The position numbers and the translations under genes are program-made. A stretch of 64,000 nt of DNA from Fusobacterium gastrosuis (GTDB lineage Bacteria > Fusobacteriota > Fusobacteriia > Fusobacteriales > Fusobacteriaceae). The notes beneath the pieces are model-generated. The model made no database searches. It was not told the DNA's origin and saw only the letters and a program-made list of their open reading frames with translations. The stretch spans positions 1,736,001-1,800,000 of the forward strand of contig NZ_LT607734.1 in NCBI RefSeq assembly GCF_900095285.1, given 5' to 3'. Below, piece after piece: positions 1 to 64,000 of this stretch (the first letter of the stretch is position 1; the number at the start of each line of letters is the position of its first letter).

Positions 1-1032
1 CTATTCTTCCAGATTCAAGCGAGTCTGGGAGAATACGAGAGAAAACAAATATCATCAAGAGTAAAATCTAGTAAGCTACAAAGAGCCAAAGACGGTCTAT
101 GGCAAGGTGGAACTATTCCTATAGGTTATAAAAGAAAAGGAAAATCTATTGAAATTGATGAAGAACAAGCTAACATAGTTAGATCAATGTTTTTTCATTT
201 TCTATCAACTGGTTCCTTAAGAGAAACATCTAAAATATTTAACAGAAAAATATCTTCTCTTCGTTGGATATTAACCAACCCTTTTTATTTAGGTAAACTT
301 GGTTACGGAAAGAAAGAGAAAAATATTAATACTGGTGAAATAACTATTAATAAAAACTTTAATGTCTATGAAGGGAAACATGAAGCCATAATATCACAAG
401 ATATATTTAATAAAGTTGAAAAACTATTACATACCCCAATAAAATATCGTTATACAGAAAATAAATTATTATTTACTGGGCTTATTCATTGTCATTGTGG
501 TGAAGGAAAACTATATAAAAAATCACAGATTGATAAAAATACTATTAGGACTTACTATTCTTGTGATAAATGTAAGAAAAGTATTTCATATAAGAGATTA
601 GAAACTGCAATAATTGAGCAGCTTCTTTCAATGAAAGAACTAGAAGAATTAAATGAGGTGAAAATTGACGAAAATTTATTAAGGAAATTAACTTCATTAG
701 AAGCAAATTTTGAAAAATTGGGTGAGAATAGAAAGAAGATGATTGATGCCTATTCTAAAGATATTATTTCAGCTAAAGAATTTGAAGATGAAATTGAAAA
801 AATCAAAATTAGTAAAATTAGTTTAGAAAAAGAAATTCAAATTATAAAGGTTGCAATAGAAGATAGTAAGGTATCTGAAAACCATAACAATAATCTTTTG
901 CTTCTCAAAGAAGTTATAGAAAATATTGAAGATAAGGATAGAATGGAATTACATAAAATTTTTAAATTATTAATAAAAAAAATAGTTCTTATATCAAAAG
1001 AACCATTAGAACTATCTATTTATTTATTATAA
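1..1032 (+). CDS. Large serine recombinase, 3' part (partial at window edge)
   Basis: The frame is open from base 1 and ends in TAA, giving 343 residues of a longer protein. The first residues (SLGEYERKQISSRV) match the long helix after the catalytic domain of serine recombinases, and the following KDGLWQGGTIPIGYKR is the usual start of the 'recombinase' DNA-binding domain. A zinc ribbon follows (HCHCGEG then SCDKCK, about residues 163-195), then a lysine- and glutamate-rich coiled coil typical of large serine integrases. The catalytic serine lies upstream of the window. By family knowledge it cuts and rejoins DNA at attachment sites, as an integrase of a phage or conjugative element. Its stop is about 40 bases from the 3' end of a tRNA-Leu gene, so this may be an element boundary. 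Family identity is firm; the element is inferred. Confidence 0.88.
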   Translation, partial: LFFQIQASLGEYERKQISSRVKSSKLQRAKDGLWQGGTIPIGYKRKGKSIEIDEEQANIVRSMFFHFLSTGSLRETSKIFNRKISSLRWILTNPFYLGKLGYGKKEKNINTGEITINKNFNVYEGKHEAIISQDIFNKVEKLLHTPIKYRYTENKLLFTGLIHCHCGEGKLYKKSQIDKNTIRTYYSCDKCKKSISYKRLETAIIEQLLSMKELEELNEVKIDENLLRKLTSLEANFEKLGENRKKMIDAYSKDIISAKEFEDEIEKIKISKISLEKEIQIIKVAIEDSKVSENHNNNLLLLKEVIENIEDKDRMELHKIFKLLIKKIVLISKEPLELSIYLL

Positions 1033-1072
1033 CACTCATAAAATCAATCGTTAACCTCAGTGAGTATAAGTA

Positions 1073-1156
1073 TGGTGCGGAGAGAGAGACTTGAACTCTC
1101 ACGTCTGGGACACTAGATCCTAAGTCTAGCGCGTCTGCCAATTCCGCCATCCCCGC
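1073..1156 (-). tRNA. tRNA-Leu (anticodon TAG)
   Basis: The minus strand folds as a class II tRNA with a long variable arm. The anticodon loop CTTAGGA sits between CTAGA and TCTAG stems, giving anticodon TAG. The acceptor stem pairs GCGGGGA with TCTCCGC through one wobble, and CCA is encoded. It is the last gene of the tRNA operon. Confidence 0.95.
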
Positions 1157-1169
1157 ATATTTAAAAAAA

Positions 1170-1245
<76 letters not shown>

Positions 1246-1251
1246 ATATAA

Positions 1252-1328
1252 TGGCGGGAGTGACGAGGCTCGAACTCGCGACCTCCTGCGTGACAGGCAG
1301 GCGCTCTAACCAACTGAGCTACACCCCC
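1252..1328 (-). tRNA. tRNA-Asp (anticodon GTC)
   Basis: A 77-base cloverleaf on the minus strand with anticodon loop CTGTCAC between CCTGC and GCAGG stems. The discriminator base is G, as usual for tRNA-Asp, and CCA is encoded. Confidence 0.96.
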
Positions 1329-1337
1329 AAAGATAAA

Positions 1338-1413
1338 TGGTGGTCACAACAGGACTTGAACCTGTGACCCCCTGCTTGTAAGGCAGGTGCTCTCCCAACT
1401 GAGCTATGCGACC
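1338..1413 (-). tRNA. tRNA-Val (anticodon TAC)
   Basis: A 76-base cloverleaf on the minus strand. The anticodon loop is CTTACAA, the acceptor stem is GGTCGCA/TGTGACC with one wobble, and CCA is encoded. Confidence 0.96.
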
Positions 1414-1417
1414 AAAG

Positions 1418-1492
1418 TGGTACCCCGTAGGGGAATCGAACCCCTGTTTCCAGAGTGAAAATCTGATGTCCTAACCACTGAACGAACGGGGC
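1418..1492 (-). tRNA. tRNA-Glu (anticodon TTC)
   Basis: A 75-base cloverleaf on the minus strand. The anticodon loop TTTTCAC gives TTC. The acceptor GCCCCGT pairs with ACGGGGT with a terminal G-U, and CCA is encoded. Confidence 0.95.
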
Positions 1493-1501
1493 AAAATATC
1501 A

Positions 1502-1577
1502 TGGTGCGTCATACAGGATTCGAACCTGTGACCACCTGATTAAGAGTCAGATGCTCTACCAACTGAGCTAATGACGC
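1502..1577 (-). tRNA. tRNA-Lys (anticodon CTT)
   Basis: A 76-base cloverleaf on the minus strand. The anticodon loop CTCTTAA gives CTT. CCA is encoded. Confidence 0.95.
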
Positions 1578-1583
1578 ATCTCA

Positions 1584-1659
<76 letters not shown>

Positions 1660-1671
1660 ACTGCATTGTTA

Positions 1672-1700
1672 ATAATATCATAAGCTCTATTCTTTGTCAA
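1672..1700 (-). promoter_or_regulatory. Promoter of the tRNA operon
   Basis: On the minus strand a perfect -35 box TTGACA (1695-1700) is followed after 17 bases by TATTAT (1672-1677). The first tRNA begins 12 bases downstream. It is the best-matching sigma-70-type promoter in the window, as expected for stable RNA genes. Confidence 0.85.
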
Positions 1701-1707
1701 TTTTTTT

Positions 1708-2877
1708 TTATTGAAATTCGTATAAATAAGAATTTTTTTTGTTAAATATTTTTAATAATTTTTCATTTCCAATATTTTTATCATTTTTTAATTCTATTTT
1801 CCCCATATTTTTTATTTCATTAAAGTCAAAAAAGCCACAAACCAATAAAACTAAATCTCTAATATTTATTTTAAATGTGTAATCTTCTATAACCTTCGAA
1901 AAAGACCATTTTTTATTATATGTATATACTCCTGTATTTTCTTCTAAAATTTCATCTTCTATATATATTTTTAAATTTTCTAATTTGATATCACAAAATT
2001 CTAAAACTTTCAAAGGCTTTATTACTCTTAACATCATAAATGGTGTTTCTATTTTTTTTATTTTTAACTGGTTCTTAAATAAAAACTCAATATTTGAATT
2101 TTCACATGAAGAAAAATTTATAGTTGTATAATAATCCTTATACGCATACAATAATGCTATTATATTTGCTTGTTCCTCATAATTAACAGCAAAGCTTTCT
2201 CTAACCCATATCTCATTATCAGATTTAGAAAACATTATATAACCTTTTGGGATTCTATCCTGATAAGAAATAAAAACTTTCATATCTTCATTAAAGCATT
2301 CTAATAATAATTTATTGAAATACTTTTTATCTCTTTTTAAATAGCAAAATTTAGATCCCATGTTTTCATTATATGTTTTTATCAAATCTCCCAAATAGTC
2401 ATCCTTGCTATCAAACTTTATCTCTTTAATTTCTACATTATTTTTTATTTTTATCTCGGATAAATTTTCCATATCAAAAGTATAATTTATAATTCTAGAA
2501 AAATATTCAAAGCCATATCTTCTATATATATCTGGATTTATTGGAGTTAAAAAAACAAAGGGATAGTTATCTTTTAAAGATTTTTTTAACATTTCTTTCA
2601 TCAAGAATGTCATATAGCCTTTTCTTTGTTCATTAGCAGGAGTAGAAACTCCAACTATATACTTTGTTTTTATTTCATTGGAGTTAAAATTAAGTATATA
2701 GGGATTTTCATGTAATGATGAAACTATTCTTTTGTCTTTTTCTAAAACTAAAAAATTTTTATGTTCAAAAATATTTTCAAAATAAAAATTTATCTGATTT
2801 TCATTATCTTTAAAATTATTTTTCCAATGTTCAATGGCAACATTCTTTTCATTTTTTTTTGCATACCTTACTTTCAT
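1708..2877 (-). CDS. GNAT family N-acetyltransferase, Eis-like
   Basis: This 389-residue protein has a GNAT core in its N-terminal third. The acetyl-CoA pyrophosphate-binding loop is seen as VGVSTPANEQRKGYMTFLM around residues 75-93, followed by FLTPINPDIYRRYGFEY, characteristic of the larger Eis-type acetyltransferases that carry a second GNAT-like half and a sterol-carrier-like C-terminal domain. The length agrees with that class. Family members acetylate amines such as aminoglycosides or lysines; the substrate here is unknown. The start has an RBS (TAGGGTG). It is monocistronic between the tRNA promoter and a divergent thioesterase gene. Confidence 0.78.
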   Translation of the reverse strand: MKVRYAKKNEKNVAIEHWKNNFKDNENQINFYFENIFEHKNFLVLEKDKRIVSSLHENPYILNFNSNEIKTKYIVGVSTPANEQRKGYMTFLMKEMLKKSLKDNYPFVFLTPINPDIYRRYGFEYFSRIINYTFDMENLSEIKIKNNVEIKEIKFDSKDDYLGDLIKTYNENMGSKFCYLKRDKKYFNKLLLECFNEDMKVFISYQDRIPKGYIMFSKSDNEIWVRESFAVNYEEQANIIALLYAYKDYYTTINFSSCENSNIEFLFKNQLKIKKIETPFMMLRVIKPLKVLEFCDIKLENLKIYIEDEILEENTGVYTYNKKWSFSKVIEDYTFKINIRDLVLLVCGFFDFNEIKNMGKIELKNDKNIGNEKLLKIFNKKNSYLYEFQ

Positions 2878-2996
2878 TTCAATTTCACCCTAGAATATTT
2901 TTTTATAGTATATCATATTTATTTTAAAGATTATAATAATTGACTTTTTTTATTTTTAAAGTTATTATAGTAATAATTTTTATTAAGGAGATTTTT

Positions 2997-3392
2997 ATGT
3001 TTATATTTGATTATGAAATTAAACCAGAAGATATAAATGAAGGAAAACATGTAGGAAATGAAAGAGCTCTTTTGTTTTTTCAATATGCTAGAACCGCTTT
3101 CTTAAAACAATATGGACTTTCACAACTTAATTTAGGTGATAATATAGGTCTTATTCAAACAAATGCTTATATAGAATATTTAAATCAATTATTTTTAGGT
3201 AATGAAATTGCTGTTAAAATAAATAATATTGAAATAGATGGTTTGAAATTAATTTTTGATTATTCTATTACTTGTGAAAATAAAGTTGCTATCAAGGGAT
3301 ATACAACTATGCTTTGCTATGATTATCCAGCTCAAAAAGTAAAAAAAATCCCTAAATCTTTACTAACAATTTTAAAAAAAGGGAGTAATTAA
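2997..3392 (+). CDS. Hotdog-fold (4HBT-like) acyl-CoA thioesterase
   Basis: 131 residues from the ATG at 2997, chosen because AAGGAG lies directly upstream. The longer frame starting at 2940 adds only a hydrophobic stretch with no RBS. The N-terminal pattern (EDINEGKHVGNERALLFFQYARTAFLKQYG, given here as a description of residues 9-38) has the hotdog active-site loop, a position-specific Asn/Glu and the long central helix of YbgC/FadM-like thioesterases. The likely reaction is hydrolysis of a short or aromatic acyl-CoA; the substrate cannot be told. Single gene followed by a terminator. Confidence 0.72.
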   Translation: MFIFDYEIKPEDINEGKHVGNERALLFFQYARTAFLKQYGLSQLNLGDNIGLIQTNAYIEYLNQLFLGNEIAVKINNIEIDGLKLIFDYSITCENKVAIKGYTTMLCYDYPAQKVKKIPKSLLTILKKGSN

Positions 3393-3393
3393 T

Positions 3394-3421
3394 AAAGACG
3401 GATTAAAATCCGTCTTTTATT
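3394..3421 (+). terminator. Rho-independent terminator after the thioesterase gene
   Basis: A perfect 10-bp stem (3394-3403 with 3408-3417, loop TAAA) is followed by TTTTATTTT on the plus strand. It begins right after the stop codon. Confidence 0.88.
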
Positions 3422-3497
3422 TTCTAAATTTTTAAGCCCATTAAGCTCATTTATTTTCAAACTATCAATAAAGTAATGCTCTAAATTCATTTTTCTT

Positions 3498-5036
3498 CTA
3501 TTCCCACTCAATAGTTGCTGGTGGCTTAGAAGAAATATCATAAGTAAGTCTATTAATTCCTTTTACCTCATTTAAAATTCTATTAGAAACTTTTTCTAAA
3601 AATTCAAATGGCAAATGTGACCAAGTTGCAGTCATAAAATCAATAGTATTTGCCGATCTTAAAACAGCTGTATATTCATAAGTTCTTTCATCTCCCATAA
3701 CACCAACAGATTTTACTGGAAGTAGAACAACAAAAGCTTGGCTAACTTTATTATATAAATCAGCCTTTCTTAATTCTTCTATAAAGATAGCATCGGCTTC
3801 TCTTAAAATATCAGCCTTTTCTTTAGAAACTTCACCTAAAATTCTTATTCCTAAACCTGGTCCTGGGAATGGATGTCTGTCAACCATATAGTCAGGAATA
3901 CCTAATTTTCTTCCTACTTGTCTTACTTCATCTTTAAATAATTCTCTTAAAGGCTCCAACAATTCAAATTTTAAATCTTCCGGTAATCCACCGACATTAT
4001 GATGAGATTTTATAGTAGCGGATGGTCCCTTAACTGAAACTGATTCTATAACATCAGGATATATAGTTCCTTGAGCTAAAAAATCAGCATCTTGAAGTTT
4101 TTTAGCTTCTTCATTGAAAACTTCAACAAATTCTTTTCCTATAATCTTTCTTTTTGATTCAGGATCACTAACTCCAGCAAGTTTTGATAAAAATCTTTCT
4201 TCTGCATCAATACATTTTATATTCATATCAAAATTTTTAGCATATATTTCCATAACTTGCTTAGCTTCATCTTTTCTAAGTAAACCAGTATCAACAAAAA
4301 TACAAGTTAATTGTTTACCTATTGCTTTATTTATAAGTGCTGCTGCAACAGATGAATCAACTCCACCTGAAAGTCCTAATATAACTTTTTTATCTCCAAC
4401 TTTTTCTTTAATTTCTTTTACTGTATTTTCTATATAATTTCCCATAGACCAATTCTTTTCACAATCTGCTACATTAAAAACAAAGTTTTTAAGCATTTCT
4501 GCTCCATGTTCTGAATGAGTTACTTCAGGGTGATACTGAAAAGCATATAAATTTTTATTTCTATTTACCACTGCTGCAATACATGAATCAGTATGTGCAA
4601 TTATTTCAAAACCTTCAGCTATTCTAGTTATATGATCTCCATGGCTCATCCAAACTCTTGTTTTATTTGGAATATTTTTATACAAAGTATTATCTATATC
4701 ATCAATTAAAAGTTCCGCTTTTCCAAATTCTTGTTTATCTGCCCTAGCAACTTCACCACCAAAAAGATGAGTCATAAGCTGCATACCATAACAAAGCCCT
4801 AATACTGGAATTCCTGCATCAAAAAGTGCTTTGTCTATGGTAGGAGCTCCATCTGCATAAACTGATGCTGGTCCTCCTGATAAAATAATTCCCTTAGGTT
4901 CTTTAGCAAGAATATTTTTTATATTTTCAAAAAAAGGTACAACTTCAGCATAAACTCCCATTTCTCTTACTCTTCTAGCTATCAATTGACTATATTGTGA
5001 ACCAAAGTCAAGAATGATAATACTATTTTTTTTCAT
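3498..5036 (-). CDS. guaA: GMP synthase (glutamine-hydrolysing)
   Basis: Converts XMP, glutamine and ATP to GMP in the cytoplasm. At 512 residues it has the normal length. The class I glutamine amidotransferase domain comes first, with the nucleophile motif [12 protein letters not shown] near residue 80 and the HPEVTHSE triad end near 170. The ATP-pyrophosphatase loop [10 protein letters not shown] (about 219-228) and the C-terminal dimerisation domain ending in KPPATIEWE follow. An RBS (GGAGG) precedes the ATG, and its own promoter lies at 5079-5107. No guanine riboswitch is visible in the 81-base leader region. Confidence 0.98.
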
Positions 5037-5078
5037 CTATAACCTCCATATAACTTTTTTAAATTTTTATTAACAGAT

Positions 5079-5107
5079 ATTATAACAAATATATTGCTTT
5101 TTAGCAA
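5079..5107 (-). promoter_or_regulatory. guaA promoter with inverted repeat over the -35
   Basis: On the minus strand TTGCTA (5102-5107) and TATAAT (5079-5084) are separated by exactly 17 bases. The -35 is embedded in an inverted repeat, TTGCT-tttt-AGCAA at 5094-5107 as read on the plus strand, which could be an operator or the end of the upstream MATE transcript. Confidence 0.7.
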
Positions 5108-5117
5108 ACAGAAGAAA

Positions 5118-6449
5118 TCACACAAAACTCTTATTAACCCACTTTTTACTTTTCCATCTAAAATACATTGCAAAGCCTCTAATCCATTCATCAGCTGCAT
5201 TTGCTATCCAAATACCAATAAGTCCCCAACCTAAGCTTACTCCAAATAAATAAGAAAATGGTACTGCTACTATGTAAACAAATAATATTCCCATTATCAT
5301 AGGAAATTTTATATCCCCAGCTGCATGGAGAGAATTTATAATTACAATATTAAAAACTCTTCCTACCTCAAGTATTATCATCAGAGGAAAAACAACCATA
5401 GATGCTTTTAAAATATCCACATCTGTTGTAAATAAATGCATAATTTGCTTTCTAAATAAACATGCTCCTGAAGTTACAATAAAGGCAAGTATTAATGACA
5501 GTTTTAAACTTTTCAAACACTTTTCATAAACTTCATCTATTTCATTAGCTCCAACTAATTGTCCTACTTGAATTGCTGTTCCCTGCCCTAATGCTAATGA
5601 AAATATCATAACAAAATGTGAAATTAGCATCAAATAAGTCCTTGATGTTATCATTACTGTTCCCATAGAATTTATCATAGCCATAATAATTACCTGACCA
5701 ACATTCCATGCTAAATTTTCTCCTGCTGTTGGCAATCCAATCGAAAGAATATTTTTTATTATTCTAAATGGAAAAGGAGTTAGATATTTTATTTTAAATT
5801 TAAAATCGCAATACTTACACATAACTTTAAATGCTATGATACATCCCAATCCTCTTGAAATAACTGTCGATATTCCAACACCAGTTGCTCCTAAAATTGG
5901 CATTCCAAACCAACCATATATAAAAATTCCATTTCCTATTATATTTAATAAATTTACTCCAATATTTATAAATAAAATTTCCTTGGGATGACTATGGCTT
6001 TTCATAATAGCTCCACAACTTAACATAATTGCTTGAAAAATACATAACCCTCCAACCAATTGAAAATAAGTTTTTCCAACTTCTATTAATTCAACTGGAA
6101 GCTTAATTTTTATTAAAATGAACTCCCAAAAAAATAAATATGTAAATCCTAAAATTAACCCCAAAAATAAATTTAAAATTATTGATACAGAAATCACTTC
6201 TTTAATTCTTACTTTGTCTTTCGCACCTATATATTGAGCACATAAAATAGTTGTTGCCATATTTATAAAGCCAAAAATTACATTTTGTATATTTAAAATT
6301 TGGCTCATTCCACCAACTGCACCAACAGCCTCTCGACTATATTTCGCTAACATTATAGTATCGACATTTCCAACTATAGTTACTAATAGCAATTCCAAAA
6401 ATATTGGGACTGTCAAAGCCATCAAAGATTTTGTTTTAATTTTACCCAA
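5118..6449 (-). CDS. MATE family efflux transporter
   Basis: A 443-residue integral membrane protein with about 12 predicted hydrophobic segments and the MATE opening (LMALTVPIFLELLLVTIVGNVD). Members export cationic drugs or metabolites by Na+ or H+ antiport. I chose the TTG at 6449, ten bases after AAGGTGG. The open frame extends to 6512, but that part overlaps the nadD terminator and encodes a non-family stretch, and the GTG at 6458 is only one base from the RBS. The substrate is unknown. It is separated from guaA by a promoter. Confidence 0.9.
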   Translation of the reverse strand: MGKIKTKSLMALTVPIFLELLLVTIVGNVDTIMLAKYSREAVGAVGGMSQILNIQNVIFGFINMATTILCAQYIGAKDKVRIKEVISVSIILNLFLGLILGFTYLFFWEFILIKIKLPVELIEVGKTYFQLVGGLCIFQAIMLSCGAIMKSHSHPKEILFINIGVNLLNIIGNGIFIYGWFGMPILGATGVGISTVISRGLGCIIAFKVMCKYCDFKFKIKYLTPFPFRIIKNILSIGLPTAGENLAWNVGQVIIMAMINSMGTVMITSRTYLMLISHFVMIFSLALGQGTAIQVGQLVGANEIDEVYEKCLKSLKLSLILAFIVTSGACLFRKQIMHLFTTDVDILKASMVVFPLMIILEVGRVFNIVIINSLHAAGDIKFPMIMGILFVYIVAVPFSYLFGVSLGWGLIGIWIANAADEWIRGFAMYFRWKSKKWVNKSFV

Positions 6450-6479
6450 TCTTTTCACCCCACCTTTTTCTCTATAAAC

Positions 6480-6498
6480 AAAAAAGCCCTTACGGGCT
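6480..6498 (-). terminator. Terminator of the smc-lpxK-nadD cluster
   Basis: On the minus strand AGCCC-gtaa-GGGCT (6485-6498) is followed by a T tract (6480-6485). It lies 24 bases beyond the nadD stop and separates that cluster from the MATE gene. Confidence 0.78.
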
Positions 6499-6521
6499 CT
6501 TATATAAGCCATAAAATAGAA

Positions 6522-7085
6522 CTATCTATTTTTTAATAATTTAAGTATTTTAGGATTTACCATATGACTTATATCTTCTTTTAATTTTAATTTTTCTCTA
6601 ATTTCCGTAGAAGAAAAATCAAAATAAGAATTTTTTAAGAAAATTATATTCTTATGTTTGATTTCATTTTTTTTAGTATTACAATTTTTCCTTTTTAAAA
6701 CTACTAATTTACATAAATCTAATATTTTTTCATAGTTCTTCCAAGACCTAAAATTTTCTAAAGAATCTTCTCCTATAATTTCAAAATATTCATGTTCGGA
6801 ACCATAAATATCTATGATTTCCAATAAAGTATCATAAGTGTAAGATATTTTATTTTTTTTTATCTCTATATCTGATACTTCTATTTTATCTATATCTTCA
6901 AAAACTGTTTTACAAAGTTCATATCTAAAAAATGAGTCTTTTAGATTATTTTCTCTATGTGAAGGAATTCCAACAGGAATTACAAGTAATTTATCAAGAT
7001 TTAGCTCCTTTAAAACCAATTTTGCTATTTTCTCATGCCCAATATGAATAGGGTTAAAACTTCCACCATAAATTCCTATTTTCAT
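6522..7085 (-). CDS. nadD: Nicotinate-nucleotide adenylyltransferase
   Basis: Adenylates nicotinate mononucleotide to deamido-NAD in NAD synthesis. The nucleotidyltransferase signature GIYGGSFNPIHIGHEKIA is at residues 4-21, and the C-terminal SSTEIREKLK (about 158-167) is the second signature of this family. The 187-residue length is slightly short but within range. Its ATG directly follows the stop codon of the upstream gene, so the two are translated as a unit. Confidence 0.95.
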   Translation of the reverse strand: MKIGIYGGSFNPIHIGHEKIAKLVLKELNLDKLLVIPVGIPSHRENNLKDSFFRYELCKTVFEDIDKIEVSDIEIKKNKISYTYDTLLEIIDIYGSEHEYFEIIGEDSLENFRSWKNYEKILDLCKLVVLKRKNCNTKKNEIKHKNIIFLKNSYFDFSSTEIREKLKLKEDISHMVNPKILKLLKNR

Positions 7086-7853
7086 TTATTTCTCCATTAA
7101 AACTTTTTTAACTTCATCATTTAAAATAAAATCTTTTTCAAAATATTTAACTAAAGTATTTATAAATTTATTTTTATTTTTTAAGTCATATTTAGATAAT
7201 ACTTCATTAAAAATATTCTTGTATATTTCTTTATCTTCACTCATTTTTAACTTATTCAAATCTATTTCTTCATTGCTTGATTCTATATAATTTGATATAT
7301 CATCTCTATATTTTGTTAAATATGCAACAACAATAAATAAAATATTGTCGTCATATTTAGATTCTTTAAAAATTTTTTCAAGTGCATATACAAAAAATAA
7401 TTTCAGATTATTTGGATTCCCCATCATAGAAAAAGTATATAATACTTCAAAAAAATCTTTTGAACTTCTAAAAAATAATTCTTTTGCAAAAATTTTTGAA
7501 AAATTCAAATTTGATGATTGTAGTGTTTTTATGAGATTTATTCTTAACTCTGGAATTGTTAAATTTGAAGCTCTATCTATTTTTTTTAAATTTTGTTTTT
7601 CTTCTGGATAAGAATATTCAAAAACATAACTTGCTAACTTTTTTTTATTATTTGACAGAGCAAATAAAATTAATATAGGATTATAATTTTTTAATGAAAT
7701 ATTTCCCATATCATCCACTTTTAGATATGTTCTTTTATCAAAAAAAGGAGCAAAGTATGATAAAACTTCATATTTCCCTTTTTCTTCTATCATAGCTTCT
7801 AATTTTTCTAAATTTTTTTCTCTTAAAAATTCTACTTTTATATCTTTTTTCAT
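7086..7853 (-). CDS. Unrecognised protein, conserved position next to nadD
   Basis: This 255-residue, charged, probably cytoplasmic protein is not recognised. It is largely alpha-helical by composition, with no signal peptide or membrane segment; the middle part alternates short hydrophobic helices, suggesting a repeat-helix (HEAT/TPR-like) scaffold, but no motif is clear. It has an RBS (GAAGGGAATA), lies downstream of lpxK and abuts nadD with no gap, so it belongs to the smc-lpxK-nadD transcript. I cannot assign a function. Confidence 0.6.
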   Translation of the reverse strand: MKKDIKVEFLREKNLEKLEAMIEEKGKYEVLSYFAPFFDKRTYLKVDDMGNISLKNYNPILILFALSNNKKKLASYVFEYSYPEEKQNLKKIDRASNLTIPELRINLIKTLQSSNLNFSKIFAKELFFRSSKDFFEVLYTFSMMGNPNNLKLFFVYALEKIFKESKYDDNILFIVVAYLTKYRDDISNYIESSNEEIDLNKLKMSEDKEIYKNIFNEVLSKYDLKNKNKFINTLVKYFEKDFILNDEVKKVLMEK

Positions 7854-7928
7854 ATTATTCCCTTCATGAGAACAGGACTTTACCTGTGATCTGTCAAATA
7901 AAATTTTACATTAATTTTTTTATAAATA

Positions 7929-8921
7929 TTATTTTAAAGTATTATCTTCAAGCATGGTAAATTCAATTTTTAGTACAAATAAATTGCTTATATTTATGTT
8001 GGTTGGCAATTTTACCAAATCTTTTTCTGTTGTTACAATATATTCTGCTCCCATAATTTCAGACTTTTTCTTTATAAATGCAATGTCTTTCGGTTTAAAA
8101 TTATGATGGTCTTTAAAGTCTATTCTTTCTATATAGCTTGGTCCTAGGGAAGATATAGTTTTTTCAAAATTTATAGGATTTGCTAATCCTGAAAAAATCA
8201 ATATCCTTTTCCCTTTCAACCAAAATAATGGTTTCATATTTCCTTTCATATCACAAAGTTTACTAACCCCATGTTTAGCAACCGAAACATTCTTTTTAAA
8301 TTTTCTTTCCAAGTAATTTTTAATTCTTCTAAGCTCTCTTTCAGTTACTAAATCTGATTTGGTAATAATGAATTCACTTGCTCTTCTAGCTGCTTTTTTA
8401 AAATCTTCTCTAAGAAGTCCTGTAGGCAACAGATTCCCAAATCCGAAAGGATTAGTTGAATCAATTAAAACAATATCTCTATCTCGGTATAATTTCCTAT
8501 GTTGAAATCCATCATCTAAAACTATTGTATCAATATCATAATGTTTTTTGGCAAACATACATGCCTTATATCTATTAGCTCCAACTATGACTGGAACTTT
8601 TAAATTTATAGCATGAATATATGCTTCATCTCCACTTTCTTGTGGAGTTGCAAATATTACCATCCCATCACTCACTAAAAGTGGTTCTCTCTTTCTTTTT
8701 CCCTTATATCCTCTTGATATAACAGCTACTTTTCTTCCCTGTTCTGTCAATTTTTTCACAAAAAAATGTACAGCTGGTGTTTTCCCTGTTCCACCAACAG
8801 TTATATTTCCTATACAAAAAATTTCTACTCCCTCCACTTTTCTAATTAGGAGCATCTTTTTATTGTATAAAAAATTTCTAAAAGTTGTTATAAAAAGATA
8901 TATATAAGATAGTATCTTCAT
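7929..8921 (-). CDS. lpxK: Tetraacyldisaccharide 4'-kinase
   Basis: Phosphorylates the 4' position of the lipid A disaccharide at the inner membrane. The P-loop signature GNITVGGTGKTPAVHFF is at residues 39-55, preceded by a hydrophobic N-terminal helix that anchors the enzyme. The DDGFQHRKLYRD motif near 136 is typical of LpxK. Length (330) is normal. Its presence shows the organism makes lipid A. It starts 12 bases after the smc stop, in the same transcript. Confidence 0.96.
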   Translation of the reverse strand: MKILSYIYLFITTFRNFLYNKKMLLIRKVEGVEIFCIGNITVGGTGKTPAVHFFVKKLTEQGRKVAVISRGYKGKRKREPLLVSDGMVIFATPQESGDEAYIHAINLKVPVIVGANRYKACMFAKKHYDIDTIVLDDGFQHRKLYRDRDIVLIDSTNPFGFGNLLPTGLLREDFKKAARRASEFIITKSDLVTERELRRIKNYLERKFKKNVSVAKHGVSKLCDMKGNMKPLFWLKGKRILIFSGLANPINFEKTISSLGPSYIERIDFKDHHNFKPKDIAFIKKKSEIMGAEYIVTTEKDLVKLPTNINISNLFVLKIEFTMLEDNTLK

Positions 8922-8933
8922 ATATCCCCCTAA

Positions 8934-11900
8934 CTAGAATTTGACTGGTACTACCTTAGAAATTCCTATTTCTTTATTCATAGTAACTCCAAATATACTG
9001 TCAGATTCTTTCATGGTATCCTTATTATGTGTTATCAATATAAACTGCGATTGATCTGTAAACTCTCTTAATTTACTCAACAAATTTTTTGTATTTTTTT
9101 CATCAAGAGCAGCCTCAATTTCATCAAGAAAAGTGAAAGGACTAGGTTTATGCATGAATATTGCCATTATAAAAGCTATTGCAACCATCGACTTTTCTCC
9201 ACCTGATAATAGTGAAAGTGGCTGTTTTTTCTTGTTTTTAAATTTTACAAAAATCTCTATTCCACAGTTATCAAAATCTTCTTCGTTTATTAAATTTAAT
9301 TTCCCTTCTGTATTTCTTATAGTATCTTCACACATTTTATTAAAATTTTCATTTATTTTATTGTAAGTGTCATAAAAATTTTCATGAATTTTTTCATCAA
9401 TTTCTTGTATTAAATCAAGAAGTGATTTTTTTGCTTTTACAATATCATCTCTTTGTATACAGATAAAATCATATTTTGCCTTTAATTCTTTAAATTCTTC
9501 TATTGCTAATAGATTAACATCTCCAAAGTTATTGAGTTTAGCTTCCAAATTTCTCAAATTATCTTTAGCAGATTTAATTTTTTCTACACTGACCTCTTGT
9601 GCTACAATACTTTCTAAACTAATTAGACTTTCATTTATAGTTTCAATTTCTAAATTTATTTTTTCCAAACTATCACTTAATTTTTGTAATTTATCATTTG
9701 TGTGTAGACATTTAGATTCTAGTTCTGTTCTTTCTTTCATCAAAATCTTTTCTTCATCAGTTAAACTTATTTCTCTATTATTTAATCTTTCTATATCTTT
9801 ATTTTCTGTATGATATATTTTTTCAAGTTCTTCTATTTCAAGAACCAAGCTATTTTCTAAACTTACTAGTTCTTCTATTTTCTCATTTGTAGTTTTAATT
9901 TTTTCAATTAAGTTTTCTTTTTCTTCTGTTAATTCCTGTTCTTCTTTTTTTAGTCTTTTAGCATTATCAGCTATTTGTTCAAGCTTATCTTTATTGTTCA
10001 AATATAAAATTCTTATATCTGCAAATTTATTCTTTAACTCATTCATATCATATTTTGATTTTTCTAATTTTTTCTCTTCTAAATTTATCTCTTGCTTTAG
10101 TAGCTCAACTAAATTCTCTAACCTATCTTTTTCAGATAATGAAGAACCTATTTTACTTGAAAACTCTTTTGCGTATTTTTCTTCATCTTCTATATTAGTT
10201 TTAGCAATGATAATTTCTCTCTGAAGTTTTTCTATTCTATCATTTAAAACTATGAAATCTTCTTTGTATGTATTCAGTTGCTTACGACAGTTATCTTCTT
10301 GTGCATCAATCGTATCAATTTCATTTTCATAGTCTTCTAATTTTTTACTTAATTCTTCTCTTTCAGTATCTCCAATCTTAATTTTAGATCTTATTGCTAA
10401 AAGATTTTCTTCAAGCTCTTTTATTTCTTTTTTTCTTTCAAAAATTTGGCTAATCCCTGATTTTTGATTTTCTCCACCAGTGATTCTTCCTCTTGAACTC
10501 ATTAATTCCCCAGATAATGTTACTACATTTCCTGAAAATAAATTATTATTTATTATATTTATTGCGATGTCTATATGCTCAACCACCAATAAATTCCCAA
10601 AGACAAAATCTATAACCTTTTTATATTTCTCCTCAGCCCCAACCAAATCAGCAGCTACACCAAGTACGCCTGTAATTTTTTGCTTAAATTCTTTTTTATT
10701 AGGTTTTATTAAATCTAAAGCCAAAAATGATGCTCTACCTGCTTTTTTTTCAGTTAAATAATTTATTGCTCTTTTAGCAACTTCTTTATTTTCTACAATT
10801 ATATCCTGCAAATTTCCAGGTATTGCTGCCTCAATAGCTTTTTCTAATTTGGAATCAAAATTAATAAGTGAAATTAAAACTCCATTTATTCCAACAATTC
10901 CACTATTTAAAATTTCTTTTACACCCTTATTAAAACCTTCATTATTTTCTTCCATTCTAACAAGAGCTTCCAGCTTTCCTGAGTATCTTTTCTCATCATA
11001 TTCAAGATTTCTCATTTGTTCTGTAATTCTATTAATTTTTATACTGATTTCACTTAGTTGATTTTCTAAAAATTCATTTCTTTCTTCTATTTTTTCAAGC
11101 TCTTTTTCTTTTGTTTCTTTTAATTTTTGTATATCTTTTCTATTCTTATCATTTTCATCGTATTTTTGATTTAAAACTTCTAATTCTTTTTTATAGTTGT
11201 TAACTTCACTTTGACTGTTAGTTATTCTCCTATTAGTCATTTCAATTTCATTAATAACAGTTAGTTTTTCAAGTTCTAAATCTCTAATTTTTTTATCCTT
11301 AGCAGAAATTGATATCTCTATATTTTTCCCTTCATCTTCTAAGGTTTGAATATTTTTTTCAAATTCAATATTTTCTTCTTCCATTTCCAAAATATTTTTT
11401 TCAATACTTTTTTTCATTAGAATAAGTTCTTCTATTTCTTGTTTCTTTGAACTTATTTTAGAATCTATACTGTATTTTAATTCTTCTTTTGAAAATTTCT
11501 CTTTTTTGAAGCTCTCTGCTCTTTCCATAGCAACTGCTTTTTCTTTTGCTTTTTCTGAAAGTTTATCTCTTAATTCAGAATTTCTTGAACTTATAAGAGC
11601 TATCTCTTTCCTAACTTCCTCTTTTTCTAAACTTATAAAGTTTAATCTATCTTTTGTCTTTTCAAACTTTTCATTAGCTTCATTATATAAAACTATTGCT
11701 TCTTCTTTTGCTTTTTCATTTTCAATAAAAATCTTTTCTTTTATAGACAATTCAGTTAAACAAATTCCTTTAGTGAGAGAATTTTTCTCATCTCTTATAT
11801 TTATATACTTTTGAGCCAGCTCAGCTTGCTTTTCTATCTTATTTTTGTTTTCTCTTGTTTCATTAAGTATAATTTCTACTTTTTCCAATTCATTTTCTAT

Positions 11901-12470
11901 ATTGGACAAATTTTTCATACTTTCTTGTTTATTGGCTTGGAATTTCTTTATACCTGCCGCCTCTTCTATTATACTTTTTACTTCTTTAGGTGAAGAATTA
12001 ATAATTCTCTCAACTTTCCCTTGTCCTATTACAGAATATGCTGTTTTCCCAACTCCAGTATCAAAAAATAATGTACCTATATCTTTTAATCTACTTTTTA
12101 CATCATTTATCAGGTATTCATTTTCACCTGTTATATTTATTTTTCTTGTTATTTTTACTGTATCATTATCTATATCTTTAAAGTATCTTTCTCCAACCTC
12201 GTTTGCTTCATTGTCAAGATAAAGAGAAACCTCAGCTTTTGTCATAGCTTTCTTATCTTTTCCACCTGAAAATATAACATCTTGACTTTCTTTGGCTCTA
12301 ATATTTTTATATGATTGTTCTCCCAATACCCAAAGTACAGCATCAAGTATATTGGATTTACCGCTACCATTAGGACCAACGATAGATGTAATTCCACCTT
12401 TTATAAATTCTATATTTACTTTTTCTCCAAAAGATTTAAAACCATCTATCTCAACTGCTTTTAAATACAT
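8934..12470 (-). CDS. smc: Chromosome segregation protein SMC
   Basis: A 1178-residue condensin ATPase. The N-terminal Walker A is IVGPNGSGKSNILDAV (about residues 27-42). Two long coiled coils flank a central hinge domain (about residues 505-660), and the C-terminal ABC signature LSGGEKSMVAIAF and Walker B FTFLDEIEAALDE close the head. The ATG at 12470 is preceded by GGAG and starts with the canonical MYLKAVEIDGFKSF. The extra 32 codons of open frame upstream are intergenic. It is the first gene of a cluster with lpxK and nadD; scpA and scpB are not nearby. Confidence 0.97.
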   Translation of the reverse strand: MYLKAVEIDGFKSFGEKVNIEFIKGGITSIVGPNGSGKSNILDAVLWVLGEQSYKNIRAKESQDVIFSGGKDKKAMTKAEVSLYLDNEANEVGERYFKDIDNDTVKITRKINITGENEYLINDVKSRLKDIGTLFFDTGVGKTAYSVIGQGKVERIINSSPKEVKSIIEEAAGIKKFQANKQESMKNLSNIENELEKVEIILNETRENKNKIEKQAELAQKYINIRDEKNSLTKGICLTELSIKEKIFIENEKAKEEAIVLYNEANEKFEKTKDRLNFISLEKEEVRKEIALISSRNSELRDKLSEKAKEKAVAMERAESFKKEKFSKEELKYSIDSKISSKKQEIEELILMKKSIEKNILEMEEENIEFEKNIQTLEDEGKNIEISISAKDKKIRDLELEKLTVINEIEMTNRRITNSQSEVNNYKKELEVLNQKYDENDKNRKDIQKLKETKEKELEKIEERNEFLENQLSEISIKINRITEQMRNLEYDEKRYSGKLEALVRMEENNEGFNKGVKEILNSGIVGINGVLISLINFDSKLEKAIEAAIPGNLQDIIVENKEVAKRAINYLTEKKAGRASFLALDLIKPNKKEFKQKITGVLGVAADLVGAEEKYKKVIDFVFGNLLVVEHIDIAINIINNNLFSGNVVTLSGELMSSRGRITGGENQKSGISQIFERKKEIKELEENLLAIRSKIKIGDTEREELSKKLEDYENEIDTIDAQEDNCRKQLNTYKEDFIVLNDRIEKLQREIIIAKTNIEDEEKYAKEFSSKIGSSLSEKDRLENLVELLKQEINLEEKKLEKSKYDMNELKNKFADIRILYLNNKDKLEQIADNAKRLKKEEQELTEEKENLIEKIKTTNEKIEELVSLENSLVLEIEELEKIYHTENKDIERLNNREISLTDEEKILMKERTELESKCLHTNDKLQKLSDSLEKINLEIETINESLISLESIVAQEVSVEKIKSAKDNLRNLEAKLNNFGDVNLLAIEEFKELKAKYDFICIQRDDIVKAKKSLLDLIQEIDEKIHENFYDTYNKINENFNKMCEDTIRNTEGKLNLINEEDFDNCGIEIFVKFKNKKKQPLSLLSGGEKSMVAIAFIMAIFMHKPSPFTFLDEIEAALDEKNTKNLLSKLREFTDQSQFILITHNKDTMKESDSIFGVTMNKEIGISKVVPVKF

Positions 12471-12551
12471 TCTATCTCCTAATTTTTTTTGATTAACAAC
12501 ATAGTATATCACAAAATAAATAATCTCTCTAGTATTCAAATAAAAATATTT

Positions 12552-12576
12552 CACTTTTATTATCACCTAAAAAGTG
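12552..12576. promoter_or_regulatory. Inverted repeat between divergent smc and peptidase genes
   Basis: CACTTTT (12552-12558) and AAAAGTG (12570-12576) form 7-bp arms with an 11-base spacer in the 142-base divergent intergenic region. Its place suggests a shared operator, but it could be chance in AT-rich DNA. Confidence 0.3.
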
Positions 12577-12612
12577 CTAAGATTTATCTATATAAAATTA
12601 GGAGGTATATTT

Positions 12613-14589
12613 ATGAAAAATTTGCAATTAAATAGTTTTTTAGAGTACAAGTTTTTATCTAATCTCGACTTTAATACTGAGGGAAAATATTTAGCATTCA
12701 CAATGACTGAACCTAATCTTGATAAAAATAATTATAAAAATTCTATATGGATCTATAGTTTAGAAAATAGGGAATTTAAAAAAATTACTCAAATGAACAA
12801 AGAAAAAAATGCCATTTGGTTAAATGAAAATATAATTTTATTTGCTTCTGATAGAAATGAGGAAACTCAATCAAAAACTAAGCAAGGAGAAACTTGGACT
12901 GATTTTTATGCCATTGATATTAGAGGTGGGGAAGCCTATGAATACATGAAAATTCCTATGCAAGTAACCGGAATCAAAAAGCTAGATGAACAACATTTTA
13001 TATTAAGTGCTAATTTTGATAATAATTCTTTCAATATTAATTCTCTTAAAGGTGAAGAAAGAGAAAAAGCCATAAAAAAATGGGAAGAAAATAAAGATTA
13101 TGAAGTTTTAGATGAAATTCCATTTTGGTTTAATGGACAAGGTTTTATAAATAAAACAAGAAATAGGCTTTACCACTTTAATTCAGTTACAAATGAACTT
13201 GTTCCTATTACTGATGAATTTACAAATGTAGAGCTATTTAATATAAAAAATAGAGAAATTATTTTTATAGCTGAAAGACATACAGACAAACTAGAAACAA
13301 CAAATTATCTCGCTACTTATAATTTGGATAGTAAAAAAATGTCATATATTTTTGAAGATGGTAAGTATTGTTTCAGTTATGCTAATTTCATAGAAAATAA
13401 AATTATTTTTGCCATGTCTGATATGAGTGAATACGGTATAAATGAAAACCATAAAATTTATACATATGATAATAATGAAACTAAACTTCTTTTTAAGAAT
13501 GATACTTGGCTTGCTAATACTGTTGGAAGTGATTGTAGATTCGGAGCTGGAAAATCTTTCAAAGTTATAGATAATAAACTATATTTTATTTCAACTTTAA
13601 ATGATAGTTCGTACCTAAATTCACTTGATTTAGATGGAAAACATGAAATTCTTACAACTGATAATGGTTCTGTTGATTGTTTCGATATTTTCGATAATAA
13701 AATTTTCTATATTGGTATGAGAGAATATAAATTGCAAGAAATTTATGAACTACAAAATAAAAATTCTGAAAAAATTAGTTTATTCAATGAGAAAATCTTT
13801 GAAACTTATAAAATATCCGTTCCAGAAAAAATTATTTTTGAAACATCTGGAGATAAAACAGAAGGTTTTGTAATTAAACCTGTAGATTTTGAAGAAGGAA
13901 AAACTTATCCTGCTATTTTAGACATACATGGCGGTCCTAAAACTGCTTATGGTCCTGTTTTTTATCACGAAATGCAAGTTTGGGCAAATATGGGATATTT
14001 TGTTTTCTTCTGCAACCCTCATGGAAGTGATGGAAAGGGAAATACTTTTGCTGATATCAGAGGAAAGTATGGCACTATTGACTATGACGATTTAATGAAT
14101 TTTACAGATTTAGTTTTAGAAAGATACCCAATTGATAAAACCAAAGTTGGAGTGACTGGTGGATCTTATGGTGGATTTATGACTAACTGGATTATTGGAC
14201 ATACTGACAGATTTAAGTGTGCTGCTTCTCAAAGATCCATATCTAACTGGATATCAAAATTTGGAACTACTGATATAGGATATTATTTCAATGCTGATCA
14301 AAATCAATCTACTCCTTGGATTAATCATGATAAACTTTGGTGGCATTCTCCTTTAAAATATGCTGATAAAGCAAAAACTCCAACTTTATTTATACATTCA
14401 GAAGAAGATTATAGATGTTGGTTAGCTGAAGGAATACAAATGTTTACTGCTTTAAAATATCATGGTGTAGAAGCTAGACTTTGTATGTTTAGAGGAGAAA
14501 ATCATGAATTATCAAGAAGTGGAAAGCCTAAGCATAGAATAAGAAGATTGGAAGAAATTACAAATTGGTTTGAAAAATATTTGAAGTAA
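12613..14589 (+). CDS. S9 family peptidase (prolyl oligopeptidase / acylaminoacyl peptidase type)
   Basis: A 658-residue cytoplasmic serine peptidase. The N-terminal two thirds look like a beta-propeller, and the C-terminal third is an alpha/beta hydrolase: nucleophile elbow VGVTGGSYGGFMTNW, then HSEEDYRCWLAEG with the Asp and GENHELSRSGKP with the His. No signal peptide is present, so it probably cleaves peptides taken up by this amino-acid-fermenting organism. The start was set at 12613 by the RBS TAGGAGG; the longer frame from 12574 lacks one. Single gene, terminator follows. Confidence 0.92.
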   Translation: MKNLQLNSFLEYKFLSNLDFNTEGKYLAFTMTEPNLDKNNYKNSIWIYSLENREFKKITQMNKEKNAIWLNENIILFASDRNEETQSKTKQGETWTDFYAIDIRGGEAYEYMKIPMQVTGIKKLDEQHFILSANFDNNSFNINSLKGEEREKAIKKWEENKDYEVLDEIPFWFNGQGFINKTRNRLYHFNSVTNELVPITDEFTNVELFNIKNREIIFIAERHTDKLETTNYLATYNLDSKKMSYIFEDGKYCFSYANFIENKIIFAMSDMSEYGINENHKIYTYDNNETKLLFKNDTWLANTVGSDCRFGAGKSFKVIDNKLYFISTLNDSSYLNSLDLDGKHEILTTDNGSVDCFDIFDNKIFYIGMREYKLQEIYELQNKNSEKISLFNEKIFETYKISVPEKIIFETSGDKTEGFVIKPVDFEEGKTYPAILDIHGGPKTAYGPVFYHEMQVWANMGYFVFFCNPHGSDGKGNTFADIRGKYGTIDYDDLMNFTDLVLERYPIDKTKVGVTGGSYGGFMTNWIIGHTDRFKCAASQRSISNWISKFGTTDIGYYFNADQNQSTPWINHDKLWWHSPLKYADKAKTPTLFIHSEEDYRCWLAEGIQMFTALKYHGVEARLCMFRGENHELSRSGKPKHRIRRLEEITNWFEKYLK

Positions 14590-14594
14590 AAGAT

Positions 14595-14622
14595 AAAAAT
14601 GCCGACAATGTCGGCATTTTTT
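14595..14622. terminator. Bidirectional terminator between S9 peptidase and murP
   Basis: An 11-bp stem built on AATGCCGAC/GTCGGCATT (14596-14606 with 14610-14620) is flanked by A and T tracts on both sides, so it can stop transcription from both convergent genes. Confidence 0.88.
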
Positions 14623-14630
14623 ACTTATCT

Positions 14631-16043
14631 CTATAAATTTTTAACACTTTCTTGTTTAATCACAATTCTTGTAATAATAAAACCTGCAATATATGCAACA
14701 ATAAGCCCTATAAGGTAATTTTTCATTCCACTAGGTGTTGACATAAGAGGTATTGCTACTAAACCACTTGGTCCCCAAGCAGTCGACATCACTTGAGTCA
14801 ACATTACATATGCTCCACCAAAACCTGCTCCGATACCAGCAGTTATAAATGGTACAAATAAAGGCAATGTAACCCCATATATTAAAGGTTCTCCAACTCC
14901 TAAGAAACCTGCTGGTAAAGCACCTGTAATTATTCCCATAAGTTTTTTATTTCCAACTCTCTTTGCAATTGTATATATAGCAATAGCAGCTCCTACTTGC
15001 CCAGCCCCTGCCATAGCAAGCACAGGGAATAAAGAAACTCCTCCCATTTCACTTAATTGAACTGCATAAATAGGTATTAAACCATGATGTAATCCCAATA
15101 ATACCATTGGTAAGAAAAGAGCAGATAATACAAAACCACTTATTACTCTAACTGCTGGTATAGGTGAATTTATGATAAGTGTTAAAACAGACACTAGTCC
15201 ATCACTAAAATATCCAGCAAGTGGCATTATTGCAAATACAAATATCAATCCTGTTATTAGCATTGATAAAAATGGTGTTATTACTAATTCTAAAACATCA
15301 GGCACTTTCTTTCTTAAAAACTTTTCAACTTTAGCTAGTACCCAAACGCCAAAAATCACACCAATAATTCCACCTTTTCCAGTTGTTAATATAGATTCAA
15401 GTGGTGTTGCTTCATTAAATAATCCTAATATTTTAGATATTGCTACAATGTTGGCACCTATGCTCATACCACCAATAATTCCTCCTAAAGCTGGAGTTGC
15501 ACCAAATACTTCTGCAGATCGAATACCGGTATAAATTGCAAAATATCCTAAAAATCCTCCACCAATTAAAGTAAAAAACAATTGAATTATTTGAAATGAT
15601 TCAGATAAAGTTCCATTTTTCATAAGTTGAGCAATTAAACTTCCAAAACCGTTAAACAACCCAGCTGCTATAATTGCAGGTATCAGTGGAGCAAATATAC
15701 TAGCTATGGATTTTAATGTTTTTTGTATCACATTTTGATTTTGTTTTGCTTTCATAGCTTCTTTATTTTCTTCCCAACTTGCAGTATGCTTAGTTAAACC
15801 TAGTTCTCCAAAGCAAATATCTGCTATTTTTTGGACTTTTCCTGGTCCTAATATAACTTGATAACTATTATCAGCTACCATAAGCCCTAAAACCCCTTCA
15901 AGTCCTTTTAGTTCTTCTGTTTTAACAAGATTTACATCTTTTACCTCTACTCTCAAACGAGTCATACAATTTGTTGCTTGAGAAATATTTTCATTCCCTC
16001 CCAACTTTTCAATAATTTTTTTTGCCAGTTCTAAATTAGTCAT
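14631..16043 (-). CDS. murP: PTS EIIBC component, probably N-acetylmuramic acid specific
   Basis: A 470-residue sugar phosphotransferase permease. The EIIB domain is N-terminal with the phosphorylated Cys at residue 26 (ATNCMTRLRVEV), and the glucose-superfamily EIIC membrane domain follows from about residue 105, ending near the conserved FLGVGEPLIYGV loop. There is no EIIA domain; Crr (35138) is the likely donor, as in E. coli MurP. The murQ gene directly upstream overlaps it by 8 bases and makes the MurNAc assignment likely. The ATG at 16043 is preceded by AAAGGGAG, better than the GTG at 16052. The product would be MurNAc 6-phosphate inside the cell. Confidence 0.85.
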   Translation of the reverse strand: MTNLELAKKIIEKLGGNENISQATNCMTRLRVEVKDVNLVKTEELKGLEGVLGLMVADNSYQVILGPGKVQKIADICFGELGLTKHTASWEENKEAMKAKQNQNVIQKTLKSIASIFAPLIPAIIAAGLFNGFGSLIAQLMKNGTLSESFQIIQLFFTLIGGGFLGYFAIYTGIRSAEVFGATPALGGIIGGMSIGANIVAISKILGLFNEATPLESILTTGKGGIIGVIFGVWVLAKVEKFLRKKVPDVLELVITPFLSMLITGLIFVFAIMPLAGYFSDGLVSVLTLIINSPIPAVRVISGFVLSALFLPMVLLGLHHGLIPIYAVQLSEMGGVSLFPVLAMAGAGQVGAAIAIYTIAKRVGNKKLMGIITGALPAGFLGVGEPLIYGVTLPLFVPFITAGIGAGFGGAYVMLTQVMSTAWGPSGLVAIPLMSTPSGMKNYLIGLIVAYIAGFIITRIVIKQESVKNL

Positions 16044-16944
16044 AATACTCACTCCCTTTCAAATCTTGTATTCTTCCATTTGCCTTCTCCAAGTTCTCTT
16101 TTGCTTCTTTTACATCACAATTTAAAAGTATCATAACAATTGCTACTTTTGCACTTCCTTCTGATTTTTCAAGTGCTACATTCGCTTCTTCTTCAGTACA
16201 GCCTGTTACTTCTTTCACTATATTTTTAGCTCTGACAACTAGCTTTTGATTAGAAGTTTTGACATCAACCATATAATTCTTATATACTTTTCCTATATTC
16301 ACCATAGATATAGTACTTATCATATTTAAAACCATTTTAGTTGCTGTACCTGCTTTTAACCTAGTAGATCCGGTTAAAATTTCTGGTCCTACCTCTACTT
16401 CAATAATATTCTTGCAAATTTTGCTGATCTCACTATTTTTATTACATACTATCGCACATACTTTAGCAGAAATTTCTTTAGCATAATTTATTGCTCCTAT
16501 GACATAGGGAGTTCTCCCACTGGCAGCTATTCCAACTAGCACATCATCCTTTGAAAAATTTATATTTTTTAAGTCTTCCATTGCTTGTTCCTTAGAGTCC
16601 TCTGCTCCTTCCACTGCTTTTATAAAAGCTCTTTCTCCACCAGCAATTATCCCTACTACTGTGTTATAATCAACACCAAATGTAGGAGGACATTCCACTG
16701 CATCAAGTAACCCTAATCTTCCACTTGTTCCTGCTCCTATATAAATTATTCTGCCTTTTTTTTGTAGAGCTTCAGTACAAATTCTAATCACATTTTCAAT
16801 GTTATTTATCTGTTCTTTTACACAGTCTACAACTTTATAATCTTCATTATTCATTAGTTCTATTGCTTCTTTTATACTTAAACTACTTAAGTTTGAAGAA
16901 TTTGGATTTCTTTTTTCAGTTGTCATCTTACTTAAATCAATCAT
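16036..16944 (-). CDS. murQ: N-acetylmuramic acid 6-phosphate etherase
   Basis: Splits the lactyl ether of MurNAc 6-phosphate to GlcNAc 6-phosphate and D-lactate, in cell-wall recycling. The SIS-domain signature IYIGAGTSGRLGLLDAVECPPTFG (residues about 67-90, shortened here to its key GAGTSGRLG) and LTGSTRLKAGTATK near 194 are diagnostic. Length (302) is normal. It leads the murQP operon; a perfect palindrome lies at 16978-16999, 34 bases before the start. Confidence 0.96.
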   Translation of the reverse strand: MIDLSKMTTEKRNPNSSNLSSLSIKEAIELMNNEDYKVVDCVKEQINNIENVIRICTEALQKKGRIIYIGAGTSGRLGLLDAVECPPTFGVDYNTVVGIIAGGERAFIKAVEGAEDSKEQAMEDLKNINFSKDDVLVGIAASGRTPYVIGAINYAKEISAKVCAIVCNKNSEISKICKNIIEVEVGPEILTGSTRLKAGTATKMVLNMISTISMVNIGKVYKNYMVDVKTSNQKLVVRAKNIVKEVTGCTEEEANVALEKSEGSAKVAIVMILLNCDVKEAKENLEKANGRIQDLKGSEYYD

Positions 16945-16977
16945 CTTGACCTACTTTCGTTATAATTTGTTTTTTTC

Positions 16978-16999
16978 TATACTTTATATATAAAGTATA
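16978..16999. promoter_or_regulatory. Perfect 22-bp palindrome upstream of murQ (candidate operator)
   Basis: TATACTTTATA followed directly by its own reverse complement gives a perfect palindrome of 22 bases. It sits 34 bases before murQ, where a dimeric repressor would block the promoter. A MurR/RpiR-type regulator is the known regulator of such genes in other bacteria; none is encoded in this window. Confidence 0.55.
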
Positions 17000-17025
17000 C
17001 CCTTTAGTTTATAAAAAAGCAAATA

Positions 17026-17084
17026 AAAAAGAGTTTAGAATATAAATCAATGAAAAATCTATTTATAAATAATAAACTCTTTTT
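17026..17084 (-). terminator. Extended hairpin, probable terminator of the threonine aldolase transcript
   Basis: A 12-bp outer stem (17026-17037 with 17073-17084) encloses a second 7-bp stem (17041-17047 with 17061-17067). On the minus strand it is followed by a T-rich run. The size is unusual for a terminator. Confidence 0.6.
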
Positions 17085-17097
17085 ATATTTTAAATAT

Positions 17098-18129
17098 TTA
17101 AAAAATTTCTTGTACTATCTTTATAAATTTATCTACATCTTCTTCCTTTGTTGACCAAGAAGTAACAAATCTAACAATTTTCTCTTTATCATTCATATTT
17201 TCTGGAGGAAAAGTCGAAAAATTTACAAATTTTGCTAATTTCCCTATTTGTTCATCATTCATTTTTACAAAGACTTGATTTGTTCCACCATCTATTAACA
17301 AATTGAAACCAACTTTTACAAGAGTAGAACTGATTTTTTTTGCCATAGCATTTGAATATCGGCCTATTTGATCATATAAATCTTCTTTAAATAATTCTAA
17401 AAACTGTATACCTAGAAGTCTTCCTTTTGCAAATAAAGCTCCTTTTTGTTTAACTGTATATTCCATTTCTTTTTTAATTTTGTCATTAACTATGACTAAA
17501 GCTTCTCCAAATAGAAGTCCACACTTTGTTCCACCTATGTAGAATAGGTCACAGTACTTTGCATAATCTTCGTAACCTATATCTCCTCTCTCAGAAGCAA
17601 TAGCCGATGCCATTCTTGCTCCGTCAAGATATAGATATAAATCATATTTTTTACACACTTCACTTATTGCCTCTAGTTCTTTTTTGGTATATGTATTTCC
17701 CATTTCTGTAGCATTTGATATATATACCATTTTAGGCTTTACCATATGGTGATCACAATGTTTATTGTATTCAAATTCAATTTCTTCTGGAGTAATTTTA
17801 TAATTTTTCCCCTTCACTTCTATGACTTTGTGCCCTGTTGCTTCAATAGCCCCTGTTTCATGAACAGAAATATGGCCTGTGTTGCACGCAATCACAGCTT
17901 CATATTGTTTTAAACTATGAGATATTGCAATTAAATTCGTTTGTGTTCCACCAGGAATAAAATACACCGCTGCATTTGGACAAGCAAATTTTCTTCTTAT
18001 AATTTCTCTAGCTTCATCACAGTATTCATCTTCTCCATAACCAACTGTTTCTTTTAAGTTACTTTCAATTAAAGCATTTAATATTTTCTCATGTGCTCCT
18101 GTACTGTAATCATTTACAAAATTTAACAT
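17098..18129 (-). CDS. ltaE: Low-specificity L-threonine aldolase
   Basis: A 343-residue PLP enzyme that cleaves threonine to glycine and acetaldehyde. Seen: NDYSTGAHEKI at the N-terminus, the YGEDEYCDEA loop, LYLDGARMASA near residue 168 (Asp that contacts PLP), and the PLP lysine in YIGGTKCGLLFGEA near 200. The ATG at 18129 is preceded by AAAGGAG; an earlier ATG at 18144 overlaps that RBS. It lies 21 bases after trmL in the same direction. The same fold occurs in other beta-eliminating lyases, but the motif order fits aldolases. Confidence 0.9.
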   Translation of the reverse strand: MLNFVNDYSTGAHEKILNALIESNLKETVGYGEDEYCDEAREIIRRKFACPNAAVYFIPGGTQTNLIAISHSLKQYEAVIACNTGHISVHETGAIEATGHKVIEVKGKNYKITPEEIEFEYNKHCDHHMVKPKMVYISNATEMGNTYTKKELEAISEVCKKYDLYLYLDGARMASAIASERGDIGYEDYAKYCDLFYIGGTKCGLLFGEALVIVNDKIKKEMEYTVKQKGALFAKGRLLGIQFLELFKEDLYDQIGRYSNAMAKKISSTLVKVGFNLLIDGGTNQVFVKMNDEQIGKLAKFVNFSTFPPENMNDKEKIVRFVTSWSTKEEDVDKFIKIVQEIF

Positions 18130-18150
18130 AATATCTCCTTTCATGTCTAT

Positions 18151-18609
18151 TTATTCATTAAAATTAAAGTCTAATTGTCTGAACGCTTCATATAAAATTA
18201 TAGCAGCTGAATTTGATAAATTTAAAGATCTCCCCATTTTTATCATTGGAATTGTTATACACATATCTTTGTTAGCATTCAAAATATTTTCTGGTATTCC
18301 TCTTGATTCTGGACCAAACATGATAAAATCATTTTCTTCAAATTTAACATCTGAGTATTTCTGCTTTGTTTTTGTGGTAGCATAATAAATTTTCTTTCCT
18401 TTATTTGCTTCCATGAATTCATCATAGGACTCCCAAACTTTTAAATCAACTAGATGCCAGTAATCCAGTCCAGATCTCTTAATTTGTTTCTCATCAAGCG
18501 AGAAGCCTAAGGGTTTTATTAAATGTAATTTTGTATTTGTTAATACACAGCTTCTCCCAATATTTCCAGTATTGTAAGGTATTTCTGGATTCAAAAGTAC
18601 AATATTCAT
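18151..18609 (-). CDS. trmL: tRNA (cytidine/uridine-34-2'-O)-methyltransferase
   Basis: Methylates the ribose of the tRNA wobble base. At 152 residues it is the minimal SPOUT fold with a C-terminal trefoil knot: NPEIPYNTGNIGRSC at the N-terminus, FGPESRGIPENIL near 97 and MGRSLNLSNSAAIILYEAFRQ near 126. No extra domain is present, as expected for TrmL. Transcribed ahead of the threonine aldolase. Confidence 0.95.
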   Translation of the reverse strand: MNIVLLNPEIPYNTGNIGRSCVLTNTKLHLIKPLGFSLDEKQIKRSGLDYWHLVDLKVWESYDEFMEANKGKKIYYATTKTKQKYSDVKFEENDFIMFGPESRGIPENILNANKDMCITIPMIKMGRSLNLSNSAAIILYEAFRQLDFNFNE

Positions 18610-18627
18610 TTTTTCTCCTTTTCTTTT

Positions 18628-18912
18628 CTAATAGATATAACCTTTTGCTCTTAATAAGCCTTCTGAATAATTATCTGCTGGTTCAAAACCTTGACTTAAT
18701 AATTTTTTTGTATAAATTCCATTATATAGAAAACACATTACAAACTGAGCTAATCCCAAAGTACAAAGACTTAAAATAAGCATTACTATGAACCATGCCA
18801 TATCTCCTCTAAAAAGTGGGACAAAGAAACCGAAAAAAAATGTAGTCCAACTGAAACCAACATATGATTTTTGAATTGCCATCCCTTTTTTTAGTGTTAC
18901 TGCTGTTGCCAT
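18628..18912 (-). CDS. Small membrane protein, TM2/DUF2628-like
   Basis: 94 residues with two hydrophobic segments: one within YVGFSWTTFFFGFFVPLFRG and a second around WFIVMLILSLCTLGLAQF. The aromatic first segment preceding FFVPLFRGDMAW resembles small membrane proteins of the DUF2628/HrgC kind. A C-terminal polar tail ends in LLRAKGYIY. It has an RBS (GGTAGAG) and lies between the phosphatase gene and trmL in one direction. Function unknown. Confidence 0.65.
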   Translation of the reverse strand: MATAVTLKKGMAIQKSYVGFSWTTFFFGFFVPLFRGDMAWFIVMLILSLCTLGLAQFVMCFLYNGIYTKKLLSQGFEPADNYSEGLLRAKGYIY

Positions 18913-18921
18913 CTCTACCTC

Positions 18922-19542
18922 CTAAATATTTTCTAAATGACTTATATTTGAAAAATCAATAATTTCAAATTTCTTATTTTCATATTTAACTACTGTATAA
19001 CTTGTATTTTTAGGTACTTTTTCTTCTTTTAATTCATTTAATTCAGTTCCTTTCAGATAATGAAATAAAGTTTTTAGTGTTGCACCATGGCTGACAACCA
19101 AGACCCTTTCATAGTCTTTATTTAAGTTTATAAATTTTTCCAAGCCATTGATAACTCTTTCTCTAACTTCTAAAAAACTTTCTCCTCCATAAATTTTTGG
19201 ATTGTAATTGACTGGATCAAAGTAAAAATCATTCTGCTGTTGAGGATAAATTTTTTTAAACTCTTCATGCTGAATACCTTCCATTTCTCCCATAGAAATT
19301 TCCTTAAAATCATCAAAAATTTCTATTTCTTGGTTTCTATTTCCCCTGATAAGTTTGGCTGTATCATTAGCTCTTTTTAAAGGTGATGAATAAAATTTAT
19401 CAAAATTTATATTTTCTAATTTTTTAGATAGCAATTTGGCCTGCTCTATTCCTTTTTCAGTTAACGGTGAATCAGATAAACCTTGAAACCTTTTTTGAGT
19501 ATTCCATACTGTTTCTCCGTGTCTTACAAAATAAATTTCCAT
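18922..19542 (-). CDS. Histidine phosphatase family protein (phosphoglycerate mutase-like)
   Basis: 206 residues with the RHG motif FVRHGETVWN at residues 5-14, YSSPLKRANDTAKLI near 55 and the second catalytic His in VVSHGATLKTLF near 168. It is shorter than cofactor-dependent phosphoglycerate mutase and closer to the CobC/GpmB/PhoE group of broad phosphatases, so the substrate is uncertain. It is divergent from kdsB and shares a repeat-containing promoter region. Confidence 0.88.
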   Translation of the reverse strand: MEIYFVRHGETVWNTQKRFQGLSDSPLTEKGIEQAKLLSKKLENINFDKFYSSPLKRANDTAKLIRGNRNQEIEIFDDFKEISMGEMEGIQHEEFKKIYPQQQNDFYFDPVNYNPKIYGGESFLEVRERVINGLEKFINLNKDYERVLVVSHGATLKTLFHYLKGTELNELKEEKVPKNTSYTVVKYENKKFEIIDFSNISHLENI

Positions 19543-19562
19543 TATTGTAAGCCTCCATTTAA

Positions 19563-19590
19563 TATAGTATAATTGATAGGTATAGTATAA
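19563..19590. repeat. 10-bp direct repeat in the phosphatase/kdsB divergent promoter region
   Basis: TATAGTATAA occurs at 19563-19572 and again at 19581-19590, 18 bases apart. Each copy resembles a -10 box on both strands, so they may be overlapping promoters or a two-site operator. Confidence 0.45.
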
Positions 19591-19623
19591 CAGAAAAAAC
19601 TTAAAAATAAAATGGAGGTATAT

Positions 19624-20361
19624 ATGAAATTTTTAGGAATTATTCCTGCCAGATATTCGTCTACAAGATTAGAAGCTAAGCCACTGAAAAAAATTCATGG
19701 ACATACTATGATTGAATGGGTATATAAAAGAGCTAAGAAATCAGAACTTCATGATTTAGTTGTGGCAACTGATGATAAAAGAATTTATGACGAGGTCATA
19801 TCTTTTGGTGGAAAAGCAATTATGACGAGTGAAACACATCCAAATGGAACCTCAAGAATAGCAGAAGTATGCGAAAAAATGAATGATTATGATGTGATAA
19901 TAAATATTCAAGGTGATGAACCTCTCATTGAAGCTGATATGATTAATTCATTAATTAATACCTTCAAAGAAAATAAAGATTTAGTAATGGCGACTTTAAA
20001 ACATAAATTAAATTCTAAAGAAGAAATTGAGAATCCAAATAGTGTAAAAGTTATCTGTGATAAAAATAACTATGCTATATATTTTTCAAGATCAGTAATA
20101 CCTTATCCAAGAAAAAATGAAAATATTTCATACTATAAACATATAGGAATTTATGCTTATAAAAGAGATTTTGTTATTGAGTATTCTAAAATGCCTTCGA
20201 GTCCTTTAGAAGAAGCTGAATCTTTAGAGCAATTAAGGGTTTTAGAAAATGGCTATAAGATAAAAGTTTTAGAAACATCTCATAGTCTAATAGGAGTTGA
20301 TACTGAACAAAATTTACAAGATGTTATCGCATATATTGAAAAAAATAAAATTACTTTATAA
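19624..20361 (+). CDS. kdsB: 3-deoxy-manno-octulosonate cytidylyltransferase
   Basis: Activates Kdo with CTP to CMP-Kdo for the lipopolysaccharide core. 245 residues, usual length. Seen: IIPARYSSTRLEAKPL at the N-terminus, VVATDDKRI near 49, INIQGDEPLIEADMI near 95 and the C-terminal HSLIGVDTEQNL. The ATG at 19624 follows ATGGAGGT; an ATG at 19612 overlaps that RBS. With lpxK it shows a Kdo-lipid A envelope. Confidence 0.96.
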   Translation: MKFLGIIPARYSSTRLEAKPLKKIHGHTMIEWVYKRAKKSELHDLVVATDDKRIYDEVISFGGKAIMTSETHPNGTSRIAEVCEKMNDYDVIINIQGDEPLIEADMINSLINTFKENKDLVMATLKHKLNSKEEIENPNSVKVICDKNNYAIYFSRSVIPYPRKNENISYYKHIGIYAYKRDFVIEYSKMPSSPLEEAESLEQLRVLENGYKIKVLETSHSLIGVDTEQNLQDVIAYIEKNKITL

Positions 20362-20434
20362 AAATAAATTATTATTACTTAGATTCAATGACTTTGTCCT
20401 TGTTATCTAAAATAAAAAAATAAGGGGAAAATTA

Positions 20435-21973
20435 ATGAAAAAAAATGTTTTTATTGTCTTTCTTTGTTGCATATTCTTTATAGCTTGCTCCAAAACACCA
20501 AAAAAATCTGGTTCTAAAGGTGGATATATTCCAAAAGGTGGAAATGAAGTAGTTAGGGAAAAAGTTAATCTAGAGTATTCTGCTTTTAAAGAAAATGGTT
20601 TACCCATACCACATAATAATTATGGAAAAATGGTTGATTATCTTGTTCCAGTAAGTGAAAATGATAGTTCTAATGCTGGATTTTCCATATTTAAAAAGTA
20701 TAATGAAGAAAAAGTTCTAGATTATTATAAAGATTTAAAAATAAGAGGATTGGGAGATTCATCTTCATATTGGAGATGGAAAACGAGTATAAAAAAAGAT
20801 GAGCTTTATAATAAAATTGCTACAAGAATAGTTCAAATCTCAAAAGCAAATTATAAAAATGTCTTTACTTTAAATGATGATACTTGGATACAAAAACCTA
20901 TTTCTAATGCTGGTACTGTAAAAGATATAAAAGTTATGGCAAGGGGAGCTTCAGGAATAATAACTCACTTATTAGTTTCTACTTCTAAGGGTAAGTACTT
21001 AATTACTAAAGAATGGAATATAAGAAAAATTTTATCCACTAATAATCCTCTTTATGGTTCTAAAGGTGGAAATGATGGGTATTTATCAAAAGCTTTAATT
21101 CCATCTGTTACTTCACTGCCATCAGCCCATTTAGCATTTGAAGAAAAAAATGGCTATATCACGGTCTATGGGGCTGGCTTTGGTCATGGAGCAGGAATGC
21201 CACAGTATGCTGCTTATACCTTATCACAAAGAGGAAAAGACTATGAAGATATTTTAGAAAGATACTATAGAGGTGCAAAACTTGTAAATGTATCTAAAAT
21301 TTTGGGAAAAAATACAGAAATTAAAGTCGGAATCACTTCTTCTTCGAGTGGAAGACTAGAACATGGACCATTATCTATTGTAAGTTCTGGAAATTTAAGA
21401 GTTTATAATTCTGATTTAGACATTACTGTTGGAGATAATCATAAAGTAAAAATTGTAGGAAAAAATGGAAAAGTTCATATAACTTTGGATAATGAGAAAT
21501 CTTATTCTACTAAAGAGGCTCTTAATTTTTATGCAAAAGGATATTATTTAACTTTAAGTCCAGTTGTAAAAGGTCATACTTCATCTCCAAGATACCGTGG
21601 AATTTTAACACTATCCGCTTATGGAAATTCACTAAGAGTTATAAATACTCTTGATATAGAAAAATATTTACTGCAAGTTGTTCCAAGTGAAATGCCAAGA
21701 AGTTTTGGTTTGGAAGCATTAAAAGCTCAGGCTATTGCTGCTCGTACCTATGCAGTCAGTGATATTCAGAAACAAAAATATATTCAATATGGATTTCATA
21801 TCAAAGATACTGTTGAGAGTCAAGTCTATAATAATCAGGTTGAAAACGAAGATGCTACAAGAGCTATTGAGGAAACAGAACATAAAATTTTAATCCATGA
21901 TGATAAACCAATAGATGCAAAATACTTTTCTACTTCCGCTGGGTTCACAAGTTTCGCTAATGATATCTGGTAA
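20435..21973 (+). CDS. SpoIID/LytB-domain lipoprotein with permuted domain order
   Basis: 512 residues starting with a lipoprotein signal peptide (lipobox FFIAC, lipid Cys near 18). The SpoIID family cleaves glycan strands denuded of peptides or stimulates amidases. The usual N-terminal part, with the catalytic-Glu segment VVPSEMPRSFG and EALKAQAIAARTYA, here lies at about 415-440, and the protein ends just after STSAGFTSFANDIW. The usual C-terminal signature GAGFGHGAGMPQYA plus DILERYYRGA lies earlier, at about 244-280. So the halves are swapped relative to SpoIID/LytB. This makes the abrupt C-terminus a permutation boundary rather than a truncation. An RBS (AGGGGA) precedes the ATG. It follows kdsB and precedes the AlkD-like gene. 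Confidence 0.85.
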   Translation: MKKNVFIVFLCCIFFIACSKTPKKSGSKGGYIPKGGNEVVREKVNLEYSAFKENGLPIPHNNYGKMVDYLVPVSENDSSNAGFSIFKKYNEEKVLDYYKDLKIRGLGDSSSYWRWKTSIKKDELYNKIATRIVQISKANYKNVFTLNDDTWIQKPISNAGTVKDIKVMARGASGIITHLLVSTSKGKYLITKEWNIRKILSTNNPLYGSKGGNDGYLSKALIPSVTSLPSAHLAFEEKNGYITVYGAGFGHGAGMPQYAAYTLSQRGKDYEDILERYYRGAKLVNVSKILGKNTEIKVGITSSSSGRLEHGPLSIVSSGNLRVYNSDLDITVGDNHKVKIVGKNGKVHITLDNEKSYSTKEALNFYAKGYYLTLSPVVKGHTSSPRYRGILTLSAYGNSLRVINTLDIEKYLLQVVPSEMPRSFGLEALKAQAIAARTYAVSDIQKQKYIQYGFHIKDTVESQVYNNQVENEDATRAIEETEHKILIHDDKPIDAKYFSTSAGFTSFANDIW

Positions 21974-21996
21974 AAATATTTCAAGAGGGAGTATTT

Positions 21997-22743
21997 ATGA
22001 AAGAAGAAATTTTAAAAAATATAAAAACTGAAAAGGATTATGAAAAATTTTTGGATTATTTGTTTGCAGAACAAGATTTAAAATACAGAGAATTTAATGC
22101 AAAAATAATAGTTTTAAATATTGATAACCTAATCGGAATAAGAATTCCTGCAATAAGAAAAATTGCAAAAGAAATAGTCAAAGGAGAGTATTTTGATTAT
22201 TTAAAAATATTTGAAACCCGTTTAAATAAAAATAAGATTTTATATTTTGAAGAAAAACTTGTTTATACTATGGTTATATGTAATATAAAAGAAGACTTTA
22301 ACAATAAACTTCCTAAAATTGATAGAATAATATCTCTTATTGATAATTGGGCATTATGTGATTGTGCTCTAAGTTCAGCAAGATTTGTAAGAAAAAATCA
22401 GGAATGCTTTTATGAGTATCTTTTGAAAAAAGTTGATTCTCAAAATCCATGGGAGCTGAGATTTGTTTTGGTAAGCCTTTTAGAATATTATATGGAAAGA
22501 AAGTACTTAAAGAATATTTTTGATATTTGTGAACATATAACAAATGAAGATTACTATGTAAAAATGGCAAAGGCATGGCTTTTATCTATTTGTTATGTTA
22601 ACTTTAAAATGGAAACCTTTACTTTTTTAAAAAATTGCAATCTTGATAAGTGGACTGTAAATAAAACTGTCCAAAAAATAAGAGAATCTCTTAGAGTAAG
22701 CAAGGAAGAAAAAGAAGAAATTTTGGAATTAAAAAGAAAATAA
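21997..22743 (+). CDS. DNA alkylation repair (AlkD-like) HEAT-repeat protein
   Basis: 248 residues, all helical, with the family pattern near the N-terminus (YREFNAKIIVLNIDNLIGIR then IPAIRKIAKEI) and WALCDCALSS near 122, where the conserved Trp-Asp lies. AlkD proteins are DNA glycosylases for bulky alkylated bases; a group of small homologues in low-GC bacteria has no proven activity. An RBS (AGAGGGAG) precedes the ATG. uvrA follows after 44 bases, which fits a repair grouping. Confidence 0.82.
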   Translation: MKEEILKNIKTEKDYEKFLDYLFAEQDLKYREFNAKIIVLNIDNLIGIRIPAIRKIAKEIVKGEYFDYLKIFETRLNKNKILYFEEKLVYTMVICNIKEDFNNKLPKIDRIISLIDNWALCDCALSSARFVRKNQECFYEYLLKKVDSQNPWELRFVLVSLLEYYMERKYLKNIFDICEHITNEDYYVKMAKAWLLSICYVNFKMETFTFLKNCNLDKWTVNKTVQKIRESLRVSKEEKEEILELKRK

Positions 22744-22787
22744 TATCTATCTCTTAAAAGAGAACTTATTGAAAGGAAATTTTATAG

Positions 22788-25619
22788 ATGATTAATAAAA
22801 TAACAATTAAAGGAGCAAGGCAGCATAATTTAAAAAATATAGATATAGAGCTTCCCAAAAATGAATTCATTGTGATAACTGGAGTAAGTGGCAGTGGAAA
22901 ATCTTCTCTTGCCTTTGATACAATTTATTCTGAAGGACAAAGAAGATATGTAGAGAGTCTATCTGCCTATGCAAGACAATTTATTGGACAAATGAATAAG
23001 CCAGAAGTAGATAGTATAGAAGGATTAGCTCCAGCTATCTCTATCGAGCAAAAAACAACTAATAGAAATCCTAGATCAACTGTTGGAACAATAACAGAAG
23101 TTTATGATTATTTAAGGTTACTATATGCACATATAGGTACTCCACATTGTCCAATTTGTAACAGAAAAGTAGAAAGACAAAGTATAGATGAAATTGTTGA
23201 TTCTGTACTTACAAAATTTGAAGAAAATGCAAAACTTGTCCTTTTGGCTCCTGTTGTAAAAGATAAAAAAGGTACTCATAAAAATATCTTTTTAAATTTA
23301 GTAAAAAAGGGGTTTGTCAGAGCAAGAGTGAACGGAGAAATTCTATATCTTGAAGACGAAATTGAACTTGATAAAAATAAAAAACATAATATTGAAGTTG
23401 TCATAGATAGACTCGTTCTAAAAAAAGAAGATAAAGACTTCATAAGCAGATTTACACAATCTATTGAGGCTGCTACCGCTCTTTCAAACGGAAAACTAAT
23501 AATAAATGATGGAAAAAATGATTTTTTGTATAGTGAAAATTATTCTTGTCCTGAACATGATGAAGTGAGCATACCTGAATTAAACCCAAGATTATTTTCA
23601 TTTAATGCTCCTTATGGAGCTTGCCCTGAATGTAAAGGTTTAGGAAAAAAACTGGAAGTGGATGAAAATAAATTGATAGAAAATGCGAATCTTTCTATCA
23701 ATGATGGTGGAATCTACATTCCAGGAGCTGCCAATAGAAAAGGATACACTTGGGAAGTTTTTAAGATAATGGCAAAAATAAACAAAATTGATTTAGATAT
23801 TCCAGTTAAAGATCTTTCTAAAGATGCTCTTGATATAATTTTTTATGGAAGTGAAAAACAATTTAGAGTTGACTATGATGGAGATGGATTTGCTGTTCAT
23901 GGTATGAGAGAATACGAAGGAGCAGTGAAAAATTTAGAAAGAAGATATTATGAAACTTTTTCTGAAGCTCAAAAAGAAGAAATTGAAAATAAGTTTATGA
24001 TTGAAAAAATTTGTAAAGTCTGTAATGGAAAAAGATTAAAAGATGAAGTTTTAGCAGTTACTGTCAATAATAAAAATATTATGGAAGTCTGTGATATGAG
24101 TATAAAAAAAGCTTTGAATTTTTTTATGGACTTAGAACTTACTAAAAAACAAGAAAAAATTGCCAAAGAAATTTTAAAAGAAATTAGAGAAAGACTAAAT
24201 TTTATGGTCAATGTTGGGCTTGATTATTTAACTCTTTCTCGTGAAACTAAAACTCTATCTGGTGGTGAATCACAAAGAATAAGGCTTGCTACACAAATCG
24301 GATCAGGTCTTACAGGGGTTCTATATGTCTTGGATGAGCCTAGTATAGGTCTACATCAAAAGGATAATGATAAGCTTTTGGCTACATTAAATAGATTGAA
24401 AGAATTAGGAAATACTTTAATTGTGGTTGAACACGATGAAGACACTATGATGCAAGCTGATAAAATTCTCGATATTGGTCCGGGTGCTGGAGAATTCGGT
24501 GGAGAAATTGTTGCTTTTGGTACACCTAAAGAAGTTATGAAAAATTCAAATTCAGTAACTGGAAAATTTTTGAGTGGAAAAGAAAAAATTGAAATTCCAA
24601 AAAAAAGAAGAACTTGGAATAAATCTATAAAGTTATTTGGAGCTAAAGGAAATAATTTAAAGAATATTGATGTTGAATTTCCATTGGGAATCATGACTGT
24701 TGTAACTGGTGTAAGTGGTAGTGGAAAATCAACTTTAATTAACTCAACTCTCTATCCAATACTTTTTAATCAATTAAATAAAGGAAAATTGTATCCTTTA
24801 GAGTACACTAAAATTGAAGGCTTAGAAGAATTAGAAAAGGTTATAAACATTGATCAAACTCCAATAGGTCGAACACCAAGATCAAACCCTGCTACTTATA
24901 CAAAATTATTTGATGACATAAGAGATATTTTCGCTGAAACTCAAGATGCTAAAATGCATGGTTTCCAAAAGGGAAGATTTTCTTTTAATGTCAAGGGTGG
25001 AAGATGTGAAGCTTGTCAAGGTGCTGGAATAATAAAAATTGAAATGAATTTCTTACCCGATGTCTATGTTGAATGTGAGGTTTGTAAAGGAAAAAGATAT
25101 AATAAAGAAACTCTAGAAGTATATTATAAAGGGAAAAATATCTATGATGTACTTGATATGAGTGTTCTAGAAGCCTATGAATTCTTTAAAAATATCCCAT
25201 CTCTTGAAAAGAAATTGAAAGTTTTAATAGATGTAGGACTTGACTATATAAAATTAGGACAACCTGCAACAACACTTTCCGGTGGAGAAGCTCAAAGAAT
25301 AAAACTGGCTACTGAACTTTCAAAATCAAGCAGAGGAAAAACTTTATATATACTTGATGAGCCTACAACAGGTTTACATTTCCAAGATATAAAAAAATTA
25401 TTGGAAGTTTTAAACAGGCTTATAGAAAAAGGAAATTCTGTGGTTATAATAGAACATAACTTAGATGTTATAAAAACTGCTGATTACATTATTGATATAG
25501 GTATTGATGGTGGTGAAAATGGTGGAACTGTAGTTGCCACTGGTACACCTGAAGAAATAGCTAAATCTAAGAAAAGCTATACAGGGAAATATATAGCTAA
25601 AATTTTGAAAAAGAAATAA
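22788..25619 (+). CDS. uvrA: Excinuclease ABC subunit A
   Basis: Damage-recognition ATPase of nucleotide excision repair, working with UvrB. 943 residues with two ABC modules: Walker A GVSGSGKSSLAFDT (about 31-44) and GVSGSGKSTLIN (about 641-652), signatures LSGGESQRIRLA and LSGGEAQRIKLA, and zinc-binding Cys pairs in CPICNRK, CPECKG, CKVCNGKR, CEACQGAG and CEVCKGKR. Full length, with an RBS (GAAAGGAAA). It is followed after 9 bases by ruvA. Confidence 0.98.
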   Translation: MINKITIKGARQHNLKNIDIELPKNEFIVITGVSGSGKSSLAFDTIYSEGQRRYVESLSAYARQFIGQMNKPEVDSIEGLAPAISIEQKTTNRNPRSTVGTITEVYDYLRLLYAHIGTPHCPICNRKVERQSIDEIVDSVLTKFEENAKLVLLAPVVKDKKGTHKNIFLNLVKKGFVRARVNGEILYLEDEIELDKNKKHNIEVVIDRLVLKKEDKDFISRFTQSIEAATALSNGKLIINDGKNDFLYSENYSCPEHDEVSIPELNPRLFSFNAPYGACPECKGLGKKLEVDENKLIENANLSINDGGIYIPGAANRKGYTWEVFKIMAKINKIDLDIPVKDLSKDALDIIFYGSEKQFRVDYDGDGFAVHGMREYEGAVKNLERRYYETFSEAQKEEIENKFMIEKICKVCNGKRLKDEVLAVTVNNKNIMEVCDMSIKKALNFFMDLELTKKQEKIAKEILKEIRERLNFMVNVGLDYLTLSRETKTLSGGESQRIRLATQIGSGLTGVLYVLDEPSIGLHQKDNDKLLATLNRLKELGNTLIVVEHDEDTMMQADKILDIGPGAGEFGGEIVAFGTPKEVMKNSNSVTGKFLSGKEKIEIPKKRRTWNKSIKLFGAKGNNLKNIDVEFPLGIMTVVTGVSGSGKSTLINSTLYPILFNQLNKGKLYPLEYTKIEGLEELEKVINIDQTPIGRTPRSNPATYTKLFDDIRDIFAETQDAKMHGFQKGRFSFNVKGGRCEACQGAGIIKIEMNFLPDVYVECEVCKGKRYNKETLEVYYKGKNIYDVLDMSVLEAYEFFKNIPSLEKKLKVLIDVGLDYIKLGQPATTLSGGEAQRIKLATELSKSSRGKTLYILDEPTTGLHFQDIKKLLEVLNRLIEKGNSVVIIEHNLDVIKTADYIIDIGIDGGENGGTVVATGTPEEIAKSKKSYTGKYIAKILKKK

Positions 25620-25628
25620 GGAGCAATA

Positions 25629-26213
25629 ATGTTTGAATATTTATATGGCACAGTAAGTGCTAAAAAACTTGAATACGCAACACTTGATATTCAAGGTATA
25701 GGTTATAAGATTTATATTTCACTAAGAGAATATGAAAATTTAGTTATTGGAGAAAAACATAAATTTTTTATACATAATTATATAAGAGAGGATGCTAATA
25801 AATTAATTGGCTTTTCTGAAGAGAAAGAAAGAAAACTTTTTGAGATGTTGCTCAATGTTAAGGGGATTGGGTTATCTTTAGCTCTAGCAATTTTATCGAC
25901 ATTTTCGTATAATAAGGTTGTAGATTTAATTGTTTCTGAAGATGTTACAAATCTTAAAAAAGTCCCTAAACTTGGTGAGAAAAAAGCTCAATTAATAATA
26001 CTTGATCTAAAGAAAAAATTAAGAGGCATAGATATAGCAAGAGAAGAAAAAAATTCTTCTTACATGCTAGAAGACCTAGTTCTAGCTCTGGAAGCTTTAG
26101 GTTATGCACAAAAAGAAATAGATAAAATTCTATTAAAAACGAACCTAGAAAAATTTAGCTCAATTGAAGATGCAATAAAAGAAGTTCTAAAAAAGATTAA
26201 AGTGGAGGAATAA
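25629..26213 (+). CDS. ruvA: Holliday junction branch migration protein RuvA
   Basis: 194 residues, normal length. The N-terminal OB fold starts MFEYLYGTVSAKKLEYATLD; two helix-hairpin-helix motifs are seen at LLNVKGIGLSLALAIL and LKKVPKLGEKKAQLIILDL; the C-terminal three-helix domain that binds RuvB is EDLVLALEALGYAQKEI. RuvB is not adjacent. Starts 9 bases after uvrA with RBS AGGAG. Confidence 0.96.
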   Translation: MFEYLYGTVSAKKLEYATLDIQGIGYKIYISLREYENLVIGEKHKFFIHNYIREDANKLIGFSEEKERKLFEMLLNVKGIGLSLALAILSTFSYNKVVDLIVSEDVTNLKKVPKLGEKKAQLIILDLKKKLRGIDIAREEKNSSYMLEDLVLALEALGYAQKEIDKILLKTNLEKFSSIEDAIKEVLKKIKVEE

Positions 26214-26215
26214 AT

Positions 26216-26689
26216 ATGAATGAAAATTTATTTACAGATGGTTTTAGTTTAGATAACTTTATTGAAATTTCATCTAAATCTGAAAGAGAAAGATTTTTTG
26301 AAGTTGAAAAAAATATTCATTTTTCAGATGATATTTTAGAAAAAATAAAAAGTATAAATGAAAAAAAATATATAGTGGCAAGTGTTGAAACTTGGTGTCC
26401 ATATGCTAGGGTCTTTACTGCTACAATGAAAAAAATGTTAGAATTAAATAGTAATATAAAGATATCCTTTGTTACTATGGGGCGTGGACTTTTTGAAATA
26501 GCTGAAGTTCTTGAAATTGAAGAAGATGATTTTGTAGTTCCAACAGCAATTGTATTGGACAAAGATTTTAATTTAATCAATTCTTTCATAGGATTTCCTA
26601 AAAAATATGAAGAAACAGGTTTAGGTTCTTCAAAAAATGATTATTTCGATGGATTAAAAGCCGATGAAATTATAATTGATATTTTATAA
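26216..26689 (+). CDS. Thioredoxin-fold protein with a single active-site Cys
   Basis: 157 residues without a signal peptide. The core VASVETWCPYARVF (about residues 56-69) aligns with the thioredoxin WCxxC site, but the second cysteine is Ala, so it is C-P-Y-A. A cis-proline segment FVVPTAIVLD near 105-114 supports the fold. A monothiol protein could act in thiol exchange or as a chaperone, not as an ordinary disulfide reductase. It begins two bases after ruvA and has an RBS (GGAGG), so it is co-transcribed with uvrA-ruvA. Confidence 0.75.
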   Translation: MNENLFTDGFSLDNFIEISSKSERERFFEVEKNIHFSDDILEKIKSINEKKYIVASVETWCPYARVFTATMKKMLELNSNIKISFVTMGRGLFEIAEVLEIEEDDFVVPTAIVLDKDFNLINSFIGFPKKYEETGLGSSKNDYFDGLKADEIIIDIL

Positions 26690-26808
26690 AAATTAATAGT
26701 ACAGCTCATGGCAGTTTCTTTTTCTTAAATTTTTATACTATCCGTTGAAAATGTAATGAGTAGTATTCAATTTTATTTTAAATTAACTTTTAAAAAGGAG
26801 AGTAGGAA

Positions 26809-28032
26809 ATGGATACATTAAAAGAATTGTATAAGATTGGTTGTGGTCCCTCTAGTTCGCACACAATTGGTCCACAAAGAGCAGTAAAAAAAGTTAAAGA
26901 AAAATTCTCAAGTGCTGATAGTTTTATAGTTGAACTTTGGGGAAGCCTAGCTGCAACAGGAAAAGGTCATTTTACTGATTGGATTATTATAGAAACATTT
27001 AAGCCCCTTACTGTTGAAATAAAATGGATGCCAAACTTTGTCCATGAACTTCATACTAATGGAATGAAATTTATAGCTTTAGACAAAAATAAAGAAACAA
27101 TAGGAGAACACATTATTTTTTCTGTTGGTGGCGGAACTATAAAAGATATGGATGAGCTACTAGATACTACTCCGAAAAAAGAAACATATCCTTTAAATTC
27201 CATGAAAGAAATTATAGACTGGTGCAAGAAAAATAATAAGGAACTATGGCAATATGTTGACGAATATGAAGATCCATCTATTTGGGAGCATTTAAAAGAA
27301 ATTTATAAAGCTATGGACGATGCTGTTACTAATGGATTGAATAAAGAAGGGCTTCTTCCTGGACCTTTAAAATATCCGAGAAAAGCTAAGGAAATGTTTG
27401 AGAAAGCTCTTACCAAAAGAGCTGCTCTTGTTTTTACAAATAAAATATTTGCTTATGCTCTTGCTGTTTCTGAAGAAAATGCAAGTATAGGTCAAGTAGT
27501 AACTGCCCCTACATGTGGAGCAGCTGGTGTGATTCCTGGTCTTTTAAGAGCTATGAAAGAAGAATATGAATTAAAGGAAACTGATATTTTAAAAGGATTA
27601 GCAATCGCAGGAATCATAGGGAATCTTATAAAACATAATGCAACTATCTCTGGAGCTGAAGGCGGATGTCAGGCAGAAGTAGGAGCTGCTTGTTCAATGG
27701 CTGCAGCTATGGCTACATATTTTATGGGTGGAAATATAGACCAAATTGAATATGCAGCAGAAAGTGCGATGGAACATCACTTAGGAATGACTTGTGATCC
27801 TATTGGTGGTTTTGTAATTATTCCATGTATTGAAAGAAATGCTATTTGTTCAGTGAGAGCTTTAAATACGGCAACCTATTGTTTATCAACTGATGGTTCT
27901 CACACTATAACTTTTGATGAAGTTGTAAAAACTATGAAAGAAACTGGTAAAGATATGTGTTCTGCGTATAAAGAAACATCTCATGGTGGACTTGCAAAAT
28001 ATTATGAAAGAATTCTTTTAGAAAAAGAATAA
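26809..28032 (+). CDS. sdaA: L-serine ammonia-lyase, iron-sulfur type, single chain
   Basis: Deaminates L-serine to pyruvate and ammonia, a main energy reaction in amino-acid fermenters. 407 residues. The N-terminal beta part has KIGCGPSSSHTIGPQRA; the alpha part has PTCGAAGVIPGLLRAM, SGAEGGCQAEVGAACSM and MTCDPIGGFVIIPCIERN, containing the Cys ligands of the 4Fe-4S cluster. The beta and alpha parts are fused in an arrangement shorter than the E. coli enzymes. RBS AAGGAGAG; the 119-base upstream gap probably holds its promoter. Confidence 0.93.
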   Translation: MDTLKELYKIGCGPSSSHTIGPQRAVKKVKEKFSSADSFIVELWGSLAATGKGHFTDWIIIETFKPLTVEIKWMPNFVHELHTNGMKFIALDKNKETIGEHIIFSVGGGTIKDMDELLDTTPKKETYPLNSMKEIIDWCKKNNKELWQYVDEYEDPSIWEHLKEIYKAMDDAVTNGLNKEGLLPGPLKYPRKAKEMFEKALTKRAALVFTNKIFAYALAVSEENASIGQVVTAPTCGAAGVIPGLLRAMKEEYELKETDILKGLAIAGIIGNLIKHNATISGAEGGCQAEVGAACSMAAAMATYFMGGNIDQIEYAAESAMEHHLGMTCDPIGGFVIIPCIERNAICSVRALNTATYCLSTDGSHTITFDEVVKTMKETGKDMCSAYKETSHGGLAKYYERILLEKE

Positions 28033-28042
28033 TGTATTTCAT

Positions 28043-28076
28043 AAAAAAAATTCCCTTTTATTAGGGAATTTTTTTT
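28043..28076 (+). terminator. Terminator of the serine dehydratase gene
   Basis: A stem AAAAATTCCCT/AGGGAATTTTT with loop TTTATT (28057-28062) ends in a run of eight T, just after the sdaA stop. Confidence 0.9.
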
Positions 28077-28125
28077 ATAAGAAAATATAAATTTGAAGTT
28101 AACTGAAAATATTGAAACAAAGTTT

Positions 28126-29419
28126 TTACATTCTTTCTTGTTGTAAATCAATCACTAAAATTTGATCAATCTTATAGTTATCTACATCTACAATTTCAAA
28201 TCTATATCCCATAAAATCCAATTTAGCTCCTCGTTTAGGAATTGTTTTAAGCATATAAATTAAAAATCCAGCTAAACTTTCATATGTATCTTCTTCAGGG
28301 AATCTTTCTATTCTATCTAGAACTTTTTTTACATCTTCAACAGATGTCACTCCATCAATTAACCATGAATTTTCATCTCTTGAAATAATTTGTTGATCTT
28401 CAGAATTTTGGAATACAATATCTCCCATTAAAGTATTAACAACATCTTTCATCGTAACTAAAAACAACTAAGCCATATTCATTTAATATAATGGCAAAGT
28501 CGTCTTTAGCTTCATTAAATCGATCTAAAGTTTCTGATAAAGTTAAAGTATTTGGTAAAATCAAAAGATTTTTTCTATAATTTTTTATCAATTCAGAAAT
28601 AGGCTTTTCATTTAACATTATACTAGGAAGTAAATCTTTTGAAGTAACATAACCCAATATAGAATCGATATCTGAAGAAGTTATTAAAAATTTATTATGA
28701 GGATAATCCATAATTTTTTCTCTTAGAGTTTCTTCAGAATCATCTAAAGTAAGATAGGAAATTTCATCTCTAGTTGTCATTATAGAACTTACCCATCTTG
28801 AATCAAGCTCAAAAATATTTTCTATTAGAGAATGTTCTTTTTCTTGAAGAATTCCAGATACCGCTCCAGCATCAACCACAGCAACAATATCGTCATAAGT
28901 TACTGTTTCATTCCTAGCAGAATCTATTCTAAAAATTCCTAATACAAAATCTGCAATAAAATTAATTATTTTTATTACAGGTTTAAAAACGAAAATTAAA
29001 ATAGACATCAAATTAACTGTTTTTAAAGCTATATTTTCAGGATAAACCATTGCAACTCTTTTAGGTATTAGGTCAGCAAATTGAACAAATAAAAATGTAA
29101 TTAATAAAAAAGATATGACACTTAAAACATTTTCATTGTAATGTGAAAGTTTAAATTTTATTATGATATCTTTAACTATACTGGATCCTAAACTTCCTCC
29201 TAATATTGACACTATATTAATCCCAATTTGGACAATAGCAAAAAAATCTCCAGAATTTTCTTGAATCTTTAAAATTTTTTGTGCTCTTTCATTTCCCTCT
29301 TCAATTAATCCTTGTAATTTCAATTTTCTCGCACTTGCTAAAGCAATTTCACTTACTGAAAAAAAAGCACTTATAACAACTAAAAGAAAAATAATAATTA
29401 TTTTTAACAAAATAGACAT
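28126..29419 (-). pseudogene. CNNM/CBS-domain (CorC-HlyC family) membrane protein, split by a frameshift
   Basis: The upstream part (29419 to 28436) has a CNNM domain with about four membrane segments, then a CBS pair (SSIMTTRDEISYLTLDDSE onward). It should continue NEYGLVVLVTMKDVVNTLMG, the standard end of the second CBS, but a run of five A on the plus strand (28460-28464) shifts the frame and gives a false SYDERCC end. With one base fewer the frame runs directly into the second part (to 28126), which carries the rest of the CBS and the CorC_HlyC domain (ISRDENSWLIDG, DLQQERM end). So the gene is whole except for one base. The family is linked to Mg2+/Co2+ transport. Either a true recent mutation, slippage, or an assembly error. 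Confidence 0.87.
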
Positions 29420-29564
29420 ATTTTACTCCTTTTTATCTTATAGAAAAAGTATACTATAAATTTAGTATTTTTTCAATTTATCTATTAATATTAATATGCT
29501 TCATCCTCTTTATTATATAATTTTACTTAAATAAAGAATTTTACTTATATTTTATAAAAAACAC

Positions 29565-29593
29565 TTGAATTAATTTAAAAAAAAGTGTATTCT
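29565..29593 (+). promoter_or_regulatory. sepF promoter
   Basis: TTGAAT (29565-29570) and TATTCT (29588-29593) with a 17-base spacer. The start codon is 31 bases downstream. Confidence 0.55.
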
Positions 29594-29623
29594 TTAAAGT
29601 AGTAAATTATAGCGAGGTGGAAT

Positions 29624-29929
29624 ATGTCAATAGAAAATGCAGATATTATATTTGTTAAGCCAGAAAAATTTGAAGATTGTGTAAAATGTGCAACTTATAT
29701 AAAATCAGATAAAATTGTAACTATAAATTTATCTCAATTAGATGATAAAGATTCGAGAAGAGTTCTTGACTATATAACAGGAGCAATTTTTATAACAGGG
29801 GCAGAAATTGTAAATGTAGGAAATAAAATATTTTGCTCAATACCTAATGGAAAAAATTATGTAAATGATTCTCAAAGAGAGCCTTCTTATAACGAAGAAG
29901 AAGAAATTATCCCAACATTCAAAAGATAA
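29624..29929 (+). CDS. sepF: Cell division protein SepF-like
   Basis: 101 residues matching the SepF core: FEDCVKCATYIKSDKIVTINLSQLDDKDSRRVLDYITG is the family pattern (residues about 15-52; key part VTINLSQLD..DSRRVLDYITG), followed by GAEIVNVGNKIFCSIPNG. SepF binds FtsZ and organises the septal ring at the membrane. The N-terminal amphipathic membrane-binding helix and linker of Bacillus SepF are absent, and a short acidic tail follows instead. RBS GAGGTGG. Single gene with its own promoter and terminator, not in a division cluster. Confidence 0.88.
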   Translation: MSIENADIIFVKPEKFEDCVKCATYIKSDKIVTINLSQLDDKDSRRVLDYITGAIFITGAEIVNVGNKIFCSIPNGKNYVNDSQREPSYNEEEEIIPTFKR

Positions 29930-29939
29930 TTACTCTATT

Positions 29940-29975
29940 AAAGACTATAAGTTCTATTACTTTTAGTCTTTTTTA
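29940..29975 (+). terminator. Terminator of sepF
   Basis: AAAGACTA (29940-29947) pairs with TAGTCTTT (29964-29971), extended by an inner AAG/CTT, and is followed by TTTT. Confidence 0.8.
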
Positions 29976-30077
29976 TATATTGAAATATTACTCTCTAATC
30001 ACAAAAAATTTACTTTTTAGCAATTATATCTTATAAAAGAATTGAAAGGGAAACAGAAATATGTATATATAAAAATA

Positions 30078-30112
30078 AAAGCTACACCTAAAATTATAAC
30101 AAGTGTAGCTTT
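30078..30112 (-). terminator. Terminator of the 37-codon gene
   Basis: AAAGCTACAC (30078-30087) pairs with GTGTAGCTTT (30103-30112). On the minus strand it is followed by TTTTATTTTTAT and lies 12 bases after the stop of the small gene at 30125. Confidence 0.82.
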
Positions 30113-30124
30113 TGTTTATTTATA

Positions 30125-30238
30125 TTATTCTATTGTTTTTAAAAAGTTTACTGCATCTACTAAAGTTAATTGATATATAAACTTCTTATCATCCTCATTC
30201 AATAAATTAAGTCTTCTTCTAAATTCAAAAAATTTCAT
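30125..30238 (-). CDS. 37-residue protein of unknown function
   Basis: The minus strand encodes a 37-residue peptide beginning MKFFEFRRRLNLLNEDDK and ending VDAVNFLKTIE. It has a strong RBS (AAAGGAG, 9 bases before ATG) and its own terminator. The sequence is amphipathic, basic at the start and acidic in the middle; no membrane segment. I do not recognise the family. It is divergent from the S24 regulator gene at 30454 with 215 bases between them that hold shared repeats, which suggests it may be controlled by, or be a partner of, that regulator. It could also be a small SOS-type effector or a toxin; nothing in the sequence decides this. Confidence 0.68.
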   Translation of the reverse strand: MKFFEFRRRLNLLNEDDKKFIYQLTLVDAVNFLKTIE

Positions 30239-30453
30239 TTATATCAACTCCTTTTTTTGTATATAATTTATTCTACATTTCTTATAATCCAAATGTATCA
30301 TATTCATTCTACAAAGTCAAGATATTTTTTTATTTTATTATTAATAATAAGTTTTTAAAAGTATCCTTTTAAAGATACATTTTAGTAGAATTTTTTAATT
30401 TTTTCTGATATAATATTTTTGTATATAATTTTATATACTATAAGGAGGTTATT
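30239..30453. promoter_or_regulatory. Divergent control region with repeated elements
   Basis: Within 215 bases: ATTCTACA at 30270-30277 and 30306-30313, its inverted form GTAGAAT at 30385-30391; the 16-base direct repeat TTTTTGTATATAATTT at 30254-30269 and 30416-30431; an inverted repeat GTATC-N8-GATAC at 30361-30378; and GTATATAA-tt-TTATATAC at 30421-30438. The S24 gene has a -10 TATAAT at 30409-30414, with GTAGAAT over its -35 position. These are candidate operator sites for autoregulation. Confidence 0.5.
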
Positions 30454-31110
30454 ATGAGTTTTGGAAAACTTTTAAAAGAAATTAGGCTAGCAAATAAAGA
30501 TAGTTTAAGAAGTTTAGCTGAAAAAATGGAAATTCATTTCACTTTTATAGATAAAATTGAAAAAGAAACATCTCCTGTTTCAAAAACATTTATAGAAAAA
30601 GTTGTACTAGTTTATCCAAATGAAAAAGTAAGATTGACTAAAGCTTATTTAAAAGAGATTTTACCACAAGCTTTACAAAATGAAGAACCAATAAAAATGG
30701 TTAGCCATGATAATGTTCTAAATCTTCCTGTTTATGGAAAAGCTAGTGCTGGGCGTGGATATATAAATATTGATTCCCCTCTTTACTATATGCCTATATC
30801 AAAAGGTAATTTCTCAAAAAAAAGTTTTTTTGTTGAAATAAGTGGAGATAGTATGAATCCCACTTTGGAAGATGGAGAATTTGCTCTTGTTGATCCTGAA
30901 AATACTGAATATGTAAAAAATAAAATCTATGTTGTTACCTATAATGATGAGGGATATATTAAAAGATTAGAATTTAAGGATAAATTAAAAATTATTACTT
31001 TAAAAAGTGATAATCCTGAATACGACGATATTGATATTTCTGAAGATATGCAAGAATATTTTAAAATTAACGGTAGAGTTGTAGAAGTAATTTCTAAAAA
31101 GAAAATTTAG
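30454..31110 (+). CDS. XRE/S24 (LexA-CI type) self-cleaving transcriptional regulator
   Basis: 218 residues: an N-terminal helix-turn-helix (about residues 1-60, LRSLAEKMEIHFTFIDKIEK) and a C-terminal S24 peptidase domain. The Ala-Gly cleavage site is seen in GKASAGRGYI (about 93-102), the catalytic Ser in SGDSMNPTL (about 130-138) and the Lys in EGYIKRLEF. All elements for RecA-stimulated self-cleavage are present, so it may serve as an SOS-like repressor. RBS AAGGAGG. Divergent from the 37-codon gene; could be prophage-derived, but no phage genes flank it. Confidence 0.88.
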   Translation: MSFGKLLKEIRLANKDSLRSLAEKMEIHFTFIDKIEKETSPVSKTFIEKVVLVYPNEKVRLTKAYLKEILPQALQNEEPIKMVSHDNVLNLPVYGKASAGRGYINIDSPLYYMPISKGNFSKKSFFVEISGDSMNPTLEDGEFALVDPENTEYVKNKIYVVTYNDEGYIKRLEFKDKLKIITLKSDNPEYDDIDISEDMQEYFKINGRVVEVISKKKI

Positions 31111-31172
31111 CTTCTATTTATCTTATTTTTTGGATATGCTATAATAAAAATTATATAAATTTAGGAGTTATC

Positions 31173-31709
31173 ATGAAATTTAAGCGTATATCAAGAAAAG
31201 AAGTTTTCAAAAATGATGTAATATCTGTATATGAAGAAGAATTATATCTTCCAAATAACCAAACTGTTACTTGGACATTTACCGGAAAAAGAGAAGCTGT
31301 TGCTATTATAGCTAATATAGGTGATAAAATTATTTTTGTTAAACAATACAGACCTGCTATTGAAAAAGATATGATAGAAATACCTGCTGGAATTGTAGAA
31401 GTTGGAGAAGATATTGAAGAGGCTGCCTTAAGAGAATTTGAAGAAGAAACAGGATATAGAGCTCAAAAAATAGAAAAAATTTGTTCTTATTATGGTTCTG
31501 CCGGAATTAATGCAGGTCAATATCATTTATTTTATGCCTCTAACCTAATTAAAACAAAACAAAATCTTGATGAAAATGAATTTCTAGAAGTTTTAGAAAT
31601 TCCCTTTGATGAAATAAATATTTTTGAAATGGAAGATGCTAAAACAATAATTGCACTGAATTTTTTTAAAGAAAAAATATATGTTAATAATAAAAAGATG
31701 AGTTCATAA
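31173..31709 (+). CDS. Nudix hydrolase, ADP-ribose pyrophosphatase type
   Basis: 178 residues. The Nudix box GIVEVGEDIEEAALREFEEETGY (residues about 74-96; pattern G-x5-E-x7-REFEEETG) is complete. The preceding KQYRPAIEKDMIEIPAG is the form seen in ADP-ribose pyrophosphatases, which split ADP-ribose to AMP and ribose 5-phosphate. A TATAAT lies 28 bases before the ATG, with RBS TAGGAG. Terminator at 31692-31724. Confidence 0.92.
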   Translation: MKFKRISRKEVFKNDVISVYEEELYLPNNQTVTWTFTGKREAVAIIANIGDKIIFVKQYRPAIEKDMIEIPAGIVEVGEDIEEAALREFEEETGYRAQKIEKICSYYGSAGINAGQYHLFYASNLIKTKQNLDENEFLEVLEIPFDEINIFEMEDAKTIIALNFFKEKIYVNNKKMSS

Positions 31710-31724
31710 AAGCTCATCTTTTTT
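31692..31724 (+). terminator. Terminator of the Nudix gene
   Basis: AAAAAGATGAG (31692-31702) pairs with CTCATCTTTTT (31713-31723); the left arm overlaps the end of the coding region. Confidence 0.85.
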
Positions 31725-31759
31725 ACTAAAATAAGTATCAATAATGATTAAATTCATTT

Positions 31760-33070
31760 TCAAAATTTTATTTTTTTCCTAAATAGCCATGTAAATAAAG
31801 TTGTAGTCATATCTGCTAATGGAAAAGCCAACCAAATTCCTTTCATTCCTAAGATAGGAGGTAATATTACTATATAAATAATTATGAATATTACACTTCT
31901 TGACATAGATATTGTTATAGCATACTTTGGTGAATTTTTAGATTGTAAGTACATTGTATTTATTAAATTTATACCAACAAATAATACTGCCATTGAATAT
32001 ATTTTATTTCCTTCAACAGCCAATTCGATTAACTCTTGATCTCTACTAAAAAATGAAACTATCTTATTTGAAAAAGCATTTATAATAATTAAATTTAAAA
32101 TACTTACCACAAAAGATATTTTATGTGCTAAAAAATATGTTTTTAACATTCTTTTAGTATTCCCTATACCAAAATTATAACTTACTATTGGTTGAATTCC
32201 TTGAGCTATACCAGCATATATCATTCTAAACATATAAAATATATACCCTACCACTGAATATGCCGCAACAGCTATTTCCCCACCGTATTTCATAAAAACT
32301 CTATTAAAAATTACAATAATGAACGCTATTGCAAATTCAATAATAAATGAAGAAAAACCTATTGAAAAAATTTTAAATAAAATTTTTGAATTAAAATATT
32401 TATTTATTATTTGAAATTCATTTTTTCTTTTATGGAAGTAAATAACTAGTAAAAGAAATGTAAAAAATTGTCCTATAATTGTAGCAAAAGCTGCTCCGCT
32501 TAAACCATAATTATATTTAATTACCAACAGCCAATCCAAAAAAATATTTGTAACAGCTCCAGTTGTCATAGAAATAAAAGAGTAAACCGGTGACCCATTA
32601 TTTCTAACAATTATTGAAAGAGAAGTTGAAAGCATTATAAATATAATTCCCCCAGCTGTTGGATATAAATATGCCTTTACATAACTACTCAAATATGAAT
32701 TTGCCCCCATAAATTTTATTAAACTATCTCTAAAAATGAAAACAGTTAATATTATCAAAATATAAAAAAATATATTTAAATATATTAGATATGAAAAGCA
32801 AGCATTCTTAAATTTTTTTGTTTTGGTATAAATAGAAATAAGTGTTGCTCCACCAACTCCAAACATTAAAGCTAAAGCGTTAGCCAGATTAATAATAGGA
32901 TATCCTATATTTATTGCAGCAAGTCCATCTCTTCCCACTCCAATGCCCACAAACATTCCATCTATTATTCCATACAAAGCTATTACAATCAGCCCTATTA
33001 CTGAAGGAGTCAAATATTTTATAAATAATATGCTTATTTTCTCACTCCCAAGCATTTCTTTTTTATTCAT
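31760..33070 (-). CDS. MATE family efflux transporter (second copy)
   Basis: 436 residues with about 12 hydrophobic segments. The opening FIKYLTPSVIGLIVIALYGIIDGMFVG and GRDGLAAINIGYP are MATE/NorM-like, and the inner repeat IAQGIQPIVSYNFG is typical of the MepA/DinF subgroup. Exports small cationic compounds or acts in envelope export; substrate unknown. RBS TAGGAGA. A separate subgroup from the MATE at 5118. Followed by nothing on this strand except the convergent Nudix gene. Confidence 0.9.
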   Translation of the reverse strand: MNKKEMLGSEKISILFIKYLTPSVIGLIVIALYGIIDGMFVGIGVGRDGLAAINIGYPIINLANALALMFGVGGATLISIYTKTKKFKNACFSYLIYLNIFFYILIILTVFIFRDSLIKFMGANSYLSSYVKAYLYPTAGGIIFIMLSTSLSIIVRNNGSPVYSFISMTTGAVTNIFLDWLLVIKYNYGLSGAAFATIIGQFFTFLLLVIYFHKRKNEFQIINKYFNSKILFKIFSIGFSSFIIEFAIAFIIVIFNRVFMKYGGEIAVAAYSVVGYIFYMFRMIYAGIAQGIQPIVSYNFGIGNTKRMLKTYFLAHKISFVVSILNLIIINAFSNKIVSFFSRDQELIELAVEGNKIYSMAVLFVGINLINTMYLQSKNSPKYAITISMSRSVIFIIIYIVILPPILGMKGIWLAFPLADMTTTLFTWLFRKKIKF

Positions 33071-33094
33071 TTTATTTCTCCTAAATTTGTATGA

Positions 33095-33451
33095 CTATTT
33101 TAAATCTTTCAAATATTGTAATTTTAAATTAACTTCTCTGGAATATTTATTAAGAAATTCTCTGTGTTTATCTGACATAAAATCCAAATACTTCATAGAA
33201 ACTGTATTATTTTTTACTTTTTCTATCTCATCACTCAATTTTTGAAATCGTTCTTCTAATGCTAATCTATCTTTCTCTTTTATTTCATCTTCTAAAAGAA
33301 TATAATATTTTTCACTTAAAGAATTATACAAGCTTTCTATTTTTGCTTCTCTTTTTTCTTCCGATAGCTTATATAAGGGTGATAAAAAAAAGTCTAAATT
33401 CATACATGATATATTAAGTGATAGAAGTATTGTCAATATAATTTTTTTCAT
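33095..33451 (-). CDS. Small putative lipoprotein
   Basis: 118 residues beginning with a signal peptide whose lipobox reads LNISC (Cys near 16). The mature part is highly charged and helical (EKREAKIESLYNSLSEKYY and onward), perhaps a coiled coil. No family recognised. RBS GGAGAAAAA. It lies between holA and the MATE gene on the same strand, 24 bases upstream of the MATE start. Confidence 0.65.
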   Translation of the reverse strand: MKKIILTILLSLNISCMNLDFFLSPLYKLSEEKREAKIESLYNSLSEKYYILLEDEIKEKDRLALEERFQKLSDEIEKVKNNTVSMKYLDFMSDKHREFLNKYSREVNLKLQYLKDLK

Positions 33452-33491
33452 TTTTTCTCCTTTAAAATTTTTCTCTCTATAAATATAACAT

Positions 33492-34493
33492 TTAATTATA
33501 AAAATTCATCAAATACAATGGTAATTCAACCTCAATATCTCCCTCTCCACTCTTCATTCTATACTCAAGCTCAAGCAAATCGCTAATTTTTTTTATATAA
33601 AATTCTTCCTTTTCAATCTCAAAAGAATTTAATTTTAAATAAACAACATATGGATGTAGTGCCTTAAAATTTTTTGATAGGAATAAATAAGATATATCAT
33701 CATATAATTCTTTAAAAACATTATAATTCATACTTGGAGCTATTTTACCATCATTTATAAGCGAAGAGAGTTTTAAAAAAGTTGATATTTCTTCTCCTAA
33801 CATATAAATAATTCCCATATAAGCATCTTTATTTTTATTTATATAATTCACTAAATTTATATCATTTTTAGTTTTAAAAAACTCATCAAGAAGCTCTTTT
33901 AAACTATATTCTTTGTCAATAGAAATAAGATTTTTAATTTTTGCATATGAATAATCTTCACCATCTAAAAAAATAGCTATTTTGTCAATTTCATTTTTTA
34001 TTGTGTAATAATCATCTCCTAAAACTTCTGCCAAATTTTTAGAATCTTTATCAGAAATTTTTAATTTCTCTTTAATATAAGCATAAATTTTACTTTTTTC
34101 TTTTGTACTTGTGCAATCAACCAAAGTTGCAATTTCTTCTATATTTTTTATAGTTGTTTTGGTTAATTCGTATTCAGCAACAGGTTTATCATATTGCATT
34201 GGAAGATTATAACTTATAAGCAATACTTTCTTTGATAAATCGTACTCTTTGATAGATTTTATTAATTTGGTAATCCCTGAACTCTTTAAAACTTCTGCTC
34301 TTTTTAATACTAAAAAATCAAATGAACTGAAAATTGAGTTGGATTGCAATGAAATAAAAAAACTTTCCTCTTCTTTTAACGAACAATCATAAAACTTTTG
34401 ATTAATTTCTGAATATTTTTCTAAAACTTCTTTTGTAATTTTTTCTATCTCAAATTCTAAAAATGGTGATGTACCATAGCAAAAAAAGAACAT
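33492..34493 (-). CDS. holA: DNA polymerase III subunit delta
   Basis: 333 residues, the clamp-loader wrench that opens the sliding clamp. The family pattern is weakly conserved but visible: the N-terminal YGTSPFLEFEIEKITKE, DFLVLKRAEVL near 80, LAEVLGDDYYTIKNEIDKIA near 158, and the C-terminal collar helices. The clamp itself (dnaN) is at 56814. It starts divergently from the META-like lipoprotein gene. Confidence 0.8.
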   Translation of the reverse strand: MFFFCYGTSPFLEFEIEKITKEVLEKYSEINQKFYDCSLKEEESFFISLQSNSIFSSFDFLVLKRAEVLKSSGITKLIKSIKEYDLSKKVLLISYNLPMQYDKPVAEYELTKTTIKNIEEIATLVDCTSTKEKSKIYAYIKEKLKISDKDSKNLAEVLGDDYYTIKNEIDKIAIFLDGEDYSYAKIKNLISIDKEYSLKELLDEFFKTKNDINLVNYINKNKDAYMGIIYMLGEEISTFLKLSSLINDGKIAPSMNYNVFKELYDDISYLFLSKNFKALHPYVVYLKLNSFEIEKEEFYIKKISDLLELEYRMKSGEGDIEVELPLYLMNFYN

Positions 34494-34550
34494 AATTCCC
34501 CCATAAAATTTTTATTATTTATCATTATACAATATAATATAAAATTTTTA

Positions 34551-34579
34551 TTCAAATATTTCTATTTTTTTTGTATAAT
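34551..34579 (+). promoter_or_regulatory. Promoter of the META-like lipoprotein gene
   Basis: TTCAAA (34551-34556) and TATAAT (34574-34579) with a 17-base spacer, 32 bases before the ATG. Confidence 0.55.
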
Positions 34580-34610
34580 TAAGATATAAATTTATTTGGA
34601 AGGTGATTGA

Positions 34611-35081
34611 ATGAAAAAAATAGCTATGGCTATTTTAGCTACAACTGTAATAACAGCTTGTTCTAATATAGATATGCCTATGTCAAAAAATAATGCTTTG
34701 AAGCAAGAAGTTCAAAAAATATTTAACCATAATGAACTTGTAGGTAGAGAATTTATTGTTGAAACTGAGGCTTATAAAGATAAAAAAATTACTATAGGTT
34801 TCACAAAAGATAGAGTTTATGGATTCGGTGGAGTTAACAGATATTTTGGTATCTACAAAATAGTTAATAACAAAATAGTTTTTGAAAACTTTGGTTCTAC
34901 AAGAATGGCTGGAAAAAGAGAAAATGAACTTGCAGAACTTGCTTTTCTAACTGCATTGCAAGATAATAAAGAAATCAAGTTAGAAGAACCTTATTTGATA
35001 TTAAACTCAAATCAAGATTTTAATTTTAAATTTAAAGATATTAATCATAAAGAGGAAGTTATTGAAGTTAAAAAGAAATAA
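34611..35081 (+). CDS. META/HslJ-like lipoprotein
   Basis: 156 residues. A lipoprotein signal peptide (TTVITACSN, Cys near 17) is followed by a domain with ELVGREFIVET, KITIGFTKDRVYGFGGVNRYFGIY and the TRMAGKRENELAELAFLTAL segment, the pattern of META/HslJ domains, envelope proteins linked to stress and antibiotic tolerance. Role unknown. RBS GGAAGGTGA. Upstream of crr; 56 bases with a notable hairpin separate them. Confidence 0.8.
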   Translation: MKKIAMAILATTVITACSNIDMPMSKNNALKQEVQKIFNHNELVGREFIVETEAYKDKKITIGFTKDRVYGFGGVNRYFGIYKIVNNKIVFENFGSTRMAGKRENELAELAFLTALQDNKEIKLEEPYLILNSNQDFNFKFKDINHKEEVIEVKKK

Positions 35082-35091
35082 AATTGCATAC

Positions 35092-35134
35092 AAAGGAGGT
35101 GAAACTATCTTAAAAATTACTTTTTTAAGATGGT
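35092..35134 (+). promoter_or_regulatory. Hairpin between Shine-Dalgarno and start codon of crr
   Basis: A consensus SD AAAGGAGGTGA (35092-35102) lies about 38 bases from the ATG, too far to act directly. The bases between form a stem: 35104-35116 pairs with 35122-35134 (13 pairs, one G-U), with a 5-base loop TTACT. If the stem folds, the SD lies 7 bases from the ATG at 35138, the ideal spacing. No T tract follows, so it is not a terminator. Confidence 0.65.
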
Positions 35135-35137
35135 AAA

Positions 35138-35632
35138 ATGATGGGGCTGTTTGATTTTTTTAAAAAGAAAAAAGAAGAAATTACTATTTACTCTCCAATT
35201 AACGGAAAAGTTATCCTTTTAACAGAAGTTCCTGATGAAGCATTTGCTCAAAGAATGGTAGGAGATGGCTGTGCCATTGAACCGGATAAAGGTAGTATTT
35301 GCTCTCCAATAGATGGGGAACTTAGAAATATTTTTCCTACTAATCATGCTGTTATATTTGAAAGTACTCATGGTTTAGAAATGATAGTTCATTTTGGTAT
35401 AGATACTGTAAAATTAGATGGACTTGGTTTTGAAAAAATTAGAGAAGCTGGTGCCATAAAAGTTAAAGACGAGATTGTTAAATATGACCTTGATAAAATT
35501 GTAGGTTCTGTTCCATCAGTAAAAACACCTGTAATTATCAGTAATATGGAAAAAGTTGAAAGCATTGAGATTTTAGCATTAAATAAACAAGTAAAAATAG
35601 GTGATCCTATAATGAAAGTTGTTTTAAAGTAA
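35138..35632 (+). CDS. crr: PTS glucose-type EIIA component (Crr)
   Basis: 164 residues, soluble phosphocarrier. The active-site histidines are H70 (TNHAV) and H85 (VHFGIDTVKLDG), equivalent to H75 and H90 of the E. coli protein. The start MMGLFDFFKKKK resembles the E. coli MGLFDKL helix, so the second ATG (35141) may be the real start. It receives phosphate from HPr and would serve EIIBC permeases without an EIIA, such as MurP in this window. Translation start is preceded by an unusual hairpin. Confidence 0.95.
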   Translation: MMGLFDFFKKKKEEITIYSPINGKVILLTEVPDEAFAQRMVGDGCAIEPDKGSICSPIDGELRNIFPTNHAVIFESTHGLEMIVHFGIDTVKLDGLGFEKIREAGAIKVKDEIVKYDLDKIVGSVPSVKTPVIISNMEKVESIEILALNKQVKIGDPIMKVVLK

Positions 35633-35654
35633 TTTTTATTACTGGTGATTAATT

Positions 35655-36311
35655 ATGTTAAAAAAATTCCTTTTGCTTTTTCTATTATTGCTTAAAGTTG
35701 CAAGTTTTTCTAAAGATATATATAGCCTAGAAGCTATTTCAGATTCTTATAATAATTTGAATTTGAAAAACAAGATAAGTTTTACTGCTTTTTCTAATGC
35801 TCTAGATGGTTTAAATCAAATTTCAACAAAAAAAAACATTCTTACTATCGTAGATTTTACTAAACCTTCTACTGAGGAAAGAATGTTTGTCATTGATTTA
35901 GATAACAATAAAGTTTTATTATCAACCCATGTAAGCCATGGTAAGGGAAGTGGAGATTTATATGCACAATCTTTTTCTAATAAAGATGGCTCTTATAAAA
36001 GTTCTCCAGGCTTTTTCTTAACAGGAAATATCTATGATGGGATAAATGGTGAATCATTAGAGTTACATGGTCTAGAAAAGGGAATAAATGATAATGCAAG
36101 AAAAAGAAATATTGTTATTCACGGTGCCAATTATGCAAATCCTAAATTTATAGTCGGCAATGGCAGGTTGGGAAGAAGTAAAGGTTGTCTTGCTGTTCCT
36201 TTTTCGATAAATAAAAATCTTATAAATACAATAGTTGGTGGAACTGTTTTTTATGTTCATATCAATGACTATGAAATAAAAGAAAAAGAAATCAATTTAA
36301 GTTTAAATTAA
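35655..36311 (+). CDS. L,D-transpeptidase-like murein catalytic domain protein
   Basis: 218 residues with a signal peptide (LKKFLLLFLLLLKVASFS). The YkuD_2-type domain shows HGLEKGINDNARKRNIVIHG and the catalytic segment GRLGRSKGCLAVP (Cys near 182). Members of this family are predicted to cross-link or modify peptidoglycan in the periplasm. It starts 22 bases after crr, so probably co-transcribed, a wall-sugar context. No clear RBS; ATG near TGGTGATT. Confidence 0.85.
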   Translation: MLKKFLLLFLLLLKVASFSKDIYSLEAISDSYNNLNLKNKISFTAFSNALDGLNQISTKKNILTIVDFTKPSTEERMFVIDLDNNKVLLSTHVSHGKGSGDLYAQSFSNKDGSYKSSPGFFLTGNIYDGINGESLELHGLEKGINDNARKRNIVIHGANYANPKFIVGNGRLGRSKGCLAVPFSINKNLINTIVGGTVFYVHINDYEIKEKEINLSLN

Positions 36312-36341
36312 ATAAAAACTCTTTAATCAACAAACAATTTT

Positions 36342-36368
36342 GATGATTATATAGTAAGTATTATCATC
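36342..36368 (+). promoter_or_regulatory. Imperfect hairpin in the leader of the 98-residue gene
   Basis: GATGATTATA (36342-36351) and TATTATCATC (36359-36368) can pair with one mismatch, 17 bases before the ATG at 36386. Function unknown. Confidence 0.3.
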
Positions 36369-36385
36369 TAAGGGAGGGGTTATAT

Positions 36386-36682
36386 ATGAAATATTTAATT
36401 TATCCATTACAGGGAACTAACAAGGACATTGTATTAATTTTAGTGCTTTTGAAAGAAGAGTGTAGTGATTTAAATTGTGTTATGGAAAAAATAAAAGAAA
36501 ATGAACCATGGAGAGATGAGTATTTATTTTATTTCGTCAATAATCAAGGAAAAGTGATTTATAATTCTTTAGAGAATTCTAAAATAGAAAATCCACTTTT
36601 TTATAGTATTACAAAAGACCCTACATTACTATCTCTTTTCATGAAAGATTTAGAAAAAAAGGGCAAAGAATTAAAAATTTAA
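36386..36682 (+). CDS. 98-residue protein, unrecognised
   Basis: A small soluble protein starting MKYLIYPLQGTNKDIVLIL with a mixed alpha/beta look. It has a strong RBS (AAGGGAGGGG) and a terminator, so it is a real gene. No family recognised, no signal peptide. It follows the transpeptidase gene on the same strand, 74 bases later. Confidence 0.6.
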   Translation: MKYLIYPLQGTNKDIVLILVLLKEECSDLNCVMEKIKENEPWRDEYLFYFVNNQGKVIYNSLENSKIENPLFYSITKDPTLLSLFMKDLEKKGKELKI

Positions 36683-36696
36683 GATATTAAAAGTAA

Positions 36697-36727
36697 AGGT
36701 AGCTGTAAAATTACAGCTACCTCTTTT
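36697..36727. terminator. Bidirectional terminator between the 98-residue gene and the feo operon
   Basis: AGGTAGCTGTAA (36697-36708) and TTACAGCTACCT (36711-36722) form a perfect hairpin, with a T tract on the plus strand and As at the other side. Confidence 0.88.
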
Positions 36728-36884
36728 ATTTTTTATTACAACCACAGTTACTTGAATTACTTTTTTTTGAACAACCATTACAAGCACATGAGCTCTCTCC
36801 CTTTAGATGTTTCCAAAGTGATTTTAATGATTTAACTATAATGATTGCCAATACTAATAAAATAATTATTGTTTTTATATTCAT
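36726..36884 (-). CDS. FeoB-associated Cys-rich membrane protein
   Basis: A 52-residue protein: a membrane helix (IKTIIILLVLAIIIVKSL) followed by a cysteine-rich tail with CACNGC and NCGCNKK. It has an RBS (AGGATAGAG) and starts 18 bases after feoB. This architecture and position match the small Cys-rich proteins that follow feoB in many low-GC bacteria, presumed to handle ferrous iron at the membrane. Confidence 0.88.
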   Translation of the reverse strand: MNIKTIIILLVLAIIIVKSLKSLWKHLKGESSCACNGCSKKSNSSNCGCNKK

Positions 36885-36902
36885 TTTTCTCTATCCTACT
36901 TT

Positions 36903-39119
36903 CTAGATAAGTAATTTTCCTATTTGAAAAATCAATGTAGATACTATATAAGGTATTCCTATCATAAATAATGTTACAAATCCTAAAAATTTCCATCCAA
37001 ATTCTTGTTTTATTGCAGCCAAAGTTACGGCACAAGGTACTACTAATAAAATAAATGCCATAAATGAATATGCTCTTAAAGAACCATGATCATCATTTTC
37101 CCATAGTTTACTTGTTGCTTCAATCAATCCATTTCCGTTCTCTTCTGCTATAGTTTCTTCATCGGGAGCAGCAAACAATCCTGAAACATTTCTTATATCT
37201 ATCATTCCTAAAATAGAATCTTTAGTTGCTAATCCTAAACCTATGATTTGATCTTTAAAATCTTGCATAAATGTAGTTTCTTCTTCGACAGCTTCTTCAA
37301 CTTCTGTTTCTTGATTTTCTACCGGTTCATCTTCTAATACTTGAGCCATGAATCCTACAACAACCTCTTTAGCGGCAATACTAGGTAAAATTGCTGCAAC
37401 TGGTTCCCATCTGTTTGCAAAGCCTGTCGGTTGTAATACAGGTGAGATGACTCTTCCTATGCTTGCCATATATGATTTTGAAGCATCTCCATTATTAGGA
37501 AAATAAGTCAAAGCCCACAATAAAACTAAAACCCCTAGTATAACTGTTGTAGCTTTTTTCAAATATTCCTTTAAACGATTCCAAGTTGAATTAAAAATTA
37601 CTTTTAAACTAGGAATTCTGTATGGAGGTAATTCTATTAAAAGAGCTGTATTTTGTGTTTTAAACTGTGGAAAACGATTTAAAAACATTCCCATTCCTAT
37701 AGCTACAAATATTCCCAATAAATATAAAGATGCCACAGTTATCCCAGCTTTAGTTCCAAAAAATGCAGCTGTAAATAACCCATACACTGGAAGTCTAGCA
37801 CCGCAAGACATAAAAGGAGAAATTGCTGCTGTAAGTCTTCTTGAATTCTCATCTTCAAGTGTTCTTGTGGCGTATATTGCCGGTACTGTACATCCAAAGC
37901 CTATTACCATAGGAACAAAAGCCTTTCCGTTAAGCCCCACTTTTCTCATAATTTTATCCATTAAAAAAGCGACTCTATTCATATATCCACTTTCTTCTAA
38001 GACTGCCAAAAAGAAATAAAGCAATGCCATAAGTGGAACAAATGTTAACACTCCACCTACTCCGCCTACTATTCCATCTACAACCAAGCCTTGTACCCAT
38101 TCTGGAGTTCCTTCAACTAATATGCCTACATATTTTCCTACAAAATCTGCGAAGAAACCATCCACCCAATCAATAAAAGGTGCTGAACCATTAAAAACAA
38201 ATCCCATAACTCCAGCTATTATTATTAAAAATAAAGGTAGTCCAACTATTCTATGAAGTAAAATTTTATCTAATTTTTCTGTAAAATCTAATCTAGACTT
38301 TAACGAAGTTGAAAGAGTTTGTTTTAAAATTCCATTCACAACTCCATATCTTTGTTCTGCTAAAATTGTTTCAATGTCATTTTCATATTTTTTTTCTAAT
38401 TTTTCAATTCTTTCCTCTTCAAAATTCTTAAAATCTATTCCACTCTCTTTCAATACTGTTTCATTAAACCAACTATCTCTTTCTAGTAATTTTATAGCTA
38501 CATAGTCTATATGATATTTATTTAAAATTATTTTATATTTTTCATTTGTCAGCAAAATTTTCTTTATTTCTTCTAATTCATTTTGAATATCTTTTTGGAA
38601 AGGTAATTGATAATCTATGAAATTTTGCTTTTTTGAATAAACTTCCAATACTTTATCCATCAATTCTTTCAATCCCTTTCTTTTTAGAGCTGAAGTTGGA
38701 ATTGCTGGATATTCGATTAAATCTATAAATTTTGAAAAATCTAATTTATAATCTAGTTTATCGAATTCATCATAGAAGTTTAAAGCCATTATCATTGGTT
38801 TTTTTAGTTCTTTTAATAAGCATGACAAGTATAAATTTCTCTCCAAGTTTGTAGAATCTACCACATTTATAACTATATCTGGATTTTCATTTAATATAAA
38901 ATCTCTTGTTATTTTTTCTTCTAAAGTATAGGGACTTAAGCTATATACTCCCGGTAAATCCACCAGCATTATTTCATTGTTTTCATAGTTAAAATATGCT
39001 TCTTTTTTCTCAACTGTAACTCCTGGCCAGTTTCCGACTTTCAAATTTGAACCAGCCAAAGCATTTATTAAAGCTGACTTCCCAGTATTTGGATTTCCTG
39101 CAAAAGCTATTTTTATCAT
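36903..39119 (-). CDS. feoB: Ferrous iron transport protein B
   Basis: A 738-residue Fe(II) transporter. The G domain has G1 GNPNTGKS (residues 8-15), the following WPGVTVEKKE, G3 DLPG and G4-like ALNFYDE; the membrane core shows two Gate-like repeats with CGARLPVYGLF and the GCTVPAI segment. An acidic insertion (EVEEAVEEE) lies in the C-terminal third. I chose the ATG at 39119, eight bases after AAGGAG; the GTG at 39128 overlaps that RBS. It lies 12 bases after feoA. Confidence 0.96.
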   Translation of the reverse strand: MIKIAFAGNPNTGKSALINALAGSNLKVGNWPGVTVEKKEAYFNYENNEIMLVDLPGVYSLSPYTLEEKITRDFILNENPDIVINVVDSTNLERNLYLSCLLKELKKPMIMALNFYDEFDKLDYKLDFSKFIDLIEYPAIPTSALKRKGLKELMDKVLEVYSKKQNFIDYQLPFQKDIQNELEEIKKILLTNEKYKIILNKYHIDYVAIKLLERDSWFNETVLKESGIDFKNFEEERIEKLEKKYENDIETILAEQRYGVVNGILKQTLSTSLKSRLDFTEKLDKILLHRIVGLPLFLIIIAGVMGFVFNGSAPFIDWVDGFFADFVGKYVGILVEGTPEWVQGLVVDGIVGGVGGVLTFVPLMALLYFFLAVLEESGYMNRVAFLMDKIMRKVGLNGKAFVPMVIGFGCTVPAIYATRTLEDENSRRLTAAISPFMSCGARLPVYGLFTAAFFGTKAGITVASLYLLGIFVAIGMGMFLNRFPQFKTQNTALLIELPPYRIPSLKVIFNSTWNRLKEYLKKATTVILGVLVLLWALTYFPNNGDASKSYMASIGRVISPVLQPTGFANRWEPVAAILPSIAAKEVVVGFMAQVLEDEPVENQETEVEEAVEEETTFMQDFKDQIIGLGLATKDSILGMIDIRNVSGLFAAPDEETIAEENGNGLIEATSKLWENDDHGSLRAYSFMAFILLVVPCAVTLAAIKQEFGWKFLGFVTLFMIGIPYIVSTLIFQIGKLLI

Positions 39120-39131
39120 TTCTAACACTCC

Positions 39132-39356
39132 TTATATTTTTTCTACTTCAATATTTTTTGCATCTTGTTTTCTGATAGCAATACCTGTTGACTTTATAAT
39201 GTATTCCTGAGGATCTCCAAGTGGAGCATTTCTTTCTAATTTAATGATTTCGCCTGAAGTCACACCCATATCAACCAAGCGTTTTTTTAATTCTCCAATA
39301 CTCCCTATTTTAACAATCTTAGCTGTTTCCCCTTTTTTTAATTCATTTAATTTCAT
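39132..39356 (-). CDS. feoA: FeoA, SH3-like ferrous iron protein (first copy)
   Basis: 74 residues forming a complete FeoA domain: LKKGETAKIVKIGSIGELKKRLVDMGVTSGEIIKL is the core (here in shortened form: KIVKIGS..LVDMGVTSGE), then APLGDPQEYIIKSTGIAIRKQDAKNI. It modulates FeoB. Close spacing with feoB. Confidence 0.93.
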   Translation of the reverse strand: MKLNELKKGETAKIVKIGSIGELKKRLVDMGVTSGEIIKLERNAPLGDPQEYIIKSTGIAIRKQDAKNIEVEKI

Positions 39357-39372
39357 ATGCCCCCCTTGTAAT

Positions 39373-39603
39373 TTAACTTTCTTTTACTTCTTCTACAAAA
39401 ATAAAAAAAGCTAATTCTTTACTTAAAATAAAATATGAAGAGTTAAGAAAAACTACTAAATTTTCTCCCTCTTCTCTCTGAATACTAATTTCAGTTCCTG
39501 GTATAAATCCCCTACTAACACATTTTTCAATGTTATTTTTACTACCTTTCACTTCTTTTATTATTAACTTTTTATTATTTTTACAAAAATATAAAGGATA
39601 CAA
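39373..39603 (-). CDS. FeoA-domain protein (second, divergent copy)
   Basis: 76 residues from a TTG at 39603, six bases after AGGTGG; an earlier TTG at 39618 overlaps the RBS. It is shaped like FeoA (LIIKEVKGS..CVSRGFIPGTEISI..LNSSYFILSKELA) but lacks several conserved residues. It is the first gene of the feo operon. Two FeoA-like proteins ahead of feoB is known in other anaerobes; a separate role is not clear. Confidence 0.8.
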   Translation of the reverse strand: MYPLYFCKNNKKLIIKEVKGSKNNIEKCVSRGFIPGTEISIQREEGENLVVFLNSSYFILSKELAFFIFVEEVKES

Positions 39604-39632
39604 TTCATACCACCTCAAAATATTTTAAATAT

Positions 39633-39674
39633 ATAATAATTCTATTTTATATGTTTGTCAATCAAAATTTTGAT
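39633..39674 (-). promoter_or_regulatory. feo operon promoter with adjacent palindrome
   Basis: On the minus strand TTGACA (39656-39661) and TATTAT (39633-39638) are separated by 17 bases. A perfect 14-bp palindrome ATCAAAATTTTGAT (39661-39674) touches the -35. It is a candidate operator for an iron-responsive repressor, though it does not match a Fur consensus. Confidence 0.7.
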
Positions 39675-39763
39675 AAAAAAAATATATAAAATAGGAAATT
39701 CTAAATTTATAAAATTTTATAATTAATTATTAAGTTTTATAAATATTTTTTTAGCTATAATAA

Positions 39764-39787
39764 AAAAGGCAACAATAGTTGCCTTTT
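39764..39787 (-). terminator. Terminator of the long minus-strand operon
   Basis: AAAAGGCAAC (39764-39773) and GTTGCCTTTT (39778-39787) form a perfect 10-bp stem with loop AATA; T tract on the minus strand. The stop codon of the DUF4015 gene is in the stem. Confidence 0.9.
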
Positions 39788-41027
39788 AAAAATACTTTTC
39801 ATATCTATTTGCGGGGTTCCACAGTATATACTCGTCAATTCCTAAATCATTCATAGCTTTTATTTGCTCTTTGATTTCTTTTGGTCCATACTTAATATGC
39901 CCCTTTATCCACTTTGCTGTAAAAGCTTGTATCCATGGTCTAATAATAGCGTGTTTTTTCATATTGGAATTTCTATCTATAGAATCTTTTGTGGCATAAT
40001 ATACTGTTTCATATGGCTTAGCATCAGGTATAGATAGCCCATATACTCCTTTGCTATAATGACTAGGATAGATCATTGGAGATATATAGTCTACTTCTGC
40101 ACTTATTGCCTCCCAATTCTGCCCTAATCCCATATCATCTTCAACAGCTGCTATCTGTCCGTATACATCAGCTCCAAGATAAACATCATATCCTTCCAAT
40201 TCTTTTTTTGCATAGGCTAAGTAAGCTTGAATAGTTTCCACTTTCGTTTTTTTATTAGGATTTTTATAATCAAGTATAGCATCTAATTTACCGCCATTTG
40301 AGGCAGGAAATCTTACATAGTCAAATTGTATTTCATTAAAGCCAACTTTCGCAGCTTCTTTTGCTATAAATACATTATATTCCCAAAGATTTTCATCATA
40401 TGGACTCACCCAAGTTAACCCATCCTTGTTTAAAAATGGTTTCCCATTGCTTTTATAAGTTATTATCTTATCTGGATTTTCCTTTGCATAAGTTGGATCT
40501 TTGAATGATACTATTCTCGCTATTGTGTATATATTATTATCTTTCAATTTTTTCATTATTGCTTTAATATTTTTTATATCCACCTTTTTATTTGCATATT
40601 TACTATATTTTTCAATTTCTTTTGAAACTGGAAATGTGATTTCTCCAAAATCACCTTTCACATCTATTACAAAAGCATTTATTCCATTCTCTTTTGATAA
40701 TTTTAAAAGTTCATCTAATCTTTTTTCTAAAGCTAAGGTTTTGGCGGTTACATAAATTCCTTTTACTTTGACTCTAGGATTTTTTTGATAACTTTGACTC
40801 TTATTATCCTCTATTTTAAAACTTTTTATCTCATCAGAGAAATTATTTTCTTTTTTGATAGCTTTTTCTTCAGTATTTGAAATTGTTTCTTTGCTTTCAA
40901 AAATTTCTTTGGGGTATAAAATTTGATAGCTATCTGCAATTAAAGCAGAATAAATTTTAGTATTTTGAAGTAAATTTTCAATATTTAAGTTTGAATAACT
41001 CAAATTATTTATAATAATAAAAAACAT
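39786..41027 (-). CDS. Putative glycoside hydrolase (DUF4015 family), start perhaps lost to a frameshift
   Basis: 413 residues. The TIM-barrel-like domain starts at GIYVTAKTLALEKRLDELL (about 89) and has NAFVIDVKGDFGEI, KEAAKVGFNEIQFDYVRFP and DVYGQIAAVEDDMGLGQNWE, with acidic residues expected of a hydrolase. The N-terminus begins with hydrophobic residues but lacks the basic start of a signal peptide. Just upstream, an ATG with a good RBS (41053) reads MKIKK and would continue into this frame if the 7-T run at 41039-41045 (plus strand) had eight; that would give a complete signal peptide. So the true start is probably 41053. Substrate unknown; likely an exported sugar hydrolase. Confidence 0.8.
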   Translation of the reverse strand: MFFIIINNLSYSNLNIENLLQNTKIYSALIADSYQILYPKEIFESKETISNTEEKAIKKENNFSDEIKSFKIEDNKSQSYQKNPRVKVKGIYVTAKTLALEKRLDELLKLSKENGINAFVIDVKGDFGEITFPVSKEIEKYSKYANKKVDIKNIKAIMKKLKDNNIYTIARIVSFKDPTYAKENPDKIITYKSNGKPFLNKDGLTWVSPYDENLWEYNVFIAKEAAKVGFNEIQFDYVRFPASNGGKLDAILDYKNPNKKTKVETIQAYLAYAKKELEGYDVYLGADVYGQIAAVEDDMGLGQNWEAISAEVDYISPMIYPSHYSKGVYGLSIPDAKPYETVYYATKDSIDRNSNMKKHAIIRPWIQAFTAKWIKGHIKYGPKEIKEQIKAMNDLGIDEYILWNPANRYEKYF

Positions 41028-41063
41028 ACTTATAATGATTTTTTTATTTTCATTCTTCTAATC

Positions 41064-41234
41064 CTACTCCATAGTACATTCCCAGCATTCCTTTTTAATA
41101 TTGATATTCAATTCTGTTTTATCTTTTATTTTTTCATACAATTCCTTCTCTAATAAAAATTTTTTCTTTTCACCATTTACTTCTAAAGTTATATGAAAAA
41201 AATTTATTTTCATTTTTTTACCAGGTCTATTCAT
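41064..41234 (-). CDS. 56-residue protein of unknown function
   Basis: The minus strand encodes 56 residues starting MNRPGKKMKINFFHITLEVN and ending CWECTME. It overlaps the stop of the upstream membrane protein by ATGA, so it is translationally coupled. Charged, with a CxxC near the end that could bind metal. Family not recognised. It fits between the membrane protein and the DUF4015 gene, in the same transcript. Confidence 0.6.
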   Translation of the reverse strand: MNRPGKKMKINFFHITLEVNGEKKKFLLEKELYEKIKDKTELNINIKKECWECTME

Positions 41235-41671
41235 ATATTTTTTTCTATATTTTCCATTTTTACTATTTTATAAATTCCCTTATGTGAACTTGAACTTAAT
41301 CTATTAATACAAAATTTTAGCCTTATATATATGTATTTTGCAAAAAAATCTCCAATTAATAAACCTGCTGATATTGATATAACTCCAGCTGTCGTTAAAA
41401 ATTTTTTCATATTTATTGAATCTATTCCCATCTTTTCATTCAAATAAATTCTTAAAAAAATTAAACTTATAAACAGCAGCCAAAAAATTACTCTTGTAGA
41501 AAAATATATTTTGTCTTCAAACATTTGTACACCTTTTGTGGAAAAATATATCATTATAGCAAGTAAAATTAGTGGTGAGTAATAAATATTTTTATAATAG
41601 GTCAATAAACTTGTAAACACTAGAAATACCAATGAAACTACTCTCACAATTTTTTCTGAAAAATTAGTCAT
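41231..41671 (-). CDS. Membrane protein, unrecognised
   Basis: 146 residues with about four hydrophobic segments (VSLVFLVFTSLLTYY; SPLILLAIMIYF; RVIFWLLFISLIFLRIYL; FLTTAGVISISAGLLIGDFF) and a basic C-terminal tail. No family recognised. The start overlaps the end of queH by 8 bases, and its stop overlaps the next small gene, so all three are coupled. Confidence 0.7.
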   Translation of the reverse strand: MTNFSEKIVRVVSLVFLVFTSLLTYYKNIYYSPLILLAIMIYFSTKGVQMFEDKIYFSTRVIFWLLFISLIFLRIYLNEKMGIDSINMKKFLTTAGVISISAGLLIGDFFAKYIYIRLKFCINRLSSSSHKGIYKIVKMENIEKNI

Positions 41672-42317
41672 TTATCTTCTCCTTTTCTGCTTTTTCCTTT
41701 TCATAATTTTCTCTTTCAATTTTTGAAAAAATACAGCCACAATAATCCTGTCTATACATATTCAATTCTTTTGAAATCTGGATAGATCTCAAATATCTAT
41801 TTTTTTTCTTAAAATCAGCATATAAAAATGGTATTTTATATTCTTTTGAATACTTTTCCCCTAATTCATTGATATAATTTACATTTTTCATAGGGCTTAT
41901 ACTTAAAACTGTTGTGAAAAAATCATAATTTTCTTCCTTAGCTTTTCTTGCAGTTTCTCCTATTCTTATATCATAGCAAGTATAACACCTAGTACCTCCC
42001 TCTTTTTCATTTTCTAATCCTTTTACTTTATCAAAAAAATCATTTTTAGGATTATATTTTCCCTCTATGATATTCATATTATATTCTAATTTTTCTATCA
42101 TTTCTTTTTGCTCAATTATTCTGTGTTGATACTCATACTCAATTGTTATATTGGGATTATAAAAATATATATCTATTTCAAAAAAATTGTTCAAATATTC
42201 TAATACTGCTGAACTGCATGGACCACAGCAAGAATGTACTAATAACTTTTTCTTTTCCCCTTTTTCTTTAATTTCTTTTATTGTTTCTTCCATTTTTAAA
42301 TCATAGTTTATTTTCAT
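41664..42317 (-). CDS. queH: Epoxyqueuosine reductase QueH
   Basis: 217 residues, last step of queuosine synthesis in tRNA (reduction of epoxyqueuosine). The cysteine pattern of QueH is complete: HSCCGPCSSAVLEYL near residue 29, GGTRCYTCYDIRIGETA near 108 and RQDYCGCIFS near 195, binding two metal centres. It is the alternative to QueG. RBS weak. It follows sbcC after 34 bases. Confidence 0.94.
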   Translation of the reverse strand: MKINYDLKMEETIKEIKEKGEKKKLLVHSCCGPCSSAVLEYLNNFFEIDIYFYNPNITIEYEYQHRIIEQKEMIEKLEYNMNIIEGKYNPKNDFFDKVKGLENEKEGGTRCYTCYDIRIGETARKAKEENYDFFTTVLSISPMKNVNYINELGEKYSKEYKIPFLYADFKKKNRYLRSIQISKELNMYRQDYCGCIFSKIERENYEKEKAEKEKIND

Positions 42318-42351
42318 TTATTTAACATATACTCCATTCTATATTTATAAA

Positions 42352-45018
42352 TTATAGCTCTATAATTCTTTCAGCCATTTCTCTGAATGTATCATCATGC
42401 GTAACAATTATACTTTGCTCTAAATTATTTAGAAGTTCACCCATATATTCAGCAAGCAATTTTTTTCTTTCAGTATCTAAATTATTAGTTGGTTCGTCTA
42501 AAATCATGAATTTAGAATCACTAAATTTCTCTGTCATTGCCTGTCTTAATGCAATAGCAACCGATACTTGTTCTCCACCTGATAAATGTTCAAAAGCTAT
42601 ATTTTTATTTTCTCCAACCAAAAAAACTGCATACTTATTTGAATCCTCATTTGTCCATAAAATTTGCTCTGTCCTAGCTGTAATTTTATTGAAATTTACA
42701 CTTGCTTTTACACTTATACTTTCAAGCATATATTTGGACATTTGAGTTCCCATACTTTTTAAATTATTTCTAATTTTTTTAGTTTTTTCTAATTTTTCTT
42801 TTATTTTATCACTTTCATATCTCAGTTTTTTTACTTTTTCTTTTTCACTTTTCAATTTTTCTAAATCTTGATTTAAAAAATTAAGCCTTTCCGAATTTAT
42901 CCCAATACTCCCTGTTAATTCTAAGATTTTTAAATTTATTTCTTCTGATTCTTCTTTTAAATTTTTAATATTTATATCTTTTAATTTTTCTTCTATTTCA
43001 GTCTTTAAAATTAAAATATTCTTTTTTTCTTCTCTATTAAAATGAATATTTTTAATTTCTTCTTGTATTAAATTTAATTTTTCTTCTAAAGAACTAGAAT
43101 CAGTTAAATTTTCAAGATAAATTTTGTATGAAATTTGCTTTTCTTTTTGCTCACTTTCTAAATTTTCAATTTTTTTCTTCATTCTTTCTAATTCAAAACT
43201 TGTTTCTTCACTTATTTCAGAAAAATTTCTATTGTGTTGTTCTTGTTTTCTTTCAATCTCTTTTTCCAAACTTGTAATTAAATTTTGATATTCATCAATA
43301 TTTTTTATAGTACTATTTAACTCAGCTCTTTTCTCTTCTAGTTTTAGTTTGTCCTGTTCTTCTTTTAAAATATCAGCTTTTCCTTTTATCTCTTTACTTG
43401 TTTTATACTCTGTCATATCAAAAGTTTGAGTTTTTAGATTTAACAAATTAGTAATTTTTAAAAGTTCTTTTTCTAAATTACTATATTTTGCAAGATTTTC
43501 AAGTAAAATATATTCTCCAGAGATCTCACCCTCAAGTTTTAAAATATTATTTTTTAGCTTTTCTTGATTTTGTTCTTCCTCATTAATCTTTTTTAAAAAA
43601 TAATCACTAATATTTTTATCTTTTACATTTTCACATTCTTCTTTTAGAATTGGACAAATTTTTTCAGAAAGTTTTTCTTGAGCTTCTTTTAATGTACTAA
43701 TACTTGCCTTTGTAATAGATATCTCTCTATTTTTTTCACTAAGCTCTTCTTTTGCTTTTTTTATATTTTCAAGCTTAAATAAAATATTTTTTTTATCCAA
43801 ACTTTTTATTTCTTTTTCTATCTCTTCTAACTTATTTTTTAAACTCTCAATTTCTCTCAATTCATCAAAAAGTTCTCTTAATTCTTTTCCATCTTTTTCT
43901 ATTTGAAAATATTTTTTCTCTATTTCTTTTAACAAAACTTCTAAATCTTTCTTTTCTTGGAAAAATTTATTTAATTTTTCTTTCGATTCTTCAATATTTC
44001 TTTTATTTTGATTAATTTCCCAAGCTAATTTTTCATTTTCTTTTTTTAACAGAATATTTTTCTCTTCTTTAGAAGTTAATATTTTAAACTCTTCTTTAAA
44101 AACTTCTAACTCTTTTGAAAGTTCTAAATATTTATTATACCCTTCTTCATTTTCAATAATTAATTTTTTAGAAAACTTAGCTTTTTTCCCAATTTTTAAA
44201 TCTCTCTTTAAATTTTCTTTCTCCTTAATTATCTTTTTGGTGAATTCAAAAATTTCTTTTTCTAATCTTCTATATTCTCTTTCATTTTCTTCAAAATTTC
44301 TTATTTCAATATCTAATTTTAATTTTTTATTCTCTTCACTTTTTAAATTTTTTTCAAGTCCAGCTTTTTCAGTACTTACATTTTTTATTTCTCTAAAAAT
44401 TTCTTCTTCATTTTTCATATTTTCAGAAATCGTTTTTTGTTCAACTTCCTTTTCTCTTTTTTCAAATTCATATTTTTTTTCAATATCCAGAAAAAAATCC
44501 TTATCCATATTTGAATAAATTTCTGTTCCAAAAATCTTGTTAAATACCTTTTCTCTTTCAGCTGCCTTTTCCTTAAAAATATTTATAAATTCATTTTGTT
44601 TTGCAACTATAATATTTTCAAATATATCTGTATAATCTTTTTTTAAACCACAAAGTCTATTTAACTTTTCTCTAACATCATTTTTATTTTTATATTCCTC
44701 TTCAGTTTGTAAATCTTTCAAGATAATCGAACTTGTCTTCTTGTTATAATTTGCTTTTACTAAGTAATCTCTTCCGTCAAAAGCTGTAAATTCTATTTCA
44801 ATTTTTGCTGAATTCTCTCCATACTTTATAAACTCTTTTCCGTCTTTTTTATTTCCAGTCCTATCTTTTATATCAAATAGCACTCTTCCAATGGCTTCTA
44901 AAATAGAAGTTTTCCCACTTCCATTTATTCCTAAAATTAAATTTATTCCTTTTGATAACTCAACTGATTTATTTTCATGAGAACGATAATTTTCTAAATT
45001 TATTTTTTTTATTATCAT
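42352..45018 (-). CDS. sbcC: Exonuclease subunit SbcC (Rad50-like ATPase)
   Basis: 888 residues. The N-terminal Walker A LILGINGSGKTSILEAIG (about 27-44), long coiled coils, and the C-terminal ABC signature LSGGEQVSVAIALRQAM with Walker B FMILDEPTNNLDTER. The central zinc hook is unusual: CPILKEEC (Cys 455 and 462, six residues between) instead of CxxC. Works with SbcD to open hairpins and trim ends. ATG at 45018 is preceded by GGAGG and overlaps the sbcD stop (ATGA). Confidence 0.95.
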   Translation of the reverse strand: MIIKKINLENYRSHENKSVELSKGINLILGINGSGKTSILEAIGRVLFDIKDRTGNKKDGKEFIKYGENSAKIEIEFTAFDGRDYLVKANYNKKTSSIILKDLQTEEEYKNKNDVREKLNRLCGLKKDYTDIFENIIVAKQNEFINIFKEKAAEREKVFNKIFGTEIYSNMDKDFFLDIEKKYEFEKREKEVEQKTISENMKNEEEIFREIKNVSTEKAGLEKNLKSEENKKLKLDIEIRNFEENEREYRRLEKEIFEFTKKIIKEKENLKRDLKIGKKAKFSKKLIIENEEGYNKYLELSKELEVFKEEFKILTSKEEKNILLKKENEKLAWEINQNKRNIEESKEKLNKFFQEKKDLEVLLKEIEKKYFQIEKDGKELRELFDELREIESLKNKLEEIEKEIKSLDKKNILFKLENIKKAKEELSEKNREISITKASISTLKEAQEKLSEKICPILKEECENVKDKNISDYFLKKINEEEQNQEKLKNNILKLEGEISGEYILLENLAKYSNLEKELLKITNLLNLKTQTFDMTEYKTSKEIKGKADILKEEQDKLKLEEKRAELNSTIKNIDEYQNLITSLEKEIERKQEQHNRNFSEISEETSFELERMKKKIENLESEQKEKQISYKIYLENLTDSSSLEEKLNLIQEEIKNIHFNREEKKNILILKTEIEEKLKDINIKNLKEESEEINLKILELTGSIGINSERLNFLNQDLEKLKSEKEKVKKLRYESDKIKEKLEKTKKIRNNLKSMGTQMSKYMLESISVKASVNFNKITARTEQILWTNEDSNKYAVFLVGENKNIAFEHLSGGEQVSVAIALRQAMTEKFSDSKFMILDEPTNNLDTERKKLLAEYMGELLNNLEQSIIVTHDDTFREMAERIIEL

Positions 45019-46193
45019 TTTTCGTCCTCCCATTCAATAAAATCTTCTTCTAAAACTTTATCGAAAAGTTTCATAAAATCATCTTTTTGAGAATTTTCAT
45101 ATAAACTCTTTAAAGTTTCAAAATTTGTAGCTAGTATATTATCATCTTTTAATACACCCCAGGATTTTATTAGCATTTTTTCAAATTCACTTTTATTTAA
45201 ACTCTCTGATTCTTCTAAATTTGTAGTTAAATTAAAAGTATTCTTTATATTGAAATATGTTTTTAAAGCCCCTTTTTCTAAGGCAATATTCTCTAATCTG
45301 TCACTATTTATATAACTATTTTTAGCATTTTTTATAGGGACAATTAAAAGTTCTTCTCCAGTCATTTCAATATTTTCAAGAAATTTTTCAAATTCTTTTT
45401 CTATGTCTTCTTTAAATTCAAAAGTTGGAGTTTTTATTCTTTTTCTATGCTCAACTTCTATAAATTCAAAAGTTCTTGTATCTGTATCAAAATATATAGC
45501 TCCCTTTTTATCAGATTTTTCATTTGCTACATTTGAAAATTCTAATGATCCTGAAATAAAAAAATATGGTTTTTCTTTAGGATAAGTTGTAAAAGAATGT
45601 ATATGTCCAGCTGCCATATAAATAACTTTATCTTTAAATAAATCTATAATTTTTGTAGAAACAAGCCCTGGTAATGTGTCAGATCCTGAGATTCCTGTAT
45701 GAACTATAACAATATTTTTTTCATTTTCATTTATTTTTTCAGATAATTCTTCAAGAACTTTATTTACCATAAAACCCGGATATCCCACAGCGTAAAAGTT
45801 TATGTCATCTATTTTAAAATAATTAAGTTTTTCAAATTCTTTTTTATATGAGTATACTTCTAAATATCCCTTTGTTTTTAAATATTCAAGCCATGAATCT
45901 TCTTTTGAGCTAATTATGTCATGATTTCCTTCTATGGCAATGATTTTCATATCTTTTTTTAATTGTTTTAACTTTCTTAACAGATTTTCTGTTTTTTCTA
46001 AAATATTTGCATTGATTTCCTTTTTGTCAAAAATATCTCCAGATATAATAAAAACATCTACTTCTAAGTTAGTTATTTTATTTATTAAATCATCAAAAGC
46101 TCTAAAAAAATCCTCAAATCTTATATCTGAATATTTTTTTGTTCCACTGGGTCTTTTCCCTAAATGTAAATCAGAACAATGAATTATTTTCAT
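45015..46193 (-). CDS. sbcD: Exonuclease subunit SbcD (Mre11-like nuclease)
   Basis: 392 residues. Metallophosphoesterase motifs: CSDLHLG (6-12), ISGDIFDK near 52, IAIEGNHDI near 88, IVHTGISG and AAGHIHSFT. The ATG at 46193 follows GGAG and lies inside the end of the helicase gene (23-base overlap). The longer frame upstream would lie within that gene and adds nothing typical. Confidence 0.95.
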   Translation of the reverse strand: MKIIHCSDLHLGKRPSGTKKYSDIRFEDFFRAFDDLINKITNLEVDVFIISGDIFDKKEINANILEKTENLLRKLKQLKKDMKIIAIEGNHDIISSKEDSWLEYLKTKGYLEVYSYKKEFEKLNYFKIDDINFYAVGYPGFMVNKVLEELSEKINENEKNIVIVHTGISGSDTLPGLVSTKIIDLFKDKVIYMAAGHIHSFTTYPKEKPYFFISGSLEFSNVANEKSDKKGAIYFDTDTRTFEFIEVEHRKRIKTPTFEFKEDIEKEFEKFLENIEMTGEELLIVPIKNAKNSYINSDRLENIALEKGALKTYFNIKNTFNLTTNLEESESLNKSEFEKMLIKSWGVLKDDNILATNFETLKSLYENSQKDDFMKLFDKVLEEDFIEWEDEK

Positions 46194-48930
46194 AATTTTT
46201 TTCTCCATAACAGTAATATTTAAACTCACAAGTAACGCAAGTATTCTCATTAAATTCTTGCTTATAAAATTTCTGTTCCAAAATATTTGTAGCTATTTCT
46301 TTTATTTTTAAATAATCTCTTTCTATATTCTCTTCTAAAATCTCTATTTCTTTTTTTTCATTATCTTCTAGATAATACAGATATGTTTTTATTCTTTTGT
46401 CTGGATATTTTTTTTGTAATAGTAACTTATACAAAGATAACTGTTCTCTATATATTTCATTCAATTCATTTTTTTTATTATTTTTACCTGTTTTAAAATC
46501 TATAAGCTCTAAATAATCCCCTCTACTTAGTATTAAATCTATCTGCCCATAAAGTATGTAATTATCTTCAACTTTATATTCTGAAGCCTCTATTTTATAT
46601 AAATATTGGAAATTTTCTTTTTCTTTCTCTATATAATTTGTCACTAAGTAAATTATCTTATTAAAATTTTCATCTAAACTTATTTTTCTAAATTTATATA
46701 TTTTTTCAACTATTTTTTCAATATATTCTATTGAAAAATCTCTAGTTGGATCTTCCATAAGCCGTTTATTTATATATTCTATTGCCTTATGAACTATAAT
46801 TCCTATATTCAAAAACAATTTTTCAAAACTTTGAAACTTATCTTCTCTTATAAATTTATATTTTTGTGGACAAAATTTATATAGTGCAAAATCTGTTGTA
46901 AAAGATAAGATTTTCTTTTCTTTTTTCTCATTTATTTTATCAAGATATAAATTCTCAAAATTAAAACTTATGCTATTTATCCCAGGAACTGAATAAAAGA
47001 ATGATTTAAAATTTTCTGAAAGACTCTTTGTATCTGAGCTTAAAACTAAAAGATTTTTTGCTCTTGAAAAAGCAACATAAAATTTTCTGTAAAAATCAAA
47101 ATATTCTTTATCAATTTCACTTATTTCTGTGTTATTATTTAAAAGCCTATCAATACTTGTAATTCTTGAAGATATATTATGAATCTGAGGTTTTGAATAC
47201 AAAGAAAAGACTATTATTACCGGAAATTCCAAACCTTTTGATTGATGTATAGTCAAAAATGGAATACAGTTATCAGGATAATCTTCTTCGTCAGCTATAT
47301 CATCCACTCTTGATTTTTTTATAATGGATATATAAGTTGTAAAAAAGAATATAGCTACAGCAAAATTAGTTTCTTTATTAATTTTTTTATAAAATACATA
47401 TTTTTGAAAATTTTTCAGTAATTTACTTAAAAGTGATAAATTGTACTTTGCTCTTGAATTAATTGAATCTTCTATCTCAAAAATATTTTTATAATATTGA
47501 AATTGAAATAGCTCGTACAATAAATCATTCAATGAATCAATATTTATTTCATCTGATTTATCTATTTTATTTTTTATCCACTCAAAAAGTTGTAAATCTT
47601 TCTTTATTTCTAATCTTGCAATAGTTAAACAATCTTTTAAATAATTATCATTTATAGAAATATATTTTTTAAAACAAGCTAAAATTAATCCGAATGTCAG
47701 CTTAATTTCATACATTTCAAAAAAAACTTTTGTTCTTGGAGAAAATACATTGATTCCTTCTTTATTCAATAAATTTTCTAATTTTTTGGCTGTTATATCT
47801 TTAAAATTTGAAAATAATACTGCCACTTGATTATAATTTGTAATTTTATTACTAGCTTTCAATTTTTTTATAAAAGTAACTGTATTTCTAATATTTTCAT
47901 CTATTGAACTTCCAGAAATATGTATGACATTGGAATTCAAAACATCTTCAGTTCTTGCAGATACTATATTTTTTTCAAATTTATTTCCTTTCCAATCTAT
48001 ACAATTTATCCATTTATTATTGAATTCAACGATGTCATTTACTGATCTATAATTCTTATTCAAAATTATTATTTTACATTCATTTTGGAAATGTTTAGGA
48101 AAATTTAAAATATTTTCTGTGGTTGCACCTCTAAATCTGTATATCGATTGATCTTCATCTCCAACTACACAGATATTTTTCTTCAATTTTGACAATAAAA
48201 ATACTATTTTTTCTTGTATCCTGTTACTATCTTGATATTCGTCTATCATTAAAAAATCTATTTTTTCATTCAATTTTCTTAAAAGTTCTATGTTTTTCAA
48301 AAGCATATTGTAAAATTCAATCTGCAAATATGAAAAATCTATTTGATTGGCTTCAAAAAGTTGATTTTCATACAGACTATAAGCTTCTTTTAGAAAAGTT
48401 ATATATTTGTCTGAAGTTCTTATTTCTTTTATTTTGATAGCATTTTCATTTAAGTCATTTATTTTATTTCTAAGATAACCACTTATTTCCCAATCACCAC
48501 TAAAAGATAAATTTTTAAAAAATTCATCATATCCTTCTATTTTTTTATACTCTTTAAGCCTTGAGTAAATAAAAAAACGCTGTTCATAATCACTGGTCAT
48601 AAGCTCAAATCCATCAAAAAAATTAGAGTATTCAATGTTCTCTTCAATCAATCTAAGCCATATAGAATGCATAGTCCCTATATACATTTCGCTTATATCT
48701 ATGTTTACATCTAATTCCTCTAATTTTTCATTTATTCTTTGTTCTAATTCCCTTGCTGCTTTATTTGTAAAAGTTGTAAGCACAATTTTAGCAGCATTTG
48801 TTTTTTCATTCACTAAAATATTTACAACTCTTTCAACAAGGGTTTTTGTTTTTCCAGTTCCAGGACCTGCAATTACAAGTACAGGTCCTTTAATATTATT
48901 TACAGCTTCTATTTGTTTTTCATTTAGCAC
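46171..48930 (-). CDS. UvrD/PcrA-like SF1 helicase fused to an Fe-S PD-(D/E)XK nuclease
   Basis: 919 residues. Helicase domain: Walker A VLVIAGPGTGKTKTL (17-31), motif II DEYQDSNRIQ, GDEDQSIYRFRGA and a C-terminal motif VAFSRAKNLLVLSS. From about residue 680 a nuclease follows: one Cys in YKFCPQKYKF (about 685), then YGQIDLILSRGDYLELIDFKTGK with the catalytic acids and Lys, then three Cys in CVTCEFKYYC near the end. One Cys before and three after the nuclease is the AddB/Cas4 iron-sulfur layout. Start is GTG at 48930, six bases after AGGAG. It overlaps sbcD, so both act in end processing. Not a plain UvrD, nor a full AddA. Confidence 0.85.
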   Translation of the reverse strand: MLNEKQIEAVNNIKGPVLVIAGPGTGKTKTLVERVVNILVNEKTNAAKIVLTTFTNKAARELEQRINEKLEELDVNIDISEMYIGTMHSIWLRLIEENIEYSNFFDGFELMTSDYEQRFFIYSRLKEYKKIEGYDEFFKNLSFSGDWEISGYLRNKINDLNENAIKIKEIRTSDKYITFLKEAYSLYENQLFEANQIDFSYLQIEFYNMLLKNIELLRKLNEKIDFLMIDEYQDSNRIQEKIVFLLSKLKKNICVVGDEDQSIYRFRGATTENILNFPKHFQNECKIIILNKNYRSVNDIVEFNNKWINCIDWKGNKFEKNIVSARTEDVLNSNVIHISGSSIDENIRNTVTFIKKLKASNKITNYNQVAVLFSNFKDITAKKLENLLNKEGINVFSPRTKVFFEMYEIKLTFGLILACFKKYISINDNYLKDCLTIARLEIKKDLQLFEWIKNKIDKSDEINIDSLNDLLYELFQFQYYKNIFEIEDSINSRAKYNLSLLSKLLKNFQKYVFYKKINKETNFAVAIFFFTTYISIIKKSRVDDIADEEDYPDNCIPFLTIHQSKGLEFPVIIVFSLYSKPQIHNISSRITSIDRLLNNNTEISEIDKEYFDFYRKFYVAFSRAKNLLVLSSDTKSLSENFKSFFYSVPGINSISFNFENLYLDKINEKKEKKILSFTTDFALYKFCPQKYKFIREDKFQSFEKLFLNIGIIVHKAIEYINKRLMEDPTRDFSIEYIEKIVEKIYKFRKISLDENFNKIIYLVTNYIEKEKENFQYLYKIEASEYKVEDNYILYGQIDLILSRGDYLELIDFKTGKNNKKNELNEIYREQLSLYKLLLQKKYPDKRIKTYLYYLEDNEKKEIEILEENIERDYLKIKEIATNILEQKFYKQEFNENTCVTCEFKYYCYGEKNYENNSLF

Positions 48931-48931
48931 C

Positions 48932-51073
48932 TTAGTCTCCTAAAAGTCTATCAAATAATCCATCATCACTACCTTCAACAGTTTCTTCAGAGTTTGTATT
49001 GATAGTAGAATTTTCTGAACCATAGTTCGTCATTCCTGCTTGCATATCTAAGTTGAATATACTAGCTATACCTTTTTGGTATTTATCAGAACTTTCCACT
49101 TGCATTCTACCTTTTGGAACTATAACTTGCTTTCCTGTTTCACTACTTAGCAAACCTGAATACATATCTATATTTTGTTTATATAAGTCACCAGTTTCTA
49201 AATGGTTTTCTAAAAATTCAAACTTCCCTGGCACATATAAATTTTCTTTTATTAATCTTTGATAATATCTAGCCCATAATGGTGCAACTATACTTCCACC
49301 TGTAATTTTTCCTAATATAGGTTTATTATCATCTCTTCCAATATACGCAACTGTTACATACTCAGGCGTTATTCCACTATAAAATACCGTTCTATTTTCA
49401 TTCGTTGTTCCTGTTTTTCCACCTTGTTCAATTGGAAGCCCATTTCTATCATAAACTCTTGCTCTCGAACCTGTTCCGTTACTAACAACTGTCTTTAACA
49501 TTGCAGTTATAACACTAGCATCCAAGCTATCATATATTCTTTCTTTCTTTGGTTCAGCAATATATATTAACACATCTTGTGTATCTCTAACTTCTCTTAT
49601 CAGAGTTGGTTCTATCATATAGCCCCCATTTACAAAAACTGAAAAATCAATTGCCAAATTTAATGGAGTCCCTGTCACCGAACCTAAAGCTGCTGTTAAA
49701 TCTTTTATTTCACCTGATAATTTCAAATGAGAAGCTTCCTCTGCGAATTCTTTCACTCCTATTTTATCCAATAATTTTATAACAGGAATATTCAAAGATA
49801 AGTTTAATGAATTTGCAAGTGTTGAATTCCCTGAATAATTTCCATCATAATTTTTAGGTGCCCATTTTCCATATGAAATAAACTCATCTACAACTACTGA
49901 ATATGGAGTGAAACCTTCCTTCATAGCTGAAAGATAAATAAATGGTTTAAAAGATGACCCATATTGTCTTTGAGCCATAAGTGCCCTATTAAAATTTTTT
50001 GCTTTAAATTTTTTCCCACCTATGATTGAAATAATTCCACCTGTATGAGGATCTACTGTCACCATTGCTCCATCTAAATTAGAGTTTTTTAAATACTCAT
50101 AGCTATCAAATACTTCTTTAGCAACTCTTTGATAATCTAAATCTAAAGTAGTATAAATTTTTAAACCACCTTTATATATTTCGTCATCAGAGTAAATATC
50201 TTGTAAAAATTCCTCTACAAGAGCAGTAAATTCTGGATTTTTATAGAATTTTCTATTTCTTTTTGCATAAACTACTGTCAAGTTTTCATTAGAACTTAAT
50301 TTTTGCCCTTCTTCTTCTACTACAAACTTATGTTTTAAAGCTTTTTCATATTCTTCTTTTGTAATATGACCGTCATCAAGCATTTCTTTTAATATAACTT
50401 TTTGCCTTGAAAGAGCATTTTCTAAATTTTTTACAGGATCGTATTTTGAAGGTCTATTTGGAATTCCTGCAAGCATTGCAGCTTCTGCAAGATTAATATC
50501 TTTTATATCCTTTTGAAAAAATTGCTTTGCAGCAGTTTTGACCCCATATGAACCTGAGCCAAAATATATTTCATTCATATATTTTTCTAAAATTTCATCT
50601 TTTGTATAAGTTCTTTCCATCTCGAAAGTTAAAATTGCTTCCTTTATTTTCCTTGATAACTTTCTTTCTGAACTTAAAAATGCATTTTTTGCAAGTTGTT
50701 GTGTAATTGAACTTCCACCTTGTGAAGCCTTTCCTTTTCTTATATTTGTTATAATAGCTCTTATTAGTCCTTTGAAATGAATTCCATTATGGGAATAAAA
50801 CTTTTTATCCTCAATAGCTATAAAAGCATTTTTCAAATACTCTGGAATTTCATCAATAGTAGCTAAATCTCTAGCTTCCGTATATAAGATATCTATTTCT
50901 TTATTATTTCGATCGTAAATTGTGCTTGGAGCGGCAGGTGTATAATCTTCTACAAGTTGCTGTATATTTGGTATCTCAAGCCTATATTTAACCACTATAC
51001 CAAATACTACTATTCCCATAATAATTCCTAATGCTACTAATATTTTTAAGATAAATAAAAATATTTTTTTCAT
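48932..51073 (-). CDS. Class A penicillin-binding protein 1A
   Basis: 713 residues: a short cytoplasmic segment, a membrane anchor (FLFILKILVALGIIMGIVVF), glycosyltransferase GT51 (IAIEDKKFYSHNGI, GGSSITQQLAKN, IYFGSGSYGVKTAAKQFF) and transpeptidase (SSFKPF with the catalytic Ser, SLN, GGKTGTT). It polymerises and cross-links peptidoglycan. The tail is short and Glu/Asn rich. Follows rlmN by one base. Confidence 0.94.
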   Translation of the reverse strand: MKKIFLFILKILVALGIIMGIVVFGIVVKYRLEIPNIQQLVEDYTPAAPSTIYDRNNKEIDILYTEARDLATIDEIPEYLKNAFIAIEDKKFYSHNGIHFKGLIRAIITNIRKGKASQGGSSITQQLAKNAFLSSERKLSRKIKEAILTFEMERTYTKDEILEKYMNEIYFGSGSYGVKTAAKQFFQKDIKDINLAEAAMLAGIPNRPSKYDPVKNLENALSRQKVILKEMLDDGHITKEEYEKALKHKFVVEEEGQKLSSNENLTVVYAKRNRKFYKNPEFTALVEEFLQDIYSDDEIYKGGLKIYTTLDLDYQRVAKEVFDSYEYLKNSNLDGAMVTVDPHTGGIISIIGGKKFKAKNFNRALMAQRQYGSSFKPFIYLSAMKEGFTPYSVVVDEFISYGKWAPKNYDGNYSGNSTLANSLNLSLNIPVIKLLDKIGVKEFAEEASHLKLSGEIKDLTAALGSVTGTPLNLAIDFSVFVNGGYMIEPTLIREVRDTQDVLIYIAEPKKERIYDSLDASVITAMLKTVVSNGTGSRARVYDRNGLPIEQGGKTGTTNENRTVFYSGITPEYVTVAYIGRDDNKPILGKITGGSIVAPLWARYYQRLIKENLYVPGKFEFLENHLETGDLYKQNIDMYSGLLSSETGKQVIVPKGRMQVESSDKYQKGIASIFNLDMQAGMTNYGSENSTINTNSEETVEGSDDGLFDRLLGD

Positions 51074-51074
51074 A

Positions 51075-52166
51075 CTATTTTATTATCTCCTTTTTTGTAT
51101 TTTGTCTAAGCTGTCCACAAGCTCCATCAATATCACTGCCTTTTTCTTTCCTTAAAGTGGCATTAACCTTTCTATTATTTTTTAAATATTTATAGAACTT
51201 TTCAATTTTTCTTTCACTAGGTCTTTTATGCTCAACATTAGGAACTTCATTGTATGGTATCAAATTAACTATATGATCAAACTGATGTACAAAATCAGCA
51301 AGTGCATTGGCATCATTCTCAGAAATATTAAAATCATCAATTAGAATATACTCAAATGTTAATCTTCTCTTTGTTTGTTTCTGATATTCAACCAAGACAG
51401 CTGATAGGTCTTCTAAAGGAAAATTCTTATTTATTGGTATAATTTTATCTCTCTTTTCATTTATCGCACTATGCAAAGATACTGCTAATTCTATTGGCAA
51501 CTTTTCTAAAAGAATTCTTTCAATTCCTGAAACTATTCCGGATGTTGAAATTGTTATTCTCCTTTTTGAGATATTAATTCCACTTTCATCACATAGAATA
51601 CTTAAAGCTTTAGTTAAATTGCTAAGATTTAAAAGGGGCTCTCCCATTCCCATAAATACTATATTATTTATTTCTTCCTCTTTTTTTAAAAGTCTTCTCT
51701 CAATTGTATAAACTTGATTTATTATTTCACTCACTGATAAATTTCTCATATACCCATCTTGTCCAGTTGCACAAAAACTACACTTTACAGGGCAGCCTAC
51801 CTGTGATGATACACAAAGCGTGTTTCTTAATTCTCTGTTATTTGTATCTCTATGCCTTAAAAGTACAGTTTCTATTGTCCCTTTATCCTCAAGTTCAAAT
51901 AAAAATTTTTCAGTTTTATCAATTTTTGAAACTTGATGTTTCAAAAGATTAAAAAATGGTATATATGTTTTTTCCTTTAATAAATTTCTATCTTTTAATG
52001 AAATATTAGTCATATCATCGAAATTTCTCACTATTTTTTTATGTAGCCATACAAATAATTCTTTTCCATAAAATTTTTTCATACCCAAAGATACAACTAA
52101 GTCTGTTAACTCTTCTTTAGTCAAGTCTAAAATATTTATTTTTTCACTTCTCATTTCTTTATTCAT
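51075..52166 (-). CDS. rlmN: 23S rRNA (adenine-2503-C2)/tRNA-A37 methyltransferase
   Basis: 363 residues, radical-SAM enzyme. The cluster motif [14 protein letters not shown] near 122 (C-x3-C-x2-C) and [10 protein letters not shown] near 170 are diagnostic; the C-terminal DIDGACGQL holds the second catalytic Cys. RBS AAGAGGAA. In the same transcript as the alanyl-tRNA editing gene. Confidence 0.96.
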
Positions 52167-52197
52167 TTAATTCCTCTTCCAATTATTTTATTTATTT

Positions 52198-53304
52198 TTA
52201 AGTATCTATTCCAGTTTTAATAATTTCGCACAATTCTTCTCTGTTATAAATTTTATCCAATTTTATATTAGCTTTTTTTAAACTTCCACCACCTTTAATA
52301 TCTGGTAACTTAGTTATTACTTTTTTTACTAATTTTTGGCAATCCACTGTATTTGATAAAATAGCATAGTTTTTTTCAAAGCCTGTAACTAGTAAAAATC
52401 TATCCAAATCCACATATCTTCCTAAAATATCTGCGATATTTCTATCTTCATTATATACTATAATTTTTACTCCGTTATATTCTATATAATTATTTTGAAT
52501 TTCGGTTACGGCAATTTCAATGTATTTATTTAATAAACTTTTAAAATTTTGTTCAATTTTTTCTTTTTCTTTTAAAGATTTATCTAACATTTCTAAAATT
52601 TCATCTGTTTTGCAACTAAATATATTTGTCAGTGCTTTAGTTATGACATGCTTTTTATTATAATCTTCCCTAGCTCTATCACCAGCAAGAAAATAAAACC
52701 TTGTCCAACTTCCTTTTATATTTTCATGACCTATTATTTTAAAGACTTTGATATCTGATGTTTTAGAAACATGAAAACCAGCACACGCACATATATCTAC
52801 ATCAGCAATTTTGATAAATCTTACATCTCCTTTAATTTTATCTTTTACTTGTTTTCTTAAATTTTCTAATTTATGTGCATCTTCATTAGAATAGATTAAT
52901 TCTTCTAATACTATATCTTCATCAATTATTTTATTTACTTGATTTTCAAGCTCTGAAATCATTTCATATGTTATATCTTTACTATCCAAATCAACCGTTG
53001 TATACTCTTCAGCCATTCTAAATCCGACTGTATTTAGATTAAATATATTATATGCTAAAGCTGAAAAAATATGTTGTGCTGTATGTTGTTTAGAAATATC
53101 ATTTCTTCGTTCATTATCAATTTGAAAATAATGCTCTCCATCTTCTATTTCTTTATCTAAAACAACATAATTTTCTCCTACTTCTACAATATTGGCATCA
53201 AAAATTGTTCCTCTATCTCCTAGTTGTCCTCCTTTTCCGTCTACATAAAAAGGATTATTTTCTATTTCATATTTTAAGTCTAAAATTTTTTTAATTTTAA
53301 TCAT
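52198..53304 (-). CDS. Alanyl-tRNA editing protein (AlaX-like, with DHHA1 domain)
   Basis: 368 residues, a free-standing editing domain that clears mischarged Ser- or Gly-tRNA-Ala. The HxxxH motif is in QHTAQHIFSALAYN (about 89) and the second metal ligands in CACAGFHVSKTSDIKVF (about 174). A C-terminal DHHA1-like part ends in GGGSLKKANIKL. The ATG at 53304 has AAAGGTG 6 bases upstream; the GTG at 53313 overlaps it. First gene of a ten-gene transcript. Confidence 0.9.
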   Translation of the reverse strand: MIKIKKILDLKYEIENNPFYVDGKGGQLGDRGTIFDANIVEVGENYVVLDKEIEDGEHYFQIDNERRNDISKQHTAQHIFSALAYNIFNLNTVGFRMAEEYTTVDLDSKDITYEMISELENQVNKIIDEDIVLEELIYSNEDAHKLENLRKQVKDKIKGDVRFIKIADVDICACAGFHVSKTSDIKVFKIIGHENIKGSWTRFYFLAGDRAREDYNKKHVITKALTNIFSCKTDEILEMLDKSLKEKEKIEQNFKSLLNKYIEIAVTEIQNNYIEYNGVKIIVYNEDRNIADILGRYVDLDRFLLVTGFEKNYAILSNTVDCQKLVKKVITKLPDIKGGGSLKKANIKLDKIYNREELCEIIKTGIDT

Positions 53305-53313
53305 TTTAAACAC

Positions 53314-53581
53314 CTTTTCATTTTTTAATTTATTTTATATTGTATCATTAAATTTAATAAAATTCTTAATTTTTTTAATTTTCTATAAATTTTCATTATA
53401 GTTTTCATAATTCGTTATAGTTTGAATTAAAATTATTTGAATGATAATATTTTTACTTTCTTAGTAATGCTATTTCGATAAGTAATATAAAATTTATATA
53501 TAGATAAATTTATTCGTTTGTGATATTATTTATTTATTATTTTATAATTTTTTTAGTGCAAGGAAAGGGAAAGGCAATGAT
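53314..53581. promoter_or_regulatory. Divergent region before bioB with an inverted repeat and a short upstream frame
   Basis: 268 very AT-rich bases. AAATTTAT (53490-53497) and ATAAATTT (53504-53511) form an inverted repeat with a 6-base spacer; TATAGATAA lies inside, similar to a BioR half-site but not a proven one. TATAAT at 53543-53548 is the best -10 for bioB. A two-codon frame ATG-ATA-TGA at 53577-53585 overlaps the bioB start codon. No BirA consensus is clear. Confidence 0.4.
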
Positions 53582-54670
53582 ATGAAAAAACCAAATATTC
53601 AAGCTGTAAGAGCTAATTTTGAAAATTTTAGCTTCTTAAAAGGAAAAAAAGAAAAAGAGGTTGAAAAAAAAGAAATTACTATAAAAGATTTCATCCTAGA
53701 ATTAAAAGATAAGATAATGGCAAATGATTATTTAATTAATTATGAAGAAGCTGTTCGTCTTGCTGAAATTCCAAATGAAGATGAAGATACTTTAAGTATC
53801 CTTTTTGAAGCAGCTGATAAAATAAGGGAAAAATTTTGTGGAAATTATTTTGATCTTTGTACGATCATAAACGCAAAATCTGGAAAGTGCTCTGAGAACT
53901 GCAAATATTGCGCTCAATCTGCTCATTTCAAGACAAATGCAGAAATTTATGGTCTTGTTTCTAAGGAGCTGGCTCTTTGTGAAGCCCAAAAAAATGAAAG
54001 AGAGGGTGCTCACAGATTTTCTTTAGTAACAAGTGGTAGAGGTTTAAATGGAAATGAAAAAGAACTAGATAAATTAGAAGAAATCTATAAATATTTAGGA
54101 GAACATACTGGAAAGCTTGAACTTTGTGCTTCTCATGGAATATGTTCAAAAGAAGCTCTTATAAGACTTCGTGATGCAGGAGTTACAACTTATCATCATA
54201 ATTTAGAATCTTCAAGAAAATTTTATCCTAATGTTTGTACTTCACATACATATGATGATAGAATTAATACAATAAAATACGCAAAAGAAATCGGACTGGA
54301 TGTATGTAGTGGTGGAATCTTTGGACTAGGAGAAACAATCATAGACAGAATTGAAATGGCCTTTGATTTAAGAGAATTAGGAATTTGTTCCATTCCTATA
54401 AATGTTTTAACTCCAATCCCAGGAACACCATTTGAAAACAATGAACCAATTGATCCTAGAGAAGTATTAAAAACAATAGCAATTTATCGTTTTATTATGC
54501 CAGATTCATATATTAGATATGGCGGTGGTAGGGTTAAACTTGGAGAATATGCAAAACAAGGATTGAAGGCTGGAGTGAATGCTGCTCTTACTGGAAATTT
54601 CTTAACGACTACCGGAACAACTATTCAAAGTGATAAAGAAATGATAGAAGAACTTGGATATGAACTTTAA
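53582..54670 (+). CDS. bioB: Biotin synthase
   Basis: 362 residues, radical-SAM enzyme inserting sulfur into dethiobiotin. The cluster motif is KCSENCKYC (Cys 103, 107, 110), and the second cluster ligands CAS and RYGGGRVKL follow. There is about a 34-residue N-terminal extension, lysine-rich, compared with other BioB (the usual start aligns with FILELKDKIMAND). First gene of bioBDA. RBS GGAAAGG is 7-15 bases from the start, with an overlapping two-codon frame. Confidence 0.95.
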   Translation: MKKPNIQAVRANFENFSFLKGKKEKEVEKKEITIKDFILELKDKIMANDYLINYEEAVRLAEIPNEDEDTLSILFEAADKIREKFCGNYFDLCTIINAKSGKCSENCKYCAQSAHFKTNAEIYGLVSKELALCEAQKNEREGAHRFSLVTSGRGLNGNEKELDKLEEIYKYLGEHTGKLELCASHGICSKEALIRLRDAGVTTYHHNLESSRKFYPNVCTSHTYDDRINTIKYAKEIGLDVCSGGIFGLGETIIDRIEMAFDLRELGICSIPINVLTPIPGTPFENNEPIDPREVLKTIAIYRFIMPDSYIRYGGGRVKLGEYAKQGLKAGVNAALTGNFLTTTGTTIQSDKEMIEELGYEL

Positions 54671-54681
54671 GGAGTTTTATT

Positions 54682-55359
54682 ATGAATTTTAAAAGTGATT
54701 TTTTTGTTATAGGAACTGACACTGACGTAGGTAAAACCTATGTCAGTTCTCTTTTATACCATAGTCTTAATAAGTATAATTTTTTCTACTATAAACCTGT
54801 TCAAAGTGGCTGTTATGAAAAAAATGGAATTTTAACTGCTCCAGATGTGGCTTCTGTATGTTCTGTTTCTAATATTCCATACAATCAAGACATGGTTTGT
54901 TATACTTTAAAAGAAGAAGTTTCTCCTCATTTGGCAGCTGAAAAAGAGAACATAAAAATTGATATTGAAAAAATTAAAAAACATTATTTTAAAATAAAGG
55001 AAAAATATCCCCATACTATTATTGAAGGAGCAGGCGGACTTCATGTCCCACTAGTTAGAAATGAATTTTATATCTATGATTTAATTAAAACTTTCAATGT
55101 CCCTATTATTTTAGTTTGTGGTACAAGAGTTGGTTCTATTAATCATGCTATGCTTACAATAAAAACTCTTAACAGTATGAATATAAAAATTCAAGGCTTA
55201 GTTTTCAACAATTATAAAGCTAATTTTTATGAAGATGATAATATAAAAGTTATTTTAGAAGATTCAGGAATAAAAAATTATATTATTATAAAAAATGGGC
55301 AAAAATCATTAGAAGAAAAAGATTTGGAAATACTTTTTAGGGGGCTTATAAATGAGTAA
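54682..55359 (+). CDS. bioD: Dethiobiotin synthetase
   Basis: 225 residues. P-loop GTDTDVGKTYVSSLL (11-25), KPVQSGC near 39, and EGAGGLHVPL near 117. Makes dethiobiotin from diaminopelargonate, CO2 and ATP. RBS AAGGAG. A 12-bp hairpin lies inside the P-loop codons at 54721-54747. Overlaps bioA start by 8 bases. Confidence 0.96.
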   Translation: MNFKSDFFVIGTDTDVGKTYVSSLLYHSLNKYNFFYYKPVQSGCYEKNGILTAPDVASVCSVSNIPYNQDMVCYTLKEEVSPHLAAEKENIKIDIEKIKKHYFKIKEKYPHTIIEGAGGLHVPLVRNEFYIYDLIKTFNVPIILVCGTRVGSINHAMLTIKTLNSMNIKIQGLVFNNYKANFYEDDNIKVILEDSGIKNYIIIKNGQKSLEEKDLEILFRGLINE

Positions 55360-56755
55360 TATGACAGAGTTACAAAAAAAAGATTTGAAGTATATTTTTC
55401 ATCCATGTGCACAAATGAAAGATTTTGAAAGCAACCCTCCTTTAGTTATAAAAAAAGCTGAAGGACTTTACCTTATAGATGAGCATGGGAAAAAATATAT
55501 GGATTGTATCTCAAGTTGGTGGGTAAATTTATTTGGTCATTGTAATCCTAGAATTAATAAAGTAATTACAGAACAAATAAATACTCTTGAGCATGTTATC
55601 TTTGCTAATTTTGCTCATGAACCTGCTATTGAACTTTGTGAAGAGTTAGAAAAAGTTCTACCTAAAGGACTTAATAAATTTTTATTTTCTGACAACGGCT
55701 CATCATGTATAGAGATGGCTTTAAAATTAAGCTTCCAGTACCATTTACAAACTGGTAATCCGCAAAAAACTAAATTTATATCTTTACAAAATGCTTATCA
55801 TGGTGAAACTATTGGTGCTTTAGGTGTCGGAGATGTGGATATTTTTACTGAAACTTATAGACCACTTATAAAAGAAGGAAGAAAAGTAAAAGTTCCTTAT
55901 ATAAATGAAAATTTAACAGCTGATGAATTTAAGAAATATGAAGATGAATGCTTTACTGATTTAGAAAATTTAGTAAATGAAAACCATCATGAAATAGCTT
56001 GTATGATAGTTGAGCCTCTGGTACAAGGAGCTGCAGGAATGATGATGTATTCTCCTAACTATTTGAAAAGAGTTAGAGAGCTTACAAAAAAATTTAACAT
56101 ACATCTAATAGATGACGAAATTGCTATGGGCTTTGGTAGAACAGGAAAAATGTTTGCTTGCGAACATGCAGGAATAGAACCTGATATAATGTGTATAGCA
56201 AAAGGACTCTCATCTGGCTATTATCCAATTGCTATGGTGTGTATAACTACCGAAATTTTTAATGCTTTTTATGCCGACTATAAAGAAGGAAAATCTTTCT
56301 TACATTCTCACACTTATTCTGGAAATCCTTTAGGTTGTAGAATAGCTTTAGAAATTTTAAAAATATTTAGAGAAGAGCAAGTTTTAAATACAGTAAATAA
56401 AAAAGGAGCTTATTTAAAAAAGCAAGCCCAAAAACTTTTTAAAGATAAACCATATATAAAAGAATATAGGCATATCGGTCTTATTGGAGCTCTGGAATTA
56501 AAAGATATAGCACCCGGAGAAAGAATAGGACGCCAAATATATGAAATAGCTTTGAAAAAAGGAGTACTTATAAGACCAATAGGAAACATAATTTATTTTA
56601 TGCCTCCTTATGTAATAACAGAAGAGGAAATTGATACTTTACTTAAAGTATGTCTTGATTCAATTGAAGAATTTATATCAATTAAAAAAATAAATTTGAA
56701 AGATGCTTTAAAGTCTGATAACAAAAAAAGAGAAAATTTAGATTCTCCCTTCTAA
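55352..56755 (+). CDS. bioA: Adenosylmethionine-8-amino-7-oxononanoate aminotransferase
   Basis: 467 residues, PLP-dependent class III aminotransferase. Seen: HPCAQMKDFESNPPLVI at the start, SSWWVNLFGHC near 51, DDEIAMGFGRTGK near 255, and the PLP Lys in CIAKGLSSGYYPIAM near 285. Ends with a short polar tail. The last step genes bioA, bioD and bioB are together; bioF and earlier genes are not in the window. Confidence 0.96.
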   Translation: MSNMTELQKKDLKYIFHPCAQMKDFESNPPLVIKKAEGLYLIDEHGKKYMDCISSWWVNLFGHCNPRINKVITEQINTLEHVIFANFAHEPAIELCEELEKVLPKGLNKFLFSDNGSSCIEMALKLSFQYHLQTGNPQKTKFISLQNAYHGETIGALGVGDVDIFTETYRPLIKEGRKVKVPYINENLTADEFKKYEDECFTDLENLVNENHHEIACMIVEPLVQGAAGMMMYSPNYLKRVRELTKKFNIHLIDDEIAMGFGRTGKMFACEHAGIEPDIMCIAKGLSSGYYPIAMVCITTEIFNAFYADYKEGKSFLHSHTYSGNPLGCRIALEILKIFREEQVLNTVNKKGAYLKKQAQKLFKDKPYIKEYRHIGLIGALELKDIAPGERIGRQIYEIALKKGVLIRPIGNIIYFMPPYVITEEEIDTLLKVCLDSIEEFISIKKINLKDALKSDNKKRENLDSPF

Positions 56756-56773
56756 TAAAAACTAGATAATACT

Positions 56774-56815
56774 AAAGGCTACACAAACAGTTCACAGTTT
56801 GTGTAGCCTTTTTTT
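56774..56815 (+). terminator. Terminator of bioBDA
   Basis: A 15-bp perfect stem (56774-56788 with 56797-56811), loop AGTTCACA, followed by TTTTT on the plus strand. The dnaN stop on the other strand lies at its edge. Confidence 0.92.
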
Positions 56816-57905
56816 AAGCTCTTACATTTACTGGCATTACTAAATAAATGTAATCCTCATTCTTTTCTTCAACTATTTTCAACATTGATGTAGCATTTTG
56901 AGCATATATAATCACATTTTTATCTATATTATCAATATAATCTTTTATATACTTACAATTTATTCCAAGTTTTAAATCATCTCCAGTTTTAATCATATTA
57001 ACTTTTTGATTAATCTTTGCCCCTGATGACATACCTGTGATGACAAGCTGTTTCCCTTTAAAATTAAAAGCAGCAACATTTTTTGTATCCACACTATTTT
57101 TAGTAACAGAAATTACCTTTTTTAATGATGAATTTAATTCTTCTCTATTGAATTCAAATTCTTTATCATATTTAAAATTATTTAATAAAGATTTAAAATC
57201 AGGAAAATTTACAGATAACAATTTACAAGTAAAGTATGCATTTTCCCAAGATAAAATTAACTTTTCATCTCCGACTGATATAGCTACATCGCTATCTATA
57301 TCTTTTAGAATTTTATAAATAACCATTGCTGATTCAGTTGGTATCAACATCTCTTTTTCAAGATTGTTGTTAATTTTTTCTTTTAAATATACAAGTCTAT
57401 ATGAATCCGTTGAAGCCATTTCTAAATAATCTAAAAAAAGATTTATTTTTATGGAGTTAAAAATCATGTCCATACTATTTATTGATGATAAAAATTTTAC
57501 TTTTTCCAATAATTTTGCAAATTTTATACTATTCAATTTTGTCGCAACTAAAGTTGAAATTTCTAAAACTTCTGGATATGCTGTTTCATCAAGTATAGAA
57601 AATTCAGCATCATTAACTATTAAGTATCCGTTACTCTTTTCAAAATCAATATTCTCTGTTTCAACTAATTTTGTATATTCCAATAGTAACTGAGGTTTAA
57701 TTAAAACTTCACCATCAATTTCAGATTTACATTCTGAATATCTTATTAACTCTATTTCCGTATTAATCCCTTTAAAAATAACTTTATTATTCTTTACACT
57801 TATATGTAAGCCAGCTAAAATAGGTTTAACTGGATTTTCTTTTAGTATATTGCTGTATTCTGATATTATAGTATTTAATTTTTCTCTATTTATTGAAAAC
57901 TTCAT
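56814..57905 (-). CDS. dnaN: DNA polymerase III beta subunit (sliding clamp)
   Basis: 363 residues, usual length, with three repeated clamp domains. Seen: MKFSINREKLNTIISEYSNIL, SSINSMDMIFNSIKINLF near 140, STDSYRLVYLKE near 168, and the conserved C-terminal YLVMPVNVRA. RBS AGGAGGAAG. Unusually it is not with dnaA but follows potD on the minus strand. Confidence 0.95.
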   Translation of the reverse strand: MKFSINREKLNTIISEYSNILKENPVKPILAGLHISVKNNKVIFKGINTEIELIRYSECKSEIDGEVLIKPQLLLEYTKLVETENIDFEKSNGYLIVNDAEFSILDETAYPEVLEISTLVATKLNSIKFAKLLEKVKFLSSINSMDMIFNSIKINLFLDYLEMASTDSYRLVYLKEKINNNLEKEMLIPTESAMVIYKILKDIDSDVAISVGDEKLILSWENAYFTCKLLSVNFPDFKSLLNNFKYDKEFEFNREELNSSLKKVISVTKNSVDTKNVAAFNFKGKQLVITGMSSGAKINQKVNMIKTGDDLKLGINCKYIKDYIDNIDKNVIIYAQNATSMLKIVEEKNEDYIYLVMPVNVRA

Positions 57906-57925
57906 AGTAAAACTTCCTCCTAACT

Positions 57926-58954
57926 CTAATTAGCAATCAAAATTTCTTGCCAATATTTATTTTGAATATTTAGCTTATCCCCAATATCAATAAGTAATTG
58001 AGCCGGTTTTACATCTTCTATATTGTATACAGGTTTAACAGTCATCAAATCTCTTGCTGGTACATTCATGCTAGGTAATTCAAGATGATCCATTGTTTTA
58101 GCATACACATCAGGTCTATGAATAAAATTTATGAATTTAAGAGCATTTTCCTTGTTTTTTGCACTCTTTAAAACAACAAATGAATCTATTGAAGAAAATG
58201 CTTGATCTCCTGGTGGGATAATTAAATCTATATTAGCTCTTTCTTCCTCACCAAGTTCTCTATAAATATTATCTGGGTATCCTTGTACAACCCAAAAATC
58301 TTCACTTGCAAAACCTTTTCCAAATGATTCTGAATCAAATTTTGCTATATTCTTTTTCCACGCTAAAATAGTTGCTTTTGCTTTTTCCATTGCTTCAGGA
58401 GTATCTGCATCTTGTTTATAACCATTTAAAGCAAGAGCAGGTGTTAAAACTTCCCTCATGTCATCAAGTAAGGTCATTCTTCCTTGTAAATCTTCTCTAT
58501 TAAAAATAGTATAATCTCTAGGATAATCTTTTACATATTTTGTATTTACTGCTATTCCTGTTAATCCTAAAGCATATGGAACTCCATAGTCATTATTAGG
58601 ATCAATTTCTCTTAATTTTGCCATATATACATCGTCTATATTTTTAATATTTTCTAATTTTTCTTTATCCAATTTTTCAAGCATTTCTTCTCTCAACATA
58701 ATTTCATAATAATCACTTGATGGAATTACAATATCATACCCTTCTCCACCAGCTTTTATTTTTGTATACATTTCTTCATTAGAAGAATATATATCTTCTA
58801 CTACTTTTATTCCAGTTTCTTTTTCAAAATCTTCATATACTGATGCTGGAATATAGTCAGCCCAACTATAAATATATAAGGTTTCCTTTGAGTTATCTCC
58901 CCCACAAGCTACCATCATAATTGAAGCTAAAACTGCTAAAATAATTTTTTTCAA
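57926..58954 (-). CDS. potD: Spermidine/putrescine-type ABC substrate-binding lipoprotein
   Basis: 342 residues. TTG start at 58954, RBS GGAGGTG. Signal peptide with lipobox MMVACGG (Cys 17). The PotD pattern LYIYSWADYIPASVYEDFEKET near 27 and later VPYALGLTGIAVN and NIYRELGEEE. Binds polyamines outside for a PotABC permease not in this window. Close to dnaN but probably with its own promoter. Confidence 0.92.
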   Translation of the reverse strand: MKKIILAVLASIMMVACGGDNSKETLYIYSWADYIPASVYEDFEKETGIKVVEDIYSSNEEMYTKIKAGGEGYDIVIPSSDYYEIMLREEMLEKLDKEKLENIKNIDDVYMAKLREIDPNNDYGVPYALGLTGIAVNTKYVKDYPRDYTIFNREDLQGRMTLLDDMREVLTPALALNGYKQDADTPEAMEKAKATILAWKKNIAKFDSESFGKGFASEDFWVVQGYPDNIYRELGEEERANIDLIIPPGDQAFSSIDSFVVLKSAKNKENALKFINFIHRPDVYAKTMDHLELPSMNVPARDLMTVKPVYNIEDVKPAQLLIDIGDKLNIQNKYWQEILIAN

Positions 58955-58983
58955 TTTGCACCTCCAAAATAATTAATTAAAAA

Positions 58984-59039
58984 TGCGACCGTTGTCGCAC
59001 GATTTATTAATTATAACATTTTTAGAAAATATTATTCAA
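58984..59039 (-). promoter_or_regulatory. potD promoter and 5'-end hairpin
   Basis: On the minus strand TTGAAT (59034-59039), 18-base spacer, TATAAT (59010-59015). The predicted transcript starts near 59003 and would begin with TGCGAC-aacg-GTCGCA (58984-58999) followed by five T. A stable hairpin at the 5' end may protect the mRNA or stop it early. Confidence 0.55.
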
Positions 59040-59117
59040 GTTTTATTTAAAATTTTATTGTTCTTTAATAAATCATAGTTTATAATTTAACTAGTATATC
59101 AAAGGAGGGCTAATGTT

Positions 59118-59678
59118 ATGAAATTTGAAACTCAAAGATTAATTTTACGCGATTGGAAAATTGAAGATGCTGAAGATTTATTTAAAGTTGCAAGTGATGC
59201 TGATGTTGCTCTTCCTTGTGGTTGGAAGCCACATGAAAATATAGAAGAATGTAAACATATTATTAAAGATATGTTCCTAACAGATCCATACACTTATGCA
59301 GTTTGTCTAAAAGAAAATAATATAGCCATAGGTTGTATTGCAATAATTCCTCAAAATATTAGTCGCCTTAATTTAAAAAATGAAAATGAAGTTGAACTTG
59401 GATGCTGGATAGGAAAAGAATTCTGGGGAAGAGGCCTTATGGTTGAAGCAATGAATGTACTTATTGATTTTGCTTTTAACGAGCTGAATGTAGAAAACAT
59501 TTATTGTGGATATTCAGATGGCAACAGTAAGTCAAAAAGATTACAAGAAAAATGTGGTTTCGTACATCTATACACAGAGGAAGCCCATTTATATAAAACC
59601 TTAAATGAGATTAGAATACATCATGTCAATATTTTAACGAAAGATAGCTGGAGAAAAAATGGAAATTATAAGAAGTAA
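59118..59678 (+). CDS. GNAT family N-acetyltransferase (RimJ/RimL type)
   Basis: 186 residues. MKFETQRLILRDWKIEDAEDLF is the RimJ-type opening, VELGCWIGKEFWGRGLMVEAM near 95 is the acetyl-CoA loop and GYSDGNSKSKRLQEKCGFV the C-terminal pattern. Acetylates protein N-termini or small amines; target unknown. RBS AAAGGAGG. Overlaps the next gene by 20 bases. Confidence 0.92.
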   Translation: MKFETQRLILRDWKIEDAEDLFKVASDADVALPCGWKPHENIEECKHIIKDMFLTDPYTYAVCLKENNIAIGCIAIIPQNISRLNLKNENEVELGCWIGKEFWGRGLMVEAMNVLIDFAFNELNVENIYCGYSDGNSKSKRLQEKCGFVHLYTEEAHLYKTLNEIRIHHVNILTKDSWRKNGNYKK

Positions 59679-60432
59679 AGATAATAAAATTGTGAAAGAG
59701 TTAAAAAAATTAAAGCAAAAAAAATATAGAGATCTTACAAATAAATTTTTAGCAGAGGGTATAAAATTTTTAGATTATATAGAGTATATTCCAGAGCTAA
59801 TAATTGCAAGAGAAGATATGATTGATAATTCTATATTCTTAAAAAAAATTAAAAATTTTAATACAAAAATTTTATATTTAGATGAAAAAATATTCAATGA
59901 ACTTTCAGCTCAAGAAAATTCTCAGGGAGTCATTATTCAATATCAAAAAAAAGAAGGAAATTTAGATAGTATATCAAACGATATTATTGTTTTAGATGAT
60001 ATTTCTGACCCAGGTAATTTAGGAACTATAATAAGAGTATGTGATGCAACTAATTTTAAAGATATAATACTAACTAAAGGTTCTGTTGATGCGTATAATG
60101 ACAAAGTTATTCGAGCTTCTATGGGCTCTATTTTAAATGTAAATTTGATATATTTGGATAGAAATTTCATAATTAACTTATTAGTAGAAAAAAAATATAA
60201 CACTTTTATTACATATTTAGATAAAACTGCTGTATCTTATAATAAAATAAAACTTCAAAATAAAAATGCCATAGTTATGGGAAATGAAGGAAGAGGAGTT
60301 GGGAATGATTTCTTAGAAATTCTACACACAAAGACAATCATTCCAATTTTAGGCAATGCTGAATCTTTAAATGTTGCTATTGCAAGTTCTTTAATGTTGT
60401 ATAAATTTAGAGAATTACAAAATATTTTTTAA
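59659..60432 (+). CDS. TrmH/SpoU family RNA 2'-O-methyltransferase
   Basis: 257 residues: an N-terminal RNA-binding part (SKDNKIVKELKKLKQKKYRD) and a SPOUT domain with DDISDPGNLGTIIRVCDA near 114, IVMGNEGRGV near 208 and SLNVAIASSLMLYKF near 237. Likely methylates rRNA or tRNA. Start overlaps the acetyltransferase, GGAG lies in its coding end. Confidence 0.94.
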   Translation: MEIIRSKDNKIVKELKKLKQKKYRDLTNKFLAEGIKFLDYIEYIPELIIAREDMIDNSIFLKKIKNFNTKILYLDEKIFNELSAQENSQGVIIQYQKKEGNLDSISNDIIVLDDISDPGNLGTIIRVCDATNFKDIILTKGSVDAYNDKVIRASMGSILNVNLIYLDRNFIINLLVEKKYNTFITYLDKTAVSYNKIKLQNKNAIVMGNEGRGVGNDFLEILHTKTIIPILGNAESLNVAIASSLMLYKFRELQNIF

Positions 60433-60477
60433 AAAAAATACAGCTAAAATTTAATAAATTATGCTTTCACATGAAAT

Positions 60478-60501
60478 AAAAGGGACTGATAAGTCCCTTT
60501 T
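60478..60501. terminator. Bidirectional terminator between SpoU and APH-family genes
   Basis: AAAAGGGACT (60478-60487), loop GATA, AGTCCCTTTT (60492-60501). The APH gene ends at 60500, inside the stem. Confidence 0.87.
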
Positions 60502-61420
60502 AATCTATCAATTTTATTAAGCTCAAGTAACTTTTTTCTTCTATATCTAAAGCTTTTTCATAGGCTTTTTCAATTTTTTCTTTATACAACCTTAAGGCAA
60601 TAAAAGTCAAAGCCATTTTTCTACATGCTAAATTCAAAAGTTTTATTTCTTCCTTTTTTATTTTTCTATGTCTAGAATAATTATTTAAAAAATCTCTTAT
60701 CAAATCATACTCTTTTTGAAAACTGTACTCTTTTATCTTTATCCAAAAATTTATAACTATTGCTAAATCATAAACATAAGGTCCATAATAACTCTCATTG
60801 AAATCTATAATCCCATTTATATGTCCATCTTTTACAATAACATTGTCAGGAAATATATCTGCATGAATTATTCCTTTTGGCAAAGTATTAAAATCTATAT
60901 TTTTTAATTCCTCATATATTGAAAAAATTTTTTCTTTCTCATTAAAATCTATTTTTGACTTCTCTATTTCTGACATATAAAAATCTAAGTCTATTCTTGA
61001 TTTTCGGTTATAATTTCTGACTCTTTCTTCAGAATATCTATGAAATTTCCCTAAATACCATGCTATCTCTCGTAAAACTCCCTGATCTATCTTGTCTAAA
61101 GTTTCACCTTGTATGAAACTAAACAGTGTAAATTTAAGTGTTCCATATTCTTCAATATACAAGCCTCTCTGACTTTTTATAATTTGAGGAACAGGTATAA
61201 AATCAGCAATTGTTTCTAATAATTTTAATTCCTCTTCTTCTTCAAATAAGTTTCTATCAGCCTCATATATTCTTAAAACATATCTTTCAGCATCACTATA
61301 TATTAAAAAATTAGAGTTTAAGATACCTATATTTATAAACTCTATTTTTTTTATTTCTAAATTATATATTTCTTCAATATATTTTTTTTCTTTATATTTT
61401 AGTTCAGTATAAACACCCAT
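60500..61420 (-). CDS. APH-family phosphotransferase (homoserine/choline kinase-like)
   Basis: 306 residues. N-terminal lobe ILNSNFLIYSDAERYVLRIYE, C-terminal lobe with Brenner motif GIIHADIFPDNVIVKDG and GIIDFNESYYGPYVYDLAI. The layout and length fit the type II homoserine kinase group, though choline or sugar kinases share the fold. The neighbour cardiolipin synthase suggests a lipid context. RBS weak; directly downstream of the cls gene. Confidence 0.82.
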   Translation of the reverse strand: MGVYTELKYKEKKYIEEIYNLEIKKIEFINIGILNSNFLIYSDAERYVLRIYEADRNLFEEEEELKLLETIADFIPVPQIIKSQRGLYIEEYGTLKFTLFSFIQGETLDKIDQGVLREIAWYLGKFHRYSEERVRNYNRKSRIDLDFYMSEIEKSKIDFNEKEKIFSIYEELKNIDFNTLPKGIIHADIFPDNVIVKDGHINGIIDFNESYYGPYVYDLAIVINFWIKIKEYSFQKEYDLIRDFLNNYSRHRKIKKEEIKLLNLACRKMALTFIALRLYKEKIEKAYEKALDIEEKSYLSLIKLID

Positions 61421-61434
61421 TTGTACTCCTTATT

Positions 61435-62885
61435 TTACAGAACTGGAGATAACAACCTCAAAATTGATTCCTTTATTCTTATAAAAATACTTCTTTGTTC
61501 AAAATCTTCAAAATCCAGCTTTTTAGAATCATTTATATCTCTATAAAATTGATTTTTAAACTCTACTGCTGTTGACTTTTCATATACATTCACATTTATT
61601 TCAAAATTCAAATATAAACTTCTGTAATCAAAATTACAAGTCCCAATACTGACAATTTCATTATCCACTATAATAACTTTAGAATGTAAAAATCCTTTTT
61701 CATATCTATACACAGATGCTCCTATTTTTAGAAGTTCTCCCACATAAAATTGATTTACCCAATATATGAACAAATGATCGGCTCTATTTGGTATCATTAT
61801 CTTTACATCTATTCCAGACATAATTGCTGTTTTTAAAGCATCAAGTAAAGAATCATCTGGAACAAAATAAGGTGTTTGAATAAGAATAGAAGTATTTGCT
61901 GTTTGAATTAACTTTAAAAAATTATCTCTTAAGGTCCTAAATTCATAATTTGGTCCTGAACTTACCACTTGAATATTTTTCAAATTTTTATCTTCTTTTA
62001 TATCCAATTCCTCTTTTAAAAACTCTAAATATTCATATTTAGTCTTATCATATTTTATTTCTTGTTTCTTAGTTACTCCCAAAATAAAATGAAATTCTCT
62101 TTCTAAATCAATAACAGTATCTCCTATAATTTTTATAGAAGTGTCCCTCCAATAACCCATATCGGAATTTCCTAAATATTCATCTCCTATATTCATTCCA
62201 CCTATAAACGCAATCTTACTATCAATAATAGTTATTTTCCTATGATCTCTATAATTTATTCTGACATTGAATAGAGGAATATGTGTTCTAAAGAAAAAAT
62301 TAATTTCTACTCCTGAATTTTTAAAAAATTTTATTAATTTATTATTGGCACGATTTACCCCGTCTATCATTAAATTTATCTTTATTCCTTGCTTAGCCTT
62401 TTCTACTAAAAGCTGTGCTATTTCTTTCCCTATATTATCAAATTTAAAAATGAAGTATTCCATATTTATAGAAATTTTTGCATTTTTTATTTCTTCCTTC
62501 AAACTATCAAAAAATCTATTCCTTCATTATAAATATCTATTGTATTATTCATATTTAAAGAATTATTAGATGTGCTGTGTAGATATGTTAAAAGCCCTTT
62601 CCATCTCTTTAATTCTTCTTTTTCAGATTTTGAAATATCTCTATCTAATCGAATTTTGTTTCTTTTATAGAACTTATTGGCAACTCTCTCTTTTGTAAAA
62701 CTCATTCCTAAAAATAAATATACAAAAAACCCAACATATGGGAATATTGTTAAAATAAATATCCAAAGAATTGTATAAAGTGGATTTCTTTTTTCCATCA
62801 AAACTATTACCACTATAAAGAACAAGTTTGCTATCCAAACATAATTTAAAAACAGTTCAAATATATTTAAAGCTAGATTTAACAT
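61435..62885 (-). pseudogene. cls: Cardiolipin synthase, split by a frameshift
   Basis: Upstream part (62885 to 62499): two membrane segments and the KRNPLYTILWIFILTIFPYVG pattern of bacterial cardiolipin synthases. It should continue NEGIDFFDSLKEEIKNAK, but a run of six T on the minus strand, where seven are needed (near 62510-62515), shifts the frame and gives a false LIV end. The second part (62502 to 61435) carries both phospholipase D motifs, HRKITIIDSKIAFIGG and HSKVIIVDNEIVSIG. With one base more the gene is complete at about 484 residues. It would condense two phosphatidylglycerols into cardiolipin at the membrane. True mutation, slippage or assembly error cannot be told apart here. 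Confidence 0.88.
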
Positions 62886-63038
62886 TTTGTATCACCTCAA
62901 ATTTCCTATATCTTATCATTGTTTTACATATTTTTAAAGTTTTAAAAAGAATTTATTTAATATTTTAAATTATAGATAATTTGTTTTATTTATGATAAAA
63001 TATATTTTGAAGAATAAATATTAAATAGGAGGGGAAAA
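62886..63038. other. Divergent intergenic region between cls and SIR2-like genes
   Basis: 153 AT-rich bases without a gene. The plus-strand side ends with an RBS (AGGAGGGG) for the SIR2-like gene. I see no clear repeat or operator. Confidence 0.5.
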
Positions 63039-64000
63039 ATGTCAAATTCTATTTTAAAAAGTGACCAGAAAAAGTTCAATATTTTTCTTGGTGAATTTTT
63101 AAATAAGCTTAGTAATACACCTACTACTCAAATGATTTCAAAAGAGTTATTTGCTATGAAGAAAAAAGACTATGTTTTAATAAATAATAATCTCTCTCTT
63201 CCAGAATTATCTCAAAATTTATTAGATGATATCATTCTTGAAAAAGACGAAATTTTTGAAATTTTAAATAAACTTTTTTCAAAAAATTCCAAATATAATA
63301 ATAGTTTTCATAAAGCATTGCTAGATTCAAATTTATTCTCAACTATTATTAGTTCTAACTATGATTCAATTTTTGAAGACTATTTTTTTGATTTATTGAA
63401 TAAACAAACTCCTTTTTCTATAAATAAAGATGAGGTTAATAAAATTTCATTTTATAAATTATATGGAGATTTTAACATTCCTGATAAGTTTGTCTTGTCT
63501 ACACAAGATATTAAAAGACTAAAAATCTTAGACTTCTATACTCCATTTTGGAGAAAAATATCAGATGACTTATGTAAAAATCCTACTATACTTTTTGGAA
63601 TAAACTTTAGTGATTCAACAACTTTAGGTATACTAGACTTTATTTTTTCAAAAATAAAAAAACAACATCAACCTGTATATCTTTATAGTGATACTGCAAT
63701 AAATTCAGAAATTACCCAAAATTTTATTGACACTTATTCAATTACAGTTATAGAAGGAAAAATGGATGAATTTTTAAATATTATTAAAAATTATTTCCCA
63801 GATTTACAAAAAGAAGAAGGTGATGCTCCTCTGATGGAGTATGCCTAACTAAAGAGGAAGAAATTCCTCAAATAATTGAAACAAAAGAAACTTCTCCAGA
63901 AATTTTTCCTCAATTACCATTTCAAAGTGAAGAGGTTAAAAATAATTCTATAATAGAAAATAATGATGTGTCTGAAATAAGAGAACCTGTTATAATTTCT
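63039..64000 (+). pseudogene. SIR2-like domain protein, partial at window edge and with a frameshift near 63846
   Basis: The first frame gives 269 residues (to 63848). SIR2-like elements: TIISSNYDSIFEDYFFDLL near 106, FYKLYGDFNIP near 143 and PTILFGINFSDSTTLGILDF near 186. The N-terminal glycine-rich NAD-binding loop GAGxS is missing, so deacetylase activity is doubtful; related SIR2-like proteins are NADases in phage defence. Beyond the stop, the next frame continues open to the window end with an acidic, proline-containing stretch (LTKEEEIPQIIETKE). This looks like the same protein after one base change between 63824 and 63846, a place without a long homopolymer. It might also be two genes. 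Confidence 0.6.

What the first reader, a model, noticed from the sequence alone, without database searches (positions are those of the whole stretch)
20435..21973. SpoIID/LytB lipoprotein with its two halves in swapped order (natural circular permutation)
Seen: the signature that normally ends SpoIID/LytB (GAGFGHGAGMPQYA then DILERYYRGA) lies at about residues 244-280, while the part that normally begins it (VVPSEMP with the catalytic Glu, EALKAQAIAARTYA, STSAGFTSFANDIW) lies at about 415-512 and ends the protein. The WRW segment near residue 110 corresponds to what normally follows STSGG..W. So the chain begins and ends inside the loop after the STSGG motif. Known: SpoIID is a glycan-cleaving enzyme. 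Inference: the fold is kept but the chain termini moved, and a lipid anchor now tethers a different face to the membrane.
Basis: partly seen in the sequence, partly recalled or inferred. Interest (0 to 1): 0.75.

Follow-up and report, generated by a model that had tools for sequence, protein, structure and literature searches.

The report
Circularly permuted cell-wall enzyme in fusobacteria
One branch of fusobacteria appears to have replaced its usual SpoIID-type wall-cutting enzyme with a version whose two halves come in swapped order and which carries a predicted fatty anchor at the new start, a natural experiment in moving the ends of a protein.

Summary
Confirmed and extended. The 512-aa predicted lipoprotein holds the second half of a SpoIID/LytB domain (residues ~69-290) before the first half (~295-512). 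The new ends lie in one short loop, between the Trp after STSxG and the PYL motif. It is no assembly oddity: 46 open copies in 44 Fusobacteriota genomes share the order, and 44 of 46 end in that Trp. Another 33 Fusobacteriota genomes have the normal order; none of the 77 has both. The permuted genomes form one clade. Their enzyme is not the resident one rearranged: it groups with a longer Bacillota SpoIID/LytB type, in normal order wherever I saw it, and grouping with the resident type is rejected (AU p 0.0002). In 13 of 13 permuted genomes with the old site in hand the resident gene is gone; the permuted gene usually follows kdsB. AlphaFold gives one coherent chain (pTM 0.79); one half superposes on SpoIID, the other on SleC, at modest scores. 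The Glu aligned with SpoIID's catalytic Glu is present in 46 of 46. Most likely it is a lipid-anchored lytic transglycosylase for amidase-denuded glycan. Activity, anchoring, packing of the halves and any benefit of permutation are untested. The searches of open papers found no permuted SpoIID.

The parts
20435..20485 (+). predicted lipoprotein signal peptide, residues 1-17
   Evidence: sequence; Cys18 invariant in the 26-row alignment A1
20486..20488 (+). lipobox Cys18, predicted lipid anchor
   Evidence: invariant in A1; my lipobox rule met by 41 of 46 permuted proteins
20489..20638 (+). new N-terminal linker, residues 19-68, mostly low or middling confidence in the model
   Evidence: block pLDDT 31-84 for residues 21-70
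20639..21304 (+). former second half of the SpoIID/LytB domain, residues 69-290 (PYL-like YLVP, YWRW, GHG and ERYY motifs)
   Evidence: residues 63-287 superpose on SpoIID 5i1t 209-354
21170..21211 (+). GAGFGHGAGMPQYA motif, residues 246-259, normally near the C-terminus
   Evidence: G246, G248, G250, H251, G252, G254, Q257 invariant in A1
21287..21328 (+). junction of the former C-terminal and former N-terminal parts, around residues 285-298
   Evidence: Bacillota matches end near position 229 of the roughly 237-position C profile and begin at position 1 of the N profile in many rows; block pLDDT 82-96 for residues 291-360
21317..21970 (+). former first half of the SpoIID/LytB domain, residues 295-512, including PF08486 (397-487)
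   Evidence: residues 288-504 superpose on SleC 159-290
21689..21691 (+). Glu419, aligned with catalytic Glu101 of C. difficile SpoIID
   Evidence: phmmer alignment with 5txu; E101 as catalytic in PMC6221140 (passages); present in 46 of 46
21929..21973 (+). STSAGFTSFANDIW and stop codon: new C-terminus, residues 499-512
   Evidence: 44 of 46 permuted proteins end in Trp
19612..20361 (+). kdsB (CMP-KDO synthetase), conserved upstream neighbour, possibly co-transcribed (73-base gap)
   Evidence: TIGR00466 E 3.2e-69; next ORF of 150 or more residues upstream in 40 of 46 permuted loci

Best explanation
A natural circular permutant of a long SpoIID/LytB enzyme, present since the ancestor of one fusobacterial branch (Fusobacterium, Cetobacterium and relatives), related to a Bacillota-type gene and standing in for the resident SpoIID. 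Shown: swapped order, single clade, relationship to the long Bacillota type, absence of the resident gene from its usual site, conservation of the motifs of both halves. Predicted from sequence: lipid anchor. Inferred: lateral acquisition; that the chain folds back into the SpoIID fold with its catalytic cleft intact, is exported, lipidated at Cys18, and cuts the glycan backbone of peptidoglycan strands whose peptides an Amidase_3 enzyme has removed, as SpoIID does, with the tether now leaving from the loop after STSxG instead of the old N-terminus. Inferred origin: tandem duplication (N-C-N-C), then a new start before the first C half and a new stop after the second N half.
For: Two reversed significant matches. 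46 of 46 two-piece fusobacterial proteins in 44 genomes keep the order; 33 of 33 others are normal; 0 of 77 genomes have both. 44 of 46 end in the same Trp. Permuted proteins are one clade (100/98) within a permuted + long-Bacillota group (100/99) (one search agrees); permuted + resident held together is rejected, AU p 0.000171. Permuted genomes are one clade (100/99) on MltG+TilS+FtsH. Resident site empty in 13 of 13, with at most 227 bases between the flanking matches. Of 51 columns nearly fixed in 65 Bacillota-type proteins, 42 are nearly fixed to the same residue in the permuted set, 21 in the resident set. Model pLDDT 82.3, pTM 0.79; half-by-half matches to SpoIID and SleC. Own genome has 2 Amidase_3 matches and a single PF08486 match. 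A natural N-C-N-C tandem exists in L126.
Against: No activity data. Residues 499-512, which hold STSxG, have pLDDT under 50. Foldseek gave no PDB match at E 0.001 or better (best SpoIID, E 0.0088), and each half reaches Z of only about 8, a level the tool warns can be chance. The resident set was aligned only over its local matches, which lowers its count of 21. No donor with the permuted order and no normal-order long form in a fusobacterium was found, so the order of transfer and permutation is unknown. Whether the permuted clade is inside or beside the long type is unsettled (79/98). No SpoIIP and no Pfam SPOR match in this genome, so the partners known from elsewhere are absent.
Confidence: 0.8

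Rival explanations
1. The halves do not close within one chain: the protein works as a domain-swapped dimer, each active site built from the second half of one chain and the first half of another.
For: Only about ten residues at the junction lack a counterpart in the Bacillota profile matches, so strain is conceivable; closure within a monomer was only modelled.
Against: A single-chain model folds with pTM 0.79 and block pLDDT 82-96 for residues 291-360, just past the junction. Oligomeric state was not examined.
Confidence: 0.1
2. It is a scaffold or glycan-binding relic without lytic activity, kept for envelope binding.
For: No activity data; SpoIIP and SPOR not found in this genome.
Against: Glu419 and the key motif residues of both halves are invariant or nearly so; it is the only PF08486 protein in the genome and the resident enzyme's site is empty.
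Confidence: 0.12
3. The permuted gene arose from the resident fusobacterial SpoIID by rearrangement, without transfer.
For: Both occur in the same bacterial family and exclude each other across 77 genomes.
Against: AU test rejects grouping them, p 0.000171 (run after the first tree had been seen); the resident type scores 114/54 bits on average against 208/161 for the Bacillota type; different locus.
Confidence: 0.04
4. Two tandem partial domains or an assembly artefact rather than one permuted domain.
For: Only part of the model is matched in each stretch.
Against: The two stretches are complementary (model 2-111 and 143-269 in the window), each present once, and the order is intact in 46 open frames of 44 genomes, some of them single-contig.
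Confidence: 0.02

Closest known systems
SpoIID/LytB domain proteins (TIGR02669; Pfam PF08486), long Bacillota type such as L125 Bacillus litorisediminis, 590 aa
   Same: Same two halves, most of the same near-fixed residues (42 of 51 columns), profile matches along both halves
   Different: Normal order in all 65 sampled loci; L125 has a folded stretch of about 75 residues ahead of the first half for which I saw no counterpart in the permutant (the linker was not tested against it); my lipobox rule met by 16 of 65
SpoIID of Clostridioides difficile and Bacillus anthracis (PDB 5i1t, 5txu, 4rwr), lytic transglycosylase of spore engulfment
   Same: Both halves by sequence, second half by fold, catalytic Glu aligned
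   Different: Order; no SpoIIP partner in this genome; below the TIGR02870 cut-off, 137.7 against 234.75 bits
Resident SpoIID/LytB of other Fusobacteriota (MltG-radical SAM-SpoIID-TilS-FtsH locus)
   Same: SpoIID/LytB family, probably the same job (inference)
   Different: Normal order, mostly shorter, other locus, different lineage
Waddlia SpoIID, septal glycan-cutter of a non-sporulating bacterium (PMC6635528, passages read)
   Same: SpoIID domain in a non-sporulating bacterium
   Different: No permutation is mentioned in the passages read; its order was not tested here

Membership tests
SpoIID/LytB domain family (TIGR02669) | score above the curated cut-off of 83.3 bits | tested here: met
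   170.5 bits, two stretches
SpoIID/LytB domain family (TIGR02669) | N-to-C order of the model | tested here: not met
   model 2-111 lies after model 143-269; NCBI's cut-off is on score alone, so I file it as a permuted relative of the family, not as an ordinary member
SpoIID/LytB domain family (TIGR02669) | catalytic Glu of the SEM motif | tested here: met
   Glu419 aligned with E101, in 46 of 46 permuted
SpoIID/LytB domain family (TIGR02669) | glycan-cleaving activity | not testable with these tools
   needs an assay
Stage II sporulation protein D equivalog (TIGR02870) | score above 234.75 bits | tested here: not met
   137.7 bits
Stage II sporulation protein D equivalog (TIGR02870) | SpoIIP partner in the genome | tested here: not met
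   PF07454: 0 matches in the own genome
Natural circular permutant | complementary halves in reversed order, each once | tested here: met
Natural circular permutant | relatives with the unpermuted order | tested here: met
   65 of 65 Bacillota-type loci and 33 of 33 resident proteins
Natural circular permutant | same three-dimensional arrangement of the two halves | tested here: inconclusive
   coherent model and half-by-half superposition at Z about 8; no non-sequential superposition available
Bacterial lipoprotein | signal peptide with lipobox Cys | tested here: met
   Cys18; processing itself not tested

The most novel reading that the evidence does not exclude
The permutation was selected because it moved the membrane tether: it put a lipid anchor on the loop after STSxG, so that a secreted glycan-cutter became an envelope-anchored one held with its cleft in a new orientation, and this let a Bacillota xenologue displace the resident enzyme in a diderm lineage. 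A clade-wide, ancient enzyme replacement by a circular permutant would then be an adaptation of topology, not a neutral accident.
Probability: 0.3. Interest if true: 0.75.

Novelty: new variant of a known kind. Interest (0 to 1): 0.62.

Why it matters
Natural circular permutations of enzymes are uncommon (recalled). Here permuted and unpermuted forms both survive in related bacteria, the event is placed on one branch, the old locus is visibly emptied, and the cut site is defined to a few residues. That makes it testable whether moving the ends (and the membrane tether) changes where a cell-wall enzyme works. It also matters for annotation: linear profiles such as TIGR02669 see two fragments, and homology models or alignments that assume the normal order will be wrong for these fusobacterial proteins.

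Tried and rejected
Assembly or frameshift artefact: rejected, 46 open frames in 44 genomes. Origin from the resident SpoIID: rejected by AU test and by locus. A permuted donor in Bacillota: not found. Named loci 0 of 65 (64 Bacillota and one Acholeplasmataceae MAG by the labels); of genomes with both halves above threshold, 0 of 8 at E 1e-10 in genomes holding eight of those loci, 0 of 9 in a draw of 149 at 1e-30, 0 of 10 in 198 at 1e-40, 0 of 12 in 245 at 1e-40; 20 of 20 further Bacillota proteins are normal too. These sets overlap in a few genomes; order was read from coordinates by eye.

Choices that shape the counts. The tree used 15 of 46 permuted, 12 of 33 resident, 25 of 65 named Bacillota-type rows and 19 of 20 (L195, odd C half, dropped). 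The permuted group is beside or inside the long type; which is not settled (79/98). The 0-3 residue gap between C and N profile matches follows from how I cut the profiles and is not used as evidence. The resident set entered only over its local profile matches, so its 21 of 51 is a low estimate. Lipobox counts rest on a regular expression of mine; 5 of 46 permuted proteins fail it (L035, L049, L069, L070, L072) though each shows a Cys after a hydrophobic stretch by eye. Neighbours are ORFs of 150 or more residues, so smaller genes are unseen. The midpoint root is for drawing. Foldseek had no PDB hit at E 0.001 or better; below rank 3 the VIA-align list is filled by NAD kinases, lipid kinases and the like at Z about 5 for residues 294-398, which I take as a common arrangement.

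Papers: SpoIID with circular permutation 0, SpoIID with Fusobacterium 0, SpoIID with permut- 4 (titles and abstract starts seen, none on this), SpoIID with Fusobacteri- 2 (listing only), circular permutation with lytic transglycosylase 6 (listing only), circularly permuted with peptidoglycan hydrolase 25, of which 10 listed (listing only), SpoIID with lytic transglycosylase and crystal structure 13, of which passages of two were read. The library holds open-licence papers only.

Full report
What is there. The ORF at 20435-21973 (+) encodes 512 residues with a predicted lipoprotein signal (Cys18), a poorly conserved linker to about residue 68, then the second half of a SpoIID/LytB domain (69-290), then its first half (295-512), ending at Trp512. 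TIGR02669 scores 170.5 bits in two stretches (cut-off 83.3) and PF08486 lies at 397-487. Against solved SpoIID 4rwr the two halves align separately and in reverse order, i-Evalues 1.8e-13 and 2.8e-7.

How general it is. Of 98 Fusobacteriota genomes, 77 have a TIGR02669 match. The DNA of all of them came in through. Read with the two halves of the window protein as queries, 46 proteins in 44 genomes are permuted and 33 proteins in 33 genomes are normal; no genome is in both sets. The permuted set fills genera g1-g6, g11 and g12, all in the window's own family f1; the other f1 genera with a match are normal. Named loci from a separate scan place the permuted form in Fusobacterium, Cetobacterium and unclassified Fusobacteriaceae (15 of 80 loci). 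44 of 46 permuted proteins end in the Trp that follows STSxG; the exceptions are L070 and L075.

Where the chain was cut. In normal-order relatives the Trp is followed by a loop (median 11 residues in the Bacillota type, 52 of 65 measurable; median 4 in the resident type, 28 of 33) and then the PYL motif. Permuted proteins stop at the Trp and carry the PYL motif (YLVP here) after the linker. Bacillota proteins match the first-half profile from position 1 to 220 in many rows and the second-half profile from about 2 to about 230, so both halves are covered nearly end to end and only about ten residues at the new junction lack a counterpart. L125 has a folded stretch of about 75 residues ahead of the first half (strands from 39 to 119 in its model) for which I saw no counterpart; I did not test the new linker against it.

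Whose enzyme it is. Profiles built from the two halves of the permuted set score 208 and 161 bits on average on 65 Bacillota-type loci, but only 114 and 54 on the 33 resident fusobacterial proteins. All 65 have normal order. In a tree of 71 proteins with the halves put in common order, the permuted set is one clade (100/98) within a permuted + long-Bacillota group (100/99); the resident set lies elsewhere, beside short Bacillota SpoIIDs (95/88). Holding permuted and resident together costs 70 log units, AU p 0.000171. A quick tree of 144 rows agrees. A tree of MltG, TilS and FtsH from 28 of these genomes puts the 14 permuted genomes in one clade, 100/99, next to normal-order members of the same family. 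One acquisition and one permutation suffice; their order in time is open, and so is the donor.

Replacement. In the 12 resident loci drawn, the gene is followed by TilS and FtsH (in one, with a gene between) and, where the contig reaches that far, preceded by MltG, often with a radical-SAM gene between. I fetched that site from 14 permuted genomes: 13 contain MltG, TilS and FtsH in order, with at most 227 bases between the match before TilS and TilS itself, and no resident SpoIID hit at E under 1e-5; the fourteenth (L185) is cut by a contig end. The permuted gene instead follows kdsB in 40 of 46 loci. Of the other six, two are second paralogues (L070, L072), one begins its contig (L054), one was not drawn by the script (L064), and two show no kdsB ORF there (L036, L074). 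In five normal-order genomes examined, the gene after kdsB has no match to the permuted proteins; in four it faces the other way.

Structure. AlphaFold2 on 16 permuted sequences gives pLDDT 82.3 and pTM 0.79. VIA-align matches residues 63-287 to SpoIID 5i1t 209-354 (Z 8.6, 1.9 A, 140 residues), 39-289 to 4rwr 188-331 (Z 8.0, 3.2 A, 139), and 288-504 to SleC 159-290 (Z 7.8, 2.4 A, 120). Foldseek's best match is 5i1t with E 0.0088 and probability 1.00; nothing reaches E 0.001. The normal-order relative L125 covers 5i1t 70-354 in one piece (Z 25.1, 2.9 A, 266 residues) and also SleC 147-328 (Z 12.2). A sequential aligner can only match one half of a permutant at a time, so the low scores are expected but are not proof. 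The packing of the halves on each other rests on the model, and residues 499-512 are modelled with low confidence.

Mechanism. Glu419 aligns with E101 of C. difficile SpoIID, whose mutation abolishes activity (PMC6221140, passages). It is present in all 46 permuted proteins, as are His251 and Gln257. SpoIID acts on glycan strands stripped of peptides; a homologue in the non-sporulating Waddlia localises to the division septum (PMC6635528, passages). The window's genome has two Amidase_3 matches, no SpoIIP, no Pfam SPOR match, and one PF08486 protein. I infer a lipid-anchored lytic transglycosylase that clears denuded strands behind an Amidase_3 enzyme. The anchor would leave from the loop after STSxG: 41 of 46 permuted proteins meet my lipobox rule, against 8 of 33 resident ones and 0 of the 16 resident ones in family f1 (one of which lacks its start).

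Origin. Permutation by duplication predicts N-C-N-C intermediates. One of the 65 Bacillota-type loci, L126 (Alkalihalobacillus pseudalcaliphilus, 1290 aa), is such a tandem. It is not shown to be ancestral, but it shows that such a tandem exists in nature.

Novelty. The family is known; the permuted order, its clade-wide spread and the replacement were not described in any paper that the searches brought up in the open library. Hence 'new variant of a known kind'.

Noticed in passing
L126 (Alkalihalobacillus pseudalcaliphilus), protein at 5779-9648: 1290-aa protein with two full SpoIID/LytB domains in tandem and an LPxTATN sorting signal.
   Followed up: partly
L070 and L072 (genomes G047, G049, genus g11): A second, divergent permuted paralogue that is not next to kdsB but next to another shared gene (cluster c106).
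   Followed up: no
98 Fusobacteriota genomes: 21 of 98 genomes, 19 of them in family f4, have no SpoIID/LytB match at E 0.001, so the enzyme seems dispensable in parts of this phylum.
   Followed up: no
L172, L176, L180, L181, L182 (genera g1, g6, g12): The radical-SAM gene seen between MltG and TilS in 8 of 13 permuted genomes is missing in these five.
   Followed up: no
L075 (genome G051): The permuted protein stops before the STSxG motif (ends YQDKPADA), perhaps a decaying copy or a sequencing error.
   Followed up: no
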